From assembly GCA_030154225.1 (NCBI GenBank), contig JASKKI010000012.1, positions 1 through 45,509 of the forward strand: DNA of 45,509 nucleotides, read 5' to 3'. The notes under the pieces are model-generated. The model saw only the letters and a list, made by a program, of their open reading frames with translations. It made no database searches and was not told the DNA's origin. The stretch comes from Clostridia bacterium (lineage in GTDB: Bacteria; Bacillota; Peptococcia; Peptococcales; BICA1-8). Below, in pieces: positions 1-45,509 of this stretch. Both the position numbers and the translations under genes were made by a program. Numbering within the stretch: the stretch's first letter is position 1; the number at the start of each line of letters is the position of its first letter.

Positions 1-552
1 AAATTGAGAACAAAAATCGGTATGATTTTTCAGCATTATAACCTTGTAAATCGACTTACGGTCATTGAAAATGTTTTGCATGGTAGATTGGGTTACAAGT
101 CAACATTGGCTGGGATATTGGGTAGATATAGTGAGGAAGAAAAGCGGCAGGCCTTTGAGATAATAGAAATATTGGGGCTCTCCCATCAAGTTTACAAAAG
201 GTGTGACCAGCTCAGTGGTGGACAGAAGCAGCGGGTGGGTATTGCTAGAGCCCTGATCCAAAACCCCAAAATGTTGCTGTGTGATGAACCCATCGCTTCA
301 CTAGATCCTAATGTATCCAAGGTGATTATGGATCATCTTAAAAATATTTCTACCAAATTGGGGATTACCTGTTTGGTAAATCTTCACCAGGTAGATGTTG
401 CCATGAATTATTCCGATAGAATTATTGGTATCAATAATGGTAAGGTTGTCTATAATGGACCTCCTAACCTGACACCGGAACAAATTTACATGATATATGG
501 TTCAGAGGCAGGAGAATTAATTATGGATTTGGGGGGAAAAAATGCGAGTTGA
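1..552 (+). CDS. phnC: Phosphonate ABC transporter ATP-binding protein PhnC (5' truncated by window edge)
   Basis: Cytoplasmic ATPase that powers uptake of phosphonates through the PhnE permeases encoded next. The reading frame is open from base 1, so the Walker A region lies outside the window and the TTG at base 4 is not the true start. Visible parts are the Q-loop region (GMIFQHYNLV), the family-typical ENVLHGRLGY stretch, the ABC signature LSGGQKQRVGIARAL, Walker B LLCDEPIASLDP and the H-loop (VNLHQVD). The strong match to PhnC in the Q-loop/HGRLG region separates it from other polar amino acid ATPases. The stop overlaps the next start by 11 bases, which indicates translational coupling. 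A phnD binding protein would be expected upstream. Confidence 0.93.
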   Translation, partial: KLRTKIGMIFQHYNLVNRLTVIENVLHGRLGYKSTLAGILGRYSEEEKRQAFEIIEILGLSHQVYKRCDQLSGGQKQRVGIARALIQNPKMLLCDEPIASLDPNVSKVIMDHLKNISTKLGITCLVNLHQVDVAMNYSDRIIGINNGKVVYNGPPNLTPEQIYMIYGSEAGELIMDLGGKNAS

Positions 553-1327
553 AGCATTGGTAAAGAGAAGGAAATACAGTTTAATATTCTTTTCCATATT
601 ATTAGTTTTCACACTGGCTTCTATCATTGTTACTGATTTTGATGTTACAAAAGGTTTTACCTGTATTCCCAAGGCTATAGTCTGGTCTACCAAGAACTTT
701 TATCCTAATGCTGACTCCTTGGAAAAGATACCTAAAATTTTAACAAAATTAAAGGAAACTGTCTTTTTGTCTGTTGCGTCAACCACTGTTGCAGCGGCTT
801 TTGCTACGTTTTTTGCGTTATTTGGTTCCCATACAACCCGGATAAACGGATTTTTAAGTATATTAATCAGAGGCATTGCTTCCTTATTTCGTAATATACC
901 GGTTGTTGCTTGGGCTATGATCCTATTGTTTTCCTTCGGGCAAAGCTCTCTGACAGGATATTTTGCACTGTTTTTTGTAACCCTGGGATTTTTAACCCGG
1001 GCTTTTATGGAAACCATAGACGAGACAAGTAAAGAGTCGGTTGAAGCTTTAAAAGCTGCCGGGGCCAGCTATTTTCAAATAATATTTCAGGCTGTAATAC
1101 CGTCCAGTCTTCCCCAGATGATTAGCTGGATGTTGTTTATGATTGAAACCAATATACGCAGTGCAACTTTAGTTGGTATTCTGACCGGTACAGGTATCGG
1201 TTTTATTTTTAATTTATATTACAAAAGCTTTCAATACAACGCAGCAAGTCTGGTAGTGGTTTTTATTGTAATAACAGTTTTTGCAATAGAGTTTATTTCA
1301 AATTATGTTAGAAGGGTGATTTTGTAA
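542..1327 (+). CDS. phnE: Phosphonate ABC transporter permease PhnE (first copy)
   Basis: Integral membrane permease, 261 aa, for phosphonate import with PhnC. About six hydrophobic segments are visible. The binding-protein-dependent permease EAA loop appears as EALKAAGASYFQIIFQAVIP, which contacts the ATPase. The sequence FRNIPVVAWAMILLFSFG is typical of PhnE. The ATG overlaps the phnC end, and the stop abuts the next ATG (1327) by one shared base, so phnC-phnE-phnE form one operon. Paired PhnE paralogues that probably heterodimerise are common in phosphonate transporters. Whether phosphonate, phosphite or another oxyanion is the real substrate cannot be read from the sequence. Confidence 0.92.
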   Translation: MRVEALVKRRKYSLIFFSILLVFTLASIIVTDFDVTKGFTCIPKAIVWSTKNFYPNADSLEKIPKILTKLKETVFLSVASTTVAAAFATFFALFGSHTTRINGFLSILIRGIASLFRNIPVVAWAMILLFSFGQSSLTGYFALFFVTLGFLTRAFMETIDETSKESVEALKAAGASYFQIIFQAVIPSSLPQMISWMLFMIETNIRSATLVGILTGTGIGFIFNLYYKSFQYNAASLVVVFIVITVFAIEFISNYVRRVIL

Positions 1328-2190
1328 TGGAACTAAATGAATCATTAAAATCTCTATGGGCTGAGTTCCAAAGGCAGGAACAATCGGCTGTATCAAAAAA
1401 ACTTAAAATTAGAAAGGCTAATAAAGCTTCAATAGTAATGAATATTACTCTAGTTTCTCTGGCTTTATTAACAATTTACGGATTCTTCACCTTTGATTAT
1501 AAAGGCGTAAATATTCTGGAGGCAGTTATTGCAACTATCACCAATCTAAAACCAATGTTTTTAGAGCCAAGATTTAATCACTTTGGCTTGGGAAAAGGTC
1601 TTTACCAGGTGGTAGTTACTTTAGGATTAACTTTTCTGACAACTTTAATCGGTGGTACCATTGCCTTATTCCTGGGCCTTTTGGCAGCCCAAAATTTATC
1701 TTCCAAAAACGTGTCAAATCTAATTAAAGGTTTTGTAGCATTTGTCAGAGCGGTACCTACTGTTTTATGGGTATTAATTTTTGCAGTTGCTGCAGGTCTG
1801 GGAAGTGTTGCAGCAGTTATCGGTATGACTTTCCATACTGTAGGCTATCTAATTAAAGCTTATTCTGAATCTTTTGAAGAGCTGGATGAAGGGGTTATTG
1901 AAGCTTTAAAGGCCAGTGGTGCTAATTGGTGGCAAATCGTTTTTCAAGCGGTTATTCCTTCTTCAGTGACTTATTTGTTATCCTGGACCTTCATGCGTTT
2001 TGAAATAAACTACATGAATGCAGTTGCAATGGGCGCTGCAGCAGGTGCGGGAGGCATAGGATATGAGCTATTTATGGCAAGCGGATATTATTTTGATTTG
2101 CGGGAAGTTGGGTTGATAACATACTTTATTTTGGCTATAGCAATTATGTTAGAATATATATCTATTAAATTGAAAATTAAAGTTCTGTGA
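1327..2190 (+). CDS. phnE: Phosphonate ABC transporter permease PhnE (second copy)
   Basis: Second permease subunit, 287 aa, with a cytoplasmic N-terminal extension of about 35 residues before the first membrane helix. The EAA loop is EALKASGANWWQIVFQAVIP, closely parallel to the first copy. FVRAVPTVLWVLIFAVAAG matches the conserved core of PhnE. It starts one base before the end of the upstream permease, so translation is coupled. It is the last gene of the operon: the next 330 bases carry no coding gene and then an insertion sequence begins. Confidence is high for the family and moderate for substrate. Confidence 0.92.
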   Translation: MELNESLKSLWAEFQRQEQSAVSKKLKIRKANKASIVMNITLVSLALLTIYGFFTFDYKGVNILEAVIATITNLKPMFLEPRFNHFGLGKGLYQVVVTLGLTFLTTLIGGTIALFLGLLAAQNLSSKNVSNLIKGFVAFVRAVPTVLWVLIFAVAAGLGSVAAVIGMTFHTVGYLIKAYSESFEELDEGVIEALKASGANWWQIVFQAVIPSSVTYLLSWTFMRFEINYMNAVAMGAAAGAGGIGYELFMASGYYFDLREVGLITYFILAIAIMLEYISIKLKIKVL

Positions 2191-2197
2191 GAGGAAC

Positions 2198-2223
2198 GAA
2201 GTCGGGATAAATTTCCTGACTTC
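2198..2223 (+). terminator. Possible stem-loop after the phn operon
   Basis: GAAGTCGGGA (2198-2207) can pair with TCCTGACTTC (2214-2223) with one G-T wobble and a 6-base loop, 8 bases after the phnE stop. No clear T-run follows, so it is either a weak terminator or a mRNA-stabilising hairpin. Confidence 0.4.
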
Positions 2224-2510
2224 TACCTACTCGATTTAATATTTAAGAAAGACTAGAAACTCTTGATATTTGGCGTGAGAACGCCAATCGGGCGACCCCC
2301 TAAAATTAGAGAATAGCCATTTGAATCTTATACTTTCTTAATATTGCTCATTATTTCATACTTACCCAACACTTCGAAAATTGTATCAGTCACCCTTATG
2401 GTGTCAAGGACAAGGGCTAACGCCTGCTTCGCACCCTTGACACCACCTAAGGTAGCCTGATTAGAAAAACTTAAGGGTTGATTAAGATTAATATCTTTAG
2501 TTTTCAAAGG
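2224..2510. repeat. Gene-free stretch with two inverted repeats
   Basis: No gene is seen between the phn operon and the insertion sequence. Two dyads stand out: TTGGCGT-gaga-ACGCCAA (2270-2287), a perfect 7-bp stem, and GGTGTCAAGG (2400-2409) pairing perfectly with CCTTGACACC (2435-2444) around a GC-richer loop. Neither is followed by a T-run. They may be remnants of lost mobile DNA or RNA structures. Confidence 0.45.
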
Positions 2511-2522
2511 GCATTTGTATCA

Positions 2523-3500
2523 TTAAGCAACCATTTCATGACCAGTAATTTGGCCGTTCGTAATTGATTTATAAAATTCATTAGGAGCCAGATAATTGAT
2601 GCTACTATGTCTGCGCCTGTTGTTGTAATAATCTATATATTCGCTAACTATCTGATAAACTTCAGCAAAATCAGCAAATTCGTTACGTTTATAGCATTCA
2701 TCCTCCAAGATAGCGTGGAATGATTCTATGTATGCGTTTATATTAGGTGTTTTCACAGGAATTCTTTCATGTTCAATATCCCAGGTATTGCAAGTTTCTT
2801 TAAACAGCTTAGAAATAAATTGAGAACCATTATCTGTTCTTATAACAGGCAACTTCATGCCAGGGGCTAAGCCTCGCTTTTTGAGGGCATTTATGAGTAC
2901 CCTGCAAGCATCTTTTGCTGTAGCGCTTAAACCTATATGATAACCAACTATAGATCTGTCAAACACAGCTATAGCTGAAAGTTGAAAGAAAAATCGCCCA
3001 GTACCTGTAATATAACCGTATTTGACGTCCATCTGCCAAAGTTGGTTGGGACTTGTTACTTTCTCTCTCTTAGCTAGTTTTCTTGGCGTTTGGAATTTAT
3101 TTTTCGCTGAGGACGCAAAATATTCAGTTCCTTGCAAAGTCTGTATACCTTTTTGTAATTTATTATTAAATCATAATCCTCCTGTAGGCATATGGTTAGT
3201 TTCCGGTAACCATAAGGTAATCCGTCGCCTTCTATCAGTTCGTAAAGGCATTCATTGATTTTTTCATCTGGTATTTTTTCTCCTTTTTTATTCAGAGAAT
3301 ATCCTGGTATTTCACGTCCAACCTGTTTTTTTGTGGGTATCTTATTCTCTTTATGCCTTTTACTACTTTCTTTTTCAATGTAATAATAATAGGTGGAAGC
3401 AGCTAGGCCGATAGAGTTGAGAACAATATTTGTATTGTATCCCTTTTTTATCCACCTTTTTGCAATGGCAACTCTATCGGCTACCGAGGGTTTTTTTAAA
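2523..3500 (-). pseudogene. IS3-family transposase OrfB (frameshifted)
   Basis: DDE transposase catalysing cut-and-copy of the element. The longest open piece (2523-3137) carries all three catalytic acidic residues: D in WQMDVKYG, D in RTDNGSQF and E in NAYIESFHAILEDE, followed by the usual NNRRRHSSINYLAPNEFY ending. The N-terminal part lies in another frame above 3110 (for example YELIEGDGLPYGYRKL, the HTH_21-type region). The two join if one A is restored in the run CGAAAAAT near 3110. The true OrfB would begin near 3500, at the overlap with OrfA. As written the gene cannot make a full-length transposase. Confidence 0.85.
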
Positions 3501-3793
3501 GTCCCTCAATTCTCGTAAAATTGCCAGCCCCAATTCTTTATCAGCAAGGAGACGCTTTAATCTGTCGTTTTCAGTACTTATTTCTTTAAGTTGTTTTTCC
3601 ATAGCTTTATAGCGAGCATCTTTGGCTTTTGGCAGAGGTTTAACTGAGCCTCTTTGACGTTGTTTTTAACCCATGTATGGATGGTATTGGGAGATATTTC
3701 ATGTCTCCGGGCTGCTAAAGCTACATTCCCTGTTTTCTGACATTCTTTTAAGATTTGTTCTTTGAACTCATCACTATACTGTCTTTTAGTCAT
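3474..3793 (-). pseudogene. IS3-family transposase OrfA (frameshifted)
   Basis: HTH_Tnp_1-type DNA-binding subunit. The start MTKRQYSDEFKEQILKEC and the helix-turn-helix ALAARRHEISPNTIHTWVK are clear. After WVK the frame breaks at GGTTAAAAACAAC. Restoring one A recovers KQRQRGSVKPLPKAKDARY and then a leucine-zipper-like stretch EKQLKEISTENDRLKRLLAD, typical of IS150-group OrfA, ending at 3474. The track ORF (3578-3793) is therefore only the front part plus an out-of-frame tail. Confidence 0.8.
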
Positions 3794-3841
3794 TTTTTTT
3801 TATCCCCTGTTAATTCTAATTCTAACACATACAAATGTTTA

Positions 3842-4091
3842 CTCCAAAGATCCTAGGGGGCTATATAGTTCACAAGTAAAAGTAACTGCCTACTTAGATG
3901 TTTTAGTTCATTTAGAAGCTGGTCAAAACCAGATTCCTTTATTTTGCTATACATATAATCAATTAGGTACAAATAGTAATGAAGTTGTGAATTTTGCAGG
4001 TGAACATATAGGACAAACATCAAGTAATTGTTACCGACAAGTAGCGGACGCAGGGATTGCTGCATGGAGAGTGATGGTGAACAATAGATGA
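3842..4091 (+). pseudogene. Truncated gene of unknown function upstream of the kinase
   Basis: I do not recognise this protein. The frame that ends at 4091 codes for about 80 residues (VKVTAYLDVLVHLEAGQNQ ... AGIAAWRVMVNNR); the upstream part of the track ORF lies inside the insertion sequence, so the N-terminus has been lost or replaced. The stop codon overlaps the kinase start (ATGA at 4088-4091), a tight coupling that suggests the two proteins worked together, perhaps as sensor or substrate with kinase. The remaining piece has no recognised motif. Base use is AT-rich like the kinase gene. Confidence 0.6.
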
Positions 4092-5161
4092 ACCTTAATT
4101 TACAACCTGGTCAGAATATATACAAATACTTGCTAAAAAGAAAATTAGGTAATGGACAATTTGGGCAAGTATGGTTATCAACAGATACTTCAATCAATAA
4201 AGAAGTGGCATTAAAAATTTTAGATGATCCATATGAAACAGTAGCAAATTTATTAGAAGAAGCCAGGATTGAAAATAAATTAAATCATCAAAATCTACTT
4301 AAAATATGTTATGCTGATGTAGTAAAGGTTGAAGAAAAATTAATAACTCTTATTTCTCAAGAATACCACCCAAATGGTTATTTAGTAAATAGGTTGAATA
4401 ATTTTAATTTTTTGCCATTACCAGAAGTAATAAAATATTTATGTGACATACTTTGTGGTCTAGAATATCTCCACCATCAAGGATTTTTTCATAATGACAT
4501 AAAACCTTCTAACATTTTAATTGGTAATAATAGTGAGGGTATTCTTGCTGATTATGGTATTACAGGCTTTTCTCCTGATGGAGGTTCTATAACTCCTAAA
4601 AGTTCATATATTATTCATCAAGCTCCTGAAACATCAATGGAAAAACCAATTATAAATATTGCAACTGATATTTATCAAGTAGGTGTTACAGCATTTTGAT
4701 TGCTTAATGGTATTAGTTTTGTTTCGAATGATTTCGATAATTTTGGTAAAGAAATATTTCAAAAGAAAAAAGCACAAGGACGTATCCCAAATAAAGCTCA
4801 ATATTAACCTTTTGTTCCTATAACTATAAAACAAATAGTTAATAAAGCTTTGAAAGTAGACCCCAGAGTCCGGTGTAATTCACCTTTAGAAATGAGAAGA
4901 GCCCTAGAAAGATGTACTTATCCTGGTTATTGGACAACAGACGAAAGCTGCAATTTGATAGGTGTAGGTACTAAATATACTTATAGATTTGAAAAAATTC
5001 CTAGACCTCAAAACTTATTTAATGTCAATTGTTATAAACAAAACAGTATTTCAAAGAGAGAAACAAGGATACTGGCTTATTGTAATAAAAATTTATCTGT
5101 TAAAGAAGCTAATAAATTAATTTCCCAGTTTTGTGATTGGGTGGTAAACAATGCAGAATAA
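4088..5161 (+). pseudogene. Ser/Thr protein kinase (Hanks type), inactivated by two in-frame stops
   Basis: A single frame of 358 codons reads through a complete eukaryotic-like kinase domain but is interrupted by TGA (4697-4699) and TAA (4805-4807). Visible are the glycine loop GNGQFGQVW, the ATP-binding lysine in EVALKIL, catalytic loop HNDIKPSNIL (HRD becomes HND, with D, K and N present), DYG for DFG, and the APE-like QAPET. The first stop falls after the activation segment and loses the C-lobe helices. Beyond the second stop the frame resumes at KQIVNKALKVDPRVRCNSPL, typical of the end of the kinase domain, then a C-terminal region of about 85 aa without a recognised domain. Both stops are explained by single-base changes. 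The track reports it as two separate ORFs. Confidence 0.85.
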
Positions 5162-5172
5162 TAACTCACTTC

Positions 5173-5249
5173 ATCTAACACGGGGTTAGCGACATCGTGA
5201 GCATTCATCTTGGGACAAGCTCGACATCGCTAACCCCTTAACGTTATAC
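5173..5249 (+). other. attC-like imperfect palindrome (putative integron cassette recombination site)
   Basis: It begins 12 bases after the kinase frame ends. The left box ATCTAAC fits RYYYAAC (5173-5179) and the right box GTTATAC (5243-5249) resembles GTTRRRY with one deviation. Between them GGGGTTAGCGA (5182-5192) pairs perfectly with TCGCTAACCCC (5227-5237), and the stem continues as TCG/AGC pairs with extra unpaired bases on one arm. Total length is 77 bp, within the usual attC range. A gene immediately followed by such a site is the cassette layout. No integrase gene is in the window, and a simple hairpin remains possible. Confidence 0.4.
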
Positions 5250-5253
5250 GCAA

Positions 5254-5268
5254 TTCGTTCATGGCGCC
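5254..5268 (+). repeat. Left arm of a perfect 15-bp inverted repeat around the flavoprotein gene
   Basis: TTCGTTCATGGCGCC here is the exact reverse complement of the sequence at 7373-7387. It lies 5 bases after the attC-like palindrome and 32 bases before the flavoprotein start. The arms enclose the whole gene. Confidence 0.8.
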
Positions 5269-5300
5269 AAAGAAATTTAAATTTAAAGGAGATGTAGAAA

Positions 5301-7382
5301 ATGGAGGGAAATATGAAAAATAATAAAAGAAAAATACCTGGTATGCTTTACATACTTGTTTCCTTTATTCCATGGATTTTTTACTGGGTATTGTGTGGTA
5401 TGGGAAACAGGTTAGGAGTGATTATTCCCTTTGTAATTTCTTTAATTCTCATAATCCCTCAAATCCGCAAAAGAGATTTCAATCTGATGGACGTTACTTC
5501 CGTTCTCTATTTTAGCATAGCTATTATTGGTACATTTACCTTCAACCTAAACATATTTGTCGAAAATAGCGGTTTTATTGGCTATTTTGTTTTATTTCTA
5601 ATGGCACTAATTTCCGTAATCATCAAGCAACCTTACACCCTTCAGGTTTCGAAAAGGGATTATCCAGAAATCTATTGGAAGGAAAAATCATTTCTGGCTA
5701 TCAACAACATAATTACAGGGGTCTGGACGGTAGTATTCATAGCAAATGCAACTATATTTTTACTTTTCGGTATGCCTCTTAGAATAATCCTTTCAAACAA
5801 TCTAATTGCTCTTGGTATAGTATTCTCAATCCTTTTCCCTTTGAAAGCACCTGCTTACTTCGCTTCAAGGGAATTTAAGAAGTATGACTGGAGTGTTAAG
5901 GTAACTTCCCAAAATCCTAAGGGAGAAAACGAATACGATGTCATCATCGTTGGCTCTGGCATAGGGGGATTAACCTGCGGTGCTTTACTTTCGAAAAGAG
6001 GTTATAAGGTTTTGGTTTTAGAGCAACATTATCAGGTTGGAGGTTATTGCTCTTCTTTTAAGAGGAAAGATTTTGTCTTTAATACTGGTGTGGAAAACGT
6101 AAGCGGATTATGGGAAAAAGGGCCTATCAGCTATCTCCTTAAAGAGCTTGGACTCAAAAAGGATGAGCTTTTCGTAAAGAATAGAATGAGATACATCTTT
6201 AAGAAAAAGGAAATTGATGCCAATAACTTAGAGGAGTTCATAAAAGTCCTCTCAGATATGTTTCCATATGAGAAGGAAAACATTCGTGCCTTCTTTGATG
6301 AGGCTAAAAAGGCTTATGAAGAATGCTATAAAGATGCTGAGATCTATGGCACACCTTTACCTGCTGAACTCATTGTTAAAGTCTTTGGTGAAAGAAAGCT
6401 TTTAGATTACCCAAGGGAGCATCCTCACTTCTATAATTGGATGGACAAGGCGTATAAGCAAAAGCTTGATGAATACTTCACCAATGAGGACTTAAAGACT
6501 TTACTCTGTGCTTTGTTGGGTTACGTAGGAACAGAGCCGGAGAAAACTTCCGCAAGCAGTGCACTTACTGCGGTTATCGCTTATTATCTCCACGGTGGGT
6601 ATTTTCCGAGGGGAGGGGCTCAGAGGTTTGCAGATAGCTTAAAGGAAGTTATCGAAAGTCATGGTGGAAAGGTTTTGGTTCATCACAAAGCTGATAGGAT
6701 ATTGGTAAGAGAGGGTAAAGTTGAGGGAGTGAGAGTTAATGATAAGATTTTTAGAAGTCGGATTGTGGTGGCGAATGCAAACGCTAAAACCACATTTCTG
6801 GAGCTCGTTGGAGAGGAGAATTTAGATGAGAAGTTCGTTGAGTACATAAAAAGCTTAAAAATGTCTCCTTCCGTTATCATGGTGTTCTTGGGGGTTGACA
6901 TGGATTTGGCAAGTTACCCAACGATCATCGAGAATTTGGACGACGGGTATAGTATAGTCATTAACTCCAATGCTGATCTAAGCTTGGCGCCAAAAGGCAA
7001 GGCAAGTGTTACAATATTAACTGGCGACAATTACCACGATTTTTCAGAAAGAGAGGTAAAAGAGTATTTTGAAAAGAAGAAAAAGTTCACCGAAATGCTA
7101 ATTAAGAGAGCTGAAAAAGTTATCCCTAATTTGAGCAAGCATATAGTTGTTCAGGATGCAGCAACGCCAAAAACCTTTGAAAGATACACATCAATGCCAG
7201 AAGGAGCAATCTATGCTTTTGATCAGTCAATTTATACCAAGAGACCTTACTTTAAAACACCGATAAAAGGGCTATATTTAGCAAGTGCATCTACTTTCCC
7301 GGGAGGAGGAATTGAAGCAGTTGTAATCTCTGGAATAATTTGTGCAAACAATATATGTAATTGGGAGGTTGAGGCGCCATGA
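5301..7382 (+). CDS. Membrane-anchored NAD(P)/FAD-dependent oxidoreductase (CrtI / retinol saturase-like)
   Basis: A 693-residue protein in two parts. Residues 1-190 are very hydrophobic, with five or six predicted membrane helices. From about residue 210 a flavoprotein of the phytoene desaturase/all-trans-retinol 13,14-reductase superfamily follows: dinucleotide-binding motif DVIIVGSGIGGLTCGALLSKRG, LVLEQHYQVGGYCSSF, and near the C-terminus GLYLASASTFPGGGIEAVVISG, the FAD-contacting end of the family. Desaturation or saturation of an isoprenoid or lipid at the membrane is likely, but the substrate is unknown. RBS AAAGGAGA sits 8 bases before the chosen ATG; a second ATG at 5313 also has a good RBS. 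It stands alone, bracketed by inverted repeats and next to an attC-like site, so transfer is suspected. Confidence 0.75.
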   Translation: MEGNMKNNKRKIPGMLYILVSFIPWIFYWVLCGMGNRLGVIIPFVISLILIIPQIRKRDFNLMDVTSVLYFSIAIIGTFTFNLNIFVENSGFIGYFVLFLMALISVIIKQPYTLQVSKRDYPEIYWKEKSFLAINNIITGVWTVVFIANATIFLLFGMPLRIILSNNLIALGIVFSILFPLKAPAYFASREFKKYDWSVKVTSQNPKGENEYDVIIVGSGIGGLTCGALLSKRGYKVLVLEQHYQVGGYCSSFKRKDFVFNTGVENVSGLWEKGPISYLLKELGLKKDELFVKNRMRYIFKKKEIDANNLEEFIKVLSDMFPYEKENIRAFFDEAKKAYEECYKDAEIYGTPLPAELIVKVFGERKLLDYPREHPHFYNWMDKAYKQKLDEYFTNEDLKTLLCALLGYVGTEPEKTSASSALTAVIAYYLHGGYFPRGGAQRFADSLKEVIESHGGKVLVHHKADRILVREGKVEGVRVNDKIFRSRIVVANANAKTTFLELVGEENLDEKFVEYIKSLKMSPSVIMVFLGVDMDLASYPTIIENLDDGYSIVINSNADLSLAPKGKASVTILTGDNYHDFSEREVKEYFEKKKKFTEMLIKRAEKVIPNLSKHIVVQDAATPKTFERYTSMPEGAIYAFDQSIYTKRPYFKTPIKGLYLASASTFPGGGIEAVVISGIICANNICNWEVEAP

Positions 7383-7387
7383 ACGAA
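7373..7387 (-). repeat. Right arm of the 15-bp inverted repeat
   Basis: GGCGCCATGAACGAA overlaps the last codons and stop of the flavoprotein gene and is the exact reverse complement of 5254-5268. The central GGCGCC is itself palindromic. Confidence 0.8.
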
Positions 7388-7565
7388 CTCTCCGGTATCA
7401 CTCCGACCCTCTATATCAAATCTGGAAACGAAATTAATAGATAAGGTTAAAATCCAGTTAATAGAGGAATACAATAAGAGTTTTTTACCGTTGTTTGAAA
7501 ACTTAGATTATCTTTTTAGTTTTATCGATAATTTAACTTATAAAGCCGGGGCTTTTATAGCCCTT
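7388..7565. other. Short spacer with an open frame remnant and a weak hairpin
   Basis: A frame open from 7383 to a stop at 7575-7577 reads ETKLIDKVKIQLIEEYNKSF and onward but has no convincing start or RBS; it may be the tail of a lost gene. ATAAAGC/GCTTTTAT around 7540-7558 could be a weak terminator for the minus-strand terC gene that ends at 7566. Confidence 0.3.
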
Positions 7566-8330
7566 TCACCTTTCTGATGATAGGTCTTGTTTTTTAGAAT
7601 ATACCCAACCCCAAACAGCAATTGACAAAAGTACCGCCCAAAAGGTTAGTTTCCACAAGGGGGATTTAGCAAAACTGTGCGGTAAAAATGCCAGTTCCGG
7701 GTGAGATACAGTATAAATTAATAATTTTATTCCCACCCATCCGACTATAAGGAAAGCAGCAGTTTCCAATCTGGGTCTACTGTGAATGAGAGAGACAAAA
7801 AAGTTGGCCGCAAAACGCATAATCAGCAACCCTGTTAACCCACCTGCGAATATTACGAGGAACTGCCCGGTATCCAAAGAACCAATGCTTCCCCAGTTAG
7901 TGGGGGGGAGCGTAACGGCCAGGGCAACCGCTGCTAATATAGAATCTACCGCAAAGGCAATGTCCGCTAACTCAACTTTTAGTACCGTTAACCAAAAGTT
8001 TGTTTGAACCGGTACCTGTGTAGAGTGGGAATCTGTTTTCTTACCATTATGATGTCTTATCAAATGGTTTATGGCGATAAACAGTAGATAAATAGCCCCT
8101 ATAGCTTGCACCTGCCAGATGTCTACCAGGAAGGATATGACAAAGAGAGAAGCAAACCGGAACACAAATGCCCCCAGCAGGCCATAAAATAATGCTTTTT
8201 TTCTGGTCTCAGGAGGAAGATGCTTCACTAAAATGGCCAGCACTAAAGCATTGTCAGCCGCTAAAAGCCCTTCCAGCCCTACAAGAATAACAAGCACCCA
8301 TCCGTATTCTAAAAGCAAAGTAAAATCCAT
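7566..8330 (-). CDS. TerC family integral membrane protein (probable Mn2+ exporter)
   Basis: 254-residue membrane protein with about seven helices. The TerC hallmarks are GLEGLLAADNALVLAILVKHLP at the N-terminus and a second acidic membrane motif, ELADIAFAVDSILAAVAL. These charged helices (E, D, N) are the likely metal path. TerC relatives of the YkoY/MeeF type help load manganese onto or export it from the cell. The ATG at 8330 is preferred over the TTG one codon upstream because GGAGAGG lies 5 bases before it. The gene sits directly behind a Mn2+ riboswitch, which supports a manganese-relief role rather than tellurite resistance. Confidence 0.92.
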   Translation of the reverse strand: MDFTLLLEYGWVLVILVGLEGLLAADNALVLAILVKHLPPETRKKALFYGLLGAFVFRFASLFVISFLVDIWQVQAIGAIYLLFIAINHLIRHHNGKKTDSHSTQVPVQTNFWLTVLKVELADIAFAVDSILAAVALAVTLPPTNWGSIGSLDTGQFLVIFAGGLTGLLIMRFAANFFVSLIHSRPRLETAAFLIVGWVGIKLLIYTVSHPELAFLPHSFAKSPLWKLTFWAVLLSIAVWGWVYSKKQDLSSER

Positions 8331-8376
8331 CAAAACCTCTCCTTATCAAGATATGTTAGTACTTAACAAAACAAAA

Positions 8377-8411
8377 AGACCTTTATCCAGTTTTACACCA
8401 GATAAAGGTCT
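8377..8411 (-). terminator. Riboswitch-controlled intrinsic terminator before terC
   Basis: On the minus strand AGACCTTTATC pairs perfectly with GATAAAGGTCT, extended by two wobble pairs and a G-C pair to 14 bp with a 7-base loop, then TTTTTGTTTTG. The 5' arm reuses the CCTTT that closes the aptamer P1 stem, so aptamer folding and termination compete. Metal binding should switch the gene on. Confidence 0.9.
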
Positions 8412-8490
8412 CGCAAGCAGCATTATGTGCTGCCAGTAAAGCCGGAGAAAAATCTCGGAATGACGACTTTACAGTAAGCTACTCCCCTTT
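8404..8490 (-). promoter_or_regulatory. yybP-ykoY manganese riboswitch aptamer
   Basis: Read on the minus strand the RNA starts AAAGGGGAGTAGC, continues AAAGTCGTCATTCCGAG and CTCCGGCTTTACTGGCAG, and closes with GCGAGACCTTT. These are the conserved P1, L1 and L3 elements of the yybP-ykoY family, whose Mn2+-sensing function is established. Its place in the terC leader is the classical context. Confidence 0.94.
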
Positions 8491-8512
8491 AGCGCGCTAT
8501 TTGATTAAGAAG

Positions 8513-8542
8513 ATTGTAACTCAGAGTATAAGTTTCTGTCAA
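8513..8542 (-). promoter_or_regulatory. Promoter of the terC transcript
   Basis: On the minus strand TTGACA (plus 8537-8542) is followed after 18 bases by TACAAT (plus 8513-8518). The predicted start lies just ahead of the riboswitch. The 13 bases AGTTGACAGAAAC are shared exactly with the divergent promoter at 8775. Confidence 0.75.
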
Positions 8543-8614
8543 CTAGAAAAAGTCTGGTTATAAAAGAATTTGGTTATGAAAAAAATGTTAGTTAACTTTT
8601 TTTATATTTCAGGA

Positions 8615-8663
8615 AATTATGCTTTAAATTAAAGTAAAATGTAGATAACTTCAAAGCATAATT
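8615..8663. repeat. Inverted repeat between the divergent promoters
   Basis: AATTATGCTTT (8615-8625) is inverted exactly as AAAGCATAATT (8653-8663) with a 27-base AT-rich loop. It lies upstream of both promoters, so it may be a regulator site or neutral. Confidence 0.5.
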
Positions 8664-8688
8664 CCGCATATCAACAAAATCAACTCTT

Positions 8689-8707
8689 AAATCTTTTTCA
8701 AAGATTT
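8689..8707. repeat. Short hairpin between the divergent promoters
   Basis: AAATCTTT-ttc-AAAGATTT forms a perfect 8-bp stem with a 3-base loop; outside it CAAAATC (8675-8681) can also pair with GATTTTG (8703-8709). No gene is seen in 8545-8772. Confidence 0.45.
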
Positions 8708-8774
8708 TGTTCCTGCTACCTTTGCCTTATGTTTTATTCAATCACGAGTATTATGTATTCATCTTGGGATTCAG

Positions 8775-8803
8775 TTGACAGAAACATAAACTTTGGATAA
8801 ACT
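8775..8803 (+). promoter_or_regulatory. Promoter of the bicarbonate/carboxylation operon
   Basis: TTGACA (8775-8780), 17-base spacer, TAAACT (8798-8803). It is a strong sigma-A-type site at a suitable distance to start a leader of about 255 bases before the first gene at 9066. Confidence 0.75.
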
Positions 8804-8811
8804 GTTTATAA

Positions 8812-9024
8812 ATTAAAAAATATTCCAATTGGTTTTAGGTTTGTCTGTTTCATGGTAAGTGAAACGGGGAAACCATAGGATATTTAAAGCAATTTGGAGG
8901 TTGGACGAAAGGCTTTTTAGTTGACCTGGGTATCTTGATGATGGTCAGGTTGATTATTATGTCGGTTGTACAGCATACCAACGCTTTAACCTAATGATTC
9001 TTTAGGTTTTAGCGTTTTTTTTTT
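8812..9024 (+). promoter_or_regulatory. Structured leader RNA ending in a terminator (unidentified riboswitch or attenuator)
   Basis: No coding gene fits here. Visible structures are GTTTCA/TGAAAC (8847-8865), a 10-pair stem AGTTGACCTG/CAGGTTGATT with wobbles (8919-8955), and the terminator below. TTAGGTT at 8835-8841 duplicates the 3' arm of the terminator and could instead pair with AACCTAA (8988-8994), the usual antiterminator design. The stretch GGAAACC ... GGACGAAAGGC vaguely recalls a c-di-GMP-I aptamer, but key positions differ. I could not match it to a known class (T-box, purine, ZTP, THF, ydaO and cobalamin were considered). Confidence 0.6.
8980..9024 (+). terminator. Intrinsic terminator in the leader of the bicarbonate operon
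   Basis: AACGCT-tt-AACCTAA (8980-8994) pairs with TTAGGTT-tt-AGCGTT (9002-9016), followed by a run of T. It lies about 40 bases before the first gene's start, so it should control entry into the operon. Confidence 0.88.
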
Positions 9025-9065
9025 AAAATCAAAGTATTCATTATGAGTCAGGAGGTGTTTTCTAA

Positions 9066-9518
9066 TTGAATAAATTAGTTGGAATCATTGCCGGGAATCG
9101 GGCCGATGCCACGGTCATGGAACTGGCAAAGGATGTTTTAGTGGAGGTAAACGTGCCCACTGAACTGATTGTGCTATCTGATTACTCAGAACCTATAGAA
9201 TACTTACATACTTATGCTCTAAGTGCTGAATGTAAGGGAATTGAGTTAATAATAGCAGGGGAAAGTGACAAGCCTTTTCTTATTCCTTTATTAATTTCAA
9301 CTACTACGATTCCCATCATTCATGTGCCTATAAAAACAAGTGAAACCTTAAATCCTGAGTGTGTAGATAAAGCCGTTATATGGTGGGGCAAAAGACAGTT
9401 GCCTTATGCAACTACTTTACCCGGTGACGGGCATGTGGCGGGCTTGTGGGCAGCCCAAAAACTGGCGGTTGACCATCGGTTCATTTATGACAAGTTAATC
9501 AGTCTTTCAAATGCATAA
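9066..9518 (+). CDS. Degenerate PurE-like protein (AIR carboxylase fold, catalytic motifs missing)
   Basis: 150 residues alignable along their length with the real PurE encoded 2.9 kb downstream: TTIPIIHVPIKTSETL against [16 protein letters not shown], and HVAGLWAAQKLAVDHRFIYDKL against [21 protein letters not shown]. The family active-site signatures are lost: GSKSDW becomes GNRADA, SAHRTP becomes SDYSEP (no histidine), and [12 protein letters not shown] becomes AGESDKPFLIPL. It probably does not interconvert N5-CAIR and CAIR; a regulatory or CO2/nucleotide-sensing role is conceivable but unproven. The TTG start is chosen because GGAGGTG lies 8 to 9 bases upstream. It is first in the operon, behind the attenuator-like leader. 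Confidence 0.7.
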   Translation: MNKLVGIIAGNRADATVMELAKDVLVEVNVPTELIVLSDYSEPIEYLHTYALSAECKGIELIIAGESDKPFLIPLLISTTTIPIIHVPIKTSETLNPECVDKAVIWWGKRQLPYATTLPGDGHVAGLWAAQKLAVDHRFIYDKLISLSNA

Positions 9519-9621
9519 ATAAATGGGCGCACTATTTTGATCTTGATTACAATAAAGTTTTGGTTTAGACTGGACGCCATAGCTTTTGACCGACATATTT
9601 CTGTGAGGAGGGAATGGTTAA

Positions 9622-11001
9622 GTGGTATTCAAAAAGCTCCTTGTTGCCAACCGGGGGGAAATTGCTTTGCGGGTTTTACGTACATGTCGAGAAATGGGCA
9701 TTAAAACAGCAGTGATATATTCTGAAGCTGATAGTAATTCAAGACACGTTAAGGAGGCCGATGAAGCCTATTGTGTAGGACCCGCACCTGCTGTAGACAG
9801 CTATTTAAATACACCTAGAATTTTAGCCAAAGCCATGGTGGCCCACGTTGACGCCATTCACCCGGGGTATGGATTTTTGTCGGAAAATGGTGAGTTTGCT
9901 GAAATCTGCGAGAGGTATGGTTTTAAGTTTATTGGACCAAAATACGAAACGCTAAAACTTACCGGTAATAAACTTAAAATTAGAGAAATTGCCGCCAAGC
10001 TCGGTATACCGGTGGTACCGGGAAGTTATAAACCCATTAACAATAAGTTGGATGCGGTAGAGGTTGCCCGTGAAGTTGGATACCCTGTTTTGGTCAAACC
10101 AGCTGCCGGGGGAGGAGGCAGGGGTTTACGAAAAGTTAATAGTGAACATGAATTGGAAGCACAAATAGAGTCTTCTGCGCGAGAGGCCGGCATGACCTTT
10201 GAAACTAAGGGTATCTTTATTGAAAAGTACATTGAAAAAGCGAGACATGTTGAGGTGCAGGTTTTGGCAGATAACCATGGTAATGTAGTGCATTTAGGTG
10301 AACGGGACTGTACTATCCAGAGGCGTCACCAGAAGCTGATGGAGGAAAGCCCTTCTCCTGCGGTAGATGAAGAACTTCGCCGCCAAATAACTTCATCGGC
10401 CCTGACGTTGGTCAAAGGAGTAGGATACGTTAATGCAGGTACAGTAGAATTTTTATTGGACCAAGAGGGGCGGTATTACTTTATAGAAATGAATAGCAGA
10501 ATACAGGTGGAGCACCCAGTTACGGAAATGGTAAGCGGTGTTGACTTGATTAAACAGCAAATTCGTATTGCTGCTGGAGAAAAACTTGAGTTTTCTCAAG
10601 ATGATTTATCATTAAAGGGGTGGGCACTAGAATGCCGTGTTAACGCAGAAGACCCCTGTGAAGACTTTAGACCAAGTCTCGGTACTATTAGAAACTACAT
10701 CCCTCCTGCTGGCAGTTCGGTACGGGTGGATGATTATGTTTACAGTGGTTATAACATTCCCCCACATTATGATTCCTTGCTCGGAAAGGTGGTAGTCTGG
10801 GGTAATACCCGTTCTGAGGCAATCGAGCAAATGAAAAAAGCCCTAGATGAGTTTCATATAGAGGGAATAAAAACCACCATTTCATTCCACAAAAAGGTTT
10901 TGAACCATCCAGTATTTCTAGGAGGGACTGCATATACAAAATTTGCTGAAGAGTTAGTGGAAAAATTTGATTCAAAATATAATCAGTTCAATTTAAACTG
11001 A
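9622..11001 (+). CDS. accC: Biotin carboxylase (AccC-type), stand-alone
   Basis: Catalyses ATP- and bicarbonate-dependent carboxylation of biotin on a carrier protein. 459 residues, normal for AccC. N-terminal LLVANRGEIALRVLRTCREMG, HPGYGFLSENGEFAE, ATP-grasp glycine loop KPAAGGGGRGLRKV, GERDCTIQRRHQKLMEE and catalytic EMNSRIQVEHPVTE are all present, so it looks fully active. GTG start with GAGGAGGG 10 bases upstream. Unusually, no biotin carrier (accB) or carboxyltransferase gene is adjacent; neighbours are PurE/PurK, MpsC-like proteins and a bicarbonate transporter. It could serve acetyl-CoA, pyruvate or another carboxylase whose other subunits lie elsewhere. Confidence 0.93.
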   Translation: MVFKKLLVANRGEIALRVLRTCREMGIKTAVIYSEADSNSRHVKEADEAYCVGPAPAVDSYLNTPRILAKAMVAHVDAIHPGYGFLSENGEFAEICERYGFKFIGPKYETLKLTGNKLKIREIAAKLGIPVVPGSYKPINNKLDAVEVAREVGYPVLVKPAAGGGGRGLRKVNSEHELEAQIESSAREAGMTFETKGIFIEKYIEKARHVEVQVLADNHGNVVHLGERDCTIQRRHQKLMEESPSPAVDEELRRQITSSALTLVKGVGYVNAGTVEFLLDQEGRYYFIEMNSRIQVEHPVTEMVSGVDLIKQQIRIAAGEKLEFSQDDLSLKGWALECRVNAEDPCEDFRPSLGTIRNYIPPAGSSVRVDDYVYSGYNIPPHYDSLLGKVVVWGNTRSEAIEQMKKALDEFHIEGIKTTISFHKKVLNHPVFLGGTAYTKFAEELVEKFDSKYNQFNLN

Positions 11002-11022
11002 CAATTATAAGAGGGGGCAAGT

Positions 11023-11388
11023 TTGTTGCAACTAACCAAAGGCCGAGTTGAGGCTGAAATTAGCACCAGGATTATCCAGTTTGAAAAGGAACATATGGGT
11101 CGGGGCCCTACTGAGGCAAAGACATATATATTAAAAGACATGGTTTTGGTTCGGCTTAAAAATGTATTAACCCCGGCTGAACGTGAATTATCGAAAACCA
11201 AAGAAGGAAAGGTTTTAATCAAACAGGTAAGAATTCAGTTGTTTGAAAATTCCCGCTCCATGCTGGAAGAATTAATGGCAGATGTTTTGGATGCATCAGT
11301 TATGAGTCTACATTCGGATATCAGCACGGTTACTGGTGAACGGGTTATTGTGTTTATTTTGAACCGTAATGTGGAGGATGATTTTTAG
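11023..11388 (+). CDS. MpsC/DUF2294 family protein
   Basis: 121-residue cytoplasmic-looking protein with the family pattern FEKEHMGRGPTEAKTYILKDMVLVRLKNVLTPAERELS and the ending SLHSDISTVTGERVIVFIL. Pfam links this family by name (MpsC) to the Mps system, whose MpsAB proteins supply bicarbonate in staphylococci, but its own biochemical role is not established. It follows accC by 21 bases with a GAGGGGG ribosome site and begins with two TTG codons (11023 or 11026). A second, broken copy follows, and the two are clearly paralogous (SLHSDIST and SLHTDVST). Confidence 0.85.
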   Translation: MLQLTKGRVEAEISTRIIQFEKEHMGRGPTEAKTYILKDMVLVRLKNVLTPAERELSKTKEGKVLIKQVRIQLFENSRSMLEELMADVLDASVMSLHSDISTVTGERVIVFILNRNVEDDF

Positions 11389-11443
11389 CTAACAGTGCTC
11401 AATTGTTTTAGATGTGTTTATTAGGAGACGAGAGGTGTAGAGT

Positions 11444-11797
11444 ATGACTTCTTCTAAAGGAAAGATGGAAGATGAGATAACCAAGGCTATGATTCAATGG
11501 GAGAAGGAGTACAAAGGTAGAGGGCCTACCGACGTTAAAACCGATCTTATTCGTATTATGGTTCTCGTTTCCCTTACAGGAGTATTAATTCCGGCTGAAT
11601 AGCATTTGGCTAGGGACAAGGAAGGGATGGCTTTGATCAAAAAGTTGCGTCAGCAATTGGTTGAGCAAGGACGTCCAAAGTTAGAAGAGCTTATTTTTGA
11701 AATAACTTCTACAAAAGTTATAAGCTTACATACAGATGTAAGCACCAAGACCGGTGAAAGGGTCTTTGTCTTCGTGCTGGTGAAAGAAATTGGATAA
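11444..11797 (+). pseudogene. Second MpsC/DUF2294 paralogue, interrupted by an amber codon
   Basis: Starts MTSSKGKMEDEITKAMIQW at an ATG with a nearby GGAGACGAGAGG. The conserved YKGRGPTDVKTDLIRIMVLV and VISLHTDVSTKTGERVFVFVL show the same family as the gene before. A TAG at 11600-11602 interrupts the frame between PAE and HLARDKEG, exactly where the paralogue reads PAERELSKTKEG. A CAG-to-TAG change explains it. The remainder is perfectly in frame and undamaged, so the mutation is recent, or the codon is read through. The track shows only the second half. Confidence 0.85.
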
Positions 11798-11862
11798 ATG
11801 AAACTACAACTTTCTTAATGTTGGAAGGCATTTTAAAAGGTAGGGATATCGGTTAAAGTGCG

Positions 11863-11906
11863 ATCCAATACCAAATGGAAGGTAATTTGGTATTGGATTT
11901 TTTATT
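11863..11906 (+). terminator. Strong intrinsic terminator immediately before purE
   Basis: ATCCAATACCAAAT (11863-11876) and ATTTGGTATTGGAT (11885-11898) form a perfect 14-bp stem with an 8-base loop, then TTTTTTATTTTTT. Only about 30 bases separate it from the purE start, too little for a full promoter plus RBS, so it probably attenuates purE-purK-sbtA rather than just ending the upstream genes. Confidence 0.93.
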
Positions 11907-11937
11907 TTTTGCTTTTTATCAAAGGAGGCAGAGTGAT

Positions 11938-12420
11938 TTGAAGTCTGTTGTTTCGGTAATCATGGGAAGCAAGTCGGACTGGGACGTAATGAAGGAGGCC
12001 TGTTCAATCTTGGAAGAATTAGGTATTACTTATGCGAGAGAGATAGTGTCGGCTCACCGGACTCCTGACAGGCTCTTCGCTTTTGCGGAGAATGCTGCGG
12101 GTCAAGGGATTAAAATAATCATAGCGGGAGCAGGGGGGGCTGCCCACCTGCCAGGAATGATAGCAGCCAAGACAACCCTTCCAGTTATCGGAGTGCCTGT
12201 TCCTGCTACTCACCTGCAGGGGGTGGATTCTCTCCTATCTATTGTACAAATGCCGGCGGGCGTACCAGTAGCTACTGTAGCGATCGGTGTCAGCGGAGCG
12301 AAGAATGCGGCACTATTAGCTGCTCAAATTTTAGCATTAGAAGATGAGGAACTAAGAAGGAGACTGCAAATACGCAGGGATGAAGTGGCAAGACAAGTGG
12401 AAACGGAGGGATTTTTTTAA
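11938..12420 (+). CDS. purE: N5-carboxyaminoimidazole ribonucleotide mutase PurE (class I)
   Basis: Converts N5-CAIR to CAIR in purine synthesis, together with PurK. 160 residues with the full class I signatures: [24 protein letters not shown] (catalytic histidine), [17 protein letters not shown] and [19 protein letters not shown]. The TTG at 11938 is chosen because AAAGGAGG lies 9 bases upstream; the longer track start lies inside the terminator stem. It overlaps no gene but precedes purK by only 19 bases. Having purE here, away from other purine genes and beside bicarbonate transport, suggests the carboxylation step is what this operon serves. Confidence 0.95.
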
Positions 12421-12439
12421 GGTGGTACGCAAGTTGATA

Positions 12440-13546
12440 ATGCCCGGATCAACCATTGGACTTTTAGGAGGAGGACAACTGGGGAGAATGGTAGCCCTTG
12501 AGGCTAAAAAAATGGGCTATAAAGTTATTTGTTTGGATCCTACTCAGGATTCCCCCTGTGGCCAAGTGGCTGACGAGCAGATTGTCGCTTCTTTTGATAA
12601 CTTGGAAGCTGCACAAAAACTGGGAGAGCGGTCAGATGTAATAATTTATGAATTTGAAAGTATTGACCTCGAAATAGTAAAACAACTGGAAAAAAAGTAT
12701 TACCTACCCCAAAAGAGTAGTATTCTGGCCATCAGCCAAAACCGTGTGGAGGAAAAAGAACAGCTAAAAAAAGCGGGTTTTCCCGTTGCACCTTTTCGCG
12801 GCATTACTAACCCCCGGCAACTGGAGCAAGCAATAACAGACCTTGGCTATCCATGTATATTGAAAAGCTCCAGGGGAGGGTACGATGGCAAGGGGCAAAT
12901 GGTTATCACCAATGATTGTCAGCTTGATACTGCGAGGGAAATGGTAAGGAAGGGTAAGGAGGAGTGGGTTCTGGAGAAAAAGATATTTTTCTCTCATGAA
13001 ATTTCAGTTATTGCGGCTAGAAAAGAAACAGGGGAAATGGCAGTATATCCTGCGGCTGAAAATATTCATCGGGAAAACATACTTCATGTGACCGTAGTGC
13101 CGGCTCGTGTTGCTTCCCGGTTTGAATTGGAGGCATCGGAAATTACGGCAGAAATAGCTCGAGCTTTTAAAGTTGTAGGCCTTTTGGCTGTTGAATTTTT
13201 TATTACGCCTAAGGGGTTAGTGGTTAACGAAATTGCTCCCCGTCCTCACAACTCGGGCCACTACACTTGGGAGGCTTGCTTTACATCTCAGTTTGAACAG
13301 CTTATCAGAGCGGTCTGCGGTCTTCAGCTTGGATCAACCAAACTAGTGACTCCAGTGGTGATGGTTAATGTATTTGGGGAAAGTTTGGCCCGGGTAGTCA
13401 AACAGGTGCCTTATTTTCCGGAAAATGTAAAGTTTCACTTTTACGGCAAACGAGGGAGTCATGCGGGAAAAAGAAAAATGGGCCATTTAATCATCAGGAC
13501 CAGCGACGCTGAGCAGGCAATGAGTTGGGCCAAGGGATTTATATAA
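12440..13546 (+). CDS. purK: N5-carboxyaminoimidazole ribonucleotide synthase PurK
   Basis: ATP-grasp enzyme that uses ATP and bicarbonate to carboxylate AIR. 368 residues from the preferred ATG at 12440. N-terminal IGLLGGGQLGRMVALEAKKMG, mid-region CILKSSRGGYDGKGQ, VLEKKIFFSHEISVIAAR and NEIAPRPHNSGHYTWEAC are diagnostic. The track start at 12380 lies inside purE and is unlikely. AAGGTGG at 12419 could serve the TTG at 12434 or the ATG; GTG 12422 lacks a proper RBS. The high bicarbonate requirement of PurK gives a direct reason for sharing an operon with the SbtA-type transporter that follows. Confidence 0.94.
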   Translation: MPGSTIGLLGGGQLGRMVALEAKKMGYKVICLDPTQDSPCGQVADEQIVASFDNLEAAQKLGERSDVIIYEFESIDLEIVKQLEKKYYLPQKSSILAISQNRVEEKEQLKKAGFPVAPFRGITNPRQLEQAITDLGYPCILKSSRGGYDGKGQMVITNDCQLDTAREMVRKGKEEWVLEKKIFFSHEISVIAARKETGEMAVYPAAENIHRENILHVTVVPARVASRFELEASEITAEIARAFKVVGLLAVEFFITPKGLVVNEIAPRPHNSGHYTWEACFTSQFEQLIRAVCGLQLGSTKLVTPVVMVNVFGESLARVVKQVPYFPENVKFHFYGKRGSHAGKRKMGHLIIRTSDAEQAMSWAKGFI

Positions 13547-13591
13547 AATTACCATGGATGAAACAATGAATGTACTCGAGGAGGAGGGTTT

Positions 13592-14593
13592 ATGGCATAC
13601 ATGTTGGACCTGGCGATTGCTAATCTTACATCGCCCGTAGTCTTGTTTTTTGGTTTAGGCTTGTTAATCACTTTAGTCAGGGCCAAGGTCGAATTTCCTA
13701 GCGCCATAAGTGACTTTATTTCCATCTACCTTCTGGTGGCAATAGGACTTAAAGGAGGCGCAGCCATTGCTTCAGCCGGGTTGAGTTCTGTCTTTATCAC
13801 TATTGCCGGTGCGGTCTTTCTTGGGTTTATAATTCCGGTATATTCTTTTTACATACTGTGGCGAATCGGTAAATTAAAGTCTGATGATGCAGCTGCCATA
13901 GCTGGTCATTATGGTTCTATCAGCGTGGTTACCTTTATGGCGGCGACGGCTTTTCTCAATAACTTTGAAATCAACTATGAGGGCTACTTGAACGGTTTAC
14001 CCGCAGTAATGGAAATACCAGCGATAATAGTGGCTTTAGTCCTTGCCTCCCGGGCAAAAAACCTAAAGCAGGACAGTTCCGCAAAGCAAGAGATGTTCTT
14101 CGTTCAAGTAATCAAAAAGGTAGTATTTAGTAAAAGTGTTGTTTTGTTGCTAGGTGCTATGGGGGTTGGCTACATCTCCGGGCCGAAAGGAATGGAATCC
14201 GTTGAGTTTTTCTTCAAAGATTTATTTATGGGAGTGCTCAGCCTATTCATGTTGGAGATGGGAATAGTTGCAGCCGGCAAACTAAGCGACTTAAAGAAGG
14301 CAGGGGCATTTCTTGTAATTTTCGGTATCTTGATGCCGCCTTTTAATGCCGTAATTGGTACGCTAGTCGGAGTTTATGCCGGGTTGAGCGTAGGAGGCAT
14401 CACTCTTCTAGCGGTACTTGCAGCCAGTAGTTCCTATATTGTAGCGCCGGCAGCCATGCGTGTTTCCCTGCCTAAAGCAAATCCGGCTCTGTATCTAGGG
14501 GCCTCCCTTGGAGTTACACTTCCTTTCAATTTAATTTTCGGGATACCTCTCTACTATTTTATGGCAGATTATTTCTTGGTTATGTTTAGATGA
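13592..14593 (+). CDS. sbtA: SbtA-type sodium-dependent bicarbonate symporter
   Basis: 333-residue membrane protein with about ten hydrophobic segments. It matches the SbtA family (formerly DUF897): LTSPVVLFFGLGLLITLVRAKVEFP, SIYLLVAIGLKGGAAIA, GHYGSISVVTFMAATAFL and AASSSYIVAPAAMRVSLPKANPALYLG are typical. In cyanobacteria SbtA imports HCO3- with Na+; the role here is inferred by family. GAGGAGGG lies 6 bases before the ATG, and the gene follows purK by 45 bases. No PII-like SbtB partner gene is seen next to it. It gives the block its supply function for biotin carboxylase and PurK. Confidence 0.88.
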   Translation: MAYMLDLAIANLTSPVVLFFGLGLLITLVRAKVEFPSAISDFISIYLLVAIGLKGGAAIASAGLSSVFITIAGAVFLGFIIPVYSFYILWRIGKLKSDDAAAIAGHYGSISVVTFMAATAFLNNFEINYEGYLNGLPAVMEIPAIIVALVLASRAKNLKQDSSAKQEMFFVQVIKKVVFSKSVVLLLGAMGVGYISGPKGMESVEFFFKDLFMGVLSLFMLEMGIVAAGKLSDLKKAGAFLVIFGILMPPFNAVIGTLVGVYAGLSVGGITLLAVLAASSSYIVAPAAMRVSLPKANPALYLGASLGVTLPFNLIFGIPLYYFMADYFLVMFR

Positions 14594-14771
14594 GTTGGAG
14601 ATAGTCGTTTATAAAAGAGTTAAGGGATCGGGCTTAAAGTTTCCCCGCACAAGCAATCATAAGTTTGGATTTGGTATGTAGAGAGGGGGTATGTTAGTGC
14701 AGTTATACCAAAAAAAAGAATCAGTATCATTGTTTACCTGTGAGGAATTAGTAACTATCAGTTTTTTGTTA
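14594..14771. other. Spacer after sbtA
   Basis: No gene recognised. A short AGAGAGGGGGTATG (14679-14692) looks like an RBS and start, but the frame gives only a few residues. I see no convincing terminator for the upstream operon. Confidence 0.3.
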
Positions 14772-14799
14772 TTGACAATTAGAAGAAATAATATAAAAT
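14772..14799 (+). promoter_or_regulatory. Promoter of the PPOX-family gene
   Basis: TTGACA (14772-14777), 16-base spacer, TAAAAT (14794-14799). It is immediately followed by a palindromic operator, which fits repression by the downstream TetR protein. Confidence 0.7.
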
Positions 14800-14804
14800 A
14801 AAAG

Positions 14805-14820
14805 AGACGACCGGTCTAAT
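14805..14820. promoter_or_regulatory. Putative TetR-family operator GACCGGTC
   Basis: AGACGACCGGTCTAAT contains the perfect palindrome GACCGGTC (14809-14816) flanked by AGAC/GTCT. The sequence resembles operators of the LmrA/YxaF branch of TetR regulators and lies just after the -10 box, where binding would block transcription. Confidence 0.6.
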
Positions 14821-14849
14821 ACTATTGATAAATTTAATTGGGAGGATAA

Positions 14850-15305
14850 ATGATGGCTACTAAAAAAATAATAAAAGAAGTAATTGAGAGTCATAATCTT
14901 ATGCATATTGCAACTATTAGTTTAGATGGAACACCTCAAGTTAGGGGAGTAGATTATGTGATGGGAGAAGACGAAACTGAACTATACTTCATCACTAATA
15001 AATTAACTAAAAAAGTAAATGAAATAGAAAAGAATAATAAAGTGTCTATTGTTATTGACCATGATTGTGAAAATATGGAGAAATTATCTCAGCTTAAATA
15101 TATAAAGGGTTCGGGTGAGGCAACCATATTGAAAACACCTGAAGAAGTTCAAAAAGTTTTTGGTTTAGTACTACAAAAGTTTCCTTATTTAAAGGATTTA
15201 CCTGGCGAGCCTACTGATTATGTTGGAGTAAGAGTAAAATTAAATAAAATAGTATTGACAGATAATACTAAAGGTTTTGGAAATATGATAGAAGTTAAAT
15301 ATTAA
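14850..15305 (+). CDS. Pyridoxamine 5'-phosphate oxidase-fold (split-barrel flavin-binding) family protein
   Basis: 151 residues of the PPOX/general stress protein 26 type: ESHNLMHIATISLDGTPQVRGVDY is the family's opening, followed by ELYFITNKLTKKVNEIEKNNKVSIVI and KYIKGSGEATIL. Such proteins bind FMN, heme or F420; true pyridoxine oxidase activity is unlikely. RBS GGGAGG; starts at 14850 or, with better spacing, 14853. Controlled by its own promoter with a TetR operator and followed by the regulator gene, a typical self-contained inducible pair. AT-rich compared with the sbtA block. Confidence 0.85.
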   Translation: MMATKKIIKEVIESHNLMHIATISLDGTPQVRGVDYVMGEDETELYFITNKLTKKVNEIEKNNKVSIVIDHDCENMEKLSQLKYIKGSGEATILKTPEEVQKVFGLVLQKFPYLKDLPGEPTDYVGVRVKLNKIVLTDNTKGFGNMIEVKY

Positions 15306-15396
15306 TTGTATTGTGTATCTTTCCTCACATTATGAATGGTGATATAATGAAAATAATAAACAAATATTACCTCTATATCATGTAAGGAGGGATATC

Positions 15397-15969
15397 ATTT
15401 CAACAAAAGATAAAATAATACAAATTGCTTCAGAATTGATTCATATTAAAGGATATAATAATACTGGTATTAAAGAAATACTTGATAAAGCAGATGTGCC
15501 TAAAGGCTCATTCTACCACTATTTCCGAAGCAAAGAGGATTTAGCTTTAAACATATTGGATTACCATGCTTCTGTTATTAATAATATTTTTGCTTATGCA
15601 CTAGAGGAAAACAAAGATAACCCTTTTATGGCATTAAGATGTTTTTTTGAAGTTTTTCATAAAAAATTTGAAGAACTCGACTACTTCGGAGGTTGTCCAC
15701 TTGGCAACCTTAGTCAAGAGTTAAGTGATACAGAGGAAAATATAAGAATAAAAATTGATAATATATTCAATAATATCGTGGATAAAATAGCTGATTTATT
15801 AGAAAAAGCTAAAGATATGGAAATAATTGATTTCAAAGTAGACTCAAGAGATTATGCACAATTCATATTTAATAGTTGGGAAGGCGCCATATTAAGAGCA
15901 AAAACCATGAAGAATAGGCAATCCTTAGATATTTTTATGAACATTATTTTTGAAAAAATGCACCTCTAA
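15397..15969 (+). CDS. TetR family transcriptional regulator (YxaF/LmrA type), apparent ATT start
   Basis: About 190 residues. The N-terminal helix-turn-helix reads IIQIASELIHIKGYNNTGIKE and ILDKADVPKGSFYHYFRSKEDL; the C-terminal ligand domain has GCPLGNLSQELSD, typical of the YxaF/LmrA subgroup. The track starts at an internal TTG (15436) that would delete the first HTH helix. Upstream AAGGAGG (15384-15390) points to codon ATT at 15397 (ISTKDKIIQIASEL), so the gene seems to use a rare initiation codon or has a mutated ATG. It probably represses the PPOX gene just before it. Confidence 0.85.
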   Translation: MSTKDKIIQIASELIHIKGYNNTGIKEILDKADVPKGSFYHYFRSKEDLALNILDYHASVINNIFAYALEENKDNPFMALRCFFEVFHKKFEELDYFGGCPLGNLSQELSDTEENIRIKIDNIFNNIVDKIADLLEKAKDMEIIDFKVDSRDYAQFIFNSWEGAILRAKTMKNRQSLDIFMNIIFEKMHL

Positions 15970-16010
15970 TAGTAGACAAATATTAGTCTATTGTAGGTGC
16001 TTTTTTTTTT
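15960..16010 (+). terminator. Terminator after the TetR gene
   Basis: GCACCT at the end of the coding sequence pairs with AGGTGC, and AATAGTAGAC with GTCTATT, followed by ten T. The stem overlaps the stop codon. Confidence 0.9.
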
Positions 16011-16180
16011 CATCAATTGATAAACTTTTTCTTCTATAATATACCTCAAATATTTAAAATTGATGTGTTATTATATCATTTCAGTAATAATTTTAATAAA
16101 TATTTAAACGGTTTACAGAAATATTAATTTTGTTGATAACCAATATACCAGAAAGCACTCTGAGACTTTAAAATAGTACT

Positions 16181-16215
16181 AAAAAAAGGCTTCGTTTTTT
16201 CGAAAGCCTTTTTTT
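16181..16215. terminator. Bidirectional terminator
   Basis: AAAAAAAGGCTT and AAGCCTTTTTTT pair around CGTTTTTTCGA. It ends azlD transcription on the minus strand and backs up the plus-strand terminator. The 170 bases before it (16011-16180) are AT-rich with no gene. Confidence 0.85.
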
Positions 16216-16250
16216 ATATCTACCTTTCGTTGGCAATAACACGTCAGTTT

Positions 16251-16553
16251 TTAGTATATAACACTGAATAGATATACTGCTATTATACTACCCAGAATAA
16301 CAACCATCACATTTTGTCTTAAGAGGGCCAAGATAACAGCCACTGTACCTCCTACCAATGCTGAGAAAGTATCACTAGTAGATGAAAGTATACCAGGGAA
16401 TATCAAAGCCCCTAAGACAGCATAGGGAACATATATAAAAAAGGACTTCAAATATGGTGATAATTTTAGGTTGGTAAGTAAAGCCATAGGAAGCATACGG
16501 GGTAAATAGGTCACAATACCCATCATAACTACTATCAAAATAAGTTTATTCAT
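16251..16553 (-). CDS. azlD: Branched-chain amino acid export protein AzlD
   Basis: 100-residue membrane protein with about four helices, the small partner of AzlC in export of branched-chain amino acids. Typical sequence: VMMGIVTYLPRMLPMALL at the N-terminus and FFIYVPYAVLGALIFPGIL. The start at 16553 (MNKLILIVV) is preferred over the longer track ORF because it overlaps the azlC end by eight bases (ATGAATAA), the usual coupled arrangement. Confidence 0.92.
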   Translation of the reverse strand: MNKLILIVVMMGIVTYLPRMLPMALLTNLKLSPYLKSFFIYVPYAVLGALIFPGILSSTSDTFSALVGGTVAVILALLRQNVMVVILGSIIAVYLFSVIY

Positions 16554-17298
16554 CCTTTTTGCCTCCCTGGGGGAAGAAATAGGAACCCATTCCGGCGGCA
16601 AGCATTGTGGATATTATTATACTCCAGCCTGTTGACAAAAACTTGAATAAAGGTGACCAGTATAAAAGGGAATTAATAAATACTGCGGCCATTGATACTA
16701 AGAAAATATTTTTGGAACCTTTGAAGGCTGGTACTAAAAGACCAATAAACATTGCATATAAAGCAATTCCCATACTGGATTTAATAGCATCAGGTAACCC
16801 TCCAGCCAGAAAAACACCGATACATGTGCCCAGTACCCAGGAAAGGTATGCGGAAAAATTTAATCCCAGAAGAAAATAGGGGTTCAGTTTTGCTTCTTCC
16901 TGGAGTGAGGCAACAGAAAATGTTTCATCTGTAATACCAAAGGTCAGGATATTCAATAGTTTTTTTGATGTTCCTGACTCAATTCTTTGGGATAAAGAGG
17001 AGGACATCAGAAAATGACGAAAGTTAAGAATGAAGGTGGTCATTATTATTTCTAAGGGAGCTGCCCCTAGAGCTATTAACTTTACTCCTACAAATTGACT
17101 GGCACCTGCAAAAACTATGATTGACATTAATACAGATATAATGTTTGGTATTCCCAATGACTTGGCTAAGAGACCAAAGGCTATAGCAATAGGTATATAC
17201 CCCACTGCGATGGGTACGCCGGCTTTAATGCCTGAGGCTACGTTATATAAGAAAAATTCCTTTTTTTCTAGAGTGTTTAGTGTTGTATTACTTTCCAT
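16546..17298 (-). CDS. azlC: Branched-chain amino acid export protein AzlC
   Basis: 250-residue membrane protein with AzlC family features: GIKAGVPIAVGYIPIAIAFGLLAKSLG, FAGASQFVGVKLIALGA and LNFRHFLMSSSLSQRI. With AzlD it forms an exporter of leucine, isoleucine, valine and analogues. GGAGG lies well spaced before the ATG. No Lrp/AsnC-type regulator is adjacent; an extended -10 promoter (TGGTATAAT on the minus strand, plus 17419-17427) lies about 120 bases upstream. Confidence 0.93.
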   Translation of the reverse strand: MESNTTLNTLEKKEFFLYNVASGIKAGVPIAVGYIPIAIAFGLLAKSLGIPNIISVLMSIIVFAGASQFVGVKLIALGAAPLEIIMTTFILNFRHFLMSSSLSQRIESGTSKKLLNILTFGITDETFSVASLQEEAKLNPYFLLGLNFSAYLSWVLGTCIGVFLAGGLPDAIKSSMGIALYAMFIGLLVPAFKGSKNIFLVSMAAVFINSLLYWSPLFKFLSTGWSIIISTMLAAGMGSYFFPQGGKKDE

Positions 17299-17642
17299 GA
17301 GTTAGTCCTCCTTATTAACACTGAGAAAAGTTTAATGCAGCAACCATACGTTCTTTACCAGGATAAATGCTTTATCCATTTTATACTTGAGATAAGGTTG
17401 ATATTTAATATAGGCAAAATTATACCATTTTCCTTAATACTAAAAAAGTCATAAAATGAGAAATTCTGCTTAAGTAATTTAAGCTGTACTAATTTTTAAA
17501 AATTCTTATTTATTAAATCTTCCCTTTGGTCTTTACTATATCTAGACTGGTAATAAAAAATTATTAGTTCAGACATATTGTTGACATATAATCCTGATAA
17601 TCTAATTACTGTAAAAAATACTATCAAAAAGGAGATGGTTTT
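17299..17642. promoter_or_regulatory. Divergent promoter region azlC / small secreted protein
   Basis: 344 bases without a gene. Minus strand: extended -10 TGGTATAAT (17419-17427) for azlCD, then in the leader a perfect hairpin GGATAAA-tgc-TTTATCC (17361-17377). Plus strand: TTGACA (17581-17586) with a 16-base spacer to TAATTA (17603-17608), a plausible promoter for the gene at 17643. Confidence 0.5.
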
Positions 17643-17942
17643 ATGGGGAAAAAAATCTTGTCTGCTTTTCTTACCGGTACATTAACTTTAACCCTAATTG
17701 CACCTTCTGTGTCCTTTGCACAATCTACAGTTAATAATATTGAGAAAGGAAGGTTTTACAGAGGAAATACTAAGGCTTATCATCTAAACCTAGATGAAGA
17801 AACAAAAGCTAAATTAAAAGAAATTAGAGAACAGGTGAAAGAAGGAATCTTAACAAAAGAACAGGCAAAAGAGGAACTGGAGAAGTTAAATATCAAATTT
17901 CCGTTCAATAGGAAAGGAATTCGCCAAAAACTAAATAAATAA
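17643..17942 (+). CDS. Small secreted protein with charged helical C-terminus
   Basis: 99 residues. Signal peptide MGKKILSAFLTGTLTLTLIA with likely cleavage after SFA; then a short basic stretch and an amphipathic helix pair rich in Lys and Glu (LDEETKAKLKEIREQVKEGI, LTKEQAKEELEKLNIKF). The short linker and repeated KEQAKEEL pattern recall DUF2680 or Spy/CpxP-like envelope-stress proteins, but I cannot assign a family. Strong RBS AAAGGAGA. It lies just upstream of a two-component system and efflux operon and may be their sensor accessory or target; the link is positional. Confidence 0.75.
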   Translation: MGKKILSAFLTGTLTLTLIAPSVSFAQSTVNNIEKGRFYRGNTKAYHLNLDEETKAKLKEIREQVKEGILTKEQAKEELEKLNIKFPFNRKGIRQKLNK

Positions 17943-17958
17943 AATAATCATTGCGAGG

Positions 17959-18013
17959 ACGAAGGGATGAAGCTAATCACCTTTTAGAAGGGATAGCTTG
18001 ACTTTGTCTTCGT
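17959..18013. repeat. Imperfect inverted repeat after the small secreted protein
   Basis: ACGAAG ... AAGCTA (17959-17975) is mirrored by TAGCTT ... CTTCGT (17994-18013). No T-run follows, so a terminator role is doubtful. Confidence 0.4.
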
Positions 18014-18034
18014 GTTGATAATAATGGGGGTTTT

Positions 18035-18086
18035 ATGTAATTAAAGGATAATAGAAAGGTAATGTTCTATTATCCTTCAATTACAT
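18035..18086. repeat. Long near-perfect palindrome upstream of the response regulator
   Basis: Two 22-base arms, ATGTAATTAAAGGATAATAG+AA and its complement, match at 21 of 22 positions around an 8-base loop. The 3' arm ends 34 bases before the regulator ATG. No T-run follows. It could be a terminator that works without U-tract, a regulator binding site, or an RNA processing hairpin. Confidence 0.7.
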
Positions 18087-18119
18087 GAGAAAATGTTACA
18101 ATTCGGAAAGGAGATATAA

Positions 18120-18812
18120 ATGGGAAAAATACTAATTGTTGAAGATGAACTCCCGATTTCCCGGGTGTTGAAAGCCTATCTAGAGAAAGCTTACTTCCAG
18201 GTAGAGCAAGCATTTAATGGACATGACGCAATAGAAAAATTTGAGGGAATAAATCCTAGCCTTGTACTTTTGGATGTAATGCTTCCGGATCAGGACGGCT
18301 GGAGTATTTTACAATATATCCGTGAAAGGAGTTCCTGCCCGGTTATTATGTTAACTGCTCTTGGGCAAATGGATAATAAATTGTATGGTTTTAAAGAAGG
18401 AGCAGATGACTATATAACAAAGCCTTTTGTGGCAGAAGAAGTAGTAGAAAGAGTTAAAGCGGTATTACGGAGATCAATTCATGGTGTCATGGAGAACGAT
18501 GGATACCAATATTTTGGTAGCTTAAAGGTTGATTTTAAAGGTCATAATGTTTTTTTGCATGGAGTAGAGCTGGAATTTATTCCTAGAGACCTTTCCCTGT
18601 TTATGTTTCTTGCCAGACATCCCAACCAAACCTTTACAAGAGAACAGCTTATTGAACAGGTTTGGGGCATAGATTATGATGGTAGTGATAGAGCAGTAGA
18701 TCTGGCCATTAAAAGAATTAGAAAAATACTGCAAAACTGGCCTTCAGTAGAAGGAGAAATAAAAACTATGAGAGGATTGGGGTATCAATTCTGTGTTAAA
18801 GAAAAAAAATAA
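18120..18812 (+). CDS. OmpR/PhoB-family response regulator
   Basis: 230 residues. Receiver domain with acidic pocket VEDE, phospho-acceptor aspartate in LVLLDVMLPDQDGW, threonine in VIMLTA and lysine in ITKPF; then a winged-helix DNA-binding domain (SLFMFLARHPNQTFTREQLI, DLAIKRIRKIL, RGLGYQF). RBS GGAAAGGAG. It overlaps the sensor kinase start by 20 bases. Likely target is the adjacent efflux operon beginning at 20351, by position only. Confidence 0.93.
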   Translation: MGKILIVEDELPISRVLKAYLEKAYFQVEQAFNGHDAIEKFEGINPSLVLLDVMLPDQDGWSILQYIRERSSCPVIMLTALGQMDNKLYGFKEGADDYITKPFVAEEVVERVKAVLRRSIHGVMENDGYQYFGSLKVDFKGHNVFLHGVELEFIPRDLSLFMFLARHPNQTFTREQLIEQVWGIDYDGSDRAVDLAIKRIRKILQNWPSVEGEIKTMRGLGYQFCVKEKK

Positions 18813-20205
18813 TAAGCCAGCATTATTAGGTTACTGGACAACCCGTTACTTAATAACTTTAATAGTTGGATTAATTATTATCGGTATTGTTTCTACTCTT
18901 TGGATAAAAAATAGTACCATAAAAAAGCGACTGGATATTATGAAGATTTTTGCAGCAGAAGTTGCCGATAGAGTAGTTAACAATGAGGGGAAAATTAGTA
19001 TTAATCCTCATGTCTTATTAAAGGTTATTGATAGGCGTGAGAAATTTTTACAACTTGGTCCATTTTCTTTGTTTGTTTTAGATGAAAAGGGAAAAGTATT
19101 ATTCAGTGCTCCCAAAATACCAAAAAATGAACTGATGCAAAAAATAGATTTTCCTTTAGAAAAACAGGGGGTAAATGAAAAAGTAATAGGTAACTATAAT
19201 GAAGGTTTTTATATTGTTAAAAGTGAAATAAAAAACAATGATCAAGAAATGCTGGGCTGGGTAATGATATTAAGTCGAGAAAGGGATATAATCCGAAACC
19301 CGGAGGAGCTTAAATTTCTAGGTATCATGTTAGGAGGATTGGCTTTACTTGGCTGGGGAGTGATTTATTTACTTACAAGAAAATTGTCTCAACCCATTCA
19401 GGATGTAGCAAATGCATCAAAACAGATTGTTAAAGGGAATTATGATATAAAATTAGATAAGAACGTTAAAGAAAAAGAAATATATGAGCTTATTAACTCC
19501 TTTGAACAGATGGTTGAACGCTTAAAAAAATTAGAAAGTCTGCGTACAGAATTACTGGCAGGTATTACCCATGAATTAAAAACACCTGTAACCTCAATTA
19601 GTGCACTTATCCAAGCTGTAAGAGAAGGGGTTGTTTCCGGCGAAGAAGCAAAAGATTTTTTGGGTATATGTTCAGATGAAACAAATCGCTTACAAAAGAT
19701 GATTGAAGATCTGTTAGATTTTAATTCCTTTGCCGTTGGAGCAATTAAAGTTCAAATAGAGAAACTCAATTTAAACAAATTAATTCAGGAAATTACTTAT
19801 CAATGGTATATTGGGCAAGATGATGATTCCATAAAAATTAAAACATGGTTACCGGAAACACCTATATTTATAGAGACAGACCCTATGCGAGTTCGACAAA
19901 TTCTATACAATTTATTTAATAATGCTAAACAGGCCTTTGATAGTAAAGGAAAAATAGATGTTATATTATATAAAAACGGGAAAGAAATCAGGGTTGATGT
20001 AAAAGATAACGGTAGAGGAATTCCGCAAGAGGAAGAAGATTTAATTTTCGAGCGGTTCTACAGAGGAAAAAACAAAACCCATAAAATCCGAGGTTTAGGT
20101 TTAGGTTTGCCATTTAGCAAAATGATAGCTAAAGCCCTCGGGGGCGATCTGGTGTTAAAAAAAAGTTCCGCTAAAGGAACGACATTTACTCTAATTCTAT
20201 ATTAA
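18793..20205 (+). CDS. Sensor histidine kinase
   Basis: 470 residues. First membrane helix near residues 15-37, an extracellular sensor region of about 140 residues, a second helix near 175-195, HAMP linker (TRKLSQPIQDVANASKQIVKG), HisKA box with phospho-acceptor histidine in GITHELKTPVTSISAL, and ATPase boxes NNAKQAF, DNGRGIP and GLGLGLPFSK. GTG start at 18793 inside the regulator gene indicates coupling. The signal is unknown; membrane stress or a toxic lipophile is plausible, given the efflux genes behind it. Confidence 0.92.
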   Translation: MLKKKNNKPALLGYWTTRYLITLIVGLIIIGIVSTLWIKNSTIKKRLDIMKIFAAEVADRVVNNEGKISINPHVLLKVIDRREKFLQLGPFSLFVLDEKGKVLFSAPKIPKNELMQKIDFPLEKQGVNEKVIGNYNEGFYIVKSEIKNNDQEMLGWVMILSRERDIIRNPEELKFLGIMLGGLALLGWGVIYLLTRKLSQPIQDVANASKQIVKGNYDIKLDKNVKEKEIYELINSFEQMVERLKKLESLRTELLAGITHELKTPVTSISALIQAVREGVVSGEEAKDFLGICSDETNRLQKMIEDLLDFNSFAVGAIKVQIEKLNLNKLIQEITYQWYIGQDDDSIKIKTWLPETPIFIETDPMRVRQILYNLFNNAKQAFDSKGKIDVILYKNGKEIRVDVKDNGRGIPQEEEDLIFERFYRGKNKTHKIRGLGLGLPFSKMIAKALGGDLVLKKSSAKGTTFTLILY

Positions 20206-20210
20206 CTTCT

Positions 20211-20243
20211 ACGGTATTGTTTTACAACAATACCGTTTTTTAA
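20211..20243 (+). terminator. Terminator after the sensor kinase
   Basis: ACGGTATTGTT (20211-20221) pairs perfectly with AACAATACCGT (20226-20236), then TTTTT. It separates the two-component pair from the efflux operon, which must have its own promoter in 20244-20350; TTGACA at 20283 is a candidate -35 but lacks a well-spaced -10. Confidence 0.92.
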
Positions 20244-20350
20244 ATTAAAAATATTAGTAAATGAAGGTAAAATATTTAGCTTTTGACATTTAATGGACAT
20301 ATTTCCTTAGTAAAATCTGAGAGTATAAAAAAGAAAAATGAGGTGACTAA

Positions 20351-20896
20351 ATGAAGTTTAAAAAAATATTGTTATGTATTTCATTATTTTTAATTTTAGT
20401 AATATCTGTAGGCTGCTTGAAAAGTAAAGAGGTCTCCCAAGAAGCTGATTTAGCGAATATGCAAAACAATATAAATTTGCAAATTCTTGAGGAAAAACCA
20501 GTATTCATTGGTAAAGTAAAAGAAATTATCGGTAATGAAGTAACTGTGTATAAGATTCAAATGACTCAGGATAATAATCAATCAGCTGATAATGTGGATC
20601 AGGGTAAAGAAAAAGTAATGAGAATGCCTAGATTTACAGTAACCGAGGAAACTGAAACATTTATTATTCCTGTAGGAACTCCAATAATCTTAAAGCAAAG
20701 GGGTAGTAGTGAGATTATCACTGCAGAGCTGACCGAAATTAAAAAAGATCAAATGTTAAGTGTTTGGAAAGATGGTGATACAGTTAAACTAGTCCAGTTA
20801 ATGGGCGGCAGTGGTGGAAGATTAGGAAATGGTAATGGTGGGGGACAAAGACCTCAGGGAGGAATACCTGGTGGTATGGGAGGACGACCACAGTAA
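20351..20896 (+). CDS. Lipoprotein with glycine-rich tail, first gene of the efflux operon
   Basis: 181 residues. Lipobox LVISVGC gives a lipid-anchored protein at the outer face of the membrane. The middle region (FIGKVKEIIGNEVTVYKIQM, ETFIIPVGTPIILKQ) looks like a small beta domain. The C-terminus is a disordered Gly/Arg/Gln/Pro tail (GNGGGQRPQGGIPGGMGGRPQ). It has no firm family; similar small proteins occur beside MacAB-like genes in Clostridia. Stop overlaps the next ATG by one base, so it is coupled to the ATPase. It may assist assembly or act as an accessory lipoprotein of the pump. Confidence 0.7.
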   Translation: MKFKKILLCISLFLILVISVGCLKSKEVSQEADLANMQNNINLQILEEKPVFIGKVKEIIGNEVTVYKIQMTQDNNQSADNVDQGKEKVMRMPRFTVTEETETFIIPVGTPIILKQRGSSEIITAELTEIKKDQMLSVWKDGDTVKLVQLMGGSGGRLGNGNGGGQRPQGGIPGGMGGRPQ

Positions 20897-21582
20897 TGGG
20901 TAAAGAATCAAAATGTATTATTGATGCCAGAAATATTGTAAAAATTTATCAAAATGGTGCAGAAGAGTTGAAAGTTTTAGATGATGTAAGTGTTAAAGTT
21001 ATGAAAAATGACTTTATAGCTATCTTAGGGCCTTCAGGTTCAGGCAAGTCAACTCTGATGAATGTTTTGGGGTGTTTAGATTTGCCGACCTCTGGGCAGT
21101 ATTTTTTAGATGGTATAGATATACTTACGGCTAAAGAAGATCAATTAGCTGAAATCAGGAACAAAAAAATTGGGTTTGTTTTTCAGAAATTCAATTTACT
21201 TCCCAGATTGAATGCTGTTCAAAATGTGATGCTTCCTTTACTGTATAGAGGTGTTGAGGAAGAAGAAGCTGTAAGGATAGCTAAAGAAAAATTAAAGATG
21301 TTAGGTTTAGGGGATCGGCTAAACCACCGACCCAATGAGTTATCGGGTGGACAGCAGCAAAGGGTAGCAATTGCCAGGGCTATTGTCGGTAATCCACCTT
21401 TAATTTTAGCTGATGAACCAACAGGTAATCTTGATAGTAAATCAAGTATGGAGGCAATAAAAATTTTTAAAGAACTTAATCAAGCTAGAAATACAATAGT
21501 ACTCATTACCCATGATACAGAAGTTGCAGAACAAATGAAAAGAGTAGTTTACATAAAGGATGGAAGATTATTTCAAAATTAG
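20896..21582 (+). CDS. MacB-type ABC transporter ATP-binding protein
   Basis: 228 residues of the MacB/LolD/FtsE-like group. Walker [11 protein letters not shown]-loop [18 protein letters not shown], signature [15 protein letters not shown], Walker [14 protein letters not shown]-loop LITHD. In Firmicutes these ATPases pair with permeases of the FtsX/MacB type for export of peptides or drugs through mechanotransmission. It is coupled to the lipoprotein before it and followed by adaptor and permease genes. Confidence 0.94.
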
Positions 21583-21601
21583 GAATTGGAGGGTAAAATT
21601 G

Positions 21602-22765
21602 TTGAGTATATTTAAATTTAAAAGGAAGATATTTATACTCATTCTTTTGGTAAGTATTTTGGGTGTTGGAACGGGCTTTTTTATTATTAGTAAAAAAAAT
21701 GATTCTCGTGAAGAAATACAGTATGAGCAGGTTAAGGTAAAAAAAGGTGATATAGTAGTAGGGCTTGATTCCGATGGAGTTGTAGAATTTTCTAAAGTTA
21801 ACTTAAGGTTTGGAGTTAAGGGTACAATAGCTGATATTTTAGTTAAAGAAGGGGATGAAGTTAAAAAAGGTGCTATTATTGCCAAATTAGATGATCAAGA
21901 TTATCAGGAAGAATATCAATTAGCTGTAGCTAAACTAAAAGACTCCCAGGAAGAAGATTTAATAAATCTCTTAAATCACGAACTAACTCTGGAAAAAATG
22001 AAGTCAGAACTTGAAAAACTTAAAGAGGAATACCAAGAGATGACGTTAATTCCAGAAGCATATTCTGTTAGTGAAATAAAGATGAAAAAACAGGAAGTAG
22101 ATAATAAAGAGCGGGAATATCAAAATGCTGTGAAGAAACATGAAATTTTAGTAAATAATTATGAGGATAATGAACTTAATCAAAATGAGTTAGCAGTAAA
22201 AATTGCTCAAGAAAATCTTAATGATACTATCCTTTATTCCCCTGTTAATGGTACTGTTTTAAAATTAGCCAAAAAAATTGGTGAAAGTTTAACAGATGAG
22301 CAAGATTTTGCAGTAATCCATGAAAACAACCAGTATAAAATAATAACAAAAGTAATTGAGTATGATATCAGTAGGATCAAGGTAGGACAAAAGGTTAATA
22401 TTACCGTAGAAGCTATTCCGGATAAAAAATATGTAGGAGAAGTCAGTAAAATAGATGCTTTACCTACAACAGACAGCTCAGGTCTTGTAAGCTATCAAGT
22501 GGAAGTAGATATAAAAAACCCCGATTCTGAGCTTAAAGACGGTATGACCTGTATGGTTACATTTGTACTAAAAGAAGTAAATAATGCCTTAATAATACCC
22601 TATAAAGCGGTCAAAATTGTTAATGGAAAACAACTTGCCACTGTCATTGAAAAGGGTGAGATGGTTGAAAAAGAAATTAAAACAGGGTTTACCGATGGTT
22701 CTAGTGTAGAAGTGTTGGAAGGACTTGAGGTCAATGAAACTGTCCTTTATACCAAAAGTAGGTGA
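21602..22765 (+). CDS. HlyD/MacA-like membrane fusion protein
   Basis: About 387 residues from the TTG at 21602 (GGAGGG 8 bases upstream); the track start lies in the preceding gene. One N-terminal membrane anchor (IFILILLVSILGVGTGFFII), then a biotinyl-lipoyl-like half (GTIADILVKEGDEVKKGAIIAKLDD), a coiled-coil hairpin around residues 115-195, the second half (YSPVNGTVLKLAKKIGESL) and beta-barrel (KVGQKVNITVEAIPDKKYVG). It links the MacB-type permease to an outer partner, here the TolC-like protein. In a single-membrane cell it would instead span the cell wall. Confidence 0.9.
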   Translation: MSIFKFKRKIFILILLVSILGVGTGFFIISKKNDSREEIQYEQVKVKKGDIVVGLDSDGVVEFSKVNLRFGVKGTIADILVKEGDEVKKGAIIAKLDDQDYQEEYQLAVAKLKDSQEEDLINLLNHELTLEKMKSELEKLKEEYQEMTLIPEAYSVSEIKMKKQEVDNKEREYQNAVKKHEILVNNYEDNELNQNELAVKIAQENLNDTILYSPVNGTVLKLAKKIGESLTDEQDFAVIHENNQYKIITKVIEYDISRIKVGQKVNITVEAIPDKKYVGEVSKIDALPTTDSSGLVSYQVEVDIKNPDSELKDGMTCMVTFVLKEVNNALIIPYKAVKIVNGKQLATVIEKGEMVEKEIKTGFTDGSSVEVLEGLEVNETVLYTKSR

Positions 22766-22769
22766 TTAG

Positions 22770-23957
22770 ATGAAGCTGAAGCAGTTATTTAAGTTGGTTT
22801 TAATAAATATTTACCACAACAAAATGCGGACATTTTTAACTACCTTAGGGGTGATTGTAGGAACTGCGACCATATTTCTGGTTGTAGCAATAGGTAAAGG
22901 GGGGGAAGCCCAGGTAAATGAACAGTATTCGAAGCTAAATGTAGGTACCATTATAATAATGCCGGCACAAAGGGGAAAAGTTATTGACCCCTTAACAAAA
23001 AAAGATGCAGAGCTTTTCCAAAAGAGTAAGAATATTGCTGCTGCCTTTCCCATCTTAAATGGTTCCGGGGATATAAAGTATAATAATTATTCTGATAAAA
23101 GTTCGTATTTAGGAATAATGCCTCAATACCAAGAAGCTAGTAATCTGAATCTACTAGGGGGAAGATTTTTAACTGAAGAAGATGAAAAAAAGAAAGCAAG
23201 AAATGCTGTTGTTGGGTTTGAGTTAGCAAATGTTCTTACTGACGGCAGTCCGGAAGATATATTAGAAAAGACTATTGACATTAATAGAAGAAAGTTTGAA
23301 GTAGTCGGAGTATTAAAAAGAATGGGGGACTCCGGTTCAAGGCAAAGTGTTGATGATTCAGCCTTTATTCCTTATTCTTCGGCAGAAAGATATTTATTAG
23401 GTACCAGAGCCAATCCCGTTATCAACGCACAGGCTACTGGGTTAGAAACAGTTAAAGGGGCTATTCAGGATATTACTAATATTTTAAATGAGAACCACAG
23501 GTTAGGGGGGGCTGAACAGTTTCGGATAATGGATGCCGGGAGTAGGCTGGCATCAGCCCAGGAAACAGCTAGAACCATGTCTTTACTTTTGTTATCTGTA
23601 GCTGTTGTTGTATTAGTAGTAAGTGGTATAGGAATTATGAATGTAATGTTTGTGACAGTTAAAGAAAGGACCAAAGAAATAGGTACTTTAAAAGCAATTG
23701 GTGCTAAAAAGAAAGAGATACTGGGCCAGTTTTTAGCTGAATCTGTAGTTATTAGTTTAGTAGGTGGAATATTAGGAGTGATATTGGGCTTTGCTAACCT
23801 GCCTGTATTAAAATACTTCCAGCTTCCTGCCCTGCCCTCATTGAGTGGAGTTTTACTGGGGTTGTTTTTTTCGGTGACAACAGGTATATTTTTCGGATTC
23901 TATCCGGCTTGGCAGGCTGCTGAATTAAATCCAATAGATGCACTACGTTATGAGTAG
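22770..23957 (+). CDS. MacB-like ABC transporter permease
   Basis: 395 residues with the MacB topology: helix 1 with the family opening MRTFLTTLGVIVGTATIFLVVAIGKG, a large extracytoplasmic MacB_PCD domain (about residues 45-270), then three helices with the FtsX core (IGIMNVMFVTVKERTKEIGTLKAIGAKKKEILGQFLAESV). It ends in PAWQAAELNPIDALRYE, typical of MacB/FtsX permeases. Spacing to the adaptor gene is 4 bases. Antimicrobial peptide, antibiotic or lipopeptide export is likely; the substrate cannot be read. Confidence 0.94.
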   Translation: MKLKQLFKLVLINIYHNKMRTFLTTLGVIVGTATIFLVVAIGKGGEAQVNEQYSKLNVGTIIIMPAQRGKVIDPLTKKDAELFQKSKNIAAAFPILNGSGDIKYNNYSDKSSYLGIMPQYQEASNLNLLGGRFLTEEDEKKKARNAVVGFELANVLTDGSPEDILEKTIDINRRKFEVVGVLKRMGDSGSRQSVDDSAFIPYSSAERYLLGTRANPVINAQATGLETVKGAIQDITNILNENHRLGGAEQFRIMDAGSRLASAQETARTMSLLLLSVAVVVLVVSGIGIMNVMFVTVKERTKEIGTLKAIGAKKKEILGQFLAESVVISLVGGILGVILGFANLPVLKYFQLPALPSLSGVLLGLFFSVTTGIFFGFYPAWQAAELNPIDALRYE

Positions 23958-23970
23958 AGGGTGATAGAAA

Positions 23971-25179
23971 ATGAAGAAAGAATTGAAATTACTCGTTATT
24001 CTTATGAGTATCTTAATTTTATTGACCAGTACGTCAGTTAGTTATGCTTCTTCTGATGATATTATCACTCTTGAGGAAGCAAAAGAATTAACCAAAAATA
24101 GCAGGACCCTTAAACAATATGAACTGGACCTGGAAAAAGCTAAATATGAATATTATCAGGCCAAAGATGAGTATGATGATGCCAAAACTCCATCTTATTA
24201 TAATTTGTTGCCATATTATTTTTACTTAACAGAAAGAGAAGCACAAGGAGAAGATGTTACTGAACAGTTAAAAATGGTAGAAAGCCAAATTAGTGCGGCT
24301 AAAGAAAAGTTAGATTCAGAAATAGAAAAAGCTGCTAGTTTAAAAGATAAAGTGCAAGACTCTGAAAATCGCTATGAGGATTCTAAAAAGGAATTAGAAA
24401 AATATAAACAAGAGTTGGACTATTTAGTAGAACAGTTATATATAACCATTCTAAAACAAGAAGATAGACTAAAGAGTCTGCAAGAAGAGTATGATCTAAA
24501 ACTTAATTTGCTTAATGTGGAAAGAAAAAAATTAGAATTAGGCAGAAGTACTCAAGAAGAAGTAAATAAATTGGCGGTAGAAGGGTCAAATCTAAACAAA
24601 ACAATAGTTGAGACTAACAATTCCATAAAAAATTTAAAAGGAAAACTAAATGATATGATGGGTAGAGACTATAACTGCACCCTTGTGTTAGAGCATTTTG
24701 ATGTACCCGAAGTTACTGCCGTACCTGCTTTTACAACCCTATTGTCCCAGGTTACCCAGGAATATATTATATTAAATCAAATTGAAAGAGATATTGAGAA
24801 AAAAAAGGATGACCTGGATGATGACAATGTTGAAGATGTGGAGTATCAAGCTGATCTTATTAATATTGAAATTAAAGAAAAAGAACTGCAGTTAGAAGAT
24901 GAAAAATATAAACTAAATGAAACTATAAATAATTTAATAACGGATCTTAAAATAAAACAAAAAAATTATCAATTAGCTAAAATTGATTTAACAAATGCTC
25001 AAAAAAGGTATGAATGGGATCAGAAAAGATTTGAAATTGGTCGAATTTCTAAGCTTGATTTGCATAAAAGTGAATTGAATTACATAAATACCAAAAATGA
25101 AGCTATTTCAGCAGGGTATGATTTTTATCTGGCGCAACATAAACTGGAATTAGCTGAAAAAGGAGTGTTAGTAAATTAA
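23971..25179 (+). CDS. TolC-like coiled-coil exported protein
   Basis: 402 residues. Signal peptide KLLVILMSILILLTSTSVSYAS, then long heptad-rich helices (residues about 35-190 and 270-400) with the internal repeat that marks the TolC/OEP family: LNVERKKLELGRSTQEEVNKLAVEG and KRYEWDQKRFEIGRISKLDLHKSELN (the GR-S-x-x-[DE] turn appears twice). The second repeat is in the place TolC uses for its helical tunnel. Beta-barrel strands are hard to see, so it may be a wall-spanning conduit in a monoderm, or an outer membrane channel if the organism is diderm. Last gene of the pump operon. Confidence 0.8.
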   Translation: MKKELKLLVILMSILILLTSTSVSYASSDDIITLEEAKELTKNSRTLKQYELDLEKAKYEYYQAKDEYDDAKTPSYYNLLPYYFYLTEREAQGEDVTEQLKMVESQISAAKEKLDSEIEKAASLKDKVQDSENRYEDSKKELEKYKQELDYLVEQLYITILKQEDRLKSLQEEYDLKLNLLNVERKKLELGRSTQEEVNKLAVEGSNLNKTIVETNNSIKNLKGKLNDMMGRDYNCTLVLEHFDVPEVTAVPAFTTLLSQVTQEYIILNQIERDIEKKKDDLDDDNVEDVEYQADLINIEIKEKELQLEDEKYKLNETINNLITDLKIKQKNYQLAKIDLTNAQKRYEWDQKRFEIGRISKLDLHKSELNYINTKNEAISAGYDFYLAQHKLELAEKGVLVN

Positions 25180-25213
25180 AGATTCCCAATGTTTACCGCC
25201 AAATTAAATAATT

Positions 25214-26245
25214 TTAAATAAAATAGCTAATTTCTGACTCGGGGAAAAAATCCCCGATTTTTTTTTGGAAAAATCCTTTCAATTCCTCCATGGTATCCTT
25301 AGGATAAACATATTTTCCATAACCGAACTGGCCGTATTTAAACTGCCTTTCCTCTTCCTCCATGGGAAGTTCTGTTTGAGGAAAGACCTCAAGGATCTGG
25401 ATTTTAGCTTTTTTTGTAAATCTGTGGGTAATAAGCTCAAAGGCCAAATGGGGAAATGCTTTGGGATTTAAGGTTGTCCGCAGATTATGTAGAAGGTTTT
25501 GGTATTCCCTTTGCCAACCATCATAAACAATAATTGGACCAATGATAAAACCTAAGGGATAATCTGCTTCTGAAACCTTGCCGGCGGCAGTAATCCTTTC
25601 ATCTAACGGGGGTGTGCTATGCTCAAATTTATTGATTACGTAATTACTGTTAAGACTAAAGCGAAAGCGGGTATTTCCATTATGCTCAAGATTTAAAAGA
25701 GAGTCTACATTAGTAAATTTTGTGACAAAACGAAATCTCCCATAAGTTTGTCTGGCAAAAAATTCTATAGTTTTAGCCAGGTTCCCTGTATATGGCTCGG
25801 TAGGGAGGGGGTCAGATGTTGCAGCCCCTTCAAAAATAGTAATCCGGGGTATATTCTTATCTATATATTTTTGGGTCCTCTCTAAAATTTCTTCGATGTT
25901 TACATATACTCGTAAATAAGGTTTTTTTCCTAAAGTAGTATTAAGATAACAATACTCACATTTACCGGAACAACTAGTGTTTAAGGGAAGCTGGTAATGG
26001 GCAGATGGTTTACAGGTTTGAAAGTCTTTACTCCTTCTAATTCCTACAACCATGGTATTTTTACTTTCCAAATACTGCTCCTGGGGTGTTTTCCCCGGTA
26101 TACCTGTTACCCTGTTATGGGAAGGTGTTTTAGTAATTGGTACACCTAGCTCTTTTAGTATTTGATAGATTTTTTGGCCTAAAGGGTAGTCTAAAGCGTC
26201 AGGTTCAAAAAGAGCTCTTTTAGGTATATAGGGGTATTCTTGCAT
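25214..26245 (-). CDS. splB: Spore photoproduct lyase (radical SAM)
   Basis: 343 residues. Repairs the thymine dimer 5-thyminyl-5,6-dihydrothymine in germinating spores using an S-adenosylmethionine radical. The cluster motif is CSGKCEYCYL (CxxxCxxC). N-terminal YIPKRALFEPDALDYPLGQK, FEGAATSDPLPTEPYTG and FRFSLNSNYVINKFEHSTPP match the family, and the length is normal. The presence of splB is the strongest sign that the organism forms endospores. Start ATG with AGGAGTG. The plus-strand terminator of the efflux operon sits in its 3' end. Confidence 0.95.
   Translation of the reverse strand: MQEYPYIPKRALFEPDALDYPLGQKIYQILKELGVPITKTPSHNRVTGIPGKTPQEQYLESKNTMVVGIRRSKDFQTCKPSAHYQLPLNTSCSGKCEYCYLNTTLGKKPYLRVYVNIEEILERTQKYIDKNIPRITIFEGAATSDPLPTEPYTGNLAKTIEFFARQTYGRFRFVTKFTNVDSLLNLEHNGNTRFRFSLNSNYVINKFEHSTPPLDERITAAGKVSEADYPLGFIIGPIIVYDGWQREYQNLLHNLRTTLNPKAFPHLAFELITHRFTKKAKIQILEVFPQTELPMEEEERQFKYGQFGYGKYVYPKDTMEELKGFFQKKIGDFFPESEISYFI
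25239..25266 (+). terminator. Efflux-operon terminator embedded in the splB coding sequence
   Basis: TCGGGGA-aaaaa-TCCCCGA followed by nine T, read on the plus strand. It lies inside the last codons of the convergent splB gene, where the same bases code for GDFFPES. Confidence 0.92.
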
Positions 26246-26348
26246 AGTGCACTCCTGTTTTTATTAGATTCCGTAATATTATTGGTCAAGAAACTGGTAA
26301 TTATTCAAAAACAAAAAAATCTTTTAAAAAATAATCTATGTCATCTAT

Positions 26349-27809
26349 TTATCTAGCTATGATAACCTGTCCCGTAGACGCCCTCCACTCTACCTTTGCC
26401 CCAACCAATTCTGCGATAGTGCGTACAGGTATGATGGTATGTTGATTTTTTAATACAGGTTTAATGGGAAGATAATGAGTCTGGCCATTATATGTAAAAT
26501 ATCGAGAAGCTAAGTTCAATTTTATATTATTTTCTCCTAAGGTAATTTCTATTTTATTAGGAGGTGTGAATTTTACTTTACCTCCCAGGCTTTCTACAGT
26601 TGCCCGTAAAGGGACCATAAAATGTCCTTTGGCAAGATATGGTTTTACTGCAAATTTGTTATTCCTACCGTTAACTAAAAACACCTCGTTATTTAATTGA
26701 AAAGTTAAACTTTTGTGTACTTGATTGTTTAGCATCCAAATTGCTTCAATAATCTGGTCATGGGAATCAGTAATATAAAAATCTGGCTTTAAACCTATTT
26801 TATTAATTTGCCGGCCATTAGGTGTTAGATACTTACCGGAAGTGAATTTTAAAGCACCACCGTTGACCAAAGGAACTAGGCTCTGTACTGTAGCTTTACC
26901 GTAAGTATTTGTTCCGATAATTATCCCTGCCTGCCTATCCTGGATTGCCCCGGCAAGTATTTCGGCGGCACTGGCGGTATCTTCATTGACCAGGACAATC
27001 AAAGGGAGTAGATCATGGGAGCCTACAGTTGTAATTAACTCTGGTTTTTGTCCCCGGTAGTATAATTTAACAAAAGGACCGGGTGGTAACAGTTCCCTGG
27101 AAATATCAAGGGCCGCTCCTAAAAGTCCTCCAGGATTGTCCCTTAAGTCTAAAATAAGTCCTTTTACACCATTTTCTTTAAATTTATTGAGCTCTTTGGA
27201 GAATTGTTGAGCCGCTTCTTGATTAAAATCCAAAAGTTTTATATAACCTATATTTTTAGCCAGGGTACTGGATTCTAGAGGCTTAATAACAATATATTCA
27301 CGGATCAATAAATATGAAAGATAGGTATGGGTACTTGGACGATAAGTTCTTAGTTTTAAGTAAGTACCGGGTTTTCCTCTAAATAGGTCTTTTATCTCCT
27401 CCATATCCATATTTATAAGAGGCCTATTGTCTAGATGGGTAATGATATCACCTTTTTGAATATTAACTCTGGCTGCGGGAGTGTCGGGAATTACTTCTGT
27501 GATTATAACCTGATTATTAACTATTTCAATAGTTACCCCGATACCACCGAATTTACCTTCTAAAGAAAGCCAAAAGTCCCGGAATTCTTGCTCATTAAAA
27601 TATTTTGTATAGGGATCATTTAAAGTAGCGATTACGTCAGAGACAGTAGTTTGACTTAATAAATTAAAAGGTACCGGTTCAAAATAGTGTTTCCAGAGAA
27701 TATCTTTGATTTCCTCAACTAAATGGACATTGTCTTCTTGAGCTTGTACAGGAAATGTAAAATATAATAGTGTTAAACATAAAACTAAAATGAAAATTTT
27801 CTTTTTCAA
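26349..27809 (-). CDS. S41 carboxyl-terminal processing protease with PDZ and copper-amine-oxidase-N-like tail
   Basis: 486 residues. Signal peptide at the N-terminus (ending near VQAQ), a PDZ domain around residues 85-170 (GKFGGIGVTIEIV, IQKGDIITHLDNRPL), then the S41 catalytic region: LRDNPGGLL, the serine in NEDTASAAEILAGAIQD and lysine in GTNTYGKATVQ. The tail after about residue 375 is a Cu_amine_oxidN1-type domain (FMVPLRATVESLGGKVKF, IIPVRTIAELVGAKVEW), common in secreted proteins of spore-forming Clostridia and probably a wall-binding or scaffold module. TTG start with GGGGTG upstream. Separate transcription unit; no partner gene is adjacent. Confidence 0.92.
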   Translation of the reverse strand: MKKKIFILVLCLTLLYFTFPVQAQEDNVHLVEEIKDILWKHYFEPVPFNLLSQTTVSDVIATLNDPYTKYFNEQEFRDFWLSLEGKFGGIGVTIEIVNNQVIITEVIPDTPAARVNIQKGDIITHLDNRPLINMDMEEIKDLFRGKPGTYLKLRTYRPSTHTYLSYLLIREYIVIKPLESSTLAKNIGYIKLLDFNQEAAQQFSKELNKFKENGVKGLILDLRDNPGGLLGAALDISRELLPPGPFVKLYYRGQKPELITTVGSHDLLPLIVLVNEDTASAAEILAGAIQDRQAGIIIGTNTYGKATVQSLVPLVNGGALKFTSGKYLTPNGRQINKIGLKPDFYITDSHDQIIEAIWMLNNQVHKSLTFQLNNEVFLVNGRNNKFAVKPYLAKGHFMVPLRATVESLGGKVKFTPPNKIEITLGENNIKLNLASRYFTYNGQTHYLPIKPVLKNQHTIIPVRTIAELVGAKVEWRASTGQVIIAR

Positions 27810-27995
27810 AAACTAGCACCCCATTTACCAGACATCTCTCATAATTATATATACAATATTACAAAAATTGAAACGTTTTTTGTCGAAAAAAACATTCTAA
27901 AAATTTCTCATTTAAGAATGGTAAAATACTAATATTTTAATTTATACTAATAATTAGCCACTGGCCATTAACAACTATTCATTTGGGAGGTCACC
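27810..27995. other. Divergent intergenic region between the S41 protease and the DMT transporter
   Basis: AT-rich, 186 bases with no gene. Possible -10 boxes occur (for example TAAAATACT near 27930) but no confident -35, so I do not assign a promoter. Confidence 0.25.
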
Positions 27996-28895
27996 ATGCA
28001 TTACCAAAAAGGAATTATTTATACTTTACTCTCGGCAGCAACTTTTGCCATGACACCTCTATTTGTTGTGAAAGCATATCAAAAAGGAGCTACAGCCTGG
28101 GAAATTATTTTCATTCAAAGTATAGTGGCTTCAAGTGTTTTATTTATCGGTTTATTACTGTTTTCTCCCCAAAATTTAAAAATAAATAAAAGTGAGTTAA
28201 AAGTATTAGCTCCTATTGGCTTAATTGGTAGTTTAGGGACAGTCATTTGCTATAACCTTTCCTTGCAGTATATTCCGGGAGGAATAGCTACGTTATTATT
28301 ATATACCTATCCGGTATTTGTCACCATTGGGGCAGTTTCAATTTTAGGCCAAAAATTTACCAGTAAGCAAATCCTAGCACTGATTTTTGGTTCCCTTGGT
28401 GTTATTTTAGCCTCAAAGGTTATGAAACTAAATGGAACAGGAATAAATAATATTGGATTCCTGTTAGGGATATTGGCTGCAATTTCTTATACCATTTTAA
28501 ATTTACTTAGTGAAAAAGCCTTAAAAACTATTTCCGTCTGGAAAGTTACTGCTTATACCCAATTTGGTTCTACTTTGGGTATTTTAGGCATTATCTACTT
28601 TTTTCCAAAATTAATTAATATCAACACCATAAAACCTGTTTTTTGGCTTTATGGAGGTGGTGTTTCAATTTTTTGCTCTATTATCCCAATATTTTTATTG
28701 ATGCAGGGTATTTCCTATATCGGCTCAAGTAGAGCGTCTATCATTTCAACGGTGGAAATTCCCCTTACCCTAGTATTAGTTTTTATTTTTTTGGGTGAGA
28801 GGTTTACAGGATTACAAATTTTCGGAAGCTTTCTTATCTTTTTTAGTGTTTTAATACTACGGACTGAGGGTGAAAATGCAAACTCTTTTGCATGA
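27996..28895 (+). CDS. EamA/DMT-superfamily membrane transporter
   Basis: 299 residues with ten predicted helices in two EamA repeats. The first repeat opens KGIIYTLLSAATFAMTPLFV; the repeat boundaries carry YIPGGIATLLLYTYPVFV and SIISTVEIPLTLVLVFIFLGER, the typical TYPVF and E-P-L features. Substrate unknown; family members export amino acids, nucleosides or drugs. RBS GGGAGGTC. Its stop lies beside the first in-frame codon of the Ku ORF (28892), but the preferred Ku start is 41 bases downstream. Confidence 0.9.
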   Translation: MHYQKGIIYTLLSAATFAMTPLFVVKAYQKGATAWEIIFIQSIVASSVLFIGLLLFSPQNLKINKSELKVLAPIGLIGSLGTVICYNLSLQYIPGGIATLLLYTYPVFVTIGAVSILGQKFTSKQILALIFGSLGVILASKVMKLNGTGINNIGFLLGILAAISYTILNLLSEKALKTISVWKVTAYTQFGSTLGILGIIYFFPKLININTIKPVFWLYGGGVSIFCSIIPIFLLMQGISYIGSSRASIISTVEIPLTLVLVFIFLGERFTGLQIFGSFLIFFSVLILRTEGENANSFA

Positions 28896-28936
28896 AAAAA
28901 GATTTAGGTGAAAAGCTAAAACCGGAGGTGAATTTA

Positions 28937-29764
28937 ATGCGGCCTATCTGGAAGGGAGCAATTTCCTTCGGTTTAGTAAATATCCCCATTAAGCTTTATA
29001 CAGCAACAGAATCAAAAGATATAAAGTTCCGCTTTCTTCATAAAGAATGCAAATCACCTATAAGGTATCAGAGATTTTGCCCGGTTTGCAACGAGGAAGT
29101 GGGGAATAATGAACTGGTGAAAGGATATGAATATGAATCCGGCCATTTTGTAGTTTTGGAAGATGAGGATTTTGAAAAAATTCCCTTGGAAAGTGTTAAA
29201 GCTATTGAGATTATTGATTTTGTTGATTTGTCCGAAATAGATCCCATATATTTTGTTAAATCATATTATTTAGCCCCTACAGAACTTGGTTTGAAACCAT
29301 ATCATTTACTGTTTAAAGCAATGCAGGAAACTGGTAAAATTGCCATTGCCCGTGTGGTTCTCAGGTCCAAAGAAACTTTGGCTTGTCTAAGATTGTATGA
29401 AAAGGCCTTATTAATGGAAACTATTTACTATCCCAACGAAATTCGCTCTCCGGAAATACTTCCTGAATTACATACAGAAGTAAACGTAAATAAAAATGAG
29501 TTAAAAGTGGCAAAAGACTTAATAATGAATTTAAGCACAGAGTTTAAACCTGAAAAATATACCAGTAACTATCGAGAAGCCCTGATGAAATTTATTGAAG
29601 CCAAGATAGCAGGAGAGGAAATAACTATTCCCCAACAACCGGAAAATGCAACGGTAGTAGATTTAATGGAAGCTTTAAAAGCCAGCTTGGCCCAGGTTGA
29701 AGGAGCCAAAGAAAAACCTAAAAAACGGGGGAGGAAGAAAAAGACTGAAAAAGTAGAAGTATAA
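28937..29764 (+). CDS. ku: Bacterial Ku protein (non-homologous end joining)
   Basis: 275 residues. Binds DNA ends as a ring and recruits ligase LigD. Start chosen at MRPIWKGAISFGLVNIPIKLY, the family's invariable N-terminus, with GGAGGTG 7 bases upstream; the track's earlier start adds 15 unrelated residues. Beta-barrel core visible as FRFLHKECKSPIRYQRFCP and IDFVDLSEIDPIYFVKSYYL. The lysine-rich C-terminal tail (KEKPKKRGRKKKTEK) is typical of bacterial Ku and helps DNA binding. No ligD lies in the window. NHEJ is useful in spores, which matches splB nearby. Confidence 0.96.
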   Translation: MRPIWKGAISFGLVNIPIKLYTATESKDIKFRFLHKECKSPIRYQRFCPVCNEEVGNNELVKGYEYESGHFVVLEDEDFEKIPLESVKAIEIIDFVDLSEIDPIYFVKSYYLAPTELGLKPYHLLFKAMQETGKIAIARVVLRSKETLACLRLYEKALLMETIYYPNEIRSPEILPELHTEVNVNKNELKVAKDLIMNLSTEFKPEKYTSNYREALMKFIEAKIAGEEITIPQQPENATVVDLMEALKASLAQVEGAKEKPKKRGRKKKTEKVEV

Positions 29765-29781
29765 AGTCTGATGAAACTAGA

Positions 29782-29804
29782 AACCGGGTATTGCCCGGTT
29801 TTTT
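29782..29804 (+). terminator. Terminator after ku
   Basis: AACCGGG-tattg-CCCGGTT followed by TTTT. The stem is perfect with a 5-base loop. Confidence 0.9.
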
Positions 29805-29878
29805 CACATTTTTTTCCTGTAATTATCAGATAACACCGAAGATATTTATTACTAGATATTAAGGTTTCTGGTGATAGC

Positions 29879-30565
29879 ATGTTGATTATTATTAAAAAAG
29901 GTTTTGTTAAACAAATTTTAATTTCATTTATAATTGTTATTTTTTGTTTACTGGTTTATGAACATATTAGTTCGGATAAAGTTGCTGCTGTTATGGCCAG
30001 GGGAAACACAGTTATAGTTATTGATGCAGGACATGGTGGCAGAGATCCCGGGGCTGTTTACGGCACCATTTATGAAAAAAATATTAACCTGGATGTAGCT
30101 AAAAGATTACAAAAAATTTTAAAAAGGAAAGATTACAAGGTGGTTATGACCCGGAGTAAAGATGTAAATTTAGTTAACTGGAAAGATAATGGTTCATACC
30201 AGAGAGCTTCACTGTGGCAAAGGGCTTATATATCAAAGAAAAAAAATGCTGCTATCCTTGTTAGTATCCATTGTAATAGTGATAGCAGGGGAGCATTTTT
30301 CGGTCCTCAAACCTTTTACCATCCAAGGAGTGGTAGAGGGAGAAATTTAGCTGTTTCCATTCAAGAAGAGTTGATAAAAGTAAGGTATACCAGAAGGAAG
30401 GCCATTCCCGGGAATTATTATCTTTTAAATAATACTTACTCCACAACGGTGATTGTAGAATTGGGGTATTTATCAAATAGTAAAGACCGTAATTTTTTAT
30501 CTTCACCTGAATTTAGACAAAAATTTGCCCAGGCCATTGCCGATGGTATATGTAAAATCTATTAA
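29879..30565 (+). CDS. cwlD: N-acetylmuramoyl-L-alanine amidase, CwlD-like
   Basis: 228 residues, amidase_3 fold. One N-terminal membrane anchor (ILISFIIVIFCLLVYEHI), then VIVIDAGHGGRDPGAVYG with the first zinc histidine, EKNINLDVAKRL with the zinc glutamate, VSIHCNSD with the second histidine and the catalytic-side VIVELGYLSNSKDRNFLSS. Length and anchor match CwlD, which removes peptides from muramic acid when the spore cortex is made, but another envelope amidase is possible. Follows ku after a terminator. Confidence 0.88.
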   Translation: MLIIIKKGFVKQILISFIIVIFCLLVYEHISSDKVAAVMARGNTVIVIDAGHGGRDPGAVYGTIYEKNINLDVAKRLQKILKRKDYKVVMTRSKDVNLVNWKDNGSYQRASLWQRAYISKKKNAAILVSIHCNSDSRGAFFGPQTFYHPRSGRGRNLAVSIQEELIKVRYTRRKAIPGNYYLLNNTYSTTVIVELGYLSNSKDRNFLSSPEFRQKFAQAIADGICKIY

Positions 30566-30699
30566 AGCAATTTGTTCTATAATATAACAAAAAAATTAAA
30601 ATCTCTATTTTATAGTACAATGCAGGAAAAAACAAAAAAATGTTTAAATTCTTCAATAGAGAATTAATTTTTCTCTAATCTGTGAATAAGGAGGTGTTA

Positions 30700-30715
30700 A
30701 AAATCTTCGGATTTT
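30700..30715 (+). promoter_or_regulatory. UUCG-capped hairpin in the leader of the DcuC-like gene
   Basis: AAAATC-TTCG-GATTTT follows a fine RBS-like TAAGGAGGTG (30687-30696) that serves no visible gene, about 40 bases before the true start. The C(UUCG)G cap is a stable RNA tetraloop; it could occlude or space the two Shine-Dalgarno-like sites. Confidence 0.5.
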
Positions 30716-30757
30716 AGAGAAAATTCAAAAAAAGTAAAAAAGTAAGGAGTGATTAAT

Positions 30758-32017
30758 ATGTTAGTATTTATTGGTGCTATTATTGTTATTGCTACCGTAT
30801 ATTTTTTAATTAAACAGTATGAATCCCGTATGGTTTTATTTACTGCAGGTCTTTTAATGGCTTTAATAGCTTTGCAGCCTATGGCTGGCCTTGATGCTTT
30901 TGCAAAGAGAATGACTACCGGTGGACTCATTCAAGCTATTTGTTCTGTTATGGGTTTTGCTTTTGTTATGAAATATACAGAATGTGATAAACACTTAGTA
31001 AATCTACTGGCTAATGGTTTAGCTAAAGTTAGACCTATTTTAATTCCAGGAGCAGTTTTAGGGACATTTGCAATCAATATTGCTTTACCAAGTGCTGCAG
31101 GGGTTTCCGCTGCCGTTGGTGCCATATTTATTCCATTATTAATCGGGGCTGGAATTCACCCGGCTACAGCTGCTACAGCGGTATTTGCTGGGACTTTTGG
31201 AAGTATGTATAATCCAGGTTTATCCCATAATCCTTTTATAGCTAAACTGGCCAATGTTGATGTTATGGATGTTATAGCCGTTCACTCAACGGCAGACCTT
31301 GCTGCTGGAATAATTGGAGCCATTAGTTTAACTATTGTAGCTAAGATACTTAAAGAAGATAAAGGATATATTGATGAAACAGCAGCTACATCATTAGAAA
31401 CCAAAGAAACATTCAATACAAATATTCTTTATGCTATTGTACCCGTTATTCCGGTAGTATTACTGGTTTTAGGGTCATCGGTAATTCCTGCTATCAAAAT
31501 GGGTGTTCCCCAAGCAATGCTGATAGGGGCCGTTATTGGTGTGGTAGTAACTCGAAAAAATCCTGCAGAAGTCACCAAGCAGTTTTTTGCAGGGATGGGT
31601 GATGCTTATGCCAAAATCATGGGTATTATTATTGCTGCCGCTGTGTTTGTTGAAGGTATGAAAGCAGTTGGGTTAGTTGATGCATTTATAAACATGCTAA
31701 TTAATTCTGAAAGTGTAGTTAAAATTGCCGCTACTTTTGGGCCGTTCCTTTTAGCTGTAGTATCAGGTTCCGGTGATGCCGCCGCCTTTGCCTTTAACGA
31801 AGCTGTAACACCCCATGCTGCAAAATTTAGTTTGGAAATTGTTAATATGGGTAGTATTGCTGCTTTAGGTGGTGCCTTAGGCCGTACTATGTCTCCAATC
31901 GCCGGTGCAGCTATTGTTTGTTCTTCCATTGCCGGTGTCAACCCCATGGAATTAGCTAAACGAAACGCACCTGGTATGATAATTGCAACTATAGTAGCTA
32001 TGTTCATTCTACTTTAA
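30758..32017 (+). CDS. DcuC-family anaerobic C4-dicarboxylate transporter
   Basis: 419 residues, about 12 membrane segments. The stretch ICSVMGFAFVMKYTECDKHLV is very close to the DcuC family, and GTFGSMYNPGLSHNPFIAKLA and SGSGDAAAFAFNEAVTPH are also typical. DcuC carriers exchange or export succinate and related acids; the present genes suggest a carboxylated amino acid, hydantoin or ureide as substrate. Start ATG at 30758 with AAGGAG 9 bases upstream is preferred over the track's GTG. First gene of a five-gene transport and hydrolase operon. Confidence 0.85.
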   Translation: MLVFIGAIIVIATVYFLIKQYESRMVLFTAGLLMALIALQPMAGLDAFAKRMTTGGLIQAICSVMGFAFVMKYTECDKHLVNLLANGLAKVRPILIPGAVLGTFAINIALPSAAGVSAAVGAIFIPLLIGAGIHPATAATAVFAGTFGSMYNPGLSHNPFIAKLANVDVMDVIAVHSTADLAAGIIGAISLTIVAKILKEDKGYIDETAATSLETKETFNTNILYAIVPVIPVVLLVLGSSVIPAIKMGVPQAMLIGAVIGVVVTRKNPAEVTKQFFAGMGDAYAKIMGIIIAAAVFVEGMKAVGLVDAFINMLINSESVVKIAATFGPFLLAVVSGSGDAAAFAFNEAVTPHAAKFSLEIVNMGSIAALGGALGRTMSPIAGAAIVCSSIAGVNPMELAKRNAPGMIIATIVAMFILL

Positions 32018-32048
32018 TACTATTAATAAATTAGAAGGAGTTTAAATT

Positions 32049-33293
32049 ATGAAAGTTAATAAAGAGAGGTTAAAACAGGATTTTGATAATATTGCCCGGT
32101 TTGGCAAATTAGATAACGGTGGGGTTACCAGATTGGCCTTTTCCGAAGAAGATTTAAAAGCCCGCCAGTATTTACTTGATGTCATGAAATCTCTTAACCT
32201 GAAAGTGAGTATTGATGCTTTTGGTAACATCCGTGGTAGGCGAGAAGGGCAGTTTGATCTTCCGCCTGTCATGATTGGTTCCCACCTTGATACAGTACCT
32301 AATGGTGGCCATTATGATGGTGTAATAGGAGTTATTGGTGCTTTAGAAGTAATCAGGGTTTTAAATGAAAATAACATTGTTACCAAACGACCTATTGAGG
32401 TGATTAATTTTTCCTGTGAAGAATCCAGCAGATTTAGAGCCGGTACTTTAGGTAGTAAGGTAATGGTAGGAAAATTTACTAAAGACAAGTTAAAAACTTC
32501 AATAGATAAAGATGGTATTAGTTTGTATGATGCTTTAAAACAGGCAGGTTATGATCCTGACCGATTGGAAGATGCACGCATAAATAACGGTGATATTTAT
32601 GCCTTTATGGAAATGCATATCGAACAGGGACCGGTATTGGAACAGGAAAAATACCAAGTTGGGATTGTAACAGCTATTGCTGCTCCCACAAGATTTAAAG
32701 TACTTATTGAAGGTAGAGCCGACCATTCCGGTAATACTCCGATGAATATGCGTAAAGATGCATTAACAGGTGCCAGTGCATTAATTTTAGGAGTTGAACA
32801 GATAGCCAAGAGTGAAGCAGGTGAAAGAACGGTAGGAACTGTAGGCTATGTATATGTAGAACCTGGTGCTATGAATGTTGTTCCCGGTAAAGTTGAGCTG
32901 GGTATTGATATTAGAGATATTAACAGTACAGATAAAAAGGTTGCCGTGAAAAAAGTAATAGATTTAATCCATAAAATCCAGAAACAAAGGAATCTAGAGA
33001 TCAAATATGAAATTTTAGCTGATGAAGAGCCTGTGGTTTTATCAAATAAGATAATAAGCTGCCTAGAAAATGAAGCGAAAAAGTACGGTTTTTCATATAA
33101 ACTTATGCCCAGTGGGGCTGGTCATGATGCTATGTATATGACCAATGTTACTAATGTAGGCATGATTTTTATACCCAGTATTAATGGGGTCAGTCATAAT
33201 ATTGCTGAATTCAGTCGTATGGAGGATATAAAAATGGGCACAGATTTGCTTTTAAAGGCTACAATAAAATTAGCCCAAGAAGAATGTGAATAA
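32049..33293 (+). CDS. N-carbamoyl-L-amino acid hydrolase / allantoate amidohydrolase (M20 family)
   Basis: 414 residues. Cleaves N-carbamoyl groups (ureido compounds) to give amino acid, CO2 and NH3. Family signatures: GNIRGRREGQ, IGSHLDTVPNGGHYDGVIGV (metal histidine and aspartate), INFSCEESSRF, MHIEQGPVLEQEKYQVGIV, DHSGNTPMNMRKDAL and PSGAGHDAMYM. All metal ligands are visible, so it should be active. It follows the carrier by 31 bases with GGAG and is followed by a decayed M20 relative and a hydantoinase-like amidohydrolase. Confidence 0.93.
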   Translation: MKVNKERLKQDFDNIARFGKLDNGGVTRLAFSEEDLKARQYLLDVMKSLNLKVSIDAFGNIRGRREGQFDLPPVMIGSHLDTVPNGGHYDGVIGVIGALEVIRVLNENNIVTKRPIEVINFSCEESSRFRAGTLGSKVMVGKFTKDKLKTSIDKDGISLYDALKQAGYDPDRLEDARINNGDIYAFMEMHIEQGPVLEQEKYQVGIVTAIAAPTRFKVLIEGRADHSGNTPMNMRKDALTGASALILGVEQIAKSEAGERTVGTVGYVYVEPGAMNVVPGKVELGIDIRDINSTDKKVAVKKVIDLIHKIQKQRNLEIKYEILADEEPVVLSNKIISCLENEAKKYGFSYKLMPSGAGHDAMYMTNVTNVGMIFIPSINGVSHNIAEFSRMEDIKMGTDLLLKATIKLAQEECE

Positions 33294-33510
33294 ATGCAGA
33301 TTAATATCTGAGAATTGGTAAAAAGTTTTGAGCCTCTGTTGGTAGAATACCGTCGAGATTTTCACAAACATCCTGAGTCTGGTTGGGCAGAATTTAGAAC
33401 TGGCCGCCAAAGTTATGAATCTGTTTTAGTTCAAGGATCAGAGTTACTGATAAGGATAGTATTGGATTTAATGGGGTAGATTTTAATAAGGAGGTAAGAA
33501 GAGTGTCTTA
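33294..33510 (+). pseudogene. Remnant of an M20 amidohydrolase (AbgB-like)
   Basis: Starts one base after the carbamoylase stop. ATG CAG ATT AAT ATC then TGA (33309-33311), and ELVKSFEPLLVEYRRDFHKH continues in frame, the family's N-terminal signature; a TGG-to-TGA change fits. The sequence continues PESGWAEFRT then loses almost the whole enzyme and shifts frame: TDKDSIGFNGVDFNKEV (near 33453-33503) resembles the family in another frame. The last bases double as the RBS of the next gene. Neither product can be functional. Confidence 0.8.
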
Positions 33511-34915
33511 CAAATACGACCTAATACTGCAAAAAGGTTATGTGGTTGACCCAACTAGTAAAAGGGATGGAATAATGGACATAGCTATAGCCGCTGGCCA
33601 GATAGTAGAAATAGCTCCGGAAATTAATTCTACCCTTGCCGCAGAAAATTTTGATTTACAAGGCTATTATGTTCTCCCGGGGTTGGTTGAATTGCATATG
33701 CACGCTTCTGCCTGGCTGGGAGGCAGGTTCGGACATAAAATGCTTGTTCAGGCGGGAGTAACCTCTGCTTTGGATATGTCCGGTCCTATAGACAGTGTTC
33801 TGGATATAGCCAGGGATTATGGTGTAGGTTTAAATATTGCTTGTATTAAATATGTACGACCACAGCATACGGTCAATAGTACAAATCCCGATAAACAGGA
33901 ATTAGAGGAGTTGCTGGAACGCTGCCTGAAAAAAGGAGCAATTGGTTTAAAACTTCTAGGTGGACATTATCCTTTAACTCCTGAAGCCACAGCAAAAGCT
34001 ATTGAAGTGGCAAATGAAAACAAAGCCTATGTTGCTTTCCACGCCGGGACCTTGGAGAAAGGTTCTAATATTGAAGGGTTTTTAGAAGCTGTTGAATTAG
34101 CTGATGGGAAAGCATTACATCTAGCCCATATCAACAGTTACTGCCGGGGGTTAGTGCGACCATATATGACCGAAACGGAAGAGGCTATCATAGCTTTGGA
34201 AAATAACCCCAATATTCGCTCAGAATCCTATCTCTCACCGGTAAATGGTACTAGTGCCAAGTGTTTTAATGGAGAACCACAAAGTAATGTAACCAAAAAA
34301 TGTTTAATTACCGGGGGTTTTAAGGCAACTGAAGAGGGCTTGGAAAAAGCCATTATGGCGGGATGGGCCCAAATTAACATGGAAGCTGGAGGTAGAATGA
34401 TTTTAGCCACTGGTGAAGAAGCGGTAAACTTTTGGCGGCAAAAGGGAACAGATACTACAGTAAGTTTTAATGTTAATCCTCCTGAACCTCGCATTAGACT
34501 GGTAACGGCAAAGAGGAGAAATGGGAAATTTATTGTAGACTGCATAAGTACAGATGGTGGAGGTATTCCCCGTAATGTAACAGTAGAAATGGGGCTAGCT
34601 TTGGTTAAATTACAGGCTCTGACCATGCAGGAGTTTGTGATAAAAACTAGCTTTAATCCTGCCAGGATTCTGGGTCTTAATAATAAAGGACATTTCACAC
34701 TAGGGGCTGATGCAGACATTACTGTTGTTGATTTGGAAAGGCAAAAACCTATTATGAGTATTGCCAATGGTAAAGTCATTATGTTTAATGGTTATGTTTG
34801 CGGCCAAGGTAGTAAAATTATCACCACAGCTTCAGGAGTAGACTATATAAAAGAGAAAGGACTAGAGCCTATAGTTGTTCATTTGGATAAAAGTGGTTTT
34901 TATCAAGGATTGTAA
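33503..34915 (+). CDS. Amidohydrolase of the dihydroorotase/hydantoinase superfamily
   Basis: 470 residues. The first metal motif is GLVELHMHASAWLGG (HxH), AVELADGKALHLAHINSY supplies further histidines, and VDCISTDGGGIPRN probably supplies the catalytic aspartate. The family includes dihydroorotases, hydantoinases and D-aminoacylases; position beside a carbamoylase and dicarboxylate carriers suggests ring opening of a hydantoin, ureide or cyclic amide. RBS AAGGAGGTAAGAAG with GTG start. I could not assign the exact substrate. It is longer than AllB-type hydantoinases by little. Confidence 0.85.
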   Translation: MSYKYDLILQKGYVVDPTSKRDGIMDIAIAAGQIVEIAPEINSTLAAENFDLQGYYVLPGLVELHMHASAWLGGRFGHKMLVQAGVTSALDMSGPIDSVLDIARDYGVGLNIACIKYVRPQHTVNSTNPDKQELEELLERCLKKGAIGLKLLGGHYPLTPEATAKAIEVANENKAYVAFHAGTLEKGSNIEGFLEAVELADGKALHLAHINSYCRGLVRPYMTETEEAIIALENNPNIRSESYLSPVNGTSAKCFNGEPQSNVTKKCLITGGFKATEEGLEKAIMAGWAQINMEAGGRMILATGEEAVNFWRQKGTDTTVSFNVNPPEPRIRLVTAKRRNGKFIVDCISTDGGGIPRNVTVEMGLALVKLQALTMQEFVIKTSFNPARILGLNNKGHFTLGADADITVVDLERQKPIMSIANGKVIMFNGYVCGQGSKIITTASGVDYIKEKGLEPIVVHLDKSGFYQGL

Positions 34916-35060
34916 AAAATTTTTGTCTTGTATAAAATAACTATTATAAAACCTAATGATAAATTTTAATATTAAAATTAATTTTATTGACTAGAGTTTT
35001 TATAATAAATGAAAATTGCAGGAAAATACTGATTTTTATAGAATTTGTTATAGAATAATT

Positions 35061-35091
35061 CTTTTGTAACCAGTTGTATAAGTTACAAAAG
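35061..35091. repeat. Perfect 10-bp inverted repeat upstream of the GltP-like gene
   Basis: CTTTTGTAAC (35061-35070) and GTTACAAAAG (35082-35091) around an 11-base spacer. It sits about 40 bases before the start, so it may be an operator or a leader hairpin. The region 34916-35132 otherwise holds no gene. Confidence 0.65.
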
Positions 35092-35132
35092 GATTGAATA
35101 AATATATTTGAATAAAAAAGGAGGTAAGGAAG

Positions 35133-36356
35133 TTGGGTAAAATGAGACTATCCACAAAAATTTTAGTAGGTTTAGTTTTGGGTGTTATTGTAGGTCTATT
35201 CGTACCAACTGCATTTGCCAACACATTTCTTAAACCAATTGGGACTTTATTTATACGTTTAATCAAAATGGTTATTGTACCTTTAGTTTTCTCTTCCTTG
35301 GTTGTCGGGGCTTCTAGTGTTGGTGATGTTAAAAAACTGGGACGCATGGGTGGTAAAACAATTGCTTATTATTTAATTACTACAGCTATTGCAGTTATTA
35401 TAGGTCTTACTTTAGGTAACATCTTACAGCCTGGTGCCGGTTTGGAATTGCCGGTAGATGCAAAATATGAAGGAAAAGAAGCTCCTGCCATAGTCGATGT
35501 TTTATTAAATGTTATTCCCACTAATCCGCTAGATGCTTTAGTTAATGGTAATATGTTACAAATCATATTCTTTGCTATATTTGTAGGTATTAGTATCACC
35601 GTTGTAGGCAGTAAAGCTGAGCCAGTAAAAAGTTTCTTTGATGGTTTTGCCGAGATAATGTACAAAATCACCGGGTTAGTAATGGAAGTTGCTCCTTATG
35701 GTGTATTTGGTTTAATTGCTCCTGTAGTAGCCCAATATGGACTTGATGTACTGGCACCTCTGGCAATGGTTATTTTTGCGGTATATCTAGGTGCTATTAT
35801 CCATGGGGCAGTAGTCTACTCAACGGCGGTTAAAGTTATTGGTAAGATGAGCCCTATTACTTTCTTTAAAGGTATTTTCCCTGCTCAGGTAATTGCCTTC
35901 TCTACCTGTAGTAGTGCCGGGACTTTACCTGCGACAATCCAGTCTGTGGAAGAAAACCTGGGTGTTTCCAATGATGTAGCTAGCTTTGTTCTACCTTTAG
36001 GGGCTACCATTAACATGGATGGTACTTCCCTGTATCAGGGTGTTTGTGCACTCTTTGTAGCTCAGGTTTATGGCCTAGATTTATCCATGGGTCAACAACT
36101 TACTGTAGTTCTCACAGGTACTTTAGCTTCTATCGGGGCTGCAGGGGTTCCAGGGGCTGGTTTGATCATGTTAACTATGGTTTTGGCTTCTGTAGGTTTA
36201 CCTTTGGACGGTGTTGCACTGGTTGCAGGTATTGACCGTATTTTAGATATGGCCCGTACAACTTTAAATGTTACAGGTGATGCTTCAGCTGCAGTAATTG
36301 TAGCTGCTACTGAAAATGATTTAACTATTCCTAGTGATAGTAACATTTCTGCCTAA
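35133..36356 (+). CDS. Dicarboxylate/amino acid:cation symporter (GltP/DctA, DAACS family)
   Basis: 407 residues. Shared family features: LRNxxxx opening replaced by LSTKILVGLVLGVIVGLFVP, FIRLIKMVIVPLVFSSLVVG, the serine-rich loop FSTCSSAGTLPATIQ, NMDGTSLYQGVCALFVAQ (sodium and substrate binding) and GIDRILDMARTTLNVTGD. All binding motifs are intact, and eight helices with two re-entrant loops are expected. TTG start with AAGGAGGT, or ATG at 35142. It supplies glutamate, aspartate or C4-acids, probably for the neighbouring catabolic genes. Confidence 0.93.
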   Translation: MGKMRLSTKILVGLVLGVIVGLFVPTAFANTFLKPIGTLFIRLIKMVIVPLVFSSLVVGASSVGDVKKLGRMGGKTIAYYLITTAIAVIIGLTLGNILQPGAGLELPVDAKYEGKEAPAIVDVLLNVIPTNPLDALVNGNMLQIIFFAIFVGISITVVGSKAEPVKSFFDGFAEIMYKITGLVMEVAPYGVFGLIAPVVAQYGLDVLAPLAMVIFAVYLGAIIHGAVVYSTAVKVIGKMSPITFFKGIFPAQVIAFSTCSSAGTLPATIQSVEENLGVSNDVASFVLPLGATINMDGTSLYQGVCALFVAQVYGLDLSMGQQLTVVLTGTLASIGAAGVPGAGLIMLTMVLASVGLPLDGVALVAGIDRILDMARTTLNVTGDASAAVIVAATENDLTIPSDSNISA

Positions 36357-36418
36357 AAAAGTATGTTCAACATGATTTTTAACAGCTAGACATGTGGACG
36401 GATTTGATGATAATAAAG

Positions 36419-36446
36419 CGTGACCGGTCGGGTCACGTTTTATTTT
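36419..36446. terminator. Bidirectional terminator between the symporter and tupA
   Basis: CGTGACC-ggtcg-GGTCACG with TTTTATTTT on the plus side and CTTTATTAT on the minus side. Both convergent genes end beside it. Confidence 0.85.
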
Positions 36447-37279
36447 GCGAAAAATAACTGCTGTCCTTTAACTTTATATCCATTAATTATTTCTTTACCT
36501 TCCTGAGATGTAATAAACTCAATGAAAGCCATGGCACCTTTATAATTAACACTGGGATGCTTGTCCGGATTTATAGCTATGATACCATAAGGGTTAAGAA
36601 GAGGAGGGTCACCTTCTATTAAAACCTCTAATTTCAAATTATCTTTCATACTTATAAAGGTTCCTCTATCAGTTAAGGTATAGCCCTGTTTTTCACTGGT
36701 CATTACTAAAGTATCTCCCATTCCCTTGTTGACAGCCAGGTACCAGTCACCTTCAGGTTTCACTCCTGTTTTTTCCCATAGTTGCTTTTCTTTTTTATGT
36801 GTACCTGAATTATCTCCCCTGGATAAAAACTCACCTTTTTTTGTTTCTGACAATTTCTTTAATCCTTCAAATATTCCTAATCCTTTAATACCGGCTGGAT
36901 CGTTTTTGGGGCCTACTATAACAAAGTCATTATACATAACATCTCTACGGTTAACACCAAAACCGTCGGCAACAAACTTATCTTCTGCAGCTCTGGCATG
37001 AACTAAAACAACATCACAATCTCCCAGTTCACCCGTTTTAAGGGCCTGACCTGTCCCTTGGGAAATAACATCAACTTTATAGCCGGTTTTCTTTTCGAAA
37101 ACAGGTAAAAGCTGATCCAGTAATCCCGAATCCTTGGTACTGGTAGTAGTTGCCAAAACAATTGTTTTATCTTCCTGTGGTTCAGAACCTTGCTTATTAG
37201 TTTTAGGTTCTTGTTTAGCACATCCTACCATGGAAAAAATAATAAGTACTATTAAAAGATAAGTTAATAATTTTCTCAT
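36440..37279 (-). CDS. tupA: Tungstate ABC transporter substrate-binding protein TupA
   Basis: 279 residues. Lipobox IFSMVGC after a short hydrophobic leader. TTTSTKDSGLLDQLLPVFEKKTGY, SQGTGQALKTGELGDCDVVLVHARAAED and DFVIVGPKNDPAGI are typical of TupA, and SRGDNSGTHKKEKQLW holds the oxoanion-binding residues. It binds tungstate selectively in known members. Start ATG at 37279 with GGAGGGATA is chosen over the track start. No tupB or tupC permease/ATPase gene follows, since the next gene is convergent. A Moco/Tuco-type riboswitch in the leader ties it to tungsten cofactor supply. Confidence 0.93.
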   Translation of the reverse strand: MRKLLTYLLIVLIIFSMVGCAKQEPKTNKQGSEPQEDKTIVLATTTSTKDSGLLDQLLPVFEKKTGYKVDVISQGTGQALKTGELGDCDVVLVHARAAEDKFVADGFGVNRRDVMYNDFVIVGPKNDPAGIKGLGIFEGLKKLSETKKGEFLSRGDNSGTHKKEKQLWEKTGVKPEGDWYLAVNKGMGDTLVMTSEKQGYTLTDRGTFISMKDNLKLEVLIEGDPPLLNPYGIIAINPDKHPSVNYKGAMAFIEFITSQEGKEIINGYKVKGQQLFFAK

Positions 37280-37331
37280 AAATATATCCCTCCTCAAAAA
37301 ATTAAAGTATAGACTTGGCATTGTATTTTTT

Positions 37332-37348
37332 TTACATCACTTCCCTCC
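37332..37348 (-). other. Start-stop mini-ORF in the tupA leader
   Basis: On the minus strand GGAGGGAAGTG is followed directly by ATG TAA (plus 37332-37337), with no amino acid in between. Such start-stop elements can stall ribosomes; here it lies 53 bases upstream of the tupA ATG. May be chance. Confidence 0.35.
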
Positions 37349-37374
37349 TTCTTATTTAACACATTAAAATAATT

Positions 37375-37440
37375 GTGCACCGCAGCCCCTTTAATGCTTT
37401 TTTATAAGAATTATTTCTTAGACTTGCATTAAGAGGTTGC
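37375..37440 (-). repeat. Imperfect inverted repeat in the tupA leader
   Basis: On the minus strand CCTCTTAATGC and GCATTAAAGGGG pair (7 perfect base pairs extended by wobbles and mismatches), with AAGAAATAATTCTT forming an inner hairpin. It lies between the two terminators and the RBS; function unknown. Confidence 0.4.
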
Positions 37441-37475
37441 AACGACTCAGTTATTATGTAATGGGGGCCATAAAA

Positions 37476-37510
37476 ATATCTCCTACCATTTGTTTTGTGG
37501 TAGGAGATAT
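37476..37510 (-). terminator. Second terminator-like hairpin in the tupA leader
   Basis: On the minus strand ATATCTCCTACC-acaaaacaaat-GGTAGGAGATAT (perfect 12-bp stem) is followed by TTTTATGG. It stands about 18 bases after the first terminator and gives a tandem arrangement. Confidence 0.75.
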
Positions 37511-37520
37511 AAAGATAGTA

Positions 37521-37549
37521 TAAAAAAAGTGTCTCCGAAAGAAGACACT
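37521..37549 (-). terminator. First terminator in the tupA leader (riboswitch expression platform)
   Basis: On the minus strand AGTGTCT pairs with AGACACT (with a TCTTTCGG loop region), followed by TTTTTTTAT. Its 5' arm begins at the base where the closing helix of the aptamer ends, so ligand binding can control its formation. Confidence 0.88.
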
Positions 37550-37682
37550 CCCCAAGGCACCCTAAAACTGGAATTACCTTTATAATCCTCCTTTCCACAA
37601 TGGGAGGCATCGATGTTTCCAACGATACCCTACAGGTTTGCACTCCATAGGTATTAAACCTGAAGGAATTACAAACTCGGAG
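37548..37682 (-). promoter_or_regulatory. Molybdenum/tungsten cofactor (Moco/Tuco) riboswitch
   Basis: On the minus strand CTCCGAG opens and CTTGGGGAG closes the element. The best match to the Moco family is GATGCCTCCCATTGTGGAAAGG, resembling the conserved GCCUCCC ... GGAAAGG core of the E. coli moaA element, preceded by a hairpin ATCG-ttggaaacat-CGAT in the position of the E. coli one. Known members occur upstream of cofactor synthesis and molybdate or tungstate transport genes. Exact ligand (Moco or Tuco) is unclear; the tupA context favours tungsten. Confidence 0.78.
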
Positions 37683-37733
37683 ATATTAAGTTCAAAATAA
37701 TTATATTATGTTACTAATGATTTGTCTAGAAAT

Positions 37734-37931
37734 TTATTCTTCAACTGCTTTATTTAGTGCATCGATTAATTCACCAACATTAATACCATGAACAGTTGCA
37801 CCTTGTTCAATGTTTTCAAAACGAGCTGCTGCACAGCCAAGACAACCCATACCAAAGTTCATGAACACTTGAGCAGTTTGGGGATATTTTTGTACAACTT
37901 CAACAATACTCATATCTTTAGTTATTTTCAT
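37734..37931 (-). CDS. DUF1858 redox-disulfide domain protein
   Basis: 65 residues. Contains ITKDMSIVEVVQKYPQTAQVFMNFGMGCLGC, the hallmark of the domain found alone or next to hybrid-cluster proteins, with a CxxC pair in GCLGC likely to form a disulfide or bind metal. Strong RBS AGGAGG. Monocistronic by appearance, divergent from the next gene. Related free-standing domains are common in anaerobic Clostridia; the exact partner is not known. Its own downstream region leads into the tupA riboswitch, but the two are separate units. Confidence 0.9.
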   Translation of the reverse strand: MKITKDMSIVEVVQKYPQTAQVFMNFGMGCLGCAAARFENIEQGATVHGINVGELIDALNKAVEE

Positions 37932-38065
37932 TTAAAAAACCTCCTAAAATTAAAAATCATTGATTAGTATACCAAAATAGACTACTTTTTACAATGATAC
38001 AAAGCATAATGTATTTTTTTTAGAGCAAATTAAACTTAATTGAAATTATGAGGAGGTTTTAAATA

Positions 38066-38293
38066 ATGAGTTCTGACGGAAATATAAAATTTGGTGGCAT
38101 GAAATTTGAACAAAAGGTCAGTACTAGAAAAATCAACAAGTTTGTTGATGACCTTCCTGAAGAGAAAAAGCAGTCTATGTTTCAGGTTGTAAATGAATTG
38201 GTAGATGCTGGCATGATTAAACTTCTCAATCAGGTGACTACTATCGATGATGAAATGGTGGAGTGGCAGGAGACTAATACAGGCGATGAATAA
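38066..38293 (+). CDS. Small acidic hypothetical protein
   Basis: 75 residues, no recognised family. Mostly charged: MSSDGNIKFGGMKFEQKVST, then a helix-like segment INKFVDDLPEEKKQSMFQVV and an acidic end (ETNTGDE). No signal peptide or membrane segment. RBS GAGGAGG well spaced before the ATG, and coding bias is consistent with neighbours. Likely a real cytoplasmic protein of unknown function. Confidence 0.7.
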   Translation: MSSDGNIKFGGMKFEQKVSTRKINKFVDDLPEEKKQSMFQVVNELVDAGMIKLLNQVTTIDDEMVEWQETNTGDE

Positions 38294-38300
38294 CAATATT

Positions 38301-38327
38301 AAGGTGCTGTCTGAATAGCGGCACCTT
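38301..38327 (+). terminator. Hairpin after the small acidic protein gene
   Basis: AAGGTGCTG (38301-38309) pairs with CGGCACCTT (one G-T wobble). The following GTGTTGTT is only weakly T-rich, so it may be a partial terminator. Confidence 0.55.
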
Positions 38328-38430
38328 GTGTTGTTACGGTACGTTTTTTCTTATAAAAAGCAGGATATAGTGATTTTTTCACGAAATAGAAATACACTAT
38401 TTAATAAGGGATAAGAGGGGAGTTTATAAT

Positions 38431-38784
38431 TTGCTTTTAATTAGTTATATGTTTGCAGCGGCCTTGGAGTTAGTAATGACAGTAAAGAACTTTCAATTGG
38501 GAAACCTATCTTATGCCTGGTCTTTTGGTTTTTTATTGTTTCTTAGTGTAGCATCTATACCTTTAGAGACAAGTGAAATGGGGAAGATGGTAAGGGCTGA
38601 ATTTAAAAGCTTAGGAGTGGATACAGCCAAATATGATTTAATTTCCAACTTAGGTAGATCTTTTGCATATATTTTAATAATTGTGAATGTTTTTGATTAT
38701 ATAGCAGGCCTCATTACTGCCTACAGTATAACTTTCATCATGCTTGTTTTAGCTATTTTTAAATATGTCCGGGCTGAAAAGTAA
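38431..38784 (+). CDS. Small integral membrane protein of unknown function
   Basis: 117 residues, about three or four membrane segments (LLISYMFAAALELVMTVKNF, YAWSFGFLLFLSVASIPL, FAYILIIVNVFDYIAGLITA, YSITFIMLVLAIFKYVR) with a cytoplasmic charged loop between. No family recognised. TTG start with GAGGGGAG 9 bases upstream. The stop is directly followed by the zinc-ribbon gene's frame, so the two are probably cotranscribed. Confidence 0.75.
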   Translation: MLLISYMFAAALELVMTVKNFQLGNLSYAWSFGFLLFLSVASIPLETSEMGKMVRAEFKSLGVDTAKYDLISNLGRSFAYILIIVNVFDYIAGLITAYSITFIMLVLAIFKYVRAEK

Positions 38785-38814
38785 ATGATGTCAGGTAGTG
38801 TAAAGGAGGATATA

Positions 38815-39144
38815 GTGGATAACAAATACATTTGCGTGAACTGCTTGCAATGGGTTGATAAATTATATACTCATATTTTCATTGAAGATGGGGAAGAAAC
38901 AGTTATTTTAGTGTGTCAGGATTGTTTATTGGAGGAAAATGAAGTAATTATTGATAGTGATTTATTGCATTATTCTATTTCTAAAGATATTTTGGAAGAA
39001 TATTTGAAAGAACTTAAAGGATTTAAATCAGTATCCAACTTAATAGATAAAGAATATGTTGAAAAAGAAGTATTTTACTTGGAACAGGTTATATTGCCTT
39101 CTATTAGGCGGAGGATAGATAAACTTAAGGATCATCTTATTTAA
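38815..39144 (+). CDS. Small zinc-ribbon-like protein
   Basis: 109 residues from the GTG at 38815, chosen because AAAGGAGG lies 6 bases before it. Two CxxC pairs, YICVNCLQWVDKLYTH and VCQDCLLEEN, can bind one zinc. The rest is acidic and helical (SISKDILEEYLKELKGF). Resembles in layout the 73-aa protein at 41765-41986, which also has two CxxC pairs 25-30 residues apart. Function unknown; may bind nucleic acid or protein. The track start at 38785 is less likely. Confidence 0.7.
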   Translation: MDNKYICVNCLQWVDKLYTHIFIEDGEETVILVCQDCLLEENEVIIDSDLLHYSISKDILEEYLKELKGFKSVSNLIDKEYVEKEVFYLEQVILPSIRRRIDKLKDHLI

Positions 39145-39226
39145 TAACTGGCCACCGCCACGAACAAATGGTCTATCGGACGACTTGTAGTGACTAGTAA
39201 CTTACGTAGTACTGTGAGTATACGGT

Positions 39227-39252
39227 AAAAACGGGCACGGGGCCCGTTTTTT
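39227..39252. terminator. Bidirectional terminator before the transaminase gene
   Basis: AAACGGGC-acgg-GGCCCGTTT with A-run before and T-run after. It serves the plus-strand zinc-ribbon gene and the minus-strand dat gene, whose stop lies at its edge. Confidence 0.88.
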
Positions 39253-40105
39253 AAACATAACATTCCCTTTGGATTTTATTCATATAGGCATCATGTAATT
39301 TTCTAGTAATAGGTCCTACTTTCCCATCTCCTATTTTCTGGTTATTAATGGAGACTACTGGCATTACTTCTGTAGTAGTACCTGTGAGGAAAACCTCATC
39401 TGCATTTAAAATAAAGTCTGGAGTAACTGCCTCTTCTTTAACTACATAATTAAACTCTCTGGCAAATTTCAAAATAGTGGACCGGGTAATTCCGGCTAAT
39501 ATTTTGTTATCAGTGGGAGCGGTATGAATAACATTATCTTTAATAACAAATACATTGGAATTTGCCCCCTCGGTAATAAAGCCATCCCTATACATAATAG
39601 CTTCAAAGCAACCATTTTCATGGGCCGTTTGTTTAGCCAGTACATTTCCTAATAAGTTTAGTGATTTTATGTTACACTTTAACCATCTTTCATCAGGAAC
39701 CAGAATAGCTTTTGCTCCATTTGCTTTTAAATAAGGATCAAGCTTTGTCCAGGGTCGAATTGTCATGGATAGGCGGGGTTTAATTCCCTGTGGAAAAGCG
39801 TGTTTACGGGGAGCAATACCTCTAGTAAATTGGGAATAAATAAGTGCTTCTTTCAAGCCAGTTTTTTCAACAAGCTGTAAATGAAACTTGACTAATTCTT
39901 CTAAAGTATATGGTATATCAATTTTTATCATGGAAGCACTTTTAAATATGCGTTCCATATGCTCAACTACCAAAAATGGTTTACCACCATAAACCAGTAC
40001 TGCTTCATAGACACCATCACCTAATTGGTGTCCCCTATCCTCGATAGGCACCACATATTCATCTAATTCCACAAATTTCCCATCTACTAAACCTATACCT
40101 TCCAT
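39251..40105 (-). CDS. dat: D-amino-acid transaminase (class IV aminotransferase)
   Basis: 284 residues. Interconverts D-alanine or D-glutamate and keto acids, PLP-dependent, in the cytoplasm. PLP-binding lysine in CNIKSLNLLGN; VPIEDRGHQLGDGVYEAVLVYGG, FTRGIAPRKHAFP (typical of D-amino acid types rather than branched-chain enzymes) and ITEGANSNVFVIKDN are characteristic. EVFLTGTTTEVMPVV gives the second phosphate-side contact. Strong RBS GGAGG. It probably supplies D-amino acids for peptidoglycan or polyglutamate. Confidence 0.92.
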   Translation of the reverse strand: MEGIGLVDGKFVELDEYVVPIEDRGHQLGDGVYEAVLVYGGKPFLVVEHMERIFKSASMIKIDIPYTLEELVKFHLQLVEKTGLKEALIYSQFTRGIAPRKHAFPQGIKPRLSMTIRPWTKLDPYLKANGAKAILVPDERWLKCNIKSLNLLGNVLAKQTAHENGCFEAIMYRDGFITEGANSNVFVIKDNVIHTAPTDNKILAGITRSTILKFAREFNYVVKEEAVTPDFILNADEVFLTGTTTEVMPVVSINNQKIGDGKVGPITRKLHDAYMNKIQRECYV

Positions 40106-40219
40106 GGAACAAACCTCCTCATTAAAATTTCTGATTGCTAAAAAAGTTTAAAGTTTATGGTTCATTGTTTATTGTTCACAGATTATAAACTATTATCTAT
40201 GGACTGATATACTTATGGT

Positions 40220-40645
40220 TTACCAGTCATTATACTTTGTGCCATTTACTTCATAACTATAGGTGATATTAGCATTTAGAGAAAGTGAAACGGAGCAATA
40301 TTTCTCCATAGACATTTGAGCTGCTTTTTTTACTTTTTCGGGATCGAGACCCGGTCCTTCTAGTTCAAAATGGACATGAATATCAGTGAATTTCTTAGGG
40401 TAATCTTCTGCTCTTGTACCATTAACATGGACAGCTAGACTGGTTATTTCCTGGCGCATTTTTCCCAGAATATTTATAATATCTATTCCGGAACAACCAC
40501 CTACACCACTCAGTAAAAGTTCGGTTGGCCGGGGGCCTTTATTTTCTCCACCTACATCAGGACTGGCATCCATTATAATTTTATGACCTGATGTTACTTC
40601 AGCCTCAAAAGACATTTTATTCTGCCATCTAACCTTTGCCTCCAC
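40220..40645 (-). CDS. OsmC-family peroxiredoxin-like protein
   Basis: 141 residues. OsmC/Ohr family: MSFEAEVTSGHKIIMDASPD, GPRPTELLLSGVGGCSGIDI (first redox cysteine) and MEKYCSVSLSLNANITYSYE (second). The two cysteines fit organic-hydroperoxide reduction. GTG start with GGGAGG. Downstream of dat? It lies on the same strand 114 bases upstream of it, with AT-rich spacer lacking a clear terminator, so weak cotranscription is possible. Confidence 0.93.
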   Translation of the reverse strand: MEAKVRWQNKMSFEAEVTSGHKIIMDASPDVGGENKGPRPTELLLSGVGGCSGIDIINILGKMRQEITSLAVHVNGTRAEDYPKKFTDIHVHFELEGPGLDPEKVKKAAQMSMEKYCSVSLSLNANITYSYEVNGTKYNDW

Positions 40646-40883
40646 ATAAAAACCTCCCTAATTTATTAATGTTTTTAAAATATTTCTCCTTTCTTATTAT
40701 TTTCCCTGCAAATATTTGGTTTTATAAAAAAAATAAATAGATTATTACCTGATCCTTTTTTAAAAGCAACAAAAACTAAATTTTTCCATTAAATAAAACC
40801 AGGTTTTTTAACTAAAGCGATTTTTTTCTTATTTATTAGTCTTGATTAAAATAAAGACAACTTAAAAAAAGGAGGTGGGAATG

Positions 40884-41108
40884 ATGGCTGTAATCTCAAC
40901 TGCACTTGGTTCCAGGCTTAGTTTGGTTGTGCAAACAGGAACTGATGCTCAAGGAAATCCAGAACTAAAAACCCGCACTTATAATAGGGTAAAAGCCAGT
41001 TCAACAGATGATGCTGTTTATCAGATGGCCACCATATTGGCGGGTTTACAAAAACACCCATTGTATGGTGTGAGCCGTGTCAATGAGGTTAGTCTGGAAC
41101 AGGTATAA
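40884..41108 (+). CDS. DUF1659 domain protein
   Basis: 74 residues from the ATG at 40884 (AAGGAGGT 8 bases upstream; another ATG is at 40881). Family pattern LGSRLSLVVQTGTDAQGNPELKTRTYNRV, ending in a hydrophobic helix. DUF1659 and DUF2922 proteins occur as neighbours in many endospore-forming Firmicutes, but their role is unknown. The next gene is a DUF2922 member 38 bases downstream. Confidence 0.9.
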   Translation: MAVISTALGSRLSLVVQTGTDAQGNPELKTRTYNRVKASSTDDAVYQMATILAGLQKHPLYGVSRVNEVSLEQV

Positions 41109-41145
41109 TTTTAGTTTAATTTATGTAGATGGGAGGTGAAAAAGT

Positions 41146-41370
41146 ATGGTTGAAACTAAGACTTTGCAAATGGTATTTGCCAATGCTGCCAATGGCCGGG
41201 TAACAATTAGTGTGTTAGACCCGAGGGATGACTTGACTGCTTTGGATGTAGAAACCGCCATGAATGATATTATCGCTGCTAATGTTATTAGTTCAACAGG
41301 TGGAGACCTGGTATCGGTGTTAGGGGCGAGGGTTGTCACCCGTCAAGTCACAGAACTTATCACCAGTTAA
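41146..41370 (+). CDS. DUF2922 domain protein
   Basis: 74 residues. Pattern TLQMVFANAANGRVTISVLDPRDDLTALDVETAMNDII and VISSTGGDLVSVLGARVV is typical of DUF2922. RBS GGGAGGTG. Function unknown in the family. It pairs with the DUF1659 gene and is followed by the 400-bp repeat-rich spacer. Confidence 0.9.
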   Translation: MVETKTLQMVFANAANGRVTISVLDPRDDLTALDVETAMNDIIAANVISSTGGDLVSVLGARVVTRQVTELITS

Positions 41371-41764
41371 AAGTGGGGCTTGAAAAGCAGCATCTAGCTG
41401 TGCTCCTCCTTTGAGGTCCAGCTTATGCGTCTGACAATACTTAAGGGTGAAGGTTGCAGGTCTGATATACTAAAGGGTCAAAGCTAGGGCGTCTGATTTA
41501 CTTCTAACTTAACATTACACATCTGACATACTTCTGGGATAGCTTTTCTATCTGACAATTATTTTAAGCAGACAATGCTTGCAGCAGATGCAATATGTTA
41601 GCTCCTGGTATGTCTGACCCATTAGTTAACCTGTAGTAGATATCAGACGCAGAATGTTTGCCCGGAAGTATAACTAACCAGTAAAGTTATCTAAAGTATT
41701 GTCAGACGCAAAATATTTCCCTTAAGAAATTTTTCGCACTAATAAAAAATGAGGAGGTTTTCTA
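41371..41764. repeat. Repeat-rich spacer with nested inverted repeats
   Basis: No gene seen. GCGTCTGACAATACTT (41427-41442) is inverted exactly at 41694-41709. Inside, GCGTCTGAT (41489-41497) is inverted at 41642-41650 (ATCAGACGC), and TCTGATAT (41461-41468) at 41640-41647. Five forward copies of a degenerate unit (g/c)(g)TCTGA(t/c)ATACTT lie in the first half (41427, 41459, 41489, 41519, 41549) and three inverted ones in the second (about 41609, 41640, 41694). The layout could fold into a long branched RNA or DNA hairpin. Confidence 0.75.
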
Positions 41765-41986
41765 TTGATTAATAAAATTGAGATTCAGCCTTACCAGGTG
41801 GCTAAAAAGTATAGATGTAATCTGTGCGACCGCTTGGAAAAAGTTGAAAAACGTTTAGTAGTCTGGCGTAAAAATCAGGTAGTAGGTGACTTATTGTTAT
41901 GTAATCCCTGTTTAGAAACAATAGTGGAAATCATAAGGGGTAAAGAGGAAATTATAGAAGAGTGGAATTTTAGAGGAGGTGAGTGA
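41765..41986 (+). CDS. Small two-CxxC (zinc-ribbon-like) protein
   Basis: 73 residues. CNLCDRLEKVEKRLVVWRKNQ and LLLCNPCLETI give two CxxC pairs suited to one zinc, as in the protein at 38815. TTG start with GAGGAGG 6 bases upstream. Ends in an acidic stretch, and the stop is followed at once by the RBS-linked yvrJ gene. Function not recognised. Confidence 0.72.
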   Translation: MINKIEIQPYQVAKKYRCNLCDRLEKVEKRLVVWRKNQVVGDLLLCNPCLETIVEIIRGKEEIIEEWNFRGGE

Positions 41987-41987
41987 T

Positions 41988-42149
41988 GTGGAGAATTTAT
42001 TACAACAAATTAGTAATTATGGTTTTCCAATGGTGATAAGTATTTATTTACTGGTTAGGATCGAAAGTAAATTGGAAGGGTTATCCAATTCTATTATCCA
42101 ATTGGCAAAGGTAATTGAAGGTTTAAAAGAGGTGAGGGCTAATGGTTAA
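41988..42149 (+). CDS. yvrJ: YvrJ-family small membrane protein (holin-like)
   Basis: 53 residues, too short for the track. MENLLQQISNYGFPMVISIYLLVRIESKLEGLSNSI ends in LKEVRANG. One membrane helix, then a charged amphipathic tail, as in YvrJ and BhlA/UviB holin-like proteins. GTG start with GAGGAGGTG 7 bases upstream. It overlaps the amidase gene by 8 bases, the usual layout of a holin-endolysin pair. Confidence 0.82.
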   Translation: MENLLQQISNYGFPMVISIYLLVRIESKLEGLSNSIIQLAKVIEGLKEVRANG

Positions 42150-42591
42150 CTGGCAAGGTATTGTAATTCACCATTCAGCAAGTCCCCGGGGTTTTTGGTA
42201 TGGTCAAAGGTGGCGACCCGTTGATGTGGAACTAATAAGAAGCTGGCATATTTATGAACGGGGATGGAGTGATATAGGTTACCATTATGTTGTTTTACCC
42301 GATGGTCAGGTTCAAGGGGGGCGTCCTCTGGATAGAATAGGTGCTCATGCCCGGGCCGGTAAGCGAAATTTAACTGCTATAGGAATTTGTCTTATTGGAA
42401 ATTTTCAGTATGACAGTGTTTCACCACCCCAACTCATGGGTACAATGCAGTTAGTAAAAAAGCTGCAAAAAGAATATGATATTCCAGTGGAAAAGGTAGA
42501 ATTGCATAAGGAGATACCGGGGAGTAATACTTTATGTCCCGGCAGGTTTTTTCCTAAAAAAGCCTTTTATGAATATTTAAATTCAGGATAA
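42142..42591 (+). CDS. N-acetylmuramoyl-L-alanine amidase (amidase_2/PGRP fold)
   Basis: 149 residues, cytosolic-looking (no signal peptide), like phage endolysins. IVIHHSASPRG gives the first zinc histidine; GYHYVVLPDGQVQGGRPL is the family core, and LHKEIPGSNTLCPGRFFP supplies the other zinc ligands, H and C. It cleaves the amide bond between muramic acid and the peptide. The overlap with YvrJ suggests export through that protein or cell-lysis function; it may be a relic of a prophage lysis module. Confidence 0.93.
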   Translation: MVNWQGIVIHHSASPRGFWYGQRWRPVDVELIRSWHIYERGWSDIGYHYVVLPDGQVQGGRPLDRIGAHARAGKRNLTAIGICLIGNFQYDSVSPPQLMGTMQLVKKLQKEYDIPVEKVELHKEIPGSNTLCPGRFFPKKAFYEYLNSG

Positions 42592-42663
42592 GCAGGAGAA
42601 GGGTTGTATCTAGCGAAATATAAAAAAAATAATATAAAAATTGAGCTAGGAGGTATATTCTAA

Positions 42664-43494
42664 TTGCAGGTACAAATTGTAACAGACAGTTCGTGCGATC
42701 TTCCTAAAGAGATCATTAAAGAATACGATATTCAAATAGTTCCCTTATTTATTCATTTTAATGATGAAACCTATATTGACCAGTTGGAAATTGATAATGA
42801 AACCTTTTATTATAAGCTTTCATCTGGTGGAAAACTTCCTAAAACTTCCAGGCCAACACCAATGGCATTTGCAAAAACTTTTGAAAAAGCAGGAGAAAAA
42901 GGACCTGTACTTTGTATAACTTTGTCTTCAGGATTAAGTGGTACTTATGAAAGTGCTCTTTTAGCAAAAAATATGGTGCAATGCCAGGTGGAAGTAATTG
43001 ACTCTCTAAATGCCAGTATTGGGATAGGATTGCAGGTTATTAGAGCTTGTAAACTTGCTCACCAGGGCCTAAGTCTTGAAGAAATTAAGGAGGAAATAAT
43101 ACGTTACCGTCGGGAAATGAGGACCTTTTTCACTTTAGATACCCTGGACTATATTGTTAAGGGAGGAAGGTTATCAAGCTGGGAAGGAGCAATAGGCCAA
43201 GTTTTAAATATAAAACCAATTCTATATAATTTACCTGATGGAGTTATAGGTACTTTAGAAAAAGTAAGAGGAAGAAAACGTTCTTTAAAAAGGCTTATAC
43301 AGTTAGTAGAAGGTTCTGGTAAAGATTTTTCTAAAACCCCTATCGGAATTACCCATGCTAAAGCAGGAGAAGACCTGCAGCAACTAGTAGAGGATTTACA
43401 GAGTACTCTAAATCCTAAAGAGATAATAATTAGTGAATTAGGTCCTGTAATTGGAGCTCATACTGGATTTGGAACAATACTTTTAGCATTTTAG
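42664..43494 (+). CDS. DegV family fatty-acid-binding protein
   Basis: 276 residues. Binds a fatty acid and serves fatty acid kinase FakA. VTDSSCDLPKEIIKEYDI, TSRPTPMAFAKTFEKAG, ITLSSGLSGTYESALLA and DTLDYIVKGGRLSSWEG are the conserved parts, the last being the family's Y-K-G-R motif. TTG start with AGGAGG upstream. No fakA gene lies in the window. Confidence 0.94.
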   Translation: MQVQIVTDSSCDLPKEIIKEYDIQIVPLFIHFNDETYIDQLEIDNETFYYKLSSGGKLPKTSRPTPMAFAKTFEKAGEKGPVLCITLSSGLSGTYESALLAKNMVQCQVEVIDSLNASIGIGLQVIRACKLAHQGLSLEEIKEEIIRYRREMRTFFTLDTLDYIVKGGRLSSWEGAIGQVLNIKPILYNLPDGVIGTLEKVRGRKRSLKRLIQLVEGSGKDFSKTPIGITHAKAGEDLQQLVEDLQSTLNPKEIIISELGPVIGAHTGFGTILLAF

Positions 43495-43507
43495 CATTAG
43501 TATTAAT

Positions 43508-43540
43508 CTGTAGAACTGTAGATTCTGTAGATACTGTAGG
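43508..43540 (+). repeat. Four near-tandem CTGTAG units
   Basis: CTGTAGAA, CTGTAGATT, CTGTAGATA and CTGTAGG follow each other directly after degV, just before the terminator. Short, imperfect and possibly meaningless. Confidence 0.45.
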
Positions 43541-43544
43541 CACA

Positions 43545-43569
43545 TAAAAACCTGTCCGGCAGGTTTTTA
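43545..43569. terminator. Terminator after degV
   Basis: TAAAAACCTG pairs with CAGGTTTTTA around TCCGG. T-run on both strands, so it could work in both directions. Confidence 0.88.
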
Positions 43570-43575
43570 TTATGG

Positions 43576-43605
43576 TTGACAATCGAACATACGTTCGGGT
43601 AAAAT
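43576..43605 (+). promoter_or_regulatory. Promoter of the ComK-like gene
   Basis: TTGACA (43576-43581), 18-base spacer, TAAAAT (43600-43605). The spacer is almost filled by a LexA box. Confidence 0.8.
43584..43597. promoter_or_regulatory. LexA-binding SOS box
   Basis: CGAACATACGTTCG fits the Gram-positive LexA consensus CGAACRNRYGTTYG at every position and sits between -35 and -10 where LexA would block RNA polymerase. The gene it controls is the ComK-like one, not a classic repair gene. Confidence 0.88.
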
Positions 43606-43661
43606 TACACTAAGTGTTAGCCTTCGCCCGAGGTGATGTTTGAGAGGAGGTTTCAACAATA

Positions 43662-44222
43662 ATGGTTGAATTTCAGTTTGAAAGGCAATGGAGAAATATT
43701 AACTGCTTGATTCCCATTTATGATCAATATGGAGGAAATAGCACCGAGGTTTGGTTAACCGGGGGAAATAAGGTCACAATTAATAATAAAACTAATACTG
43801 TCTTGAAAAATATAGCTAAAGTATTTGCCGTAGATTTATCTCAGTTGAAAAAAAAATACGGTAATTTAGTAGGCCGCAAGTCATCTACGCCATTACCTTT
43901 ACATCCCGACTTAATTTTGATACCTATCAAAATTAGAGAGCCCTTAGCCAAAGATGAGGGTGCCCGGGGGTATATAGTGAAAAGTAAAATAGAAAATTAT
44001 GGTCCGGTGGGTTGTTCTCAAACAGAATTTAAGTTTTGGGATGGTACTGTACTACCTTGTCTCCAGTCAGTAACAAGCATAAATTTATCAATGGCCCATG
44101 CCGAAATAATTAGCCGGGAATGTCAGAAAAGTTACCAAACTGAAGTAAGGGAGCGGGAGGAAATCTATCAGGTTGTTGCTGCTGTTTTATCATCCCTGGC
44201 TAAAAACAGAAAAGGATATTAA
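43662..44222 (+). CDS. ComK-like protein (putative competence transcription factor)
   Basis: 186 residues. Weak but ordered similarity to ComK: a central GRK (YGNLVGRKSSTPL against ComK SYAGRKAG), a following IPIKIREPLAKDEGARGYI that parallels the FPTLSSTRPQCGWI region, then FKFWDGTVLPCLQS for TFSNGKTMELPISY and a final helical domain. ComK binds AAAA-N5-TTTT boxes and activates late competence genes. RBS GAGGAGG. With a LexA box in its promoter it would link DNA damage to competence. Homology is my own reading, so the assignment is tentative. Confidence 0.5.
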   Translation: MVEFQFERQWRNINCLIPIYDQYGGNSTEVWLTGGNKVTINNKTNTVLKNIAKVFAVDLSQLKKKYGNLVGRKSSTPLPLHPDLILIPIKIREPLAKDEGARGYIVKSKIENYGPVGCSQTEFKFWDGTVLPCLQSVTSINLSMAHAEIISRECQKSYQTEVREREEIYQVVAAVLSSLAKNRKGY

Positions 44223-44330
44223 AAACCCATTAATTAACAATTAATTTGTCATAGTATTAGGTTAAGGGTTGGTGTTAGAATTGATTATAAAAAGTTTATA
44301 GCTAAAATATAGTAAAAGGAGGAGTATGGA

Positions 44331-45416
44331 TTGAACTTTAAAAAGCAGGAAATTATTTTTGTTGTATTGGTCTTAATATTAACTCTGAATTTTGTAGGTT
44401 GTAGCACGGCACCTACTGGAGAAACTACACCTAAGGAACCCTTTCCGGAACAAAAAGAGGAACCTAAACCTGAACATATAGACAAGTCGGATCCAGAACC
44501 CAAACAAGAGCCGGAAATTGATCTTGCGGAAATCAATGCTAATGAAGCAGGACAAATCATGATTTTAGAGTGGCATGTCATAGGTGAAAAGGAAGGTAGA
44601 TGGTCCAGAACCTATACAAATTTTCGGAAAGATCTGGAGACTCTGTATGAAAAGGGTTATCGTCTGGTTAGCTTAAGGGATGTAGTTACCAATAATATTC
44701 AAGTAGAAGCGGGTTATACTCCTGTTGTATTAACCTTTGATGATGGAACTGAAGGACATTTTAGGTACATAGAACAGGATGGAAAAAGAATTATAGATCC
44801 ACATTCTGCTGTAGGAATTTTAAAGGCTTTTTATGATGAACATCCTGATTTTGGCTTAATGGCTACCTTTTATATTAACTACTATACACCCTTTGGACAA
44901 AAGGATTACTGGCAGGATAAATTAAGGGAAATTGTAAAATTAGGAATGGATTTAGGAAACCATACTGTAAACCATGAAAAACTTAACAACCTTTCTCAGG
45001 AAAAAGTAGAGGAAGAACTTGGTAAAATGGTTAAAATGGTCCAGGAAGTAGTACCAGGTTATGAGCTGGATAGTCTTGCCTTACCATATGGGATCAATCC
45101 TAAAGACATTAACTGGGCTGTTTCAGGGGAATACGAAGGAATTAAATATCACAATAAGGCCATTCTTTTGGTGGGATCTGGTCCCATCAAATCGCCGGTA
45201 GTAAAAGGCTTTAATCCCAGTCAGCTCCCCAGGATTCAAGTTTTCCAGGAAGAATTTGATAAGTGGTTAAATTATTTCGATGAAAATCCCGAGAAAAGGT
45301 ACATAAGTGACGGGGACCCTGATACCATAAGTATTCCTGTTGGTGAAAAGGACAAAATTGATGCAAATAAGTTAGGTGGGAAAATACTTAAAACCTACGA
45401 ACCTAATGGCAAATAA
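44331..45416 (+). CDS. Polysaccharide deacetylase family lipoprotein
   Basis: 361 residues. Lipobox LNFVGCS anchors it, then a proline/glutamate-rich linker (PKEPFPEQKEEPKPEH). The NodB-type domain begins PVVLTFDDGTEGH with the metal aspartate; GNHTVNHEKLNNLSQEKVEEELG gives the two metal histidines, and LDSLALPYGINPKD contains the following loop. It removes acetyl groups from a wall or capsule polysaccharide. TTG start with AAAGGAGGAG. No other enzyme of a polysaccharide pathway is visible beside it. Confidence 0.92.
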   Translation: MNFKKQEIIFVVLVLILTLNFVGCSTAPTGETTPKEPFPEQKEEPKPEHIDKSDPEPKQEPEIDLAEINANEAGQIMILEWHVIGEKEGRWSRTYTNFRKDLETLYEKGYRLVSLRDVVTNNIQVEAGYTPVVLTFDDGTEGHFRYIEQDGKRIIDPHSAVGILKAFYDEHPDFGLMATFYINYYTPFGQKDYWQDKLREIVKLGMDLGNHTVNHEKLNNLSQEKVEEELGKMVKMVQEVVPGYELDSLALPYGINPKDINWAVSGEYEGIKYHNKAILLVGSGPIKSPVVKGFNPSQLPRIQVFQEEFDKWLNYFDENPEKRYISDGDPDTISIPVGEKDKIDANKLGGKILKTYEPNGK

Positions 45417-45509
45417 TAAAAAAAATAATTTCTGTAACACTCAATCTTCTTTTAAATAAAAATAATAGTAAATAAATTAATGAGAGAGTGGTAAGGGTAT
45501 CTACGAATC
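45417..45509. other. Window end without a recognised gene
   Basis: AT-rich 93 bases after the deacetylase stop. No terminator or gene could be supported. Confidence 0.3.

Follow-up and report, generated by a model that had tools for sequence, protein, structure and literature searches.

An integron cassette remnant carrying a flavoprotein gene in a Clostridia bacterium: terminal arms proposed to close a second helix beside attC in the circular cassette

A single flavoprotein gene is bracketed by a perfect 15-bp inverted repeat in the 45,509-nucleotide stretch of Clostridia bacterium DNA analysed here (the window). Positions 5243-7410 are interpreted as the remnant of an integron cassette carrying this one gene, with the inverted repeat as its ends, and it is proposed that the two arms of the repeat form a second helix favoring insertion; we regard this account as likely. 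The features concerned are the following.

4088-4699, plus strand: open reading frame (ORF) of 203 aa with a protein-kinase domain (PF00069, 1.8e-28), in the upstream cassette region.
4850-5161, plus strand: ORF of 103 aa, directly before the attC site.
5173-5249, plus strand: attC site belonging to the upstream cassette (30.4 bits and E = 0.001 with covariance model R1, the site being outside the training set).
5243-5252, plus strand: cassette head GTTATACGCA, the extended R' stem of 10 nt, identical in the related loci L025, L027, L028, and L032.
5254-5268, plus strand: left arm TTCGTTCATGGCGCC, beginning at cassette base 12.
5261-5323, plus strand: short leader ORF (MAPKKF...), with its ATG inside the left arm, overlapping the start of the flavoprotein gene.
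5301-7382, plus strand: flavoprotein gene, 693 aa, an FAD-dependent oxidoreductase of the CrtI/carotenoid-isomerase (phytoene desaturase) superfamily and a membrane flavoprotein.
7373-7387, minus strand: right arm, whose sequence is the left arm's exact reverse complement; it takes in the final codons of the flavoprotein gene, stop included (TGA, 7380-7382).
7388-7410, plus strand: cassette tail remnant CTCTCCGGTATCACTCCGACCCT, 23 bases past the arm, from alignment with L025, L027, L028, L029, and L032.

The repeat itself, with the gene between its arms and the right arm at the stop codon, was confirmed as originally predicted at 5254-5268 and 7373-7387. Within the window, only two sites match the arm sequence with at most three mismatches, and these are the arms. 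A search of the genome for the 15-mer pair, as had been suggested, found the arms to be the sole exact copies in 2.68 Mb; elsewhere, the same arms recur flanking flavoprotein homologs in other phyla. Exact 15-bp inverted pairs per se number 10 in the window vs. 3.2 expected from dinucleotide shuffles, but a pair bracketing a gene as here appeared in none of 200 such shuffles. The small odds first attributed to a chance pair at both gene ends are thus supported by the shuffles as well as by the recurrence around homologs. An Rfam search gave no match at the arms. Both arms overlap coding signals, and GGCGCC is palindromic, so that part of the arm match is self-complementary; it could thus be argued that the arms match by coding coincidence, from the leader ORF (ATGGCGCC) and the C-terminus (..KAP*) alone. 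This is hardly credible considering that, on the right side, most of the outer nine bases (TTCGTTCAT/ATGAACGAA) fall beyond the gene, with conservation from phylum to phylum, that no shuffle reproduced the pair, and that arms recur in unrelated cassettes.

The attC site at 5173-5249 displays the boxes R'' (ATCTAAC), L'' (GGGGTTAGCGA), L' (TCGCTAACCCC), and R' (GTTATAC), with R'' pairing with R' and L'' with L', 11 of 11 stem positions paired, a hairpin fold z of -6.2, and an unpaired spacer near the R box. The R' box (5243-5249) doubles as the first bases of the flavoprotein cassette, which starts at the core site directly after the attC hairpin, and it fits GTTRRRY save for a T at position 5, a deviation common to most R' boxes in this attC family. 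The attC-like site that had been placed five bases from the left arm is therefore real, but the description by distance was too weak: the left arm starts at base 12 of the very cassette whose R' closes that attC. In relatives, the head GTTATACGCA pairs with TGCGTATAAC ahead of the cassette's own attC. According to the alignment with these relatives, the tail of the window copy ends after 7410, and GGGTGCGTATAAC and its own attC hairpin are missing. The 3' attC is complete in L025, L027, and L029 and reaches the contig end in L032; since it is absent from the window, the copy is considered a cassette remnant and not an intact cassette. The same cassette stands among different neighbors, both upstream and downstream flanks differing among L025, L027, L029, L032, and the window. 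As its own attC breaks off past 7410 and the genome yielded no integrase that passes the IntI cut-off, the window copy is probably immobile and, for the same reasons, its history is reconstructed from relatives.

Short ORFs similar to the leader ORF are found at the same place in L025, L027, L029, L044, and L045, and judging by this arrangement the leader may couple translation to the flavoprotein gene. In the attI1 ORF-11 type, a short reading frame just upstream could bring ribosomes to a cassette gene; here, by contrast, the short ORF lies within the cassette itself and starts inside an arm. Given that the leader ORF starts in the left arm and the stop codon lies in the right one, a helix between them would join the transcript ends, and the arms might pair in the mRNA (5' leader with stop region) so as to govern how the flavoprotein message is translated or how stable it is. 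However, the arms are missing from homologs outside cassette arrays, and unrelated genes with the same attC family show the same geometry measured from the recombination core rather than from the gene, which makes such an mRNA role improbable.

Regarding the surroundings, the kinase ORF matches mad6 (1.7e-36) and PD-T4-6 (2.7e-25) in PADLOC, its domain resembling those of anti-phage kinases, and the 103-aa ORF has no Pfam, NCBIfam, or PADLOC match. An IS3-family transposase, broken into two or more frames (2523-3800, minus strand), lies just left of the kinase cassette, which may owe the loss of its left end to this element. Downstream, a sub-threshold match to the yybP-ykoY manganese riboswitch (8415-8499, minus strand; 27.6 bits vs. 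a gathering threshold of 45) stands upstream of the gene for a membrane protein of YkoY/TerC type (7566-8333, minus strand), which is the expected position.

The identity of the cassette is given by its relatives. Homologs at 68-80% amino acid identity are found in attC arrays of Altiarchaeales, Altarchaeum, ANME-1, Caldiserica, and Thermodesulfovibrionales; relatives in this identity range, spread over five phyla, are flanked by attC sites on both sides or have one beside them, and they have the head, gene, and tail in common. With small variations, the common module of L025, L027, L028, L029, and L032 reads GTTATACGCAATTCGTTCATGGCGCC, gene, GGCGCCATGAACGAACYCTCCGC..CTCCGACCCTTACGGGTGCGTATAAC, and most of these loci stand between hairpins with the attC layout R''-L''-L'-R'; on these sequence grounds, they are integron cassette arrays with unrelated neighbors. 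An attC covariance model built from 12 attC sites detected 107 sites in 14 of the 21 homolog-bearing genomes. Because most relatives are metagenome-assembled genomes (MAGs), single contigs could be misbinned, and the strongest guard against this is a 1.39-Mb Altiarchaeales contig harboring 12 attC sites. The right arm is conserved in L025, L027, and L028 and shows one or two changes in L029 and L032. Among relatives, 22-26 of the 26 nt of the head are identical, whereas fourfold-degenerate sites are only 34-57% identical in 14 of 15 pairs. The presence of the same repeats in relatives without mobility had been named as evidence against the original prediction; the opposite was observed, i.e., relatives in attC arrays keep the arms and homologs outside arrays lack GC-containing arms, some AT-rich ones scoring 9-11 points from A/T runs alone.

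Some further observations were made on these loci. In archaea and bacteria alike, the attC loops of L025, L027, L029, and L032 contain the motif CGCCCAAAT, after which come a small inner hairpin and ACTTC; this motif may be a second recognition element. In the Altarchaeum array (L029, 5001-7082), the flavoprotein gene contains one in-frame TAA, reflecting either decay or an assembly error, and the arms are less well matched. In the non-array homolog L119 (G233, 80% identity), the sequence after the stop, GCAATGAATGACCTACTCGC, resembles a cassette tail in decay, suggesting that this homolog once belonged to a cassette.

These relatives also bear on whether the arms could delimit a transposon-like unit, as its terminal inverted repeats, or a segment able to invert, as a perfect 15-bp inverted repeat around a single gene and an IS3-family transposase fragment 2 kb upstream might suggest. 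Neither a transposase nor an invertase lies inside the repeats or in the units of relatives, the flavoprotein gene being the only large ORF inside, and no target-site duplication was retained. The candidate duplication (GGCGCC, 6 bp, in a 24-bp palindrome) was dropped given that conservation among relatives runs into GTTATACGCA and attC. In fact, conservation runs outward to GTTATACGCA, TGCGTATAAC, and the attC hairpin, the relatives' flanks past the arms are attC sequence, the gene has one orientation with respect to attC in all cassette relatives, and differing arms occupy the same position in different cassettes. A transposon or invertible segment is accordingly very improbable. The original suggestion of a small mobile unit was right in kind, as gene and arms constitute an integron gene cassette that several phyla harbor, ends included, between attC sites, while that of an invertible segment fails on the single orientation of the gene relative to arms and attC in every cassette-borne relative and on the lack of an invertase adjoining the window copy.

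The 693-aa protein has a hydrophobic N-terminal extension of about 200 aa and matches Pfam PF01593/PF13450 and PDB 4rep (3e-21), as well as TIGR02730 at 8.8e-58, which is under the equivalog cut-off. In a scan of genome contigs, 22 relatives were found, most at 62-80% identity, in archaea (Altiarchaeales, Altarchaeum, ANME-1, Methanomethylicota, Bathyarchaeota, Micrarchaeota, and Archaeoglobaceae) and bacteria (Caldiserica, Campylobacterota, Thermodesulfovibrionales, Patescibacteria, and Bacillota). The gene is sporadic among the window's own relatives: the 60 nearest genomes have substantial-length matches at only 23-34% identity, and a match at E<=1e-120 is found in 11 of 399 genomes of the host phylum, exceeding 60% identity in six, the window's own genome among them. 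The flanks of L155 and L044 match, which probably places the host and the Thermoanaerobacterales MAG containing L044 in one GTDB phylum. Viral contigs contained no homolog of the flavoprotein, and four viral matches to the pattern TATACGCAATTCGTTC were dismissed as chance hits without cassette ends. Plasmids yielded only distant homologs (<60% identity), and the attC-head DNA had no plasmid match. In the gene tree, bacteria and archaea are intermixed and few of the deep branches are strong, so neither a direction of transfer nor a single origin of the cassette form is claimed; the cassette state is scattered over the tree, which fits several losses without proving them.

Beyond the flavoprotein cassette, the arms belong to a geometry found in unrelated cassettes. 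In circular order, the elements read GGCGCCATGAACGAA, small hairpins, TGCGTATAAC, attC, GTTATACGCA, A, TTCGTTCATGGCGCC, so that the arms flank attC. A second helix of 6-17 bp would lie outside the 10-bp R''/R' stem, past one unpaired base, from cassette base 12. Consecutive attC sites were used to define 35 cassettes, and five were added later, giving 40 with two attC sites. Complementarity between a cassette's own head and tail past base 10 was 7.87 vs. 6.01 for swapped ends, a value reached in none of 5000 permutations, and with the flavoprotein cassettes removed own ends still exceeded swapped ones (p < 5e-5; 0 of 20,000 permutations). Each cassette has its own arm sequence, and the arms start exactly at cassette base 12 irrespective of that sequence; as contiguous pairing outward from the core never exceeded 10 nt in the 35 cassettes, the layout consists of a 10-bp stem, at least one unpaired base, and a second helix. 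With the five additions included and the start fixed at base 12, at least 6 bp were found in 12 of 35 unrelated cassettes (0.91 expected from swapped ends) and at least 7 bp in 7 of 35 (0.24 expected). L177, one of the additions, was obtained after the pattern had been noticed and shows an arm of 11 bp in this position. The tail-side arm is either adjacent or some 25-52 nt apart, often with a mini-hairpin insert of 27-52 nt. Array neighbors, whose head and tail meet across one attC, are unmatched (5.86, n = 14). The second helix is general in the attC family of these arrays, a generality resting on the 40 two-attC cassettes because the heads of isolated attC sites can rarely be located by 10-mer; some cassettes in the same arrays have no second helix.

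The presence of arms in some cassettes and their weakness in others, together with a geometry corresponding to an extended palindrome, would also fit a relic of cassette or attC birth (e.g., snap-back synthesis on a hairpin) that has no present role. Against this, the head of the flavoprotein cassette is near-identical between lineages that have come close to saturation at silent sites, which would not be the case for a neutral relic, although a repair process keeping the arms alike could mimic such conservation. A relic is on balance unlikely, while keeping some weight. As for the proposed second helix, the predicted folding of the bottom strand gains 1.6-17 kcal/mol in the circle relative to the array in all ten cassettes folded, and in nine of them the circle also surpasses the average for circles whose head was shuffled; the tenth, the Altarchaeum locus L029 with its mismatched arms, is equal (-29.7 vs. 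-29.5 kcal/mol for shuffled heads). These ten cassettes were chosen mostly for having arms, so the folding illustrates the effect size and is not an independent test.

Under the proposed mechanism, excision of the cassette as a circle would make its tail (right arm, small hairpins, and TGCGTATAAC), the attC hairpin, and its head (GTTATACGCA, the unpaired A, and the left arm) contiguous, and the arms would then close the second helix, 7-17 bp long, outside the 10-bp R''/R' stem. This helix would help attC to fold or to stay folded in the free circle, thereby favoring insertion, this effect on recombination being inferred. After insertion, the arms would be 2 kb apart around the gene and the neighbor's head would be mismatched; the helix would be lost and retention favored, since by this proposal the break of the second helix on insertion leaves excision not favored. 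The flavoprotein cassette of the window, having lost its own attC, would now be fixed in the chromosome. It is tentatively suggested that a dedicated, circle-only second helix, cassette-specific and starting at base 12, may act as a one-way switch toward insertion and away from excision, perhaps for a recombinase other than classical IntI, in this integron family common to anaerobic archaea and bacteria.

These cassettes resemble those of class 1 and chromosomal integrons and CALINs in having a single gene between GTTRRRY-type core sites, arrays in one orientation, and an attC hairpin with R'', L'', L', and R' in which R''/R' pairing extends to about 10 nt. Unlike in known integron cassettes, there is a second helix past the 10-bp stem and one unpaired base. 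In most cassettes, R''/R' pairing has been reported to extend over 9-11 consecutive nt (Bouvier et al., 2009, PMC2727003), which explains the inner 10 bp but not the 15-bp outer arm. In the small comparison set from outside the attC family of these arrays, nine class 1 cassettes, pairing extends by eye over about 8-12 bases, and past base 12 it stays within the swapped level. No description of such a second helix was found in the open-access literature. A study of archaeal MAGs reported attC arrays mostly without IntI, cassettes common to Archaea and Bacteria, and attC sites similar in both domains (Ghaly et al., 2022, PMC9668308); parts 1-2 of its Results mention neither outer arms nor the flavoprotein cassette. 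The present arrays are similar to the archaeal integrons as described there, being mostly without IntI and with attC sites and cassettes across both domains.

No IntI (TIGR02249) above the cut-off was found in the window's own genome, in the relatives, or in 13 homolog-bearing genomes, and an IntI with the IntI-specific insert, as in a complete integron, was not found. The recombinase near the L029 array differs from IntI as follows.

L129, 693-1754: tyrosine recombinase of 354 aa, about 3 kb before the first attC on the L029/L129 contig (Altarchaeum array).

It passes the XerA_Arch cut-off (237 vs. 220 bits), falls below that of integron integrase (220 vs. 265), and lacks the IntI-specific stretch when aligned with IntI4 (2A3V); it is therefore XerA-like. 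It also has an N-terminal extension of about 65 aa.

Cassette mobility explains the spread of one flavoprotein gene, at 60-80% protein identity, over Bacillota, Caldisericota, Nitrospirota, Patescibacteria, Altiarchaeota, ANME-1, and further groups, and the attC family is seen to pass between Archaea and Bacteria. The second helix offers a testable answer to the question of how a free circular cassette differs from an inserted one, and thereby bears on cassette insertion and retention. Finally, where attC has decayed, as in the window, the arms could serve to locate the ends of a cassette.

Follow-up and report, generated by a model that had tools for sequence, protein, structure and literature searches.

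In the pyr operon, the gene of the small regulator PyrR is followed by an attenuator and biosynthetic genes, and attenuators are repeated around the regulator gene. In the BglG/LicT-RAT systems, a hairpin with an internal loop overlaps the 5′ arm of a terminator, and the regulator gene lies beside the RNA target. The leader RNA analyzed here, which is linked to genes for MpsC (PF10057/DUF2294), is like the PyrR attenuators in its layout of regulator gene, attenuator, and target, in the repeats around the regulator gene, and in the mutual exclusion of antiterminator and terminator; it is unlike them in having another RNA hairpin and carbon genes as targets. With BglG/LicT-RAT it shares a hairpin with internal loops that overlaps the 5′ arm of an intrinsic terminator and a regulator gene that adjoins the RNA target, whereas the hairpin here is larger, its loops are symmetric (2×2), and there are no PTS genes. 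It also resembles the riboswitches of Rfam 15 (e.g., c-di-AMP, SAM, and Moco) in being a structured, covarying leader with a terminator as the expression platform, but no Rfam 15 family matches any tested leader instance. Searches of an incomplete literature library returned no RNA switch for inorganic carbon, no relevant bicarbonate riboswitch, and nothing relevant on DUF2294, to which, to the best of our knowledge, no function has been assigned so far.

The seven-gene block

In the window (the whole 45,509-nucleotide stretch of DNA analyzed), seven plus-strand genes with none intervening encode a PurE-like protein, a biotin carboxylase, two MpsC proteins, PurE, PurK, and an SbtA homologue. 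A preliminary description had listed seven colinear genes on the same strand, and the gene calls and profile matches for all seven agree with it, with the provisos that the second MpsC gene is interrupted by a TAG and that the PurE-like protein falls far below the purE equivalog cut-off. That list contained no regulatory RNA; we find two structured leaders with terminators inside the block, a strong one at 11820-11907 between MpsC and PurE and a diverged one at 8893-9023. The block is preceded by a sigma-A-like promoter site (TTGACA-17-TAAACT, 8775-8803, plus strand, 10/12 consensus bases), which counts for little, since shuffled sequences contain such sites almost as often. Its first position, 8775, is also the start coordinate used in the preliminary description.

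The PurE-like protein (9066-9518, plus strand) was characterized by profile matches and orthologue alignment. At 59.6 bits against the purE equivalog TIGR01162 (cut-off 149.6) it lies outside that family, and it lacks the PurE catalytic residues, the SAHRTP histidine being missing likewise in all four relatives. A contig scan with the single sequence gave no match; an alignment-based scan of genome contigs then located orthologues at only three loci (L067, L068/G154, and L069/G118). At L067, in genome G429, the PurE-like/carboxylase pair is present with no clear biotin carrier. PurE itself (N5-CAIR mutase, about 11938-12420, plus strand, with a TTG start after AAAGGAGG) reaches 214.7 bits against TIGR01162, above the cut-off, and carries the SAHRTP motif, which places it in the family. 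PurK (N5-CAIR synthase, 12422-13546, plus strand, with GTG 12422 or ATG 12440 as the start; NF004675, 459 bits) consumes ATP and HCO3−.

The last gene (13592-14593, plus strand) encodes a putative Na+-dependent bicarbonate transporter of the SbtA family, an assignment that draws on a PF05982 score of 377 bits, above the cut-off, and on similarity to Slr1512 SbtA, its sole PDB relative; the SSSD of Slr1512 is SSSY in this homologue. As in the cyanobacterial SbtA/SbtB system, the transporter is a PF05982 protein, and in relatives a P-II-like SbtB candidate is encoded directly after SbtA. The hosts here, in contrast, are Firmicutes of heterotrophic or acetogen-like character, not cyanobacteria with carboxysomes, and the block has no P-II gene, its candidate control being the RNA leader.

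The biotin carboxylase (AccC/PycA, 9622-11001, plus strand) scores 664.7 bits against TIGR00514 (cut-off 626.5) and keeps the active-site motifs and catalytic residues of the family to which it belongs. A genome-wide search found no other biotin carboxylase, which rules out a chance second copy of accC. Contig C12 of the same genome encodes a PycB/OadA-type carboxyltransferase (L109, 626 aa) with PF00682, PF02436, and PF00364 (own biotin domain) and a score of 868.6 bits against NF006761; we treat it as PycB, although it could also be OadA. Because the genome has this one biotin carboxylase and a PycB with a biotin domain, the enzyme of the block probably serves as PycA in a split pyruvate carboxylase. 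The stand-alone accC without accB of the preliminary description is explained better in this way, as a PycA half with a biotin-bearing PycB on C12.

In the scheme that we propose, SbtA would import HCO3−, which PurK/PurE and the biotin carboxylase (probably pyruvate carboxylase, with PycB) would use. The idea of a bicarbonate supply-and-use unit, already put forward in the preliminary description, is well supported, in that all seven genes occur together again, rearranged, in the distant genome G154 and the RNA element precedes CO2/HCO3− genes in many genomes. The unit may, as that description suggested, operate at low CO2 and high pH. The support does not extend to the colinear order, which that description had suggested following into relatives: no second SbtA was found among 46 genomes of the class, and distant relatives have other orders. 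Such a lack of conservation within the class would be expected if rearrangement in a draft genome had brought purine and biotin genes together with a transporter by chance, but the same seven genes in G154, the pairing of PurE-like protein and carboxylase in three other genomes, and the status of the carboxylase as the genome's only copy make an accident of this kind hardly credible.

The leader RNA and its terminator

The strong leader (11820-11907, plus strand), defined by covariance models, covariation, and folding, is a P1-P2-P3 hairpin with 2×2 internal loops, the purines of which are conserved, and it overlaps an intrinsic terminator (stem about 11862-11899). In computed folding, the isolated aptamer part folds as P1-P2-P3 and the complete leader folds as the terminator; the terminator uses the 3′ strand of P1, the outer stem, such that the conserved fold and the terminator are mutually exclusive, as in a cis-regulatory RNA. 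The nascent RNA would form either the long P1-P2-P3 hairpin or the terminator that takes the 3′ strand of P1, and because the two share this strand, readthrough into the downstream carbon genes would be decided in the leader.

A covariance model, R1, was built from six leaders and searched over 399 genomes, where its nontraining matches adjoin mpsC and carbon genes. Weak R1 matches (L138, L139, and L140) and antisense matches were judged false and excluded from a refined model, R2, 23 of whose matches were training sequences. Both sides changed in 13 of 15 pairs (108 cells), and 0/500 shuffles reached the covariation score; for P2, P3, and the terminator, the alignments had been fitted to the model. 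The covariation is also seen with a smaller set, and P1 covaries too, though it lies outside the structure of both R1 and R2. Conserved secondary structure with compensatory changes is what a cis-regulatory RNA displays. No Rfam 15 family matches the leader above its gathering score, and permissive searches gave no relevant match, which rules out a known riboswitch. On sequence comparison, the leader belongs to a previously uncatalogued family of cis-acting RNAs that Rfam does not contain.

The diverged member of the family with its terminator (8893-9023, plus strand) stands before the PurE-like gene. It scores 19.2 bits with R2 with the filters off (E = 0.00024 for 291 bases) and has a folding z of −6.05, and homologous leaders precede PurE-like genes at L060 and L061.

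Association with mpsC and carbon genes

At E ≤ 1e-4, R2 matches are present in 28/398 genomes of the phylum. Outside the R1 training set, 21 of 34 matches have mpsC ≤250 nt upstream, for which the chance is about 2e-5 per match, and MpsC is found in 26 of the 28 RNA-positive genomes versus 113/379 in the background (Fisher p 5e-13). An RNA-mpsC-RNA layout occurs in four genomes (G162, G193, G078, and G183). Most matches lie upstream of genes for SbtA, PEPC, PEPCK, PurE/PurK, LarB, PurE-like proteins, or pyruvate synthase (POR)/CODH; further targets are CODH-epsilon/POR, LarB-PEPC, AccC, and DUF4914-PurK-PurE. The last of these is found in genus g155 (L219), in the order mpsC-RNA-ORF-DUF4914-purK-purE.

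In most cases the start of the RNA lies no more than a few bases from the mpsC stop codon, as would be expected of a mere conserved end-of-gene terminator of mpsC inherited with the operon. However, copies with no adjoining mpsC precede SbtA, PurE-like, LarB, NuoE, and CODH genes, and P2 and P3, which are outside the terminator hairpin, show compensatory changes. This explanation is largely refuted, and we consider it very improbable.

The compact covarying hairpin, the conserved purine internal loops, and the mutually exclusive terminator would also suit a riboswitch in the strict sense, with a small ligand bound by the RNA itself (HCO3−/CO2 or a carboxylation metabolite, e.g., PEP or oxaloacetate) and MpsC merely a co-clustered carbon protein. 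Such a riboswitch would fit the RNA before LarB-PEPC in G376 (98% complete), which has no detectable MpsC, and the RNAs beside broken mpsC genes in the window itself, G118:C65, and G297; MpsC is also missing in the RNA-bearing G297 (63% complete). It fits less well with MpsC in nearly all RNA genomes and with RNAs that mostly begin just 3′ of mpsC, a gene beyond the control of the leader's terminator, while the RNA-mpsC-RNA layout and the MpsC fusions to regulatory domains favor a protein partner, and we regard a riboswitch as possible but rather unlikely. The RNAs beside broken mpsC in the window genome and G118 could still be acted on in trans by an intact MpsC.

MpsC and the candidate signal

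MpsC1 (11023-11388, plus strand; PF10057/DUF2294, 135 bits; AlphaFold model pLDDT 91) is intact. MpsC2 (11447-11797, plus strand; PF10057) is interrupted in frame by the TAG at 11600-11602; the gene is most likely broken, since the genome has no pyrrolysyl-tRNA synthetase (PylS) above the cut-off, which also eliminates pyrrolysine as the reading of this codon. Elsewhere, MpsC domains are fused to XRE-HTH, to receiver domains, or to MpsC itself. In Pfam, MpsC matches PF10057 only, and the CAT RNA-binding and PRD domains of BglG/LicT are absent; the PDB sequence search gave no relative, PyrR included, the best Foldseek E was 0.03, and neither an RNA-binding fold nor, in Pfam, PDB, or Foldseek, a PyrR-type phosphoribosyltransferase fold was recognized. 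As in the S. aureus MpsABC system, an MpsC family protein is tied to bicarbonate supply, but here it accompanies SbtA and carboxylases, and the seven-gene block contains no MpsA or MpsB. MpsC probably does not belong to the transport machinery itself, given that MpsAB transport in S. aureus does not need mpsC (PMC6689103).

By analogy with pyrR attenuators and bglG/RAT, MpsC, usually encoded just upstream, would most likely be a trans-acting RNA-binding regulator that reads inorganic-carbon status. We lean toward an inorganic-carbon operon under an attenuator that is linked to MpsC, responds to carbon, and follows a pyrR/bglG-like logic; here we infer that MpsC binds the RNA, what the signal is, and in which direction control runs. 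At the sequence level, this is supported by the existence of the RNA family, covariation, the mutually exclusive terminator and switch folding, mpsC adjacency and co-occurrence, the RNA-mpsC-RNA layout, the MpsC fusions, and the CO2/HCO3− character of most targets, to which the dispensability of S. aureus mpsC can be added. Points against it are the G376 RNA without MpsC, the RNAs by broken mpsC, the lack of a recognized RNA-binding fold, the model-fitted alignments, and the training of R2 on 23 matches. More tentatively, MpsC/DUF2294 may constitute a new protein family that binds RNA, acts by attenuation, and senses CO2/HCO3−, whether directly or via a messenger; with the leader RNA, it would form a widespread Firmicutes regulon for inorganic-carbon import and carboxylation.

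If correct, the attenuator would be among the first known cases in which the use of inorganic carbon is controlled through RNA, with the MpsC family as sensor providing dedicated RNA-level bicarbonate control. One regulon, run by a protein of 120 residues and a short RNA, would then span bicarbonate import, purine carboxylation, anaplerosis (PEP carboxylase and pyruvate carboxylase), and CO2-fixing pyruvate synthase. Carbon sensing in these bacteria would become directly testable, and the engineering of CO2-fixing bacteria would gain a part that responds to CO2.

Something other than carbon may be the signal, because a few weaker RNA members precede genes for the potassium transporters KimA (KimA-like) and TrkA. 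The same attenuator could respond to an ionic signal or second messenger (K+, Na+, pH, or c-di-AMP), with the carbon genes as one branch of the regulon; that SbtA is Na+-driven and that SbtB-like P-II genes adjoin SbtA in relatives are consistent with this version, which we think unlikely. PEPC, PEPCK, PurE, PurK, LarB, and POR/CODH, which belong to no K+ or c-di-AMP regulon that we know of, argue against it, these targets being CO2/HCO3− enzymes.

Gene block of the window

The seven genes that the preliminary description placed in one block are present where they were described, all on the forward strand (9066-14593), with the second MpsC gene interrupted by a TAG at 11600-11602. The window is one entire contig, C120; the draft genome that it belongs to is 2.68 Mb in size. 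In profile searches PurE and PurK are clear equivalogs, and they are an additional pair in this genome because a third PurE, flanked by purine genes, lies on contig C79; within such a pair PurK is the bicarbonate user. The PurE-like protein, at 59.6 bits against the required 149.6, is not a PurE equivalog; neither the SAHRTP histidine nor the GGAAH segment is present in it. SbtA is a full member of PF05982, and Synechocystis SbtA is its sole PDB relative. The biotin carboxylase, previously regarded as a stand-alone accC without accB, is the only one of the genome and retains its active-site motifs, but biotin carriers are encoded elsewhere, as a 626-aa PycB/OadA protein on contig C12 and a BCCP within an oadG-BCCP-oadB operon on C100. 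We infer that its likeliest role is as PycA of a split pyruvate carboxylase.

SbtA occurs in 16 of 399 genomes of the phylum and was not found in any other genome searched of the same class; the block was therefore probably acquired. All seven genes are clustered in Clostridiales PH28_bin88 (G154, record LAKY01), but not in the same order: MpsC1, AccC, and PurE-like form one arm, divergent from a second arm of MpsC2, PurE, PurK, ferredoxin, DUF6671, SbtA, and a P-II protein. In genome G118, SbtA is divergent from the PurE-like, MpsC1, and AccC genes, and in genome G429 (locus L067) just the PurE-like/AccC pair is left of the block. These three arrangements define the PurE-like protein and biotin carboxylase as a conserved pair. 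At L067 (9980-11862) they are a two-gene unit in a genome without a clear biotin carrier protein. SbtA clusters with MpsC, CODH-epsilon, and pyruvate synthase genes in G133 and G129, and in G402 these share one locus. A DUF6671 protein is repeatedly found beside SbtA, pyruvate synthase, or LarB-PEPC (L060 7614-8471, L055 14541-15455, L218 1719-2600), and LarB is also near SbtA (L060 12022-12783, L064 9065-9838); it is homologous to PurE and uses CO2/HCO3- for carboxylation.

A leader RNA family and its probable target genes

The same leader was observed in intergenic DNA between MpsC and PurE (window, G154), between MpsC and SbtA (G133, G129), and ahead of CODH-epsilon genes (G129, G402). A covariance model from these six leaders (R1; two are from G129) was scanned over 399 genomes without gene information, and its new matches lie immediately after mpsC or within carbon clusters; in G154 and G118, R1 also picks up the longer leaders that precede PurE-like and SbtA genes. 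The refined model R2 (23 sequences) gives 39 matches in 28 of 398 genomes (E<=1e-4), including seven species of one genus, and no Rfam 15 family matches the RNA.

Across 42 distinct sequences, 13 of the 15 base pairs in helices P1, P2, and P3 are changed on both sides. Such changes fill 108 cells vs 38.8 in shuffles, and the covariation score is attained by 0 of 500 shuffles; three rows of the alignment are weak antisense matches, which only lower these figures. Shifting the pairing partners abolishes the signal. The P1 changes (GC to AU, AU to CG and UA) owe nothing to model fitting because P1 lies outside the structure of R1 and R2, with the caveat that its 3' strand doubles as the 5' arm of the terminator. 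We regard the family as almost certainly real. RNAfold predicts a single long hairpin for the aptamer part alone (P1-loop-P2-loop-P3, symmetric 2x2 loops) and the terminator for the full leader; in these models the two are mutually exclusive. The device is of the transcription-attenuator kind; what appears new is the RNA itself, together with the neighboring protein and the regulon. Neither a bicarbonate riboswitch nor a relevant paper on DUF2294 turned up in the literature searched.

Very probably, the RNA controls mainly carbon genes. Downstream of it are SbtA, CODH-epsilon/POR, PurE, PurK, archaeal-type PEP carboxylase (G228, G297, G322, G141), PEP carboxykinase (G242), LarB-PEPC-DUF6671 (G376), DUF4914-PurK-PurE (genus g155), MpsC1-AccC (G077), and a NuoE-like subunit (G129, G195); some transporters are also downstream, and among the weaker members are some that lie ahead of KimA-like and TrkA genes. 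At L219 (2297-5957), in the genus with seven RNA-positive species, a gene between the RNA and purK-purE encodes DUF4914, which may be a carboxylation enzyme. MpsC, diverged leaders (weak or borderline family matches), and KimA-like/TrkA potassium-uptake genes follow one another at L224, L232, L190, L237, and L239.

MpsC as the proposed partner of the RNA

For 21 of the 34 matches outside R1 training, an MpsC gene lies no more than 250 nt upstream (chance ∼2e-5 per match), and the RNA typically starts 20-40 nt past the MpsC domain end. MpsC is present in 26 of 28 RNA-positive genomes vs 113 of 379 overall, and RNAs occur on both sides of mpsC in G162, G193, G078, and G183. The three SbtA genomes of family f55 have no MpsC, and the RNA was not found in the two of these that were scanned with R2. 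Where MpsC adjoins OadB, a FocA-type formate channel, or FdhD (L228, L235, L236, L240), a CO2/formate context, no RNA was detected.

Elsewhere, PF10057 domains are fused to XRE helix-turn-helix domains or response-regulator receivers, or stand in tandem (L205, L206-L212); judged from these fusions, MpsC/DUF2294 is probably a regulatory domain. The predicted MpsC fold is confident (pLDDT 91), and PDB sequence and structure searches matched it to no solved structure. In S. aureus, a weak terminator separates mpsC from mpsAB, and MpsAB transport works without mpsC (PMC6689103). Taken together, these observations favor a regulator over a transport part, and we lean slightly toward MpsC as the predicted RNA-binding partner of the leader.

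The leader may instead be a riboswitch, or may respond to an ion signal. The riboswitch reading draws on G376, where the RNA precedes LarB-PEPC and MpsC is undetectable, and on the broken mpsC genes beside the RNA, including that of the window; the ion reading draws on the members ahead of potassium-transporter genes. The analogy with the pyrR and bglG operons suggests the mechanism that we propose: binding of MpsC to the leader hairpin probably sets readthrough by carbon status, carbon being the likely signal. The strong copy of the window (11820-11907) would then control purE, purK, and sbtA, while its diverged counterpart (8893-9023; 19.2 bits, filters off) would control the whole block from a promoter-like site at 8775.

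Other features

On the reverse strand, a Moco/tungsten riboswitch (37572-37694; Rfam RF01055, 73 bits) lies upstream of the gene for the substrate-binding protein of an anion ABC transporter (36440-37321, same strand). A diverged yybP-ykoY manganese riboswitch (8415-8499, reverse strand; 27.6 bits, below gathering) precedes a TerC gene (7566-8333). Hydantoinase/N-carbamoyl amidase type genes (32049-33293 and 33503-34915, spanning 32049-34915) are flanked by transporters (30749-32017 and 35133-36356). Finally, G129, which carries four RNA copies, also encodes a pyrrolysyl-tRNA synthetase (L243, contig C3; 353 bits).
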